Shown: piece after piece, positions 1-38,844 of the stretch
Numbering within the stretch: the first letter of the stretch is position 1
Layout: each line of letters starts with the position of its first letter
DNA from: a virus
Virus record (IMG/VR): IMGVR_UViG_3300049846_002010
Location: 1 to 38,844 of that record
Reading direction: 5' to 3' (one strand)
Length of the DNA: 38,844 nucleotides
Translations under genes and position numbers: made by a program
Notes under the pieces: model-generated
What the model saw: the letters and a program-made list of their open reading frames with translations, nothing else
What the model was told of the DNA's origin: nothing
The model's database searches: none

Positions 1-32
1 TCTTTTGTGTGAGGGCTTATTCCACGCAAGGG

Positions 33-641
33 TTACTCCCCTTTCGTGAGCGCTTCTACTCCCAACGCTTGCATCGCCTGACTGGTGGTCTTCGGTGCTT
101 CACTTTCCCACTTTTTCATGATGTTGTCGATAACCTGCTCTTGCATAGTCAGGTTCTTCTTATCATTCGCAGTCAAGTTAGCTGCGGCTCTGGGATTAAG
201 CTTGAAAGGCTTCATGTTCCTAAGCGATTTGGTTAGCTTCACGTTGCTTTGGAAGTTTTTGATCTTTTCAATAGACTTCTTGAGATCGTCGGCGGAAATT
301 TCGCCCTTGTTCACTAAATTTTCAAGCTCGCTAACATACTGGTCGAGTTCTTCACCTTGAGGCTCCGCTGGCTGCATGCCCTGATCGGCTGGAGCACCTT
401 GGTCTGGGGCTGGAGCACCACCTTGATCGGCTGGAGCGCCTTCTTGGCCTGGAGCAGCTCCGGCTTGAGCGTTGATCTGAGCTTCGATAGCAGCTTGCTG
501 CTGTTGCTGCTGAATCATCTGTTGCTGCTGAGCGTCAAATTGGCCTCTTTGGTAGCCCATTCTGAAAGCCATATCCATGGACGTAACCATCTGGGCTCTC
601 AGGTCTAGATATTTTTTCTTATAATCTACTGCGTCTTTCAT
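33..641 (-). CDS. Gln/Ala/Pro-rich protein after portal; possible virion or scaffold protein
   Basis: I do not recognise a family for this 202-residue protein. The N-terminal 35 residues look helical and charged. A run of glutamines (about residues 38-50) follows, then an Ala/Pro/Gly/Asp/Gln-rich linker containing repeats of the type GAPADQG (about 65-95). The C-terminal half is Lys-rich and helical. The start overlaps the portal stop by 4 bases (ATGA), so it is probably translationally coupled to the portal. Position next to the portal and the disordered, helical composition suggest a scaffold, head-assembly or protease-substrate role, but this is inference only. No protease motif was seen. 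Confidence 0.75.
   Translation of the reverse strand: MKDAVDYKKKYLDLRAQMVTSMDMAFRMGYQRGQFDAQQQQMIQQQQQQAAIEAQINAQAGAAPGQEGAPADQGGAPAPDQGAPADQGMQPAEPQGEELDQYVSELENLVNKGEISADDLKKSIEKIKNFQSNVKLTKSLRNMKPFKLNPRAAANLTANDKKNLTMQEQVIDNIMKKWESEAPKTTSQAMQALGVEALTKGE
372..540 (-). repeat. Low-complexity triplet and GAPADQG-coding repeats
   Basis: Inside the post-portal gene, repeated CAG/CAA-type glutamine codons (about 500-540) are followed by imperfect direct repeats that encode GAPADQG-like heptads (about 372-450). They read in frame, so they are protein repeats that could expand or contract by slippage. They are not a separate element. Confidence 0.6.
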
Positions 642-2491
642 GTTTCATCCTCTTCTATATGATCTTGCATCATCATTCTCAGCAAATCATAAGCGTACGG
701 CCTATCAGCATAGTAAGCTTGAACTGCCACGGGATTTGCTTGCATCAGAATGTTCATGTTCTGCATCCAAAACGGATCTCTCGGATATTGTAGCATAGGA
801 TCCAAAAGAGCTGCGGGATCTTCCATGAAAGCTTCTCGGATTTCGCCAACTTTGAGAAACTTGTCTGCAATAACTTGCCAACGTTCATTGAATGGAACCG
901 ATCCAGCAAGTCTTTCGCCGATAGGATTCTTGTCTACGTTACCGAGAACCTCGTCGTAAGTCATGTGCACAGGCATGTCCTGCTGCAAACGTAAGGATTC
1001 CTGTTCCCTGCTCTGCGCATCGAGACCGGAAAGCTGAATATAGCAAATCTGCGACAGCTCTGGATCAATAATTGGTAAAAGTTTTTCGTTGAAGAACGCC
1101 TGGAACTTCAAAATAAGTGGCCTTAGGCCAGTATCACGGGCAGCAGTGAGCTTGAACTCATTACTAGATTCGCTCAGTGTTTGCTGATTGGTTCCTCTCG
1201 ACAAGTGGCCATAGCCAGGAAGCTCGTCTGGAGAGATATTGAATGTAGAAAGGATATTTCTTGCGACTTGGTCGTACAGGAATTGGAATTCTCCATCGCC
1301 AGCACTGGAGACCATTGGCAGCCAGTTCACCTCGTCCTCTACACCCACACCGAACACTGGGGCTCGGAAGGAGTTGTTGACATTGTTGATAGAAGCCATG
1401 AAGTCTTGGCGGATCTTCTGAATCGTAGCCTGGTCAATCTCTTCAGATTTAACTACAAGGATACCCTTTGCGGCGCGACCATTCTGGAAATACAGTCGAT
1501 TGTACGCATCGATTGAAAGGTGAGTCGTAATAGAGCTGATACAGGTATCGATCGGAGTAACTGGGTATCCAGCATGTTCAATGTCGGTTGACGGGAACAT
1601 GTTGTACACGATAAGTTCATTCGGAGTAAAAGCTTGTACCGGAACCCCATCGATGTTTTGAACGTAAGCGTAGTTGTCAGCTTCAAGCGCTGCCAAATCA
1701 ATGTGAACGTTCTCGCCAGCCAACTCTTTCAGACGCTTGATAGAGCTGTTTCTGATGGATTGAGCGCCTGCCTCATTGTCTCGAATCACATTGTAAATCG
1801 TGCCAGCATCTACTGGTCGGAAAGAGTGGAACTCTCGGCGACGCTCTTGGCCTTCTTTTTGAGGTTCCAGCTCATCGTAAATAATTTCTGTAGCAAATCG
1901 ACCAAAAGAAAGACCGTTTCGAGCCTGTTGGTCCAAGAAGTCTGACAAGCTCATGTGCTCGTTTGGATCCAAGCCTTCATTGCTTCCACAGTTTAAGAGA
2001 ATCTTTTCTAGTCTTTCAATTCTCTCACGGATTTTAGACATTTGTTCAGGCTTAATGTATTGCTCAAACTCTGGCTTAATCTCAATTTCAAATCCGATGT
2101 CAAATCTATCTTTTCTCTTATGGCCATGCATAGCCATCGTGTTGCCGCGAGCGCGAAGAATTGACGCAACAAGGTGGTTCTGAACGCGAATGAGCTTGAT
2201 GACTTTATCTGGAAGAAGTCTTCGTTTGGTCTTAAAGATTCCAGAGTAGTCTGAGTTCTCGACGGGATCTTCGTAGAAAGCAAGCTTGACGCCTTCTTTC
2301 TTCTTTTGTTGTCCCGCAAAGATTGGGACATTTTTCATCATAGGAGATAGTGGGCCAGTGCTGCCGATCTCGGCCTTTTGTAATACGGTTTGTAGCTGTT
2401 CCTCTAAAGAAATAGCATCGCCACCAGCGTCCGTTAGGATCTGTCTTAGCGATTTTTGATCTGGCTTAGATGTACTGTTCTGATCAGACAT
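638..2491 (-). CDS. Phage portal protein
   Basis: At 617 residues this fits the portal protein, the dodecameric ring at the head vertex through which DNA is packaged and ejected. Supporting features are the long alpha/beta N-terminal wing, a central acidic and helical stem/clip-like region, and a segment around residues 415-450 (ISPDELPGYG, then SRGTNQQTLSESSNEFKL), a pattern typical of portal proteins just after the channel region. The C-terminus is Met-rich and acidic. It lies between terminase/structural genes upstream and an assembly-type protein downstream, as in many tailed phages. The start is ATG at 2491, one base after the preceding gene's stop. The function call rests on pattern and synteny rather than a catalytic motif. 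Confidence 0.8.
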   Translation of the reverse strand: MSDQNSTSKPDQKSLRQILTDAGGDAISLEEQLQTVLQKAEIGSTGPLSPMMKNVPIFAGQQKKKEGVKLAFYEDPVENSDYSGIFKTKRRLLPDKVIKLIRVQNHLVASILRARGNTMAMHGHKRKDRFDIGFEIEIKPEFEQYIKPEQMSKIRERIERLEKILLNCGSNEGLDPNEHMSLSDFLDQQARNGLSFGRFATEIIYDELEPQKEGQERRREFHSFRPVDAGTIYNVIRDNEAGAQSIRNSSIKRLKELAGENVHIDLAALEADNYAYVQNIDGVPVQAFTPNELIVYNMFPSTDIEHAGYPVTPIDTCISSITTHLSIDAYNRLYFQNGRAAKGILVVKSEEIDQATIQKIRQDFMASINNVNNSFRAPVFGVGVEDEVNWLPMVSSAGDGEFQFLYDQVARNILSTFNISPDELPGYGHLSRGTNQQTLSESSNEFKLTAARDTGLRPLILKFQAFFNEKLLPIIDPELSQICYIQLSGLDAQSREQESLRLQQDMPVHMTYDEVLGNVDKNPIGERLAGSVPFNERWQVIADKFLKVGEIREAFMEDPAALLDPMLQYPRDPFWMQNMNILMQANPVAVQAYYADRPYAYDLLRMMMQDHIEEDET

Positions 2492-2492
2492 A

Positions 2493-3440
2493 TTACTCTA
2501 CTGATGCAAAATAGACGGTTGCTGTGTCCAAACTATTGTTTGTTACAGAAAACGACCAAACTGTTTCGCTCTTTAGGAGCATTCCAGGCTTGACTTCGTT
2601 TCCCGACACAAGAGGCTCTACCTGTCCTTGTGATGCATCGTTCACACTTACAGCGAGCTTCTTATCTGATTCTAAGTATATCATCCTCTTGGCATCGCTG
2701 TAGATGTTGACAGAATCGGTCGTGATAGTTTCGGCTGGTAGGGATGAGGTCGAATAAAATTCAACCTGATTGTCTTGGGCAGCAGTGACTTCGTAGGATC
2801 CCTGAGTTGCTAAAGAGAAGCCTCCGAAAATATTGATCGTATCTCCCGCCTGAACTCCAGCAGCACTGTAGATTCTGACCTGATCAGCAAATCCAGAACC
2901 AAGGGTAACTGGGCCTTCAGCCGTACCATTAGCATTTTCCACGGAAAAGCTGGTAGCGTTTCTAGCGATTACGGTAAAGGTTCCCTGATTTCCAGAGGCA
3001 AACAGATTGCCCACATTGACTTTGTCGCCAACGACAACGCCGCCAGTAATCAGATCGAAAAGGGTGCCCACAGTGCTTTCGAAAGTTACGACGTTTCCAT
3101 TTTTCGTTACCGTAACCTGAGTCGTGGCATCAGCACCAGTACTTCGCGCAGTGCGAAACTGGGGAGCAGTGCCACCCACATGCTTCAGCACGTAGGTACT
3201 TGAGGTACCAGCTTTCAACGCGAGTTGATACTGTGTAGTGCCATCTTGAAGCAGGGTACGGGTTCCGTCAAATAGAGTCCGGCTTTCTCCTGGGGCTAAA
3301 GAAAATTGTAAGCTTTGAGGCTTCTCGACGCTCATCCCTTGAAAATCCCTAGCCCACTTGATCACATTCAGACTAGGATTGTTAGACGAATTGGCGTCTA
3401 GGTAACTATTTAAACTTAATAGAAAATTCATTTTTGCCAT
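2493..3440 (-). CDS. Beta-rich protein, candidate virion structural protein
   Basis: This 315-residue protein is rich in Gly, Thr, Val, Ser and Asn, has no cysteine, and looks largely beta-stranded. Two successive segments (about residues 137-185 and 196-240) share the pattern V/A-GD-K/T-x-N-I/V, followed by QG-x-(F/Y)-x-V and a hydrophobic strand, suggesting a duplicated small beta domain. Composition and position between terminase and portal fit a head decoration, neck or fibre-like virion component. I cannot name a family. The ATG at 3440 is preceded by a purine-rich GAAGAG stretch. An in-frame Met at residue 4 is an alternative start. Confidence 0.7.
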   Translation of the reverse strand: MAKMNFLLSLNSYLDANSSNNPSLNVIKWARDFQGMSVEKPQSLQFSLAPGESRTLFDGTRTLLQDGTTQYQLALKAGTSSTYVLKHVGGTAPQFRTARSTGADATTQVTVTKNGNVVTFESTVGTLFDLITGGVVVGDKVNVGNLFASGNQGTFTVIARNATSFSVENANGTAEGPVTLGSGFADQVRIYSAAGVQAGDTINIFGGFSLATQGSYEVTAAQDNQVEFYSTSSLPAETITTDSVNIYSDAKRMIYLESDKKLAVSVNDASQGQVEPLVSGNEVKPGMLLKSETVWSFSVTNNSLDTATVYFASVE

Positions 3441-3476
3441 ATTTCACTCTTCAGCTCCTACAATAAAGATTGCGGC

Positions 3477-5321
3477 TCAAACGTCCCAAACTAGCCCACC
3501 CTTCTTTTTAGTCGTTTCCTGAGGATTTGTGGTAGTATCTGTCACCCTATTCTTGATTTCTTGATGTAATTGCTCAGCCATTGTGGGCTGAACGCCTGGT
3601 TGTTGTGGCGGCGGATCACTTCCTAAAAGGATTTTACCTGAAGATTTTGGACCGTGAACGTTCTGGCCGATATATCGGAGCGCATCCATAACGTCTGCGA
3701 ATTCCTCATCGTCTGGGTGTTTTGTGGGATTTCCAGCATTGTCCAGTTTGAAGTGGTGGACCTTAAACCCTTGAACTAACTTGCGATTTTCTTCTGTATC
3801 CAGGACCAAAAGTCTTCTACGGCCCATCGTGTCCACGATTTGCGACCGAATGGCCTCGATACCACCTAAAACGTCTTTGGTGAACTCTGGGCCTTTCATT
3901 CCAGCCTTGGTGAAAGTTTTGATGTTGGCAGGGGAAGCGTTGTCGTAGAACCATTTCGAGATCTCATACTTTTCCTGGAATCTCAAGCCTACCATTTTGA
4001 AGTCGTGGATTTCTAATCCAGGGCTCCCAAAAGTCTCGACGATAAAACTGTATCCAGACGCAGTCACGGCCATGACTACGATAGTGGCTTCATGAGTATA
4101 TCCCCAGTCAACACCAGCGTAAAACTTGGCTCCGAGACGCTTCAATGTCTGAATAAATTGCTCAAGTGTAGCCTTGACGGCCTTTTCCCCAGTAATTAGT
4201 TCGTACGCCTGATCGATACTGACCACGTTCTTTTGAGCGTCAAATCTAGGATAGACCAGTCCTTTCGAAGATGGCTTCCAGCACATCAACTGAGCTTCGG
4301 CCATGTCGGGGCTCACTTTTTTGAAAGACTTCAGGACCGCAGCAATCGGCTTGTGTAGGTTCTTTGTAGAAGTTACTGGCTTGTCCGCAAGCCGTGTCTT
4401 ACAGACAGGGAGGAGCTTACAATCTAAGCATCCAGGATGTGCTTTGACAAACTCCCATTCGCCGTGCTCTTGCGGCGGAAGTGCGGCGTATTCTTCTGGG
4501 CTTATTGTTCTTAGGGGTAATTTTTTCGATACGTAAGCATCAACCCTGGACTTATCGGGATTCGGCTTGTGTCTGGTCTCTGGACATTTTTCTGCGATGT
4601 CTATGATGTTCCAGCGCAAGATCTTTTCGCCAGTCTCTTTCGCTTCATTCAGCTCTTTTTCCATGAGTCCGAACGCGAACTTTCTAGTAGACAGCTTCAC
4701 TGTGATGGAATAGCGACCGCGCTCCATACCAGGAATCAGTTTCGATTCTTCGTACGCAACAGGGTCTCTAATAACGTCGATCTCATCTACAAACATCAAA
4801 TTCGTATGGTCTCCGTTTGCGCCAGCCATCGAACAGATAACCACCACGATGTACGGACGATTGCCTTCGGGAGTTTCAAACTCCAACTGAGTCTTGGATT
4901 CAGAAACCTGTTTCCACTTATTGAATTCGATGTACGGCTTCAGTTTGGCCAAGAAGCCAGTGATGTAGGAAACGGCTTTATTGGACTGCTTCATGATAGC
5001 AGCCATGTGAGAGATGGTTACTTGGAAATGCAGGAGAAGCAAGACTTCAAGCATAGCTGCGGAGAGCGTTTTGTACGCCTCACGAGCTGAGAGCATGATG
5101 AATCCGTCGATCTCATCTCCCTTATTGTCCCTGACAGCCTCATAGATCTGCCACATAGCATCCAGAGGGTTTGAGTTAGAATCAGGGTCAATAGTATCCC
5201 CGACCACCTCGATATTGAGATAGCCACGAAACCAATCTCGCATCTGTTCTCTGTTGTCTAGAACTTTTAGAAGATGCTGACCTTTTAATCTTTCCTCTGG
5301 CTTATCGAAATCTACCGTCAT
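3477..5321 (-). CDS. terL: Terminase large subunit (packaging ATPase-nuclease)
   Basis: TerL powers DNA packaging into the prohead and cuts concatemers. At 614 residues it has the two-domain plan. The ATPase has a Walker A-like SAREAYKT (about 78-85) and Walker B NLMFVDEID (about 174-182). The RNase H-like nuclease has acidic positions at GVDWGY (about D405), LLVLDTEEN, and DEEFADVMDALRY near the C-terminus. The P-loop is unusual: the usual Gly before Lys is Tyr. Between the domains sits a Cys cluster (C298, C301, C307, with C246 and C346 nearby) that could bind zinc. The gene starts 3 bases after the chaperonin stop and lies upstream of the portal. Small subunit not adjacent. Confidence 0.9.
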   Translation of the reverse strand: MTVDFDKPEERLKGQHLLKVLDNREQMRDWFRGYLNIEVVGDTIDPDSNSNPLDAMWQIYEAVRDNKGDEIDGFIMLSAREAYKTLSAAMLEVLLLLHFQVTISHMAAIMKQSNKAVSYITGFLAKLKPYIEFNKWKQVSESKTQLEFETPEGNRPYIVVVICSMAGANGDHTNLMFVDEIDVIRDPVAYEESKLIPGMERGRYSITVKLSTRKFAFGLMEKELNEAKETGEKILRWNIIDIAEKCPETRHKPNPDKSRVDAYVSKKLPLRTISPEEYAALPPQEHGEWEFVKAHPGCLDCKLLPVCKTRLADKPVTSTKNLHKPIAAVLKSFKKVSPDMAEAQLMCWKPSSKGLVYPRFDAQKNVVSIDQAYELITGEKAVKATLEQFIQTLKRLGAKFYAGVDWGYTHEATIVVMAVTASGYSFIVETFGSPGLEIHDFKMVGLRFQEKYEISKWFYDNASPANIKTFTKAGMKGPEFTKDVLGGIEAIRSQIVDTMGRRRLLVLDTEENRKLVQGFKVHHFKLDNAGNPTKHPDDEEFADVMDALRYIGQNVHGPKSSGKILLGSDPPPQQPGVQPTMAEQLHQEIKNRVTDTTTNPQETTKKKGGLVWDV

Positions 5322-5324
5322 TTA

Positions 5325-7094
5325 TCATGGCCTTTGATCAGCCTCATTCACGAATTGTTCTGGGTTATCTACGGCACGCTTGAATGCTGCGTCTTCTTTT
5401 GCTTCGCTTCGTTCGTAAGCATCGTCCCTAGGATATGCAACAATACCGCCGATAGTACCCATCACGGTGGCGATTGAAACTGCGTTTTTCAACGCCTCTT
5501 CAACAGCAGGAGCCGAATCGAACACTCCCAACTCTTCTGCTCTACCGAATTGCTGATTCTCAACATCGTAAACGAGATCTGGGTTATCCATTAGTTTTTC
5601 ACTAATCTCCATCGACTCTTCCGAGGTGTACCCAGCATTGTCGAGGAGTCGATTGATAGGAGTCAAAAGGGATGGGATGAGAATTTCCGTTACTACATCA
5701 TTTTCAGGATATTCTGCGCTCAAATGGATAGCTAGGTCGATCAGAACACGACAGCCGCCAGGGAGCGCTCCCTTAGAGATTGCAGAGCGAACTGCGCACA
5801 CAGCATCTTCGCATCGATCATGGGCTTCTTTGAGTTCGCCATTTGAGCCACCATAAATGGTCAATTTAGCAATCCCGTTTGTGATCTTTCCAAGACGCTC
5901 TTCCAGCCAAGTCTTCTCGGCTTGGCTTTCCGCTGTCTCTTTCTGTTTTCGAAGCTGATCGGCTCTTACCTCAACATTGACTTCATCAGGATTTCCAACA
6001 ATGGTACTTCTGAAACGATACGCTTCAAAAATTTCCATCCCTTTGCCGAGATCTTCTGGCGTTGCATTCATTACCTTATCTTTGAGCCCGAATACCTTGG
6101 CTCCGGTGAATGCTGAAACATCCATAAGGAACTGTAATTGGGAATTGATGAACTGTGCCATTGGAGTGACAATAGGCACGATATTCATCGTGTTTGGGTT
6201 TCCGAAGTTGTAAGCGAGCTGCGTCAATACATGGTCGCTGTATCCGTGAGCGAAAATGACCAAGTTCTTGTACTCGGTTTTCCCTTCTTCTACATATGCT
6301 CGACCTAGCGCTTCGAACAGAGCTGAGAACTGGACGATGTCGTTGATCTGACCATCATAAAGCAAGAAAAGCGGGTTCTCCAACACGCAGCGTTGATTTC
6401 CTTGATCATTGATAAAGACAGAGTGAAACTTCCCAATCGATTCTTCGTACCCGATCGGTATAGGAAACCCCTCAATTAGGCCAACTTCGTACCCGTACGG
6501 GCCTGAAAGTTCTTTGATTGTGACGTGTGAAGATTCGCCATACCCAACAAGCTCGAAAGCTTTAATGACTGCTGTAGCCATATCCTCATCGCCGTTGGCG
6601 CTGATCTTAGCTACCATCTTGAGCAGATGCTGGTTGTCAGTATCAATTTTGATAGCCCTCTCTCGTATTTTCGGGATGAGCTGTTCACGAACAATCTTTG
6701 ACATTTCTCTAGCAGCTTTTTGTGGGCTGTATTTTCGATTGTTTTCACAAAATTCGTGTAGGTATTGCACCATAGCCGATGCGAGTACGGTTGCGGTAGT
6801 AGTCCCATCGCCTGCCTCGCTCGCAGTTCGCTGCGCGGCATCTCGCGTCTGTTCAATAATGAGGTGTTTGTAGGAATTGGAATGCCCAAGACTTTTAAAG
6901 ACTGTGACTCCATCTTTTGTATTTTTGTTAGGTATACCTGGATAGTCGCTCTCAATGAGAACGTTTTTACCGCTAGGCCCCAGAGTTGCTCCTACGACTT
7001 GACTGATCTCATCCATCGCCTCAAGAACGATGGCTTTGATTCGAGCTGGGTCAGAAACGAACATTTTTGGACTAGTTTTTACTTTTCGGATCAT
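5325..7094 (-). CDS. groEL: GroEL-like chaperonin (phage Hsp60)
   Basis: This is a group I chaperonin subunit that folds proteins in an ATP-driven ring. At 589 residues it is longer than E. coli GroEL (548). Conserved nucleotide-site motifs are present: ATLGPSGKNVL near the N-terminus, TKDGVTV (catalytic Asp equivalent to D52), GDGTTTATVLA (D87 equivalent), RCEDAVCAVR (D398 equivalent) and GALPGG. The apical part has EGFPIPIGY and LLYDGQI in the places of their GroEL counterparts. The C-terminal Gly-Gly-Met tail of host GroEL is absent and replaced by a charged tail. A GGAGG ribosome site lies 10 bases before the ATG. It is the first gene of the minus-strand operon, ahead of terminase, which suggests a role in morphogenesis. 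A GroES-like partner lies at 9679. Confidence 0.93.
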   Translation of the reverse strand: MIRKVKTSPKMFVSDPARIKAIVLEAMDEISQVVGATLGPSGKNVLIESDYPGIPNKNTKDGVTVFKSLGHSNSYKHLIIEQTRDAAQRTASEAGDGTTTATVLASAMVQYLHEFCENNRKYSPQKAAREMSKIVREQLIPKIRERAIKIDTDNQHLLKMVAKISANGDEDMATAVIKAFELVGYGESSHVTIKELSGPYGYEVGLIEGFPIPIGYEESIGKFHSVFINDQGNQRCVLENPLFLLYDGQINDIVQFSALFEALGRAYVEEGKTEYKNLVIFAHGYSDHVLTQLAYNFGNPNTMNIVPIVTPMAQFINSQLQFLMDVSAFTGAKVFGLKDKVMNATPEDLGKGMEIFEAYRFRSTIVGNPDEVNVEVRADQLRKQKETAESQAEKTWLEERLGKITNGIAKLTIYGGSNGELKEAHDRCEDAVCAVRSAISKGALPGGCRVLIDLAIHLSAEYPENDVVTEILIPSLLTPINRLLDNAGYTSEESMEISEKLMDNPDLVYDVENQQFGRAEELGVFDSAPAVEEALKNAVSIATVMGTIGGIVAYPRDDAYERSEAKEDAAFKRAVDNPEQFVNEADQRP

Positions 7095-7151
7095 TTTTGG
7101 GAAACCTCCAATTGTGCTTTACCATGATATCATCGTTTGGTAAGATCAATT
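7095..7151. promoter_or_regulatory. Divergent intergenic control region with 10-bp palindrome
   Basis: This is the only place where transcription diverges in the window, so it should hold start signals for the minus-strand morphogenesis block and for the plus-strand helicase block. It contains a perfect palindrome ATGATATCAT at 7124-7133 and the chaperonin ribosome site (GGAGG read on the minus strand, about 7104-7108). I could not find a convincing sigma70 -35/-10 pair in either direction, so a phage-specific promoter or an operator is possible. Confidence 0.5.
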
Positions 7152-8645
7152 ATGAACATATTAGTCAAGACCCCTACAAAAGCCTACCTAGAAGGAACGC
7201 CTGAGGAAATTGAAAGCCTTGCCAAGTTCCTATCGTACACCAACACAGGTGCCCAATTCCAGTACAAAAAGCACATGAAGAATAGGTGGTGGCGACAAAA
7301 AGACCCCGATGGGTGGCAAGCTAGGGCTCAAGAGCTAAAGGCTGACTTGAATAGGTGCCTATTGTTCAAGGCCGATGGAAAGCCGTGTCTTCGACCTGGC
7401 TCGATTCCGTATATTCAAGAAGAATTTCAGAACGTACACGTCACCTACGATCCGACTTATGTCAAGTCTTTTGCAAAGCCAAAACCTTTTCCATGGTACA
7501 AGAAACTCCCCTTTGAACTTCACCCCTATCAAAAAGAATCGGTGGCCGAATTGCCAGAAATCAAGCATGGCAACGTTCAGCTCTGCACTGGTGCGGGTAA
7601 GTCGGCAATTATATTGACAATCGCACGCAATTTGGGGCTCAAGACTGTCGTCGCTGTGCCGTCGCAAAGTATTTTCTCGGAAATGTTACCTAAGTTCGAG
7701 GAAGTATTCGGGAAGTCGTCGGTAGGCGCTCTCGGAGACGGCAAGAAGAGGCTGGGTAAACTTTTTACAGTGGCCATCTCGAAGTCACTCACCAACCTAA
7801 AACCTGGCACCAAGGAGTACAACGAGATCGCTTCGGCACAGCTTTTGCTTGTGGACGAATCTCATCTCTGGGGAGCCTCAACTTTGGATGAAGTCTGCCA
7901 CAACCTATTTGCGGACGTTCCTTATCGGATGTTTTTCAGTGGAACTCAAACGAGAGGCGATGGAACTGAAAAGCTCTTGCAGAGTATCATTGGAAAGACC
8001 GTAGTCACTCTCACTACCGAAGAGGCTATTAAGGGCGGGTATATCTGCAACCACGAATTCAGAATTGTTCCAATCCTTACGACAAGGCCAGGATTCAATT
8101 CGGACGACGCGCTTGAAATGAAGAGAAACCATTTTTTGCGCAACGACAATATTGCCAAGTTCATTGCTAATCTTGCCAACTCCGTAGCGCAAGCGAAGGG
8201 CGAGCAGACTTTGGTGCTGGTTGACGAAATCGACCAAATTCGCCGCATCCTTCCATTGCTCCAGGTTCCGTATGCATGCGCGACCGGAAGCAAAGAGCCG
8301 GACCTTGGCGATACAGACCCCTCAAATGCGGTTCTCCGCTTCAATAAAGGGGAGGCTAAAATTCTTTTAGGTACATCCTGCATTGCGACAGGAACGAATA
8401 TTTTTCCAACACACCACACCGTGAACTGGTCCGGTGGGACAAGTGAAGTGAAAACCAAACAAGGAGCTGTCGGACGAAGCGTTAGAATACTAAAAGGGTC
8501 AGGCTTTGAAAAATATCACGTACCGAAAGAAAAAGCGCTGATTTGGGATTTCGACGTTCAGAACGTTGATATCATGAAGAGGCACCTAATCGAAAGAATA
8601 GGTTATTACAGGGACAGCGGGACGGAGATAAAGGCCATAGGATGA
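7152..8645 (+). CDS. Superfamily 2 DNA helicase, UvsW-like
   Basis: ATP-dependent helicase/translocase of the DEAD-like SF2 class, most like T4 UvsW, which remodels recombination and replication forks. Visible motifs are a Q-tip-like HPYQ, motif I CTGAGKS (about residue 145), motif II DESH (about 235), motif III FSGTQTR (in place of SAT), and motif VI AVGRSVR (about 438). The N-terminal 110 residues precede the core and may be a DNA-binding domain. The ATG at 7152 is chosen. A TTG start at 7137 would add five residues but is less likely. The stop overlaps the next gene by ATGA. Short C-terminal region after motif VI. Confidence 0.88.
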   Translation: MNILVKTPTKAYLEGTPEEIESLAKFLSYTNTGAQFQYKKHMKNRWWRQKDPDGWQARAQELKADLNRCLLFKADGKPCLRPGSIPYIQEEFQNVHVTYDPTYVKSFAKPKPFPWYKKLPFELHPYQKESVAELPEIKHGNVQLCTGAGKSAIILTIARNLGLKTVVAVPSQSIFSEMLPKFEEVFGKSSVGALGDGKKRLGKLFTVAISKSLTNLKPGTKEYNEIASAQLLLVDESHLWGASTLDEVCHNLFADVPYRMFFSGTQTRGDGTEKLLQSIIGKTVVTLTTEEAIKGGYICNHEFRIVPILTTRPGFNSDDALEMKRNHFLRNDNIAKFIANLANSVAQAKGEQTLVLVDEIDQIRRILPLLQVPYACATGSKEPDLGDTDPSNAVLRFNKGEAKILLGTSCIATGTNIFPTHHTVNWSGGTSEVKTKQGAVGRSVRILKGSGFEKYHVPKEKALIWDFDVQNVDIMKRHLIERIGYYRDSGTEIKAIG

Positions 8646-9682
8646 GTGAAAAAAGCAACCCCAACTATTTTGACAACAGTTTGTACACACTTGCTGACGA
8701 ACTAACCAGAGCTATTACGAATAATGAAGATGGTACCGACCAAAAGAAACAGGTCGAGAAGCTCATGGCTCTAGAGAAAAGCTTCAAGAATTCTATTCTG
8801 AAGTACAAGCAGGCAAACGAGATTTATAGAAAATTCATACTTTTGGTTGTTGTGCAAAATCGCAACATCCTTTCGGCCCGACCCTATTTCCGTGAGAAAG
8901 CGGACGTTTTTAGTTCCAAGATTACCCCTGCCATTAAGGACGGGAAGGTGAGAGTCCTTCAGAAGTTCCACATCAACTACTTGTTGATCAAGTTTGTCAA
9001 GGATAATTGGGTCGGGCCATTTCCTGAAAAATCATTGAAATTCTTTGACGCTTTGGTTGAAGCTAGGCGCAAGCTAATCGAAAATAACATGCCCTTGGCT
9101 ATCAATCGAGCAAAACTCTTCTTCAGAAAGGTGCCTCGAAACCATGTCTCTCTGATGGACATGATTGGTATCGCCGCTATGGGACTCATCTCTGGCGTAG
9201 ATAAGTGGGTTGGAGATTACAGCCCAGTCTTTAGAAGCGTATGTATTGGCAGAATGGGAGGAAACTTGATTGAAAGTTACTCCGAGACAATGCTGCACTT
9301 TTACCCATCCGATCGCCACATCCTGTACCGAGCAAATTCGATTGCGTATAGGCAAGATCTTCAAGATTTTGATGAGCTTGCTGAAGCCATCAATAAAAGC
9401 TTTGCCCAAGACAAGATAGATGGAAAGAAAACGAATTTTAAAAATATTTCAGGCTCAGAGTTGGCGTCCCTAATGAAAGCCGCATCCACGATGAGCACAA
9501 GCCTTCCTATGGATCAGGATAATGTTACCGTAGAGCTGCACGAAATGCAGGACGTAGACTCCAGCGTAGACCTGGAAGAAGAGATCATTCGTAGGGATTC
9601 CATGAACAACATGATAGTGTCCGCGCTTTCTTTGCCGCTGATGCATCAAAAAGTTCTTCGATTGAAAGGAGTAAAAATATGA
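8642..9682 (+). CDS. Sigma-70-family-like factor lacking region 4
   Basis: Probable RNA polymerase sigma factor of 346 residues. Residues about 145-235 match sigma region 2 in pattern: LIENNMPLAINRAKLFF, then VSLMDMIGIAAMGLISGVDKW, then RSVCIGRMGGNLIES. Residues about 290-340 match the region 3/4 boundary: SLPMDQDN, an acidic stretch, EEEIIRRDSM and LPLMHQKVLRLKG. The protein ends where the region 4.2 helix-turn-helix (the -35 reader) should start, and the next gene begins immediately, in another frame and with its own identity. It may act like T4 gp55, which also lacks region 4 and serves late promoters with co-activators. The N-terminal about 140 residues are of unknown function. It overlaps its neighbours at both ends by ATGA. 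Confidence 0.7.
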   Translation: MSEKSNPNYFDNSLYTLADELTRAITNNEDGTDQKKQVEKLMALEKSFKNSILKYKQANEIYRKFILLVVVQNRNILSARPYFREKADVFSSKITPAIKDGKVRVLQKFHINYLLIKFVKDNWVGPFPEKSLKFFDALVEARRKLIENNMPLAINRAKLFFRKVPRNHVSLMDMIGIAAMGLISGVDKWVGDYSPVFRSVCIGRMGGNLIESYSETMLHFYPSDRHILYRANSIAYRQDLQDFDELAEAINKSFAQDKIDGKKTNFKNISGSELASLMKAASTMSTSLPMDQDNVTVELHEMQDVDSSVDLEEEIIRRDSMNNMIVSALSLPLMHQKVLRLKGVKI

Positions 9683-10023
9683 AACTAGGCATTCTCAGTT
9701 TTAATGATACACTTATTTTGGAACCATACCAACAAGGTCAGGGATTGAAGGAAGAGGTCCGAAGTGGATTTGCCTTCGTAAAGCAAAAATCTGAGCTTTT
9801 TGGTCTGAAAGTCTTAGTTGAAGCCAAGCTTTCCGATGGAACGTACATCCCTGCTGGGTCAACCGCGTACATTTCAGAAGAGCTTCTTTCAAGCCAACAG
9901 TGGGCCAAAAATGCAAAAACCTGCGCCGCTCTTGGGGAACAAAAATTCATCCTTGTTGAGATGAAGTACGTAAACATGATTGATCCAAATGAATTTGTTG
10001 TTGACTCAAAACAAGGTGTTTGA
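9679..10023 (+). CDS. GroES-like co-chaperonin (gp31-type)
   Basis: This 114-residue protein has the overall pattern of the Cpn10 fold. An opening strand (NDTLILEPYQ) is followed by a flexible loop with SGFAFVKQ (mobile-loop position, about 24-36). Then come GLKVLVEAKLSDGTYIPAGSTAYI, equivalent to the GroES barrel strands with Gly turns, and a final FILVEMKYVNMI matching the last strand pair. T4 gp31 is a similarly diverged co-chaperonin of 111 residues. The presence of a phage GroEL at 5325-7094 strengthens the call. The start overlaps the sigma gene by ATGA. The call is by pattern only and identity to GroES is low. Confidence 0.62.
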   Translation: MKLGILSFNDTLILEPYQQGQGLKEEVRSGFAFVKQKSELFGLKVLVEAKLSDGTYIPAGSTAYISEELLSSQQWAKNAKTCAALGEQKFILVEMKYVNMIDPNEFVVDSKQGV

Positions 10024-10035
10024 TAGGGTTGGTCA

Positions 10036-11700
10036 GTGGCTAAAACTCTCGCTTTCGATTTTGTCAAAAGCTTTATAGAGCAAGAGGGGTATTCTCTTTT
10101 AGAGAATTCTTATAAAAATTCTATATCCCAAATGACCTTGGAATGCCCTGTAGGTCATGTTTTTCCAATGTCCTGGAAAGTATTTTCTAAGGGGCATAGG
10201 TGTAGCTACTGCGCCGGGAAAAGACAATACACCACAGAAGAAGTGGCCAAAATTCTAAAGGAAGAATTTAATTACACTCTTCTTTCAGATACCTATAGCT
10301 CAAATAAGCAAAAGCTACTAGTTCGCGGCCCAGATGGGGTCGAATACGAGACTACTTTTTTTGCTATAAAAGTTAACAAAATTCTACCGCACAACAAAGG
10401 CATGCTTAAATCGGAAGAGGAGTGTCGAGCTATCTTTGAAAAGATTACAAACAAGACATTTCCTCACAGCAAACCCTCTTGGCTCGTAAATCCTGAGACC
10501 GGGAAACATATGGAATTGGACGGTTACTGTCAAGAGCTAAAGTTGGCTTTCGAATTTGATGGAAGGTATCATTTTAAAAACAAAAACAAAGATGATACTG
10601 AAAAAAATTTTTATAGGGACAGAATTAAGGATCGCCTGTGTAAGAAAAATGGAATAAGACTCATCAGGATTCCACACTATATCGTTGATAAAAATAGATT
10701 TATAGAAAATGAAATTTTTAGGCCAGGAAACTTTCTGTATATCGGCGATCCGCACGTTCAACCGGACAGTATTTCCGAATATAAGAAAATTTTTGAGTGG
10801 GTAGCGGAGGAGGCTAAGAAAAGCGGTACGAACAACATAGTCCTACTTGGAGATTTATTTCATAACCACAACGTAATTCGTATGGAAGTAGGTCACTTTT
10901 GGAGATCAGTATTTCAAAAACTTTTAAAACAATTTAGATTGCACGTTTTGATTGGAAATCACGACATGATTCTGGGGAGTCATGAGAATTCTGAAATGAG
11001 TGCTCTAGATAGCCTCAAAAGCAAGTACACATATACGCTCAACATAGCGGACGCGCCATACTCCTATGGTCCCCTAGGCTTTATGTCTTACCAACAAGAT
11101 CAAGAGCTATTCAAGAAACATGTTAATTTTTTCAATTCGATGGGCATAAAAACAATTGTATGCCATCAAGACTTTGATGGGGCTCAATACGAAAATGGAT
11201 TCTATTCCCCGCACGGCATAAAGCTGGAAGATGTGAATGCAGAACTCATAATTAGTGGTCATATTCACAAACGACAAAGGTTTGGGAAGCTCATCCTGCC
11301 GGGAACCCCTCGTTGGATGACATCTTCTGATGCGAACGAGGATAAGGGCATTTGGCTTGTCACTCACGACATGGACACTGGTTCAATCCTATCTGAAAGG
11401 TTCCTGCCTACTTCTGACATATTGGAACCTTTAGTCTCAATAGAGATAGCGGAAGGTGAAGACATATCCAAGATCAAGATGGGCAATAAAACTCACATCA
11501 AGCTTGTCGGCTCCAGCGCTTGGATCGCAAAGACCGCCAAGGCACTAAGAGGCAAGGCCAGGGTATCCGCTAAGCCTACTGATACAAGATTTTCAGGAGA
11601 ACCAAAACAACTCTCGTCTCTGGAATCATATGCTGTCCAGTTCAAATTTGAAGATGCTTCCAAAGAAGAAGTTCTTGACTACATTAGGAGTATCCAATGA
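10036..11700 (+). CDS. Fusion: homing-type (Vsr/EDxHD-like) endonuclease domain + SbcD/Mre11 nuclease
   Basis: This 554-residue chimera has two parts. Residues 1-225 look like a mobile endonuclease module: a treble-clef-like zinc finger (C37, H41, C57, C60), a second similar segment, then a PD-(D/E)XK/Vsr-like core with ELDGY, FEFDGRYHF (E173, D175, H179), RDRIKDRLC and GIRLIRIPH. From about residue 233 it is a T4 gp47/SbcD metallophosphoesterase: GDPH (237-240), GDLFHNH (272-278), GNHD (307-310), CHQDF and SGHIHKR. The latter is the nuclease partner of SbcC/Rad50 at 13921. I see no in-frame stop or good internal start at the junction, so translation gives one chain from GTG 10036. The first part looks richer in A+T than its neighbours, consistent with acquisition. 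Confidence 0.82.
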   Translation: MAKTLAFDFVKSFIEQEGYSLLENSYKNSISQMTLECPVGHVFPMSWKVFSKGHRCSYCAGKRQYTTEEVAKILKEEFNYTLLSDTYSSNKQKLLVRGPDGVEYETTFFAIKVNKILPHNKGMLKSEEECRAIFEKITNKTFPHSKPSWLVNPETGKHMELDGYCQELKLAFEFDGRYHFKNKNKDDTEKNFYRDRIKDRLCKKNGIRLIRIPHYIVDKNRFIENEIFRPGNFLYIGDPHVQPDSISEYKKIFEWVAEEAKKSGTNNIVLLGDLFHNHNVIRMEVGHFWRSVFQKLLKQFRLHVLIGNHDMILGSHENSEMSALDSLKSKYTYTLNIADAPYSYGPLGFMSYQQDQELFKKHVNFFNSMGIKTIVCHQDFDGAQYENGFYSPHGIKLEDVNAELIISGHIHKRQRFGKLILPGTPRWMTSSDANEDKGIWLVTHDMDTGSILSERFLPTSDILEPLVSIEIAEGEDISKIKMGNKTHIKLVGSSAWIAKTAKALRGKARVSAKPTDTRFSGEPKQLSSLESYAVQFKFEDASKEEVLDYIRSIQ

Positions 11701-12041
11701 GCAAAAAATCACTGACCAAAGAACTTGCGATGGGCTCCATCCTTACCGGACAGATCTCGGAAGTTCACATCAAAAATATGAAGATGTACCCATTCATTTT
11801 TCTTGACGATGTCAGTCAGGCAGAGATCGCTTATGATATTATTACTGATACGATCAATGTGACGCCTGGAAAGAAGTCCACCGTATCTTATACGCTGGGC
11901 TTCAAGGGCACCAAACCGAGCAAAGAAGTGCTGAAGCCAGGGTTTGACAATCTTCAAAAGGCCCTTTCTGTGCTTTTTTCTCAGAAAATTACCCTGATTT
12001 TGAGAGATCAATCGGGACAAGATTTGATGGAAAGAGAATGA
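11697..12041 (+). CDS. Conserved-type hypothetical protein
   Basis: Unrecognised 114-residue protein. It appears alpha/beta, with a beta-rich centre (residues about 20-75, YPFIFLDDVSQAEIAYDI and VSYTLGFKG) and a helical C-terminal third. There are no cysteines, signal peptide or obvious catalytic motif. It overlaps the SbcD-fusion stop and the next gene's start by ATGA, so it is coupled within the recombination/protease cluster. Confidence 0.65.
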   Translation: MSKKSLTKELAMGSILTGQISEVHIKNMKMYPFIFLDDVSQAEIAYDIITDTINVTPGKKSTVSYTLGFKGTKPSKEVLKPGFDNLQKALSVLFSQKITLILRDQSGQDLMERE

Positions 12042-12670
12042 GCGACCAAAACCTTCCAGCTACAGTTGAAGAGTTTCCTCAAGATTTTTCGCAGTCTGAA
12101 AAAGACCTACTTAAAAGCTTCAAGGAGAGCGGAATGCCTGGTATTAGCTCTGTCTCCCATGAGATGGAGCAAAAGCTTCTTGCTTTGTACATGGAAGGTA
12201 ATACCTATGAGCACATTGCAAATAAAACCAGGCAAAAGAAGGTGTACATTCTGGCCCTTTCTCACAAATATAAGTGGTTTGATAAGAAACTAGGCGAAGT
12301 TTCTGCGCTGGCGGACTCACTGTCTGGCAAAAAAGACATCTTTTTTCTGCAAAATGAGCAGTTCACGATGAGTCTAAGTGATAGTATTAGAGAATACTGT
12401 TCTGCGAAAATTAAACAATTTGCAGATAGTAAGGATCCAGCAGTACTTGAGTCTCTCGATCATAAATTAGTCGGGCTGTACTTTAAGTGTCTGGAAAATC
12501 TTCCTGGCAATGGCGCTGGAAAGAAAACTGATGAAAAGAACATTCCCCAAACGCTCGTTAATGTTCAAGGGGATTTAAAGGTAGGAGATGACAGCAAGTC
12601 AAATTCTACCGATTTAGGTCAAGTACTAAAGGCGTTAGCTGACCTCAATAGGGCAAAAGACATAAAATAA
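12038..12670 (+). CDS. Helix-turn-helix protein; possible small terminase subunit
   Basis: This 210-residue protein has a helix-turn-helix-like segment at about residues 48-75 (KLLALYMEGNTYEHIANKTR then KKVYILALSHKYKW). The same layout is common at the N-terminus of small terminase subunits and in sigma-like or transposase-like DNA-binding proteins. A helical middle (80-150) and a polar tail with a short beta segment (PQTLVNVQGDLKVGD) follow, which also fits a small terminase. Against it, the gene is on the opposite strand to terL and 6.7 kb away. Treat as a DNA-binding protein of unknown role. It is overlapped by ATGA with the preceding gene. Confidence 0.6.
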   Translation: MSDQNLPATVEEFPQDFSQSEKDLLKSFKESGMPGISSVSHEMEQKLLALYMEGNTYEHIANKTRQKKVYILALSHKYKWFDKKLGEVSALADSLSGKKDIFFLQNEQFTMSLSDSIREYCSAKIKQFADSKDPAVLESLDHKLVGLYFKCLENLPGNGAGKKTDEKNIPQTLVNVQGDLKVGDDSKSNSTDLGQVLKALADLNRAKDIK

Positions 12671-12679
12671 GGAGACGAT

Positions 12680-13657
12680 ATGACCCTCGTAAAGTTAATC
12701 ACGGCCTCAGCAATTGCGATTGCTTTGGTCCTAACAGCTTCGTCATTAAATGTAGGTTCGAAGCCAGAAAAGGATGCTGGAGTTGTTCTCACAGACAAGA
12801 ATACCGTTTCTCTTAAGGGTGCCGTGACTGATAGCTCAGTAAATCAGCTCATCAAAACCCTAAGATCGCTGGATACAGACAAGGAAGTTGGGAAGCCTAT
12901 TTACCTCGTCCTGTACACTCCAGGTGGGAGTATTCAGGCGGGTATCGAGCTTATCGAAGCTGTCAATGGGCTCAGGCGACCAGTAAAGACTGTGACTATT
13001 TTCGCAGCAAGTATGGGCTTCCAAATCGCCCAAAACTTGGAAGATCGCCTCATCCTTCGGGGCGGTGTGTTGATGAGCCATAAAGCAAGTGGCGGAGCTG
13101 AAGGCGAGTTTGGTCCTGGGAACGATTCTCAGCTAGATAAGCGTCTCAATTTCTGGAAGGAAAGACTTTTGGAAATGGACAAGAAAACTGTGGAACGAAC
13201 TGGCGGAAAGCAGACTCTCAAGTCGTATCAAGATGCTTACGAGAACGAACTGTGGCTCACTGGATCCGCATCGGTGGACTCTGGTTATGCGGACAAAGTT
13301 ACCTCGATGCGCTGTAGCGATTCACTCAAGGGCACTGACGATCAAGAGATCAACTTTTTTGGTATGAAGATCACTATCAGATTCAGCAAATGTCCCCTCC
13401 AGACAGTCCCTGAAGTTGTCGAGATGAAAGTCAAGACAAATATGGGTGACATGTCAGTAGAAGAGTTTTCAGCCAAGGGCGGGATTTTGGGAATCGATTG
13501 TTCAATTGCCAAGAATCGCCTTACTTCCCCAGATGGCCAGGTTCTTTGTGCTGTTGACTCTTCGCTCACAAAAGAAAAATTGGATCAAGAACGTAAGAAG
13601 ATTATCTATTCGTACACCGTTGAGGGTATGAAGAAGCAAATCGGATATACGTGGTAA
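12680..13657 (+). CDS. Exported or membrane-anchored ClpP/SppA-like serine protease
   Basis: This 325-residue protein has an N-terminal hydrophobic stretch (residues 5-22) that looks like a signal peptide or membrane anchor. A ClpP-fold protease core follows: TPGGS (80-84), AASMGFQIAQ with nucleophile Ser at about 111, LMSHKASGG with His at about 134, and ELWLTGSASVDSGYADKV (about 190-206) in the place of the ClpP Asp-containing helix. The third catalytic residue appears to be Glu190 (or Asn189) rather than Asp. The C-terminal 110 residues carry several cysteines and match nothing I know. The start has a strong AAGGAG site. The topology suggests action in the periplasm or at the membrane. No Clp ATPase is encoded here. 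Confidence 0.75.
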   Translation: MTLVKLITASAIAIALVLTASSLNVGSKPEKDAGVVLTDKNTVSLKGAVTDSSVNQLIKTLRSLDTDKEVGKPIYLVLYTPGGSIQAGIELIEAVNGLRRPVKTVTIFAASMGFQIAQNLEDRLILRGGVLMSHKASGGAEGEFGPGNDSQLDKRLNFWKERLLEMDKKTVERTGGKQTLKSYQDAYENELWLTGSASVDSGYADKVTSMRCSDSLKGTDDQEINFFGMKITIRFSKCPLQTVPEVVEMKVKTNMGDMSVEEFSAKGGILGIDCSIAKNRLTSPDGQVLCAVDSSLTKEKLDQERKKIIYSYTVEGMKKQIGYTW

Positions 13658-13660
13658 CAA

Positions 13661-13921
13661 ATGCCGCTTATCAGGTACACATGCACAGACACAAAATGTG
13701 GTGAAGTTACCTCTAAGCTTTTTAGGTCTAGTCCCCAAATAGCAGATGAATTGCCCTGTAAGAAATGCGGGAGTAAGGCAAAAAGAACCTTGTCTTCTCC
13801 CGCATCTTCGTCTAAGATAACCATAGACAATGGGCTCCAAGCAAGAGCAGTAGAGGTAGATCCCAATATCATGGAGATCAACTCAGAAAGAGCCAGAAAA
13901 CCAGAAGACAGGGGAGAGTGA
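13661..13921 (+). CDS. Small FmdB-like zinc-ribbon protein
   Basis: This 86-residue protein begins MPLIRYTC and has two cysteine pairs, C-x4-C near residue 8 and C-x2-C (PCKKCGSKAKR) near 38, as in the FmdB-type putative regulatory zinc ribbon. The C-terminal half is polar and probably disordered. It starts 3 bases after the protease stop without a clear ribosome site, suggesting coupled translation, and its stop overlaps the SbcC start (TGATG). Role unknown; nucleic-acid or protein binding is likely. Confidence 0.7.
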   Translation: MPLIRYTCTDTKCGEVTSKLFRSSPQIADELPCKKCGSKAKRTLSSPASSSKITIDNGLQARAVEVDPNIMEINSERARKPEDRGE

Positions 13922-15972
13922 TGATCAAGGTAAAAAAGATTCGAATCGAAAACCTTGGTCGCTTTGTCGGCTCTCACATTATTGATTTTGAATCCAAGTC
14001 AAACTTCATCCAAGTTGACGCTGAGAACAGGAACACTGGCGGGTCTAGCGGCGGAGGCAAAAGCTCCATATTCCTAGCTCTAGAATACGTTCTTGGGCTT
14101 AATGATGTTCCGTCTACTGTTCTACAATCCAGACTCACAAAGTCATCGATGTCGGTGGAAGCAGAAATTGACAAAGACGGTCAATCTTTTACCATTTCTA
14201 GGAACAAGTCTGGTGGACTTTCGATTTCCAGCTCAAGCCTCAACGTCTCTGGAAGCACTAAGGAGGCTGAGGATACTTTAGACCGTATTCTAGGCATCCC
14301 AAGAAGCCTTCTCAGGCCCATGTTTCACAAGCGTCAAGGGGAAGGTGGCTTCTTTCTATCCAAGACTCCAAAGCAATCCCACGATTTCCTTATGGAATGT
14401 CTGGGAATGAATTCCCTTGAAGAAAAAATCTCAAAAATCGAAAGCAGGCTAAAGGTGGTCGAGCAAGTTTTGACTACCAAGAAGTCCGAGTTATCTGCTC
14501 AAAAGATTGCCCTAGAATCGACCGAGGCGCTGATCCAATCGCTTGCTCCGCCAAAGTGCGACATTGACGAGCGAGTCCTGATTACGCTTATGGATCGGAT
14601 CAATTTTGTAAAACAGCAAAAAGACTTATCGGTTAAAGAGATGGAGACTAAGATCCAAAGTACTGGGGAAGTGCCTTCGTTTTCCTATATGGAAGATTCC
14701 AGACTCACAGAGGCGATCGCAGGCTCACAAAGAAACGCACAGATTTTGTTTTCAAAGATTACCGAAGCAAGCAATATTGCCTCAAGCCTATCGTCATCTA
14801 TCCGCTCCGATCAAAACAATGCGGACCTAATGGTCAGAGCGATTTCTGGTAAGGGCGATATTGAAAAGGAATTGGAAGAGCTGAAAGTCCAGATTACAGA
14901 GGCGATGAAGAAGATTTGCCCTACCTGCAAACAAGGATTACATACTGACCATCTTAGCCAATCAGTAGCTACACCGCTAATCGCAAAAGCTCAGAAAAGG
15001 AAAGCCGAACTCGACGCCATCGCTGTTATGGAAGAAAAACTTCCAACAGTCCAGGAAGCTATCGTGGCCAACCAAAATGCCCTTGCGGATCTAGAAAAGG
15101 GCAAGCTCGAATTGGAAGCCAAACTGACCAAAGAGAAGAATGATCTGGCGATCTTGACCAGCGCCAGAGATACGGCCAAAGACAAGGCGATGCTGGAGTA
15201 TAAAGCCATAGTGGACATGATCAATCAGAGCAAAAAGAAAATTATTGACGATTATACTCCAATTCTCAATCAGCTCGAAGCACAGTTGGACGCCTACAAT
15301 CAAGCCTACTATAAAGGCCAAGCAAACCTTAAGTCGTTCCAAGAATCGCTGGCTCGATACGAAGTTCAAAAGAAAACATCGGAAGCTCAGCTCGGTTCGC
15401 TCAAAGAGTCTGTATCGTCCGCTGGGACAGAAGTTGACAGGCTTACAAAGGAATTTTCCGTAGGAAGTGCCTCGCTCAAGTTCGTAAAGAGCTACGCAAA
15501 CCAATTGTTCCAAGAATCGTTGGTCATTGTGGCCGATACGGCTACAAAGATACTGTCAAGAATCCCAAACATGAACACCGCGACCATCACCTTTGACGCT
15601 TACAAGGAAACTAAGTCGGGTGCTTTGAAAGAAGAGGTTGTTGCGATTTTATCTCTTGACGATGAGGTGAATGTTCCTGTAAAATCTATGAGTGGTGGCG
15701 AGAGAGCTGCTGTAGACTTAGCGGTCGATTTGGCTGTGATCGATATGATTGAAGCTAGGACTGGAAATGGGCTAGACCTGTTCGTCTTAGATGAGCCGTT
15801 CGATGGGCTGGACGCTATCTGTAGGGAGAATTGTTTGGAGGTGTTGAGAAATCACGCTTCAAACAGAAAAATTGTCATTGTGGACCACTCCACAGAGACA
15901 AAGCAGATGGTGCAAGATAAAATTTTGATCGTCAGAGAAGGTCAAACGAGTAGAGTGGATGATAGCATGTAG
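13921..15972 (+). CDS. SbcC/Rad50-like ATPase (T4 gp46-like)
   Basis: SMC-like ATPase that pairs with the SbcD/Mre11 nuclease to process DNA ends for recombination-dependent replication. The 683-residue protein has the N-terminal Walker A GSSGGGKSS (about residue 45), flanking coiled coils, the zinc-hook KICPTCKQ (about 332-339) at the coil apex, the ABC signature MSGGERAAVDLA and Walker B LFVLDEPFDGLD near the C-terminus, then a His-switch region (IVDHS). All parts are intact. ATG 13921 (TGATG overlap with the zinc-ribbon stop) is preferred to GTG 13918. The partner nuclease is four genes upstream rather than adjacent. Confidence 0.93.
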   Translation: MIKVKKIRIENLGRFVGSHIIDFESKSNFIQVDAENRNTGGSSGGGKSSIFLALEYVLGLNDVPSTVLQSRLTKSSMSVEAEIDKDGQSFTISRNKSGGLSISSSSLNVSGSTKEAEDTLDRILGIPRSLLRPMFHKRQGEGGFFLSKTPKQSHDFLMECLGMNSLEEKISKIESRLKVVEQVLTTKKSELSAQKIALESTEALIQSLAPPKCDIDERVLITLMDRINFVKQQKDLSVKEMETKIQSTGEVPSFSYMEDSRLTEAIAGSQRNAQILFSKITEASNIASSLSSSIRSDQNNADLMVRAISGKGDIEKELEELKVQITEAMKKICPTCKQGLHTDHLSQSVATPLIAKAQKRKAELDAIAVMEEKLPTVQEAIVANQNALADLEKGKLELEAKLTKEKNDLAILTSARDTAKDKAMLEYKAIVDMINQSKKKIIDDYTPILNQLEAQLDAYNQAYYKGQANLKSFQESLARYEVQKKTSEAQLGSLKESVSSAGTEVDRLTKEFSVGSASLKFVKSYANQLFQESLVIVADTATKILSRIPNMNTATITFDAYKETKSGALKEEVVAILSLDDEVNVPVKSMSGGERAAVDLAVDLAVIDMIEARTGNGLDLFVLDEPFDGLDAICRENCLEVLRNHASNRKIVIVDHSTETKQMVQDKILIVREGQTSRVDDSM

Positions 15973-15980
15973 GAGAAACG

Positions 15981-16313
15981 ATGAATTTACCAGACGAACT
16001 CACACACGACATCGTGCTCTTTCTTTCCAAGGTTGACGAACTGAAACATTCGGATAGGAAAGAGCTTTTAGTGGCTATGATGCGTAAGCATTTGGTACTG
16101 TCGCAGAGTGATATTATGCTCGATAAGTATGACCTAGACATGATTATAAGTGGCGCTAAGAGTGAGTACTCTAAAGAGCCAATCCCGACCAGAATCAGTG
16201 GTAGGGAGATTGACCAAAATGAGGCAGTGAAGATTCTTTTGATAGAAAGTGCTGTCAGAGTGTTTAACAACAAGGGAGCCCTAAAAAGGATCCCAAAATT
16301 CGATAGGAGATAG
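15981..16313 (+). CDS. Hypothetical protein
   Basis: Unrecognised 110-residue protein, mostly helical and charged, with no cysteine or membrane segment. It follows SbcC after 8 bases with a good AGGAG site and precedes two further small genes, forming an apparent operon leading to RNR. The C-terminus is basic (GALKRIPKFDRR), which may hint at nucleic-acid contact. No function is assigned. Confidence 0.65.
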   Translation: MNLPDELTHDIVLFLSKVDELKHSDRKELLVAMMRKHLVLSQSDIMLDKYDLDMIISGAKSEYSKEPIPTRISGREIDQNEAVKILLIESAVRVFNNKGALKRIPKFDRR

Positions 16314-16317
16314 AAGA

Positions 16318-16596
16318 ATGGCAAAGAAAGATATTAAGCATGAAGTACAGAAGAAGTACCCTGATTTCGCTGAAGCGGTCGATGGACTGTCGGTGACAGA
16401 GCTGGAAATTCGCCTGTCTACCTATGCAAAAGAGCTTGTGAAGATCAAGGAAGCTAAGGAAGCGGACGAAAAGCTTGCCGAAGTCCTTGAGCTAAAGGCA
16501 GAACTTGAAGGCCCATACAAAGACGCCAAGAAAGCTGTCGAGCAGAAGAGTGAGTACATGGTCGCTCTTATTCGGGATAAAGGTGGACAGGTCTAG
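16318..16596 (+). CDS. Small coiled-coil hypothetical protein
   Basis: This 92-residue protein is dominated by a charged helix (about residues 28-80, Glu/Lys/Ala/Leu-rich with heptad-like spacing), so it is probably a coiled coil. It is preceded by AGGAG with suitable spacing, and its stop overlaps the GTG start of the HNH gene. No known family was recognised. Confidence 0.65.
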   Translation: MAKKDIKHEVQKKYPDFAEAVDGLSVTELEIRLSTYAKELVKIKEAKEADEKLAEVLELKAELEGPYKDAKKAVEQKSEYMVALIRDKGGQV

Positions 16597-17153
16597 TGAG
16601 CACACCCGAAAGGGTTGATCTTACTCCAGACGAACGCCGTGCCATAAAAGGAGCCTTAAGAAGAGCATTTCGCCAATCCCCACGGATGCGCGAAGTACTT
16701 CAAAGGGCTAGAGTTGAATTACCTCCAGCTCTCAAAAAAGACGGAACTCCTGGGGTACGCAACCAAGTCAGATATCGATGCGCCGGATGTGGCGAATTAC
16801 ACCCCCAAAAGTGGGTGCAAGTGGACCACATAAAACCAGCGGTTCCTTTGGGAGTCAGAGAAGAAGATATGACCCCAACAGAACTCGTGGCTGGAATCTT
16901 TTGCCCTCAAGAAAATTTGCAGGTACTATGCAGTACTCCTCTCAAATTTTTGCCCAAAGGATCCCGATCCTGTCATGCGAAAAAGACTAATGAAGAAAAT
17001 TATATCAGAAAAAATATGGGTAAGGGCTTGACTGAAGAGCAGTGCAAGATAGCCTACCAACAAGACCTAGCTGCTAAGGCTCTCAAGCAAAAAGAAAAAG
17101 AGCTTAGGAAGCAAGCAAGACTTGAAAAACAACTTCGAAAGGCAAATACATGA
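16596..17153 (+). CDS. HNH-family endonuclease-like protein
   Basis: This 185-residue protein carries an HNH-type metal finger: CAGC (C62, C65), WVQVDHIKP (D77, H78), PQENLQVLC (N107, C112) and SRSCHAKK (C126, H127). This is the order expected for a zinc-stabilised HNH nuclease (two Cys pairs around the H-N-H triad). Flanking arms are basic: residues 10-45, and a Lys/Arg-rich coiled C-terminus from about 145. It may cut phage or host DNA, help packaging or recombination, or act as a free-standing homing nuclease. It starts at GTG within the preceding stop and its end overlaps the RNR start, so it is well integrated in the operon. Confidence 0.8.
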   Translation: MSTPERVDLTPDERRAIKGALRRAFRQSPRMREVLQRARVELPPALKKDGTPGVRNQVRYRCAGCGELHPQKWVQVDHIKPAVPLGVREEDMTPTELVAGIFCPQENLQVLCSTPLKFLPKGSRSCHAKKTNEENYIRKNMGKGLTEEQCKIAYQQDLAAKALKQKEKELRKQARLEKQLRKANT

Positions 17154-19045
17154 GCAAAGAGTGGTCGAACCTAGCTAAAGTGGTGTACAAGAGAACTTAT
17201 GCGAGAAAAGATGAAGGAAAGCTGGAGACGTGGGATCAAACAGTAAACAGGGTTATTGACGGAAATTTTAGAATCGTACGCGAAATGTTGTCAGGGGCAG
17301 CTCTGACTAAGATGCAAAAAGAGCAGCAAAAACTTCGTAATTTTATGCTCGCTCGCAAGGCTGGCCCTGCCGGAAGAGGGTACTGGTTTTCTGGAGCGCC
17401 AGCCCATAAGCGCATCGGCGGCGTAGCTCTTAACAACTGTTGGTTTGTAACCTCAGAGCACTGGGAAAATTTCGTTGTTGCTATGGATCTGCTCATGCTG
17501 GGTGGTGGAGTAGGTCTTAGTATCGAGCACAGGTATTCATCAAAGCTACCCAAAGTAAAACGCGACGTAGCTATTACTCACAAGCCTACCAAAGATGCGG
17601 ACTACATTGTGCCCGACTCTCGTGAAGGCTGGTGTGAGCTTTTTAGGAGAATTCTCGAATCCTTCTTTGTTACTGGCAAATCTTTTTCGTACTCAACCGT
17701 ATGCCTTCGGGGCTATGGCGAGCCCATCGCTGGGTTTGGTGGCACCGCTTCGGGACCAATTCCCCTGATAGCGTTTGTCGAGAATATTTGCAAGATCTTG
17801 AAAGCCAGATCTGGTAAGACTGTTCGTCCGATCGACGCTATGGATATCTTGTGCGCTACTGGCGAGATGGTTGTGGCTGGGAATGTTCGCCGATCCGCAA
17901 TTATTATCCTGGGCGACCCATGGGACAAGGACTACCTGAAGGCCAAGCGATGGGATCTTGGCCAGATTCCTACATACCGATCGTCTGCAAACTTGAGTGT
18001 TGTGGTCGATGATATTGAAGATCTTCACCCCATGTTTTGGAAAACCTATGAGAATGGGGAACCATTTGGCATAGTAAACAGGTCAAATATTCAGCGATAT
18101 GGCCGCATGGGCGAAGAGAGGAAAGACACTGCTGTAGGGGTTAATCCTTGCGCGGAGGCTACTCTTGAGCCAAATGAGCCCTGCAACCTTGCTGAGCAGG
18201 CATTGACCAATATTGAGGATCCTGCAGAGTTTATTGAGACAAGCAAGCTTTGCTACAGATACGCCAAGCGAGTGACTCTGGAAAATTATCATCATGCTCA
18301 GATTCAGGAAGTGATCTCTCGCAATCGCCGTGTTGGAGTCGGAATTACGGGCTGTCTTGAGCGTCCTGACTTGTTCAATCCAAAGGTTCTTGATTACGCA
18401 TACAACGCAATCCAGGAAGAAGACGAAAAGTATAGTAGAGAACTCAACATTCCTACTTCGATTCGAACCACCGTGATCAAGCCAAGTGGAACGATGAGTA
18501 AAATGTTGGATTGTCGAGGAGAAGGCGTCCATCCTGCGTATTCGAAATACATGATTCAAAGAGTGCGTTTTGCTGCAAACGACCCACTCATCCCAATGCT
18601 TAAGGCTGCTGGGCACAAAATTGAACCCGCATTAAAATTTGACGGAACGTATGACCAAAACACTCTGGTAGTTGACTTCTACTTAGAAGCGCCGAAGGAT
18701 ATGCCATGTGCCGATGAAGGCTTTGATACGTGGAAGCAGCTAGACACTTTGCTTATGGCACAGAAATATTGGGCAGACCAAGCTGTCAGTGTGACTGTTT
18801 ACTACAAAAAAGATGAAATTGGACGCATAAAAGAGTGGTTGGGAAACAATCTTAAATACATCAAAACCATTTCTTTTCTGTGTCACAACGATCATGGATT
18901 CAAACAGGCTCCGAAAGAAGCTATCGGTAAGGAAAAGTACGACGAGCTTTCTCAAAGCATCAAGCCTTTAGAGATCGATGCAATCTCTGACGAAGGTGGT
19001 CTGGAATCCATGGAGTGTGAAGGCGGAGTTTGTCCGATAAAGTAG
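17150..19045 (+). CDS. nrdJ: Adenosylcobalamin-dependent (class II) ribonucleotide reductase, monomeric RTPR type
   Basis: Reduces ribonucleotides to deoxyribonucleotides for phage DNA synthesis using a B12-derived radical. The 631-residue protein has LNNCWF (first active-site Cys, about 101), GNVRRSA, NPCAEATLEPNEPCNLAE (radical Cys, Glu and second redox Cys), IKPSGTMSKML and the C-terminal C-x4-C tail (CEGGVC) that re-reduces the active site. No separate NrdB-like radical subunit is seen, in keeping with class II. It is shorter than Lactobacillus RTPR (739). It overlaps the HNH gene by ATGA. The host must make or import cobalamin for it to work. Confidence 0.93.
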   Translation: MSKEWSNLAKVVYKRTYARKDEGKLETWDQTVNRVIDGNFRIVREMLSGAALTKMQKEQQKLRNFMLARKAGPAGRGYWFSGAPAHKRIGGVALNNCWFVTSEHWENFVVAMDLLMLGGGVGLSIEHRYSSKLPKVKRDVAITHKPTKDADYIVPDSREGWCELFRRILESFFVTGKSFSYSTVCLRGYGEPIAGFGGTASGPIPLIAFVENICKILKARSGKTVRPIDAMDILCATGEMVVAGNVRRSAIIILGDPWDKDYLKAKRWDLGQIPTYRSSANLSVVVDDIEDLHPMFWKTYENGEPFGIVNRSNIQRYGRMGEERKDTAVGVNPCAEATLEPNEPCNLAEQALTNIEDPAEFIETSKLCYRYAKRVTLENYHHAQIQEVISRNRRVGVGITGCLERPDLFNPKVLDYAYNAIQEEDEKYSRELNIPTSIRTTVIKPSGTMSKMLDCRGEGVHPAYSKYMIQRVRFAANDPLIPMLKAAGHKIEPALKFDGTYDQNTLVVDFYLEAPKDMPCADEGFDTWKQLDTLLMAQKYWADQAVSVTVYYKKDEIGRIKEWLGNNLKYIKTISFLCHNDHGFKQAPKEAIGKEKYDELSQSIKPLEIDAISDEGGLESMECEGGVCPIK

Positions 19046-19057
19046 GCAATCTATGAT
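19029..19057 (+). promoter_or_regulatory. Candidate sigma70-like promoter before the 19108 gene
   Basis: In the 62-base gap between RNR and the next gene, TTTGTC/TTGTCC (19029-19035, overlapping the RNR stop region) is followed 16-17 bases later by TATGAT (19052-19057), 5 of 6 matches to the -10 consensus. A clear AAGGAG ribosome site follows before ATG 19108. The -10 lies within ATGATATTAT (19053-19062), which resembles the palindrome at 7124-7133. Not tested. Confidence 0.45.
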
Positions 19058-19107
19058 ATTATTCTCTTGATAGAGATAAAAAAAATAGATTATCGTAAGG
19101 AGAAGTT

Positions 19108-20025
19108 ATGGATAATGGTTTTTGGGAATCTGAAGAGATTCCATCAGAAGAGGAAATTGAGCAAGAGAACGAATCTTCAGAAGAGATGTCTGAAGGTGAA
19201 GGTCTTTCCTACAACGACGCAGCAGATGCGGCGGCTGAAGCTTTCCAAACAGAAGAAGAAGCTCTTGAGGATGACAGTGAAATCTTGACCAACGCACGTC
19301 TTCGTCTCGAACAGGGCAAATTGTACGAGATGCTTTTAAAGCACGATCTCTTCGGCGAAGTCGAAGCTGATCCGAAAGCTATCCAAAACGTACAGAGAGA
19401 AATTCGAAATTTTATCAAGGAAAGGCTAGAAGTTCTTCTCGGACTTAAGCCCGACCCAAGACTTAAGCCCGTCGTTCAGGTTCATCAGGTACAGTCTCCA
19501 TTTTCTGATCTAGAAGTAGATCTTCTGAAGAGATTCCTGGCCAAAATGAGCAAGGGAGCTACTGAGCAAGTGCAAGCGCCGCGAGCTGCGCAGGCTCCTA
19601 CGCCAGTATCTGCTCCAAGATCGTCAGGTATCAATCCTCTATCACAAAAGTCATCTAGCCCTTCAAGAGTAAGGGTTGCACCTCCCAAGCAAAAGGTTGT
19701 CGAACCACCTTCTCAGGTGAAGGCACCTTCTGAGCTAAAGAAGATCCTTGAAGAGGAGTTCGGGGAGAATGAGATGCCGCTCCAAAAAGCACCATCTAAG
19801 ATGAAAAGGTCTGAGTTAATGGAAAGGAATAGGAGAATCGCACAGCGGCAGGCTGCTAGAAAAGCAACTGGCCCTACCAAAATTCCAGCCCCTAACCCAG
19901 ACCAGGAAACCATGATGATGATGAATCATGTTATGCAAAGGAATGAAAGTCTTCAACAGGGCGGCATGTCAACGCTCAAACTTGCGATTGCAAAATCGCT
20001 ACAAAGCAACGGTAACGAAGAATAG
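19108..20025 (+). CDS. Acidic, low-complexity hypothetical protein
   Basis: Unrecognised 305-residue protein. Residues 1-70 are strongly acidic (Glu/Asp/Ser). Residues 70-150 appear helical and ordered (LRLEQGKLYEMLLKHDLFGE and onwards). Residues 155-210 are Pro/Ser/Ala/Gln-rich and probably disordered, and the end is basic and Met-rich (EGNMM-type run at TMMMMNHVMQRN). It is the first gene after a candidate promoter and has a strong ribosome site. Abundant expression or a scaffold/adaptor role is possible, but nothing in the sequence fixes a function. Confidence 0.7.
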   Translation: MDNGFWESEEIPSEEEIEQENESSEEMSEGEGLSYNDAADAAAEAFQTEEEALEDDSEILTNARLRLEQGKLYEMLLKHDLFGEVEADPKAIQNVQREIRNFIKERLEVLLGLKPDPRLKPVVQVHQVQSPFSDLEVDLLKRFLAKMSKGATEQVQAPRAAQAPTPVSAPRSSGINPLSQKSSSPSRVRVAPPKQKVVEPPSQVKAPSELKKILEEEFGENEMPLQKAPSKMKRSELMERNRRIAQRQAARKATGPTKIPAPNPDQETMMMMNHVMQRNESLQQGGMSTLKLAIAKSLQSNGNEE

Positions 20026-20033
20026 GAGAATCT

Positions 20034-20633
20034 ATGAACAAGGAAAATAATAAACTTACGGCTTCTCAGCGCCTAGAAGGATTGGAACAGGCTTTTGCCC
20101 TTACCGATCAGACTCTCGGAAATCTGAGTATGAACCTACAAACAGCAATCAATGCTCTGACTCTTTTGAGTAAGAAACTTGAAGCTGTCATTCGCATCAG
20201 CAATGCTGGAAAGCAAATCAGTTCTGCTTCTGTCGCTGAAGAAATCATCGACATGAACGCTGAAGAGCTGAAAGAGAAGGTTGATGATCTCAAGAAGAAA
20301 GGTATCGCGGTCGATGGCGACGTGATTCAGGAGAATTCCTTTATCGTAGGTCGTGAGCTGAATCCAGAAACCAAGGTTGTCAGCAACAAGCGTATGCAGT
20401 TCCCACTGTTTGGCTTGAAGCAGGAAAAGAAGGGTCTCCTTCTTGGTAAAAAGGCTGGCGATATCGTGACTCTCGAAGAAGGTCGAAACCTCCTCGAAAT
20501 CACTGAAGTGTACAATATCATTGTTCCTTCAATGACTAAGAAAGAGGCTGCTCCTGAGGCTTCCGAGGCTTCCACCGAAACCCCAACCGAAGCTCCGGCT
20601 GAAGCGACAAACGCAAGCGGAAGTGAGGGATGA
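20034..20633 (+). CDS. Coiled-coil protein with GreA-C/FKBP-like C-terminal segment
   Basis: This 199-residue protein is helical in residues 1-95 (a likely coiled coil with ELKEKVDDLKKKGI). A small beta segment follows (about 105-170) with KKGLLLGKKAGDIVTLEEGR and LLEITEVYNI. LxGKKxGD followed by a strand ending in I/V-T-x-(V/I) recalls the GreA C-terminal/FKBP-like fold. The tail is Ala/Glu/Pro/Thr-rich. The resemblance is short and could be chance. If real, it would suggest RNA-polymerase or chaperone-type binding. A good AGGAG site precedes ATG 20034. Confidence 0.65.
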   Translation: MNKENNKLTASQRLEGLEQAFALTDQTLGNLSMNLQTAINALTLLSKKLEAVIRISNAGKQISSASVAEEIIDMNAEELKEKVDDLKKKGIAVDGDVIQENSFIVGRELNPETKVVSNKRMQFPLFGLKQEKKGLLLGKKAGDIVTLEEGRNLLEITEVYNIIVPSMTKKEAAPEASEASTETPTEAPAEATNASGSEG

Positions 20634-20670
20634 ATTCCCGCAATCTTTATTGATTAGTGGGAGTTTATCA

Positions 20671-22293
20671 ATGGAACTTACAGAAAACCATATTAAATTA
20701 ATCAAGGACTACGTCCGAATAGTCAAAGAAACGGGAATGTATCCAGGCAGAGCTAGGATGGCTCAAGCTGGGCATAGTAGGGATCAACTACGGCACTATT
20801 TCACGAATTTGGCGCAGCTCAAGGCTGCGGCAAAGGAATGGGCCTACGAAAATGATCCTGAAGCTTTTGACAGCATTCTGGATTTCGATATTTTTAATAG
20901 CGAAAACCACGAAAGGTTGAAAGAGAACGTCAAGAAATACAAAAAATTTGTAATTACGACGGCTGTTGTCGGTGCTGAAGTTCATGAAGGATTTCTCCAA
21001 AGCATCGAGACTTACTGCGAGAAGAATAAAGCGATGCTTTTAGTTCTTCCAGCAGCCGATCCCGCCAGTACGCAAGACTGGTGTCTTGACCCAGAACTGG
21101 GATTAGAGTCCATTGTCGTTGGCGATATCGCCCTAAATACGAACCTATTCTTGTGCTCTATCAAGTTGAGTGCGAAGCAGATTGATCCTTCAACAGGATT
21201 GGACAGGATTGGTCAAAGAAGCGGTAGCTTTATTTATGGTTCGCCAAAACAAAGGCTGAAATTTCATCCAGTTAGCAACATCAAGCATCCTCATGCGGAG
21301 ATGACTCCTGGGGCTATCACCATTCCGAAATATTTCGAAATCGGAGATACTCTTGGAAGTCCTTACTTTAGTGAAAGGACGGCGTACATTGCTAACCACG
21401 ATCACGTCATGGGCGCAATCATTGTCGAGCTAGAAGATGATAAGATGTACCATTTTCGTCAGATTCAAGCCGATGCAGATGGCGGATTCGTTGACCTTGG
21501 AGACTTTTACAAAGGCAAAAAGATCACCAAAATGTATGCGGAGGCCATCTCAATGGGAGATTGGCATGCAGGCGAGACAGATCCAGATGCCGTGAGGGGA
21601 CTGAGGGAACTGATTGGCGTTGTTCGACCTAAAAAGTTGTTCGTACACGATGGTTTCAATGGCTTAAGTATCAATCACCACGAAAGAGATAGGCAAATTC
21701 GAAGAGCAGTTCTCGCCAAACAAGGACTTCTAAGCCTAGAGCAAGAACTGAGATGGTTTGCCAGAGATCTCGACGAGATGGTTTCTTGGAAGCATGTTGA
21801 AGAAGTGATTGTTGTAAAATCTAACCACGACCTGTTCTTATTTCGATGGCTTGATGATGGCGAGTACGTAAAAGATCCGTACAACCATGAAGTCGGAGTG
21901 GAACTAGCTAGGGCTGCCCTTAAAGGCCAAGATCCTTTGCGATATGGCGTAGAGATGTTTGGGCTAAAAGCGAAGAATAAGATTCGCTGGCTCAACATGG
22001 ACGAAGACTATTTCATTGCCGGAATTCAGTGCGGTGCCCATGGACATAAGGGTCCAAAGGGTTCTCGCGGAAGTATCAAAGGAATGGAAAAGTCCTACGG
22101 TCGCAGTGTTACTGGTCACGCTCATACGCCTGAAATTTTGCGTGGGGCTTGGCAAAATGGCACTATGACATTTCTGAAACTAAACTACAACGAAGGTCCA
22201 TCTGATTGGGTCCATGCTTCAACAGTTATCTACCCAAATGGAATGCGGCAACTGATTAACTTTTTCGATGGAAAATGGAGATCGAAAAAATAG
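20671..22293 (+). CDS. Metallophosphoesterase-like protein resembling phage T5 A1
   Basis: The 540-residue protein carries calcineurin-like metal-site motifs in its second half: SMGDWHAGETD (GDxH), LFVHDGFNG, VVKSNHDLFLF (xNHD), QCGAHGHKG and VTGHAHTPE (GHxH). The N-terminal 130 residues look helical and DNA-binding-like, including a segment YPGRARMAQAGHSRDQLRHY. Size and motif order recall the T5 pre-early protein A1, involved in host DNA breakdown and DNA transfer; this comparison is from memory and needs a search. ATG 20671 is chosen because GGGAG lies just upstream. An upstream GTG (20623) overlaps the previous gene. Probably a DNA nuclease or phosphodiesterase. Confidence 0.75.
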   Translation: MELTENHIKLIKDYVRIVKETGMYPGRARMAQAGHSRDQLRHYFTNLAQLKAAAKEWAYENDPEAFDSILDFDIFNSENHERLKENVKKYKKFVITTAVVGAEVHEGFLQSIETYCEKNKAMLLVLPAADPASTQDWCLDPELGLESIVVGDIALNTNLFLCSIKLSAKQIDPSTGLDRIGQRSGSFIYGSPKQRLKFHPVSNIKHPHAEMTPGAITIPKYFEIGDTLGSPYFSERTAYIANHDHVMGAIIVELEDDKMYHFRQIQADADGGFVDLGDFYKGKKITKMYAEAISMGDWHAGETDPDAVRGLRELIGVVRPKKLFVHDGFNGLSINHHERDRQIRRAVLAKQGLLSLEQELRWFARDLDEMVSWKHVEEVIVVKSNHDLFLFRWLDDGEYVKDPYNHEVGVELARAALKGQDPLRYGVEMFGLKAKNKIRWLNMDEDYFIAGIQCGAHGHKGPKGSRGSIKGMEKSYGRSVTGHAHTPEILRGAWQNGTMTFLKLNYNEGPSDWVHASTVIYPNGMRQLINFFDGKWRSKK

Positions 22294-22302
22294 AGGGTCA
22301 TC

Positions 22303-22683
22303 GTGCAGCAGGAACTCACGCCAGAAGAACTCCTACTCCTTATAGAGAAGATGAAGGCGGACTTGGAACAGGCCAAGATGTACCTTCAGAAGCTTCAACA
22401 GGATAGGGCCAAAATCCGGTATACGCTGGATTACAATCAGGACAACTACAGGTACCTGAAAGTTCACTGTGGCGTAATTGCGATCGACTATGTGAAAAAC
22501 ATATCGGAGCAAATAAAACGTCTTAGGATTTTCCTTGGGCATGCTGAAGAGGACATTAAGAAATTTGAACAGAACATCGAGAAGCAAGTGAAAAGTATCA
22601 ATCAAAGATACGATGAACTTCTCGAAGCTCAAAACAGGATGGCTCAAAAGGTAATCCCGTTTAAGAGGAGAAAGAATGAATAA
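22303..22683 (+). CDS. Coiled-coil hypothetical protein
   Basis: Unrecognised 126-residue protein with a GTG start. It is almost wholly helical, with two Gln/Glu/Lys-rich stretches (about 10-45 and 70-115) and a central hydrophobic bit (VHCGVIAIDYVKNI) with a single cysteine. The C-terminus is basic (VIPFKRRKNE). It overlaps the next gene by 8 bases. A structural or adaptor role is possible. Confidence 0.62.
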   Translation: MQQELTPEELLLLIEKMKADLEQAKMYLQKLQQDRAKIRYTLDYNQDNYRYLKVHCGVIAIDYVKNISEQIKRLRIFLGHAEEDIKKFEQNIEKQVKSINQRYDELLEAQNRMAQKVIPFKRRKNE

Positions 22684-22900
22684 AGAAGAAGAGAAGAAAA
22701 AGATTGAAACGGACCCAGACTACATTTATTGCCCAAGTGCTGAGAATTCGTTAGAAAAGTTCTTGACAAAGCACCCCGAAGGAGTCAATGATGAGAAGGC
22801 GGCGCAAGTACTGATGACCACTCCCGACAAAGTTCGGAAGTACTACGATGAAGCTGTCGAACTTATCAAACGGGATATGGGCGTAGATGACGACGAATAA
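22676..22900 (+). CDS. Small acidic hypothetical protein
   Basis: This 74-residue protein has charged ends (KEEEKKKIE at the start, MGVDDDE at the end) around a helical core that looks like a small winged or HTH-type unit (EGVNDEKAAQVLMTTPDKVRK). Such segments are seen in proteins that bind a polymerase or DNA, but this is weak. AGGAG precedes the ATG at good spacing. The stop overlaps the RNase H start by 14 bases. Confidence 0.62.
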   Translation: MNKEEEKKKIETDPDYIYCPSAENSLEKFLTKHPEGVNDEKAAQVLMTTPDKVRKYYDEAVELIKRDMGVDDDE

Positions 22901-23519
22901 AGCCACAATCGAAGTTTACACAGACGGAAGTGCTACTACCGGAGATTTGCCAGGTGGTTGGGCCTTCAGAGTCGTTGGAAATGGTATTCCGATTTTCGAG
23001 AACTCTGGCCACATGGAAAAGGCCACCAATAACGACGCCGAACTTGAGGCTGCTCTTCAGGGCCTTGAGTACTTGAAGACAAAGTATGAGGCTGCAAAAA
23101 GAAACCCTAGAGAAGAAGAAATCTTTTTAGTCAGCGATAGCCAGATTGTTCTCGGATGGGCGTCTGGTAAATACCGAGTCAAGCAAGCCGGAAAGATCGA
23201 TAAGGTAAAAAGGATCAGGGAACTAGTCATATTTTTGGGCGTCAAACCCAAGTGGGTAAAAGGCCATTCTGGTGACACTCACAATACTCGATGCGACAAG
23301 TTGGCAAGGAATGCAAGAAAAGGAAAAACCGTAGATAACTCGTCAACAATTCCTACAAAACCTTCCATGATAGGAACTAAAAAGAAGGGCGTCGTCAATC
23401 TTTGGCACAAAGGGGTATTGAAAATTGTTGATCTAGAGTCTAATATAGTAGAAGATTATGACCCCGACGCGCACGGTCGGAGGAGTAGTGTGTTTGAAGT
23501 GCAATCGGAGAAAGTATGA
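22887..23519 (+). CDS. Ribonuclease H (type 1)
   Basis: Cleaves RNA in RNA-DNA hybrids, removing primers during replication. Catalytic residues are all visible: YTDGS (D12), NNDAELEAA (E52), LVSDSQ (D84), VKGHSGD (H127) and TRCDKLA (D137), in the order and spacing of E. coli RNase HI. Residues 145-210 form an extra C-terminal extension after the RNase H fold, with a short strand region (GVVNLWHKGVLKIVD) of unknown role. It overlaps the exonuclease downstream by ATGA. It groups with proofreading exonuclease and polymerase in a replication operon. Confidence 0.9.
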   Translation: MTTNKATIEVYTDGSATTGDLPGGWAFRVVGNGIPIFENSGHMEKATNNDAELEAALQGLEYLKTKYEAAKRNPREEEIFLVSDSQIVLGWASGKYRVKQAGKIDKVKRIRELVIFLGVKPKWVKGHSGDTHNTRCDKLARNARKGKTVDNSSTIPTKPSMIGTKKKGVVNLWHKGVLKIVDLESNIVEDYDPDAHGRRSSVFEVQSEKV

Positions 23520-24142
23520 AGGGCGAATACCTAGCAACAGATACGGAAACTGGCGGATTTGATGAGACCAAGAATCCCATCCTGACTTGCTACATGGCTG
23601 TGGTCGGAGAAGATTTTGGAATCATCGATGAGCTTGACCTGGCAATCAAACCAGAAGCTCCTTTCACCGAGGTTACGGCTGGCGCTTTGGAAGTGAACAA
23701 TATCGATATGGCCAAACACACGGAAAGGCCAGACCTTGTTACTCGCGCTCAGGCCAACGAAAAGATCAAGGCATTTCTTAAGAAGAATAAGCCCAAAGGT
23801 GCGAAGCTAAAGCCGCTCGGACACAATTTGGCGTATGATAAGCGAATGATTCAAGCTCAGTTGCTATCGAAAGAAGAATGGGAAGATCTTCTTCACTATG
23901 CTGAAATGGACACAAAAATGGCTGGAGATCTGCTCAAAAAGGCAGGGTGGCTTCCACCAGAAATTGGCAAGCTAGAAAGTCTTGTTAAGCACTTTTCCAT
24001 CACTCAGCTCGGAGCGCACAATGCCCGAAATGATACCCTCATGACTGTAGAGGTCTTCAGACGATTAATTGAAATGCTTTCGAGCAGAAAAAACTCAGGC
24101 GGAGAAAGCGGTCTTGATGTTCTCAGCCTATTGGAGAAATAA
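23516..24142 (+). CDS. DEDDh 3'-5' exonuclease (DnaQ-like proofreading subunit)
   Basis: This 208-residue protein has all DEDDh residues: DTETGG (D9, E11), GHNLAYDK (D108) and GAHNARNDTLMT (H168, D173). It should remove mismatched 3' ends. The gene ends on the start of DnaE (one-base overlap), so it is likely the epsilon-type proofreader of that polymerase, which itself has a degenerate PHP site. A GGAG site precedes the ATG. The C-terminus after about 185 is short, with no clear clamp-binding motif, unlike host epsilon. Confidence 0.9.
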   Translation: MKGEYLATDTETGGFDETKNPILTCYMAVVGEDFGIIDELDLAIKPEAPFTEVTAGALEVNNIDMAKHTERPDLVTRAQANEKIKAFLKKNKPKGAKLKPLGHNLAYDKRMIQAQLLSKEEWEDLLHYAEMDTKMAGDLLKKAGWLPPEIGKLESLVKHFSITQLGAHNARNDTLMTVEVFRRLIEMLSSRKNSGGESGLDVLSLLEK

Positions 24143-27100
24143 TGTTCGTAGCTAGTCCTCACACCCATGTTGAAAGTCCCATCACAGGTTCCTCGGTGGA
24201 CAACATGGTCAAACGCGCCGTTGAACTGAAGAGAACCCATTTCTCTTATACAGATCCCGCATACCTTACTAGCTGCCTATCTGCGTACGAAAAGGCTAAA
24301 AAGAAGGGCCTCAAATTCATTCCTGGTGTAGAGATTTTCTTCAAAGACCCGACTTGTCCCATTACAAAGGGAAGTCGCAGCGATACTGTAAAGTTTTTCA
24401 AACTCACCCTTCACGCAACCGATCAGGCTGCTTATCAAAAGCTTTGCGAACTTTCTTCCAAAGAACGGCTGGCTAAGATCATCTCCTATGGCTCGGAATT
24501 CGAGGTTTGGTCGTGGAAAGACCTAGAAGAATGTGCCCCATTAAACATCCTGGTCTCATCGAGTGACGCTAATGACTTGGTAGCCAAAAACCTCTTCACG
24601 GGAAGGCCCGACCTAGCCGAGAAGATGATGCTAAAGCTGAAGCAAATGTTCGGCGACAAGTACTACGCGGCCATTGTTGGAAACAAAATGGACAAGACCC
24701 GGGCCTCTTTTGTGGAAATGACCTTCCAAGACGGCTCTAAGATGGTTGTCAAATCGACCGACAAGGTCAGAACAAACAAGCTTAAAATGGGAGTTCCGGC
24801 TAGAGAGATTGCTGAGAATCCTGCTAGACATAGCTTTATTGAATCGATCGTCAAATCAGATATCTACACTCCAATTTACAAGATGATTGCAGACGCTAAG
24901 CTTCACGAGGGGAACTTGAAGATTCCCGATGGAGATATCCAGGCCAAAGCCAATAAGCTGATCGCTGGCTTGGCAATGAGGCACGGGATCAAAATCCTAT
25001 ATTCAGATTACGCCTACTACGCCGAACCTCAAGACAAGGGCGTTCAGGATGTTCGGCTGTCTCAAGACGGCATCAAAGAGTATGCTAATCGCCACATGCA
25101 GAGCACGGAAGAGGCTCTGGAGTACATGACGAAAGAACTTGGACTTCCTTTCAATTTTAGCGAACAGATCCTTGCAAACAATACCGAATGGGCCTCCAAA
25201 TTTGATGGGTTCAAGTTGGAATATACTTATGCGGTTCCTACAATCGAAGGCGAAAAAGATTCTGCGCTTTTATCTATGGAAATCATTCACGCTAATGGCA
25301 GAATGAAATGGGACAATCCTGTTTATGTTGAACGTCTTAAGTACGAACTTCAGGTTTTGGCAAATAATGGCAAAGTGAATCTTCTTCCTTACTTCTTTCC
25401 CATTCGAGATGTTTTAAACTACTACAAAGAAAATGGCCAGTTGACAGGGCCAGCTCGCGGATCAGCCGCTGGCTCTCTGTTCATGTATCTCATGGGTATT
25501 ACCCAAGTAGACCCTATCAAATATGGCCTGAGCTTTGAGCGCTTTCTTTCACTTGATCGTATCCTAACGGGCAATTGGCCTGACGTGGATGTTGACTTAG
25601 TTGATCGAGAATTGCTTGTAGGGAAGGACGGTAAGTCTGGATACCTATATGGTCGATGGGGCAATAAAGCTGCTCAAGTCTCTACCAGAATCATGCTGCG
25701 CCTAAAAAGCGCCATTAAGGACGTAAATCGATACTTTAAGGGCTCAGTCGAGCCTGAGATCGAAAAGCTCTCGAAATCTCTTCCCACGCCACCTCAGGGC
25801 GTATCTGATCAAGCCTTCGTGTTTGGTTATGAAGATGACGATGGAAACGAGGTTCCAGGACTTATCGAGACCAACGAAGACTTAAAGAAGTATGCTGCAG
25901 AAAGGCCAGCGGAGTGGGATCTTGTGGTTCGATGTCTCGGTATCGCTAGACAGCACTCAAAGCACGCCTCAGCTTTTGTTATTGCCGACCGCCCTATCTC
26001 CGAAATCGTTCCAATGTTCATGGGCAATATTACACAGTATGACATGAAAGCTGTGGAAAAAGCCAAGTTGATCAAATACGACTTTCTTGTTGTCAATCAG
26101 CTAAAAGATATTCAGAAGTGCTTGAAGCTAATCTGTAAAAAGAATAAAGAGAATCAGATTATTGGCTACTTTACCCATAACGGTCAAGTGCAATACATCT
26201 GGGATTTACCAGAGGATTTAAACGTGTTCGCTAGTTCGTGGGAAGGCGATAATGCGACCATCTTTCAGATTCACACCAGAGCAATGCGGCCATTTGTTCA
26301 TAGAATCAAATTGAAAAGTATTGAAGATACCTCGTGCGTTCAAGCGCTCGTTCGTCCTGGCCCCCTTGACTTCGTCAATGAGAAGAGTGGCAGGAACATG
26401 GCCGAAGAGTATATCGAGCGCCGCAGAGGGAATAGTCAGCCAGATATGTCTGAGCTTGCTGAAATTCTACCCGAAACTTACGGGATCATGGTGTATCAGG
26501 AACAAGTTGCCAAGGTCTCTAGGGTACTAGGTAATATGAAGCCTGGTGACGCAGAAGAGTTGCGCCGAGTCTTCTCAAAAAAATTAAAAGAAGATTCGCT
26601 CAAAATGAAGCCACTCTTTATGGAAGGTGCGATCAAGAAGCTCGGACAAGAAAAAGCAGATACGATCTGGTCCATGATGGAAACCTTCTCTCGATACGGG
26701 TTCAATAAATCGCACTCGGTTTCTTACGCAATGATCACCTATGCGTGTATGTACCTAAACTTCTACTATCCGCTCGAATGGTGGGCAGCGGTTCTCTCAA
26801 ATGCCGACGAGCAAGAGATCTCGAACGAACTTCATAAGTACGTGAAGGACATTTTGGCTCCACCAGACATCAACCTATCGACTAACGAGATGGTCATTGA
26901 CTATGAAACAAAAACCATTCGTGCCAAGCTCACAGTTCTTAAAGGGCTCGGAGAGAAGGCGGTCGATGCAATTGTTGCAGGGCGACCATACGCCGACATC
27001 AAGGATTTTATTCGAAAGAAAGTCGCAGGACCGTCACTCACTAGAAAGCTCATTCACGTTGGTGTGATGGATAGCTTGTTCCCAAGAGGTCTTGGGTTAT

Positions 27101-27705
27101 TGGACAAGATGCAGATGTACGAAGATGCTGTGAATCAAGTTACGTACGAAGACAAGATCGCAAAGGGCATTAAAGCCAAACCACCAAAGCCTGGTGAGGT
27201 TGACCCTCACTATGCTGGAATGCATCCGATTGCTGACTTTGTAGAAAGAAAAACCATTTACCCGACCATGCCTGGAAGTCTTTTTAATGTAATGCTCAAG
27301 CACTGTCCTAGAGTGCAAGAAGGCTCAGAATGCAAGCCAATTGTGAGCAATTCTTTGAGTTTTCCAGTCAGATTTGTCAGCGGCCAAGAGGCAATCAGAT
27401 TAGATAGTTACGAACCTACCAAAAATGACCTTGACTTTGCAGCGGCTGGGTACGTGGTTAAGTGCGATGAGTTCAACTATGCCAAGAACACAAAGAAGGC
27501 TCTTAAACTAATTGTTGACTTTGATGGGTATCAAACTGAGAAGGTGATTTGGCCCGACTATGAGACAGGAAAGCTTAAGGAATACGAGGGTTTGAAGAAG
27601 GGTGCCGTGTGCATTTTCTTCATGACCCGACGTGTCGATAAAGCAAGTACAAGAATGTCCGATGTCGTGGTGATATATTCTCCTTTACAGGCAGAGAAAG
27701 AATAG
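24142..27705 (+). CDS. dnaE: DNA polymerase III alpha subunit (C-family, DnaE-like)
   Basis: Replicative polymerase of 1187 residues. It begins with a PHP-type domain (SPHTHVESP, PGVEIFF). The polymerase core shows ARGSAAGSL, the catalytic pair PDVDVD (about 480), HSKHASAFVIA, LIKYDFL (third Asp, about 645), RPGPLDF and RYGFNKSHSVSYAMITY. The C-terminal part holds a helix-hairpin-type region (KGLGEKAVDAI) and a short OB-like tail. The PHP metal site is altered (for example TDP in place of TDH), so intrinsic exonuclease activity is doubtful; the separate exonuclease upstream would compensate. No intein was seen. A clamp and clamp loader are not in this window. Confidence 0.95.
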   Translation: MFVASPHTHVESPITGSSVDNMVKRAVELKRTHFSYTDPAYLTSCLSAYEKAKKKGLKFIPGVEIFFKDPTCPITKGSRSDTVKFFKLTLHATDQAAYQKLCELSSKERLAKIISYGSEFEVWSWKDLEECAPLNILVSSSDANDLVAKNLFTGRPDLAEKMMLKLKQMFGDKYYAAIVGNKMDKTRASFVEMTFQDGSKMVVKSTDKVRTNKLKMGVPAREIAENPARHSFIESIVKSDIYTPIYKMIADAKLHEGNLKIPDGDIQAKANKLIAGLAMRHGIKILYSDYAYYAEPQDKGVQDVRLSQDGIKEYANRHMQSTEEALEYMTKELGLPFNFSEQILANNTEWASKFDGFKLEYTYAVPTIEGEKDSALLSMEIIHANGRMKWDNPVYVERLKYELQVLANNGKVNLLPYFFPIRDVLNYYKENGQLTGPARGSAAGSLFMYLMGITQVDPIKYGLSFERFLSLDRILTGNWPDVDVDLVDRELLVGKDGKSGYLYGRWGNKAAQVSTRIMLRLKSAIKDVNRYFKGSVEPEIEKLSKSLPTPPQGVSDQAFVFGYEDDDGNEVPGLIETNEDLKKYAAERPAEWDLVVRCLGIARQHSKHASAFVIADRPISEIVPMFMGNITQYDMKAVEKAKLIKYDFLVVNQLKDIQKCLKLICKKNKENQIIGYFTHNGQVQYIWDLPEDLNVFASSWEGDNATIFQIHTRAMRPFVHRIKLKSIEDTSCVQALVRPGPLDFVNEKSGRNMAEEYIERRRGNSQPDMSELAEILPETYGIMVYQEQVAKVSRVLGNMKPGDAEELRRVFSKKLKEDSLKMKPLFMEGAIKKLGQEKADTIWSMMETFSRYGFNKSHSVSYAMITYACMYLNFYYPLEWWAAVLSNADEQEISNELHKYVKDILAPPDINLSTNEMVIDYETKTIRAKLTVLKGLGEKAVDAIVAGRPYADIKDFIRKKVAGPSLTRKLIHVGVMDSLFPRGLGLLDKMQMYEDAVNQVTYEDKIAKGIKAKPPKPGEVDPHYAGMHPIADFVERKTIYPTMPGSLFNVMLKHCPRVQEGSECKPIVSNSLSFPVRFVSGQEAIRLDSYEPTKNDLDFAAAGYVVKCDEFNYAKNTKKALKLIVDFDGYQTEKVIWPDYETGKLKEYEGLKKGAVCIFFMTRRVDKASTRMSDVVVIYSPLQAEKE

Positions 27706-27707
27706 GT

Positions 27708-28508
27708 ATGATAGGACACATGAAGCGATTTTTTGCCCTTGCCTTTTTGCTGCTCTTCCCAACGCTTGAAACGGAAGCTAGACCAATCACTATCGCAGTG
27801 ATTGATACGGGGTTTACTCAGGCTGTAGGATTTCCTACGCCAAATTTCTGCAAGTTTGGTCATGCTGATTTTACGACCGAAAAGCCAGTCTACAACAAGA
27901 TTCCGAGAGACTCGCATGGCCACGGAACGCACGTAACTTATTTGATCGAACAGTATCTGAAAGACATTCCGAATACCGAATACTGTATTGTAGTGATAAA
28001 GTACTGGATCCATGGCCAGAAAGCTAGTCGATCAGTTCAAAACACAACAGACTCCCTCGACAGAGCCTACCAAATAGCCGTGGACTTCATCAACTATAGT
28101 TCCTTTGGCTCAGAACCTGCAGAAAAAGAAGAAAAGATCATAAAAAAGATTTTGAAAACAAATACGAAGATCGTAACTGCGGCTGGTAATGAGGGTGCTG
28201 AGATTGTTTCAGATATCGAAAACGAACTTCGAATGCTAGAAGCAAAGGTTCTTAAAAAGGATCCTCCAAATATTACTACCGCCTACCCCGCAAATTATGA
28301 TGACAAAATCATTGTTGTGGGAAATTGGGAGAAACAATTTGTTCCAAACCCATCCTCTAATTGGGGAAGTAGGGTTAACGTGTGGGAAATAGGTACAGAT
28401 GTCGTGGCTGGCGGTAACATGATGACTGGAACAAGCCAAGCAACCGCTATTCATACTGGAAAGCTAGTTAGGAAAACGATACTTGAAAGGAAAACAAATG
28501 GAAATTAA
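27708..28508 (+). CDS. Secreted subtilisin-like (S8) serine protease
   Basis: This 266-residue protein opens with a typical signal peptide (residues about 5-24, hydrophobic FFALAFLLLF, then ETEA as a possible cleavage site). The S8 catalytic set follows at once: AVIDTG (D33), HGHGTHV (H72), AAGNEG (oxyanion Asn161) and TGTSQAT (S243). There is no propeptide between signal and catalytic Asp, unlike most secreted subtilases. It should act in the periplasm or outside the cell. A start at 27720 (MKRFF) has AGGA upstream and is equally likely. The 3' end overlaps the next gene by 11 bases. Confidence 0.85.
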   Translation: MIGHMKRFFALAFLLLFPTLETEARPITIAVIDTGFTQAVGFPTPNFCKFGHADFTTEKPVYNKIPRDSHGHGTHVTYLIEQYLKDIPNTEYCIVVIKYWIHGQKASRSVQNTTDSLDRAYQIAVDFINYSSFGSEPAEKEEKIIKKILKTNTKIVTAAGNEGAEIVSDIENELRMLEAKVLKKDPPNITTAYPANYDDKIIVVGNWEKQFVPNPSSNWGSRVNVWEIGTDVVAGGNMMTGTSQATAIHTGKLVRKTILERKTNGN

Positions 28509-29280
28509 AGAAGTGCTAGAGGAACTTTCGTCCCTCACAAAGAAAATCAATACGCCGACCCCTACCAATCCAGCAACCATTCAGGGACACAAGGCCAGAA
28601 AGAAGTCTGCAGAACTTAGGATCCCCGACGTAAAGAAGGAATACCGAAGACTGCTAGTTCAGCACATTGTGCCGATCGTGGTCACAGGATCTACTTCAAA
28701 AGATTTCTTTGACACTGCAGTTGATAAGATCAAGATCTTGGGAATTGATGGAGAGTCCATCTACAAAGATCTGCTCAGCTTGATGCCAAAAGAAGCATCG
28801 TCTGGAAAGATGACTTCCAAGGTAGTAGTTGACGTTCTTTCTCGACATTTCGAAGACCTTGCAGCAAAGTCTGGGGTAGTCTCCTATCCACAGATTTTGT
28901 ACAAGAACTCGAAAGGTTTTGCGATCAAAGATCAGAAAGACCTGATGAGATTGATTAAGCAATCCATTAATGACGTTGGATCTGAAATGAGCTTGATCTA
29001 CAATCTCGACAAAATTTCGGAGTATGCATTGGAAATGGGCTTTGATGGTTCAAAGCCATTTCTTCCCGTTTTGGTCCTAGTGGAAGATCAGGGCATCGTT
29101 AGCTCTATCCTCGAAGGCCAAAAAAGGTTGTTCGGATCAAGTTACCTGTTGACTTCTGGTGAAGCCTCAGATAGCTTAAACAAGGAAGCGATGGCTTCAG
29201 TGAGTTCGACAACCAAAGATAGCGTTTCCAAAGCATTGAAAAGTGTAAAAGACGATTTAGTCAAAAGGAGCAAAAAATGA
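28498..29280 (+). CDS. Hypothetical protein upstream of SSB
   Basis: Unrecognised 260-residue protein. Residues 1-60 are basic and polar, 60-140 are helical, 140-215 look alpha/beta (FLPVLVLVEDQGIVSSI), and 215-260 form a Ser/Lys-rich helix. It has no cysteines and no signal peptide. ATG 28498 is preceded by GAAAGG and lies inside the subtilase 3' end. Its stop overlaps the SSB start by ATGA, so a replication/recombination role by association is possible, but the sequence does not show it. Confidence 0.65.
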   Translation: MEIKEVLEELSSLTKKINTPTPTNPATIQGHKARKKSAELRIPDVKKEYRRLLVQHIVPIVVTGSTSKDFFDTAVDKIKILGIDGESIYKDLLSLMPKEASSGKMTSKVVVDVLSRHFEDLAAKSGVVSYPQILYKNSKGFAIKDQKDLMRLIKQSINDVGSEMSLIYNLDKISEYALEMGFDGSKPFLPVLVLVEDQGIVSSILEGQKRLFGSSYLLTSGEASDSLNKEAMASVSSTTKDSVSKALKSVKDDLVKRSKK

Positions 29281-30365
29281 AATTCGGAACTGGTAAAGTT
29301 GGATCTGGATCTAAGAAAAAGTACTTCAAACTCGAAAAGGGAGAAAGTGTTTATCGCATTATCCCGCCGTTTGGCCCGATGGCTGATGCGGATACGTGGG
29401 CTGTTTATTACAAAGTCCACTTTGGGTATTATGGACTTCCTAACCCAAAAACGAACAAGGCATTCATGCGTGCTTTTGTGAGTCCTGAGGTCAAGAACTT
29501 CAAAAACAGCATTATTGAAGTTGTCGATCCGGCAAACGAGCGCATTCGCCAGCTTAAGGAGGCCCTTGCCAATACTGAAAAGGGTAGTGAAGCCTCTAAG
29601 CAGTTGATCACTCTTCTCAAGCGTTACAACCTGGACTCTAAGTGGCATGTAAACGCTGTCAACCTTCAAGGTGAAATCGGCCTTCTTAAGATTCCACACA
29701 AGGCGTTCAAGCTTTTGGAAGCCGAAATCACGACCCTTCGTCAATCGGGCGTTGACCCGCTCAGCGTTGAGAATGGTCGGTATTTCACGTTTAAGCGCAC
29801 TGGCGAAGGTTTCGAAACCCAGTACTCAGTTAGCGTTTACAAGGAAAAGATCGAAGTCCAAGGTCTTGGCGTAGTCGAGAAGGAAAAGGTTCATGTCCTT
29901 ACCCCTGATCTGATCTCCAAGCTTGGTACGGTCAACCCTACAAACGGCGAAGTGACGTTTGATCGTGATGGTCACAACATCCTTACCCTTTACGCTCGTC
30001 CGACAGCCGAACAGGTTGCTCGAATGGTCAATGAAGGGCCTGCTGCTGTAGAAGAAATTCTTGGCCAAGGTGCTCAGGAAGAAGAGGAAGACGGTGACGA
30101 TGTTGACTCAGCATTGGCGTCCACTTCTGCTGCTTCTTCGACCCCTGCTGCTGCTTCTTCGACCCCTGCTGCTCAGACTTCCGCTGCTCCGGCTGCACAA
30201 GCTGCTCCGGCTGCACAAGCTGCTCCGGCTGCAACGCAAACAGTTGCTGGCCTGAAGATCGGCGGATCTGCTCCGACTCAAACGGCTGCTCCGGCTGCGA
30301 GTGCGGCGGCTCCGAGTTCAAACCAGAGCCCTGAGGAGTTCCTGAAGAGCATTGGTTTGAGGTAA
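29277..30365 (+). CDS. Single-stranded DNA-binding protein, T4 gp32-like
   Basis: Coats ssDNA and recruits recombination and replication proteins. The 362-residue protein has an N-terminal basic segment (GSGSKKKYFKLEKGE) followed by VYRIIPPFG, typical of phage gp32-type SSBs, and an OB-like core to about residue 245. An acidic patch (EEEEDGDDVD, about 267-276) is followed by an Ala/Pro/Ser/Thr/Gln-rich repeat linker and a short C-terminal peptide (SPEEFLKSIGLR). In gp32 the acidic tail is terminal; here it is internal. No CxH zinc finger of the T4 type was seen. AAGGAG precedes the start. It lies directly before UvsY- and UvsX-like genes. Confidence 0.78.
   Translation: MKFGTGKVGSGSKKKYFKLEKGESVYRIIPPFGPMADADTWAVYYKVHFGYYGLPNPKTNKAFMRAFVSPEVKNFKNSIIEVVDPANERIRQLKEALANTEKGSEASKQLITLLKRYNLDSKWHVNAVNLQGEIGLLKIPHKAFKLLEAEITTLRQSGVDPLSVENGRYFTFKRTGEGFETQYSVSVYKEKIEVQGLGVVEKEKVHVLTPDLISKLGTVNPTNGEVTFDRDGHNILTLYARPTAEQVARMVNEGPAAVEEILGQGAQEEEEDGDDVDSALASTSAASSTPAAASSTPAAQTSAAPAAQAAPAAQAAPAATQTVAGLKIGGSAPTQTAAPAASAAAPSSNQSPEEFLKSIGLR
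30129..30236 (+). repeat. In-frame tandem repeats in the SSB tail
   Basis: Two perfect 21-base copies (30129-30149 and 30150-30170, beginning gctgcttcttcgaccc) are followed by two perfect 18-base copies and one partial (30183-30234, unit gctgctccggctgcacaa). A further partial copy lies at about 30285-30298. They encode Ala/Ser/Pro/Gln linker units and are likely slippage-prone. Confidence 0.85.
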
Positions 30366-30368
30366 GAG

Positions 30369-30878
30369 ATGAGCGAGAACAGACTCCCAGCAAATACGTT
30401 CAATGACGGGTTGGCCTTGGAACTCCCTGAGTTCCGAGGTCTCCCCTCAATAAGATTGAACGCATCATCGCTTCAAGAAGCCGAAAGAAGGCTTCATGAG
30501 GCCCAGCACGTCAACCCTTCAACGTATACTAACCTGGAGCACTGTTTTAGCGAAGCTTATCGAGAGCTAAAGCGGCATCTCGCTACCGTAGGCTACCAAA
30601 TTACCAAGGTAGAAAACGAGTACGAGAAGAGCAAATCGATCGCGTTGTTGGACAAGTATCAAGAATACATGAAAGACAAGCCAGCTCGATTAGACACCTC
30701 GGAATTCAGAAAAGCATACATTTTTAGAGATGCGGAAGTTATGGAAGCCAAGGAAAGGCTCGACTCCCTCAAAGCCCTAGAGATGTTCCTGGATGGCCGA
30801 GTTAAAGTTATGGAAAATGTTGTCCGATATATGCGCAAGCGCATGGACCTAATTATTCGGTCAGGACTGGTGAAATAG
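30369..30878 (+). CDS. UvsY-like recombination mediator (candidate)
   Basis: This 169-residue helical protein has the layout of T4 UvsY, which loads UvsX onto gp32-coated DNA. A central helix (KVENEYEKSKSIALLDKYQEY) is followed by a loop and RKAYIFRDAEVMEAKERLDS, then a terminal helix ending VENVVRYMRKRMDLI-like. T4 UvsY (137 residues) has the similar order of helix, DRY/EKS-type segment and IKHI-ending helix. Context is strong: SSB lies upstream and UvsX directly downstream. The match is by pattern only. The first 45 residues are an extra, partly disordered extension. Confidence 0.6.
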   Translation: MSENRLPANTFNDGLALELPEFRGLPSIRLNASSLQEAERRLHEAQHVNPSTYTNLEHCFSEAYRELKRHLATVGYQITKVENEYEKSKSIALLDKYQEYMKDKPARLDTSEFRKAYIFRDAEVMEAKERLDSLKALEMFLDGRVKVMENVVRYMRKRMDLIIRSGLVK

Positions 30879-32077
30879 TGGCCATAGGCATTCTTTCATC
30901 ACTTGAAGAAGACAAAAAAGAAATCGAGGGCGGTTGGTTCGCCGCCCATCTCGCTTCCAAACACAAGGAAGAAGAGTGTAATGAGGCTCGTGAGCCCGAA
31001 CTAAAACCCAAAGGAGAATCTATGTCGAACAAGTGGGCAAAACAACTTAAAGCGTACGAAGATGCTGTAAAGTATGAGTATGACGCTTTCGCTCCAGAAA
31101 ATTGTATCTATACCCCTTCTCCCATGGTCAATTGGATCTTTGCCAATAAGAGCCATGGCCTACCCAAAGGTACTGGACTACTTTTGTTTTCCGAGCCCAA
31201 GGCGGGTAAGTCTCTTTTGGTCCAAGCGATGGTTCAAGAGCTTCATCGGCGCGATCCTGAAGCTTTGGCAATCATCTTCAACTCAGAAATGCGAGGATCC
31301 TTTCAACAAGGACTGTTCTCTGGGATTGATAAAGATCGTCTGATTATCTACGATACTAACCGTCCAGAAGACATCTTCGACCGTATGGAGAAGGATATTT
31401 ATCCTATGATTCAGGACGGGATGCCTCTTGGCCTGGCAGCCTTTGACTCCATTACCAACATTGGCGGTACAAAGTCGATGTCGGCTGATCGGTCTGTGAA
31501 TGACCACCTGATCGGCGACAAGGCCCTAACTATCACAAAGGGCTGGGAGAAGGTTGTCCCTATTTTCAAGCGCCACAAGATCCCCTACATCGGAGTCGAG
31601 CAGATGCGTAAGAACGTTGATGCTTCGAATCCTCATGCGCCCAAGGAGAAGATGGCCGGAGTGTTTTCTACAAAGCACGCATTCGAGTACTGGGTTTCGA
31701 TCAAGAGAGCAAATGCTGCTGATGACAAGGTCGATATCGAAGGAAACAAGTTCGAAAACGATGAAGTGTCAGACGCACGGGGCAACAAGGACCGCACCGG
31801 ACATAAGATCTACTTCAGAATGGAACAATCCTCTCTTGGCGTCGATGGTCGAGCTGGTGTTTTGACGATTGACTACAAAGAAGGTATTATCAACTCACAC
31901 GAAGAAATTTTCCTACTCGGAAAGAATACTGGAATCATCAAGAATCTCAACGCAGGCTCTTATGAGCTGTACGGAGAGAAGATTCGTGGAAAGGCCGAAG
32001 TTGCCATCCGTATTCGGGACGACCAGGAACTTGCTAAGAGAATCCTTGCGGATCTTAAAGCTCTTGACAGCAAGTAA
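30878..32077 (+). CDS. UvsX/RecA-like recombinase
   Basis: Strand-exchange ATPase. P-loop SEPKAGKSLL (about residues 105-114), a downstream Glu (FNSEMRG), Walker B GLAAFDSITN, a Lys/Arg-rich loop (MRKNVDASNPHAP) and VSIKRAN are visible. C-terminal residues 330-399 match the small domain. Two starts are possible. GTG 30878 overlaps the UvsY stop and gives 399 residues with a 48-residue polar N-terminus. ATG 31022 has an excellent AAGGAG and gives 351 residues starting MSNKWAKQL, closer to usual UvsX length. The first letter of the P-loop is Ser rather than Gly. Confidence 0.88.
   Translation: MAIGILSSLEEDKKEIEGGWFAAHLASKHKEEECNEAREPELKPKGESMSNKWAKQLKAYEDAVKYEYDAFAPENCIYTPSPMVNWIFANKSHGLPKGTGLLLFSEPKAGKSLLVQAMVQELHRRDPEALAIIFNSEMRGSFQQGLFSGIDKDRLIIYDTNRPEDIFDRMEKDIYPMIQDGMPLGLAAFDSITNIGGTKSMSADRSVNDHLIGDKALTITKGWEKVVPIFKRHKIPYIGVEQMRKNVDASNPHAPKEKMAGVFSTKHAFEYWVSIKRANAADDKVDIEGNKFENDEVSDARGNKDRTGHKIYFRMEQSSLGVDGRAGVLTIDYKEGIINSHEEIFLLGKNTGIIKNLNAGSYELYGEKIRGKAEVAIRIRDDQELAKRILADLKALDSK
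31011..31024 (+). promoter_or_regulatory. Internal ribosome site and ATG in UvsX gene
   Basis: AAGGAG at 31011-31016 is spaced 5 bases from ATG at 31022, in frame with the longer UvsX-like reading frame. It is much stronger than anything before GTG 30878, so it may be the true or a second start. Confidence 0.7.
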
Positions 32078-32086
32078 GGCGGTAAA

Positions 32087-33073
32087 ATGCATAAGTTTGA
32101 AAGAAGCCTCCCGACCGTAGAGGTCGAAGGAGTGGTGTATGACCGCACCCTCAAGAAAGAAGTTGTCCAAACCGTAAGAGTTCCTATCGATCCAGACAAG
32201 TTTGTCTCGACCAAGGACCAGTTCGAGCTGACCTATTTGCGATGGCGCTACTTTATGCGAGCGGCAAATCCTCCTACCGAATTGGTCAAGAAGTACGAAA
32301 AGGCTGCTTTAAAAGTGGCCAAAGAGTCGTACAATGAAAACTATGACGCTATGAAGAATTCCGGCCTAGAGGTCGAGGATGTCTGCAACATTGCTCTTGT
32401 CCACCTAGTCAGTTACCTGGGCTGCTACAGCTTGCAGTTTTCCGAGATTGGAAAGACCAAGGTTGCTGAGAAGATGGGTGATGTAAGCCAAGAAGAAGTT
32501 AAGCGAAAAGACCTGTCCAACATGATGGTTTTTATTCAGCAAAGGCTGAAAGACTTGGTCAGAGTTTTCCGTCAAAAGAACAAGAACGTTCTAGGTGAGC
32601 ATTTGGTAGCCGTCCTATTTCAGCTCGTGGACAAGGAATCTCCTTGTACTGACATGGAACTTATCAAAGCGCCAAACAAGTACGGGTTTCGAAGAGTCAC
32701 TCCCACACACTACAAAGAGGTCAAGAAAAAGCTTGGCACCTATCCTCAAGTGGGCAGATTTGTATTGGGCGATACCGTATACAGATATGTGTACATCCAC
32801 AACGGCCCGATCTGGACAGCAGATCATGAAAATCCAGAAGACATCGCCGCCTTCAATCCCCAGTCTAGCATTCCTCCGCAAGAGGAAGCGTTTGAGACGA
32901 TGAGAAGGTATCGAATGGAAAAGCTTTTGGACAAGTACTACAAAGCAAACACGACCAATAAGATCAGAATGCTCAAGCATGCCATAAGCTTTTTGAAGAA
33001 AAAGAAGATGGCAAACGAGTTGGTACTTGCTAAGGGATTGTTAAATAAGCTAGAATACAACGAAGGTGTATGA
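32087..33073 (+). CDS. Hypothetical protein with weak sigma-region-2-like segment
   Basis: This 328-residue protein is mostly helical. Around residues 95-120 it reads LEVEDVCNIALVHLVSYLG, and at 148-170 MMVFIQQRLKDLVRVFRQ. The spacing and pattern recall the DLxQEGxxGLxxAxxKFD and RxxIxxAIR parts of sigma region 2, but conservation is poor. The centre (200-255) is a beta-containing domain with PNKYGFRRVTPTHYKEVKKK and aromatic strands, and the end is a basic helix. It may contact DNA or RNA polymerase. It overlaps the next gene by ATGA. A GGCGG site precedes the ATG. Confidence 0.65.
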   Translation: MHKFERSLPTVEVEGVVYDRTLKKEVVQTVRVPIDPDKFVSTKDQFELTYLRWRYFMRAANPPTELVKKYEKAALKVAKESYNENYDAMKNSGLEVEDVCNIALVHLVSYLGCYSLQFSEIGKTKVAEKMGDVSQEEVKRKDLSNMMVFIQQRLKDLVRVFRQKNKNVLGEHLVAVLFQLVDKESPCTDMELIKAPNKYGFRRVTPTHYKEVKKKLGTYPQVGRFVLGDTVYRYVYIHNGPIWTADHENPEDIAAFNPQSSIPPQEEAFETMRRYRMEKLLDKYYKANTTNKIRMLKHAISFLKKKKMANELVLAKGLLNKLEYNEGV

Positions 33074-33516
33074 ACGATATTCGAAAGTCTATAGATCATC
33101 TAATCGATGAGTGGTTCCGAATGCGGTGCCACGAGAAGTACAATAACGTCCCCAGAGGGGGGATGTTTCGCTATCTCAAAGAGCTGTTCGAACTCCTAAA
33201 AGAAAATTCATATTCCTACGAAGACCTGACAATCCTACACATCAAAAAGATCAAGAAGCTTTGTCAATGGCAAGAAGGTGCCAATCCACATCCTAAGGCC
33301 AAAGTCAAATGGCTAGGAGAGATTGAAGCTAACTGGAACAACGCCTCAGCATTGATTTTTCCATCAACAGATGCTCCGTTGAAGGAAGAGGTAGCTCAGG
33401 CAGAAATCGAGTCTCCTCCTATCAGTCCAAATCTATTGAAAACAGATGTTGTGTACGATAAGGATGACATGTCGATCATCGAAGAGTTGGGCATCCTAAA
33501 GGAATTTTGTGAGTAA
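33070..33516 (+). CDS. Hypothetical protein upstream of replicative helicase
   Basis: Unrecognised 148-residue protein. The N-terminal 85 residues are helical and basic (DEWFRMRCHEKY, KKIKKLCQWQ), then comes a polar linker and an acidic C-terminus. GAAGGTG precedes the ATG. The stop overlaps the DnaB-like gene's GTG start by 8 bases. Placement beside a DnaB-like helicase would allow a helicase-loader role, but there is no P-loop or known loader motif, so this is speculation. Confidence 0.62.
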   Translation: MNDIRKSIDHLIDEWFRMRCHEKYNNVPRGGMFRYLKELFELLKENSYSYEDLTILHIKKIKKLCQWQEGANPHPKAKVKWLGEIEANWNNASALIFPSTDAPLKEEVAQAEIESPPISPNLLKTDVVYDKDDMSIIEELGILKEFCE

Positions 33517-34594
33517 AGACATAGAAAACTTACAAAGAAAAGCCAAAGAGGAAAGTGAGCTTCTTCTCAAAAAGAAGGCGATCGAAGCCCATAAAACTCA
33601 GGCTGATTATGACCGAATGGTTCGATCCCAGCAGGACATTGATGCGTGGAAAAACATCAATATCGAAGCTGATAGGCCAGCCTTTATCGAGAGAGTCATC
33701 AAAGAGAGCCGTGAGTACATGGAAGCAGCCAAGAGCTGTAAGGAATTCATGTGCAAATCCTTCAATCGAATCGTCCCATTCTTTGCTAAAAACATCATTC
33801 TGATGGGAGCAACTAGCGGTGAAGGTAAGTCTACCGTTACGGCCAATATCGCTCTAAAAACGATCATGTCAGGCGGCAAGGTACTTATCATTTCCAATGA
33901 GGAAGCTGTGCCAGATGTTTACAATCGCATAACTTGCCTTGCAAAAGGGTGGCTCTATACCAATCACAATGAGTTCACCGATGAGCAAAAAGCCGTTTTA
34001 GAGTCAGGCATCAGGGCCTGGGAAAAGTACGTTACGGTCATAGGCGATTCAACATACGGTCCTGGTACCACGACTACAATCGAAGGCGTCCAGAGCGTCA
34101 TGGAGAGTTTGATCAAGAATGGTCAGAAGTACGACGTGATCATTCTGGACTACATTCAAAAAGTCATGTTCTCAAAGACCAACCATTATCTCCAGACCTG
34201 GGAGATCTTGAACAAAATGATGCTGTATATCGACGATTTCAAGAACAGGTACATGGCTCCGATTGTTGTCATGTCTCAACTACACCCATCGAATGGTGAG
34301 TCTGAGCGCTCATTCGAAGATCGAATCAGGGGCTATAAGGGCATCATTACGCCCTCCACTTGCGCAATCGAGATGGTAGCCAATAAGAAAGATCTAAAAA
34401 CAAAGTTTGTAATTCACAAAAACAGGTGGTATGATGGCGATACGGGAAAGCAAACCGTGACGGTAGGGTGGTTTAAAGGCAAATTCGTAGACGAAAACAA
34501 TCCAGACTTCAAATCCTGGGTTGATCAAAAGAAAGGCGAGAGAGTCGCCAGAATGATGGAGAATGAAAATGGAACAAGAAAATCAAACGATTGA
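33509..34594 (+). CDS. DnaB-like replicative helicase (SF4)
   Basis: Hexameric helicase that unwinds DNA ahead of the polymerase. In 361 residues it has the RecA-like core: Walker A GATSGEGKST (about 100-109), Walker B VIILDYIQK (about 210-218), VVMSQLHP (sensor/Gln motif, about 252-259) and an arginine-rich C-terminal motif at HKNRWYDG. The N-terminal 90 residues are a charged helix rather than the DnaB N-terminal primase-binding domain, as in T4 gp41-type or DnaB-core helicases. Start GTG 33509 has AAAGGA upstream. The next genes include the primase, so helicase and primase are co-transcribed. Confidence 0.88.
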   Translation: MSKDIENLQRKAKEESELLLKKKAIEAHKTQADYDRMVRSQQDIDAWKNINIEADRPAFIERVIKESREYMEAAKSCKEFMCKSFNRIVPFFAKNIILMGATSGEGKSTVTANIALKTIMSGGKVLIISNEEAVPDVYNRITCLAKGWLYTNHNEFTDEQKAVLESGIRAWEKYVTVIGDSTYGPGTTTTIEGVQSVMESLIKNGQKYDVIILDYIQKVMFSKTNHYLQTWEILNKMMLYIDDFKNRYMAPIVVMSQLHPSNGESERSFEDRIRGYKGIITPSTCAIEMVANKKDLKTKFVIHKNRWYDGDTGKQTVTVGWFKGKFVDENNPDFKSWVDQKKGERVARMMENENGTRKSND

Positions 34595-34979
34595 TCGTGA
34601 ACTGACTTATCAGGAACGCCAGGAAATCAAAGCGCTCAGCAAGATGTTCTTGGGCTCCTCTTCGCGCTGGCAAAAGCTTGAGCGCAAAGGCACCCTCACT
34701 CCTAAGAAGGACGCTGATGGCAATCCGATCATTGTTGGATACAATAAGAAAGTCAAAACTCCCGTTAAGGTCAAGAATGAGGCAGGTGAAGAAGTTACCG
34801 TAATGAAGCCTTCGCCCATGTACCTTTACGAAACGGTTCGCGCCAATCCTCTAGAGCTTTTGGCTCAGCTCCGTGACGCTAAGGCTAAGGTCGATGCGGC
34901 TCGTGAAGCTCAGCGACAAGCCCAAGAGGCAAACAAAGCTGCTGCTATGGCCAGTGGTTCGGCAGAAGGATCGACATGA
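34569..34979 (+). CDS. Hypothetical protein between helicase and primase
   Basis: This 136-residue protein has a helical start (RELTYQERQEIKALSKMFLG), a Lys/Gly/Asn-rich beta-like middle with VKTPVKVKNEAGEEVTVM, and an Ala/Gln/Glu-rich coiled tail. ATG 34569 has GGAG at 7 bases; ATG 34563 is an alternative. It lies inside the helicase 3' end and overlaps the primase start. No family recognised. Confidence 0.65.
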   Translation: MEQENQTIDRELTYQERQEIKALSKMFLGSSSRWQKLERKGTLTPKKDADGNPIIVGYNKKVKTPVKVKNEAGEEVTVMKPSPMYLYETVRANPLELLAQLRDAKAKVDAAREAQRQAQEANKAAAMASGSAEGST

Positions 34980-35860
34980 TCTCGGAGTCGGGAAGACAAC
35001 TTCTCGACATCATGTTTCGAGAGGGAGAAGAGGTTTGCGTTAGCCACGATGGATATGGCTACCATAGCATTCCCTTGTCCAGCTTGGAATACAGTACCGT
35101 TGAACTGAAGGCTCCTCCAGAGTCAAAGCTGAGCGATGCCATCATCGACACTTCCGAGATTAAGCTAGTTTCCTTGAATCCCACCAAAGGATTCCGCCGA
35201 GACGAAAACGTAACGGCATTCCGAAACTTTCTGATCGAGGTTGACGATATGGATCTTGCCGACCAGCTCAGGTACGTTGATGGGATGCAACTGCCCTACT
35301 CGGTCTGCGTCTTTTCGGGAAACAAGTCTCTGCACTTTTCGATTTGCCTTGAGGACTCGCTTCCGTCGTACAAGCTGTACTACTATTACGCCACTTGGAT
35401 TCTCAACATCATGAGTGGCGCAGACCAGAAGACCAAAAATCCGACTCGCTCGATTCGCTTTGCTGGGGCTATTCGAGACGGCAAGGAACAAAAGCTGGTG
35501 AAGATCAAGCCCAGGATTCAATTAGCTGACTTGAATAGTTGGCTAAGTCAGTATGAAGGCCAGAAACCTAAGGGTTTTTTCGATGAAAACAAGCCGACCC
35601 CTATCGATAAAGACAAAGAAAATCACATACCTAAGTGGGTTTGGGATAAGGTTATAAATGGCATTGACAAATCCAAGGGACGTAACGTAGAATGGTTCAA
35701 GATAGCGTCGGAGTTTGGAAAATTGGGCTACGACGCCGAAAGCGCAATTGGATTTTTAGAACAATATTTTGTTAGCGAATACGACTTCAAGAGGAACGAA
35801 TGGGCAACGACCATTAAGAGCGGAATCAAGAACGGAAGAAAAAAGGCGGGTTTGGAATGA
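34976..35860 (+). CDS. Archaeo-eukaryotic-type (AEP-like) DNA primase
   Basis: Likely makes primers for replication. The 294-residue protein shows the AEP order: NFLIEVDDMD (metal-binding acids, about 84-93), VFSGNKSLHF (the SGxKxxH motif, about 113-122) and KNPTRSIRFAGAIR (basic motif, about 153-166). It ends in a PriCT-like helical domain (WFKIASEFGKLGYDAESAI to the end). No TOPRIM primase (DnaG-type) motif is seen. It follows the DnaB-like helicase with one small gene between, which supports a primosome unit. Start ATG 34976 sits within the preceding stop. The family call is by motif and could be a related PrimPol. Confidence 0.72.
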   Translation: MISESGRQLLDIMFREGEEVCVSHDGYGYHSIPLSSLEYSTVELKAPPESKLSDAIIDTSEIKLVSLNPTKGFRRDENVTAFRNFLIEVDDMDLADQLRYVDGMQLPYSVCVFSGNKSLHFSICLEDSLPSYKLYYYYATWILNIMSGADQKTKNPTRSIRFAGAIRDGKEQKLVKIKPRIQLADLNSWLSQYEGQKPKGFFDENKPTPIDKDKENHIPKWVWDKVINGIDKSKGRNVEWFKIASEFGKLGYDAESAIGFLEQYFVSEYDFKRNEWATTIKSGIKNGRKKAGLE

Positions 35861-36474
35861 GCCGAAAGTTTACGAGAGACGACATCGATAGGTTGCACGA
35901 TTATGGCATCCATGTGCCTACTCGTACAATTTACGTTGGCTCGGAAAACTACGACGATTCCGGTGAAACTGGAACAGATTTTATTATGGCTGAAAGGGTG
36001 ATCAAAAACCTTCACATGCTGGATTCAGTAAACCAAGAGCCGATCACGATTATCATGAACAATCTTGGAGGAGACGTTTTCCACGGAATGGCCATCTACG
36101 ATGCTATTCGAAACTGCAAGAGTAAAGTCATCGTCAAGGCTACTGGGTATGTGATGAGTATGGGCTCACTGATCTTTCAGGCTGGCGATGAAAGACTCCT
36201 ATCTCCTAATGCCGTGATCATGATTCATCACGGATACGATTATCAAAACAACCACGTCAAGACCGTGCGTAACTGGGTTGAATTTGGCAAACGATATGAT
36301 AAGATTTTGAACAATATCTACCTAGAGAAGATTCGGGAGAAAAACAAAGAGTTCAATCTAAAAAAACTTGAAAAGCTTTTAGATTTCGATACCATTCTCC
36401 TAGCAAGTGAGGCTATCGAGCTTGGCTTGGCGGACGGAATTTATGGCGAAGAAAAAGAAACTGAAGAAGCCTAA
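35857..36474 (+). CDS. ClpP-like serine protease
   Basis: This 205-residue protein matches ClpP length and plan: NNLGGDVFHGMAIYDAI, GYVMSMGSLIFQAG (Ser101), VIMIHHGYDY (His124 or 125) and LLDFDTILLASEAIELGLADGI (Asp178). All three catalytic residues are present, unlike the exported relative at 12680. It lacks a signal peptide, so it is cytoplasmic. Phage ClpP-like enzymes are often head-maturation proteases, but this one lies in the replication block, away from portal. It may instead work with a host Clp ATPase. It overlaps the primase by ATGA and the next gene by 32 bases. Confidence 0.85.
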   Translation: MSRKFTRDDIDRLHDYGIHVPTRTIYVGSENYDDSGETGTDFIMAERVIKNLHMLDSVNQEPITIIMNNLGGDVFHGMAIYDAIRNCKSKVIVKATGYVMSMGSLIFQAGDERLLSPNAVIMIHHGYDYQNNHVKTVRNWVEFGKRYDKILNNIYLEKIREKNKEFNLKKLEKLLDFDTILLASEAIELGLADGIYGEEKETEEA

Positions 36475-36598
36475 GCCTCGCATCCCAGTCGCGCCTCCTG
36501 GAATCCGACACAAGTCGATTAAGGACTACGACCGCAAAAAGGAAAAGAAAGAAGTCAAGAAATTGATCACTGAAGGTGAATGGAGAAAGAAACTATGA
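36443..36598 (+). CDS. Small basic protein
   Basis: This 51-residue Lys/Arg-rich protein (MAKKKKLKKPKPRIP at the start) is of the kind often found in phages between larger genes, and could bind nucleic acid. The ATG at 36443 lies inside the ClpP 3' end in another frame, and its stop overlaps the ligase ATG (ATGA). No strong ribosome site was seen. A longer upstream start at 36407 is inside the ClpP coding region and unlikely. Confidence 0.6.
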   Translation: MAKKKKLKKPKPRIPVAPPGIRHKSIKDYDRKKEKKEVKKLITEGEWRKKL

Positions 36599-37809
36599 CC
36601 AAAGAATTTCCTACCCTATACAGAAAAGCAATCGGTGGTGCAATCCAATACTGGAACATTCGAGTAGAGGATCGTCCTGCTGTGGAATACCTTGCTCCAG
36701 GAGTTGCTGTACCTAATGGTAAAGAGGTTGGCCTAATCATCTCTGAGTATGGTCAAATGGGAACCGAGAGCCCTCAGAAGACGACTGACGTTGTTCTTGA
36801 AGGTAAGAATACGGGAAAGAAGAACGAGACCACCGCCGTAGAACAGGCCATCAAAGAAGCCAAGTCAAAGTGGGAAATTCAGAAAAAGAAGAAGGGTTAC
36901 GTTGAGACTATCGAGGCCGCTGAAGCTGGCGAAGTCGATGATCTTGTAGAAGGCGGCATCTTCCCAATGCTTGCTGACAAGTTTTCAACTAAGGGTGACC
37001 GAGTAATGTATCCCGCCTATCTTCAACCCAAACTTGATGGATATCGCTGTATCGCTATCGTTAAGGATGGGAAATGCACCCTATGGTCTCGAACTCGTAA
37101 ACGTATTAATTCAGTTCCGCACATTGAGCGAGCAGTAGAGAAGCTTGTTGGCGGTGCCAACGCCATCCTCGATGGAGAACTCTACAATCACGATTGGGTT
37201 ATTCAATATGGAAAAGAAAAAGCATTCGAGATGCTTGGGTGTGTGCGCAAAAAAGAGCCTAACGATTTAGCCAAAGAAGTGTCCTACCATATCTATGACA
37301 TGCCGAGTGCAGAGTTTTCTTTTGAAGATCGATATAGGATCATAGCAAAGATTTTTGCGCTTTCAGAATCCGCAATAGATAAGCTGGTAGGGGTGGAAAC
37401 AATTATTGTTCAAGATGAAGACGATGCCATGAACGCATTTGAATCTTATTTAGATAAAAAATATGAAGGAGTAATGATCAGAACTCGATCTGGAGCATAT
37501 TTTGGACATCCAACAAAACGCTCCCTTGATCTGTTAAAGATTAAAGAGTTTGATGATTCCGAGTTCAAAGTAGTCGGAATCACAGAAGGGCGTGGCAAAA
37601 TGGCTGGGAAAGCTATCTTTGTGTGCCTTGCCGATAACGGCAACGAATTCGAGGCCAAGATGAAAGGGCCTTTAGAAAAACTGAAAGAGTACTGGGAAAA
37701 TCCAGACAAGTACGTGGGGAAGATTCTCACTGTGCAGTATCAGGGTTTTACGTCAGCAAAGAAAGTTCCTAGGTTTCCGGTCGCTCTACGCTTTAGAGAG
37801 GACTTATAA
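36595..37809 (+). CDS. ATP-dependent DNA ligase
   Basis: Seals nicks during replication and recombination. The 404-residue protein has the nucleotidyl-transfer core: motif I QPKLDGYR (Lys146), LDGEL, motif IIIa YHIYDMP, motif IV EGVMIRT and motif V LLKIKEF. An OB domain follows with DNGNEFEAKMKG and LTVQYQGFT. Residues 1-130 are an extra N-terminal domain (a WGR-like beta unit: YWNIRVEDRP, SPQKTTDVV, then a basic helix GKKNETTAVEQAIKEAKSKW), as in some phage ligases. ATG 36595 is preferred (GGAG at 9 bases); ATG 36580 would add 5 residues. Confidence 0.92.
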   Translation: MTKEFPTLYRKAIGGAIQYWNIRVEDRPAVEYLAPGVAVPNGKEVGLIISEYGQMGTESPQKTTDVVLEGKNTGKKNETTAVEQAIKEAKSKWEIQKKKKGYVETIEAAEAGEVDDLVEGGIFPMLADKFSTKGDRVMYPAYLQPKLDGYRCIAIVKDGKCTLWSRTRKRINSVPHIERAVEKLVGGANAILDGELYNHDWVIQYGKEKAFEMLGCVRKKEPNDLAKEVSYHIYDMPSAEFSFEDRYRIIAKIFALSESAIDKLVGVETIIVQDEDDAMNAFESYLDKKYEGVMIRTRSGAYFGHPTKRSLDLLKIKEFDDSEFKVVGITEGRGKMAGKAIFVCLADNGNEFEAKMKGPLEKLKEYWENPDKYVGKILTVQYQGFTSAKKVPRFPVALRFREDL

Positions 37810-38435
37810 TGAGCGAAGAAAACAAAATTCCCGAATTTACCGAATTCGAGACAAAATACCGTGTTGATCACCATCAACAGTTTCTGTTCAAACAAATCGT
37901 AGGCGAATTGCCTGAGATCAAAGACTTCATCTATGTGGAAGGCCCTGATTTCTACTACGTAAATCCTGACCGCGACGGCTTTGCCAGGTATCGCAAACCC
38001 TCTTTTGGCCTGGATAATAACCGCGCCGAGATCACGGTTAAGTTCAAGCCCAAAGATGCCAAGAACAACATCGTACGCAAAGAGATCAACGTTCGAGTCG
38101 ATGGAACTCCAGAGAATACGGCCAAAGAGCTGATTCAGTCTATGGGTTATGAGTTCAATTTCAGCATCTATAAGAACTGCCAGATCTACAAGTTTGCAGA
38201 TGCTACCCTAGTCTTCTACACCGTTTACGATACAACGGACGGCAAGCCTAAAAACCAGGACAGCTTTGTTGAGATTGAAGTTGACGAGGAAGGTATTAAG
38301 GATATGGTCGAGGCCCAGGCTTGGGCGATCATCGAGAAGTACGAGAAGATCTTAGAGCCAGTTGGCGTGTCAGCCAAAAGGCGGCTTCGAAAAAGCCTGT
38401 TCGAGATGTATGTGAGGGAGAAGAAAAATGGGTAA
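37809..38435 (+). CDS. CYTH-domain enzyme (triphosphate tunnel family)
   Basis: This 208-residue protein shows the CYTH hallmark ExExK at residues 12-16 (EFETKYRVD). The alternating strands of a tunnel follow: FARYRKPS, RAEITVKFKPK, IVRKEINVRVD, CQIYKFADATLVFYTVYDT and DSFVEIEVDEE. Family members hydrolyse inorganic, thiamine or RNA triphosphates or make cAMP. The substrate cannot be read from sequence. The C-terminal tail is basic and helical. It directly follows DNA ligase with a TAATG overlap, so a nucleic-acid end-processing or nucleotide role is possible (inference). Confidence 0.75.
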   Translation: MSEENKIPEFTEFETKYRVDHHQQFLFKQIVGELPEIKDFIYVEGPDFYYVNPDRDGFARYRKPSFGLDNNRAEITVKFKPKDAKNNIVRKEINVRVDGTPENTAKELIQSMGYEFNFSIYKNCQIYKFADATLVFYTVYDTTDGKPKNQDSFVEIEVDEEGIKDMVEAQAWAIIEKYEKILEPVGVSAKRRLRKSLFEMYVREKKNG

Positions 38436-38844
38436 CATGGACCGCCTCTACAATCTTTTGAAGGACGAAAGCTATCAGCACGCAATCGAAAGGCTTTCTT
38501 GGGAAGATAGTAATGCCTATGGCCAGAAAGCCCAAAGTATTGCCGCAAGAGTTAAGAATGAGGTTACTGCAGTCTCCAATGTGGATATCAAACCTGGCTC
38601 GGATATGTTCGCCCTGACCAGTTACATTGGTCACTCTCTCGCCAAAATGTACAAAACAATTCTATTGTCAGATGCATCAGATCAGTCTAAGATAGAACTG
38701 GCTAATGCGGTCAAAAATATTGAACAAGTAGCAGCTCAGTTTGCCCAGAGCGTTTCGCTGAAGCGAGCCGAGGCAAAGAAGAGGGAGGCGGAATGCAAAG
38801 CAAACAACATCAATTTGGCTGGGGTGACACCTTCGGTGTCCGAG
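38428..38844 (+). CDS. Hypothetical protein, incomplete at right edge
   Basis: A reading frame opens at ATG 38428 (GGGAG upstream; 8-base overlap with the CYTH gene) and has no stop up to the window edge (139 codons). The protein begins MGNMDRLYNLLKDESYQ and is helical, with Ala/Lys-rich coil toward residues 95-130. Near the edge, an overlapping second frame starts at ATG 38793 after GGGAGG and may be the next gene, which would imply this one ends just beyond. No family recognised. Confidence 0.6.
   Translation, partial: MGNMDRLYNLLKDESYQHAIERLSWEDSNAYGQKAQSIAARVKNEVTAVSNVDIKPGSDMFALTSYIGHSLAKMYKTILLSDASDQSKIELANAVKNIEQVAAQFAQSVSLKRAEAKKREAECKANNINLAGVTPSVSE

Follow-up and report, generated by a model that had tools for sequence, protein, structure and literature searches.

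A Vsr/EDxHD-type endonuclease fused in frame to phage SbcD, a probable homing element at the 5' end of sbcD

The window studied here is the whole of a 38,844-base virus record. On its (+) strand, positions 10036 to 11700 form one uninterrupted reading frame of 554 amino acids, which begins with GTG at 10036 and is closed by a TGA ending at 11700, and in which PHROG and Pfam matches place a homing endonuclease (residues 1-228) ahead of an SbcD (residues 232-554). A domain search with the two halves gave a clean split at residues 1-231 / 232-554, and the AlphaFold2 model of the fusion, for which the input alignment held 64 sequences (the window and viral loci), reached a mean pLDDT of 90.4 over the entire chain. 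The upstream neighbour is a small GroES-like protein (9679..10023, +), named on resemblance and without a Pfam or PHROG match, the gene of which likewise lies upstream of sbcD in the loci L002, L005, L094 and L099. The gene order helicase, sigma-like, GroES-like, sbcD, two small genes, ClpP-like and sbcC is largely common to fused and unfused relatives. The window also encodes a full-length phage GroEL (5325-7094; PHROG 5725, E 1.5e-86), divergent from the helicase-sigma-sbcD block and adjoining the terminase and portal genes; at another locus (L183, 2944-5600), a free-standing relative of the endonuclease is found directly upstream of a phage groEL that resembles that of the window.

Residues 1-231 match PHROG 559 ('HNH endonuclease', E 7e-33) and several homing-endonuclease families, but the fold, according to structure alignment, is of the Vsr/EDxHD type and not the HNH of the PHROG label. 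The nuclease domain proper (10399..10719, +; residues 122-228) carries conserved D162, E173, D175, H179, D195 and K198; across 40 homologues (alignment A6), D162, E173, H179 and D195 are invariant and D175 nearly so. Using VIA-align, the domain could be aligned with Vsr (1cw0; Z 10.5, 103 residues, 2.6 A) and, taken as residues 122-234, with I-Bth0305I (3r3p; Z 9.4, 93 residues, 3.4 A). For the endonuclease half, Foldseek alone returned nothing with E below 0.001 and phmmer gave no useful match among PDB sequences. Single-sequence searches of viral contigs recovered nothing, so that an alignment-based scan was needed; when the endonuclease alignment was run against bacterial and archaeal genomes, only eight distant relatives (27-38%) were retrieved. 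Two DNA-binding repeats precede the nuclease. Repeat 1 (10054..10215, +) is a CapR-like zinc repeat with ligands C37, H41, C56 and C59; its match to Pfam CapR is weak (E 0.02-0.04, under the family cut-off), its zinc ligands are conserved, and the relative L182 gives clear matches to CapR and DUF4379. Repeat 2 (10234..10395, +) has the same predicted fold, with an identical order of secondary structures in the AlphaFold2 models, and has lost the zinc ligands (alignment A6). By predicted structure and conserved residues, the N-terminal half is assigned to the Vsr/EDxHD homing-endonuclease fold group. The initial annotation of this DNA had described a treble clef followed by a Vsr/EDxHD-like domain, and both the fold and the ligands C37 and H41 stand, while the remaining two ligands are C56 and C59 and not C57 and C60.

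The SbcD phosphoesterase occupies 10729..11697 (+), with every metal-site motif intact. Residues 232-554 match PHROG 100 (SbcD, E 1.6e-29) and Pfam Metallophos (E 3e-11), and the motifs D7, GD41-42, GNHD76-79, H146 and GHxH177-180 (numbering of the SbcD half) are invariant in alignment A2. The best Foldseek match of this half is 7yzo, the E. coli SbcCD (E 1e-13), and 4lty is also matched (E 1e-12). The partner ATPase SbcC is encoded at 13918..15972 (+; PHROG 77, E 1.6e-44; Pfam SbcC_Walker_B). With its metallophosphoesterase motifs, its Mre11 fold and an SbcC nearby, the C-terminal half is a genuine SbcD.

The two halves meet at 10720..10737 (+), RPGN-FLYIGDPH, where the end of the endonuclease passes into strand 1 of SbcD without a linker: in the AlphaFold2 model the final endonuclease helix (219-228) is followed almost immediately by the strand at 232-236. 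Unfused SbcD proteins begin M-K-x-L-x-x-G-D-P-H and the fusion reads G-N-F-L-Y-I-G-D-P-H, which means that only the first two residues of SbcD have been replaced (GN for MK). The start of SbcD had earlier been set at residue 233, which is nearly right; the SbcD core that follows is complete as described, and the start falls at N232-F233. In none of the six fused ORFs known to us (the window and the five contigs described below) does an in-frame ATG, GTG or TTG occur between 40 codons upstream and 39 codons downstream of the SbcD start, which bears out the earlier claim of a single frame with neither stop nor internal start at the junction. The sole candidate start in the junction region of the window is a CTG at 10735, and none of ATG, GTG, TTG and CTG occurs close to where SbcD begins in the other five ORFs, all of which keep the frame. 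SbcD would therefore be made from the endonuclease start only, unusual starts such as CTG 10735 aside. Two possible remnants of an sbcD start were also considered: MAKTLAF (residues 1-7) was rejected, as endonuclease homologues open in the same way (MPKRFTY...VK), and a frame only some 30 codons long starts from the out-of-frame ATG that the junction contains (ATGAAATTTTTAGG).

Alignment-based scans of IMG/VR recovered five further contigs, from other metagenomes, that carry this fusion, joined at the identical SbcD residue (SbcD loci L094-L098, identical to endonuclease loci L015-L019), in which the open frame reaches 234 codons upstream of L-Y-V-G-D-P-H. These represent 5 of the 78 SbcD loci whose 5' end is visible; unfused loci of this set have a start codon 2-9 codons ahead of the motif, with the exception of L166, which has no standard in-frame start codon there. 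The endonuclease half is thus not a general extension of SbcD; the initial annotation had named such an extension as one of two findings that would speak against its proposal. Carriers of the fusion belong to two lineages only.

The endonuclease half of the window is 56-59% identical to those of the five fused contigs, with 58-59% in local alignment, above all its neighbours (helicase 48-50%, sigma 38%, GroES-like 37%, SbcD 38-41%, SbcC 47-50%). Compared with the endonuclease-free loci L099 and L100, the window shows 57-59% identity in sigma, 52% in SbcC and 42% in SbcD, the last being only slightly nearer. In the sigma and SbcD trees the window joins L099/L100 (97/94 and 97/97), as it does in a tree of concatenated neighbours (helicase, sigma, GroES-like and 12038-12670; 100/99), which rejects a single fused clade (AU p 4.6e-49). 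Sigma alone also rejects such a clade (AU p 0.0005), and the result for the whole of SbcD is marginal (AU p 0.065). These comparisons show that the endonuclease was transferred horizontally, against the phage tree. In the unfused relative L002, a GIY-YIG-like ORF (2-634) is present close to the helicase gene, and between the GroES-like gene and sbcD lies a dCMP-deaminase-like gene (3522-3995), both named by resemblance; the junction thus also accepts other cargo.

The first part of sbcD appears to have travelled with the endonuclease. Partitioned trees place the window with the fused clade for SbcD residues 1-85 (96/90) and reject this grouping for residues 86-321 (p 0.0025), the cut at residue 85 having been picked after viewing identity bins. 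According to site log-likelihoods, the best breakpoint falls after SbcD residue 110 (prefix permutation p 0.005) and the best segment is 27-110 (p 0.03); residues 1-20 alone are slightly nearer L099. We infer a co-converted stretch of fused-clade ancestry at 10735..11064 (+), corresponding to the first ~85-110 codons of sbcD. This event of the window itself would be old, and its trace is weaker and less sharp than that of a second event, seen between L094 and L098. These two contigs are 93-99% identical in nucleotides from the endonuclease start codon to about position 3500, a block of about 1.2 kb that comprises the endonuclease and ~0.5-0.6 kb of sbcD, against 33-86% outside the block (63-76% in the GroES-like gene, 64-77% in sbcD past the block). 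Correspondingly, the endonuclease has a dS of 0.09 and a dN/dS of about 0.13; dS is about 0.14-0.21 over the first 160 sbcD codons and 1.1-2.3 in the neighbours. The block records a recent event and has the footprint expected of double-strand-break homing with co-conversion, as known for T4 elements (PMC2988022). Its abrupt 5' edge would fit a repair junction near the endonuclease start, and one-sided, microhomology-type junctions have been reported in T4 (PMC2988022). Ordinary recombination with hitchhiking could also produce a mosaic of this kind, but a block that begins at the endonuclease start codon is hard to account for in that way.

Endonucleases are found at the same place in other phages. 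In the Bacillus phages Bobb and BvP, an unfused endonuclease ends with a stop codon immediately adjoining the sbcD ATG. A relic of the original sbcD start (MTKIVHF; MANKVVHFT) survives on the upstream side of this endonuclease, and the start of sbcD itself is recoded, VTFS for VHFT, by comparison with the endonuclease-free BSTP3 and Goe27 (relic and recoded start at L008 1434-1475 and 2380-2410, and at L007 1394-1420 and 2380-2410). This arrangement matches what an insertion at the first metal-binding motif of SbcD would leave, with the 5' end rebuilt in altered form, and the recoded start is as would be expected of a rebuilt end that resists cleavage. A common origin of the Bobb/BvP and window endonucleases was considered and is unsupported, the two belonging, with moderate support, to different subfamilies. 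At L220, a free-standing endonuclease of the wider family (2353-3300) ends about 20 bases before an sbcD/gp47-like gene (3324-4367; PHROG 100, E 7.6e-72). Taken together, the window-type fusions, Bobb/BvP and L220 make the 5' end of sbcD a recurrent site, where phages that are only distantly related have evidently been struck by two or more endonuclease subfamilies; the window and the five contigs have gone one step beyond this, to fusion.

From these comparisons of sequences, we consider it highly probable that the N-terminal half is an active or recently active homing element, unspliced and expressed as an in-frame fusion with SbcD. The suggestion that a selfish nuclease had inserted at the 5' end of sbcD and been kept in the protein thus finds support in the comparative evidence, and mobility, which goes beyond that suggestion, is shown by the conflict between neighbour and SbcD trees and by the co-conversion tract. 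The endonuclease gene, placed at the exact start of sbcD, would supply the sole ribosome-binding site and start codon and would be translated as the N-terminal domain of SbcD, so that the invaded host gene would stay functional, with one chain presumably active as both enzymes. On meeting a phage with an empty sbcD, the endonuclease would cut this gene near its 5' end, the exact target being presumed, and resection followed by donor-templated repair would carry over the endonuclease along with the initial ~0.3-0.6 kb of sbcD. As this places the 3' crossover within sbcD, the frame would be kept at every homing and splicing would be unneeded, and the cost to the phage would be merely an extra N-terminal domain on SbcD.

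A different fate for the same domain would be domestication, in which it was captured once, lost homing and now serves SbcCD as a DNA-binding, nicking or targeting module. The strong purifying selection (dN/dS 0.13), the tight linker-less junction, predicted with high confidence, and the lost zinc ligands of repeat 2 would suit such a role, and L196 (see below), where a nuclease with a changed active site is joined to TerL, shows that domains of this kind can be kept. We nevertheless judge domestication unlikely: movement is shown both by the 93-99% block that two otherwise dissimilar phages share and by the disagreement with the phage tree, no part of the nuclease core is missing, and 73 of the 78 SbcD loci whose 5' end is visible lack the domain. 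A new nicking or targeting activity for SbcCD had been the second suggestion of the initial annotation, and nothing in these comparisons speaks in its favour. It is very improbable that a free-standing endonuclease is followed by a separate SbcD, the two frames abutting by chance and SbcD starting from the unusual CTG at 10735 behind AGGAAA: the sequence AGGAAACTTT-CTG does resemble a ribosome-binding site with its spacing, and the abutting genes of Bobb and BvP offer a parallel, but the other five fused ORFs keep the frame without any such codon, and a start at this CTG, the fourth residue of strand 1, would shorten the strand.

An intein or group I intron, which would be spliced out, is the usual home of homing endonucleases (PMC3943268); here, this is scarcely credible, since nothing in the window scores as high as the gathering cut-off of any Rfam family, the Pfam results contain no intein domain, and no SbcD segment lies N-terminal to the endonuclease as a flanking extein, hence there is nothing to splice to. 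Mis-assembly or a sequencing frameshift might be suspected in a record that is a metagenomic contig, and has almost no chance of being the explanation when five independent contigs from other metagenomes, with SbcD sequences only 38-41% identical to that of the window, share the same junction and frame; this also rules out the frameshift or mis-assembly that the initial annotation had named as its other refuting finding.

The proposed unspliced homing element shares features with several known systems. With I-Bth0305I and the EDxHD enzymes it has in common the nuclease fold, the conserved acidic/His active-site pattern and an attached modular DNA-binding domain, and its sporadic presence and horizontal movement into one site are those of EDxHD homing endonucleases; unlike I-Bth0305I, described among intron-encoded enzymes (PMC3943268), it has CapR-like DNA-binding repeats and no intron, and its frame runs into the target gene. 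Repeated zinc DNA-binding domains and a gene at a boundary of genetic exchange recall the CapR-domain homing endonucleases of phage ICP1 and its relatives (PMC10448857), which however have a T5orf172 nuclease, whereas that of the window is Vsr-like and fused to a replication/repair gene. Like SegG and MobE of T4 (PMC2988022) and the Bobb/BvP enzymes, it adjoins a conserved replication/repair gene, uses host-gene signals and has a co-converted flank; those enzymes are free-standing, with their own stops, whereas in the window type stop and downstream start are lacking and the frame is open into SbcD in 6/6 cases, giving one protein. The yeast WHO elements also home without splicing into an essential gene, part of which is replaced each time while the gene survives (PMC7282813), and the recoded sbcD start of Bobb/BvP is especially similar to the way in which WHO rebuilds the FBA1 3' end (PMC7282813). 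WHO elements are separately transcribed, intein-derived with a zinc finger, and located downstream of FBA1, the 3' end of which is replaced (PMC7282813); the window element, by contrast, is Vsr-like (EDxHD-type), upstream at the sbcD 5' end and translationally fused. As with inteins, the insertion is coding, in frame and leaves the host reading frame unbroken, but it has no intein profile match or splicing domain, is N-terminal and, as far as can be read from the DNA, would remain in the mature protein.

It is the self-splicing of introns and inteins that allows homing endonucleases to survive within genes. In the window and its fused relatives, an element with neither apparently still spreads while attached to a protein. 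Whether this amounts to a further class of homing elements, in which the endonuclease becomes the unspliced N-terminal domain of its target gene and the SbcD tether may raise homing efficiency, is a tentative idea that we hold to be possible but somewhat doubtful. As sbcD encodes an Mre11-type end-processing nuclease, the cutter may be tethered to a break-resecting machine. The SbcCD homologue of T4 is formed by gp46 and gp47. In T4 intron homing, phage exonucleases, 'possibly gp46, gp47', are involved (PMC2988022). In the open-access literature searched, no phage homing endonuclease translated within its target protein was found, and novelty is therefore provisional. Such a fusion would offer a simple route from selfish nucleases to domains of repair proteins, and one polypeptide that may combine DNA cutting with end processing would make a clean test system.

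Two other arrangements with Vsr-like nucleases were seen. At L196 (2998-4812), a terminase large subunit carries such a nuclease, of the same wider family as that of the window, as an in-frame N-terminal fusion; the DNA-binding repeats are missing and one presumed catalytic Asp is replaced by Gln (EYQG for EYDG), and no second nuclease-TerL fusion of this type was found. At L053 (1208-2806), weak intein-splicing and LAGLIDADG matches precede a Vsr-like nuclease domain in one ORF, which may be what is left of an intein whose endonuclease was exchanged.
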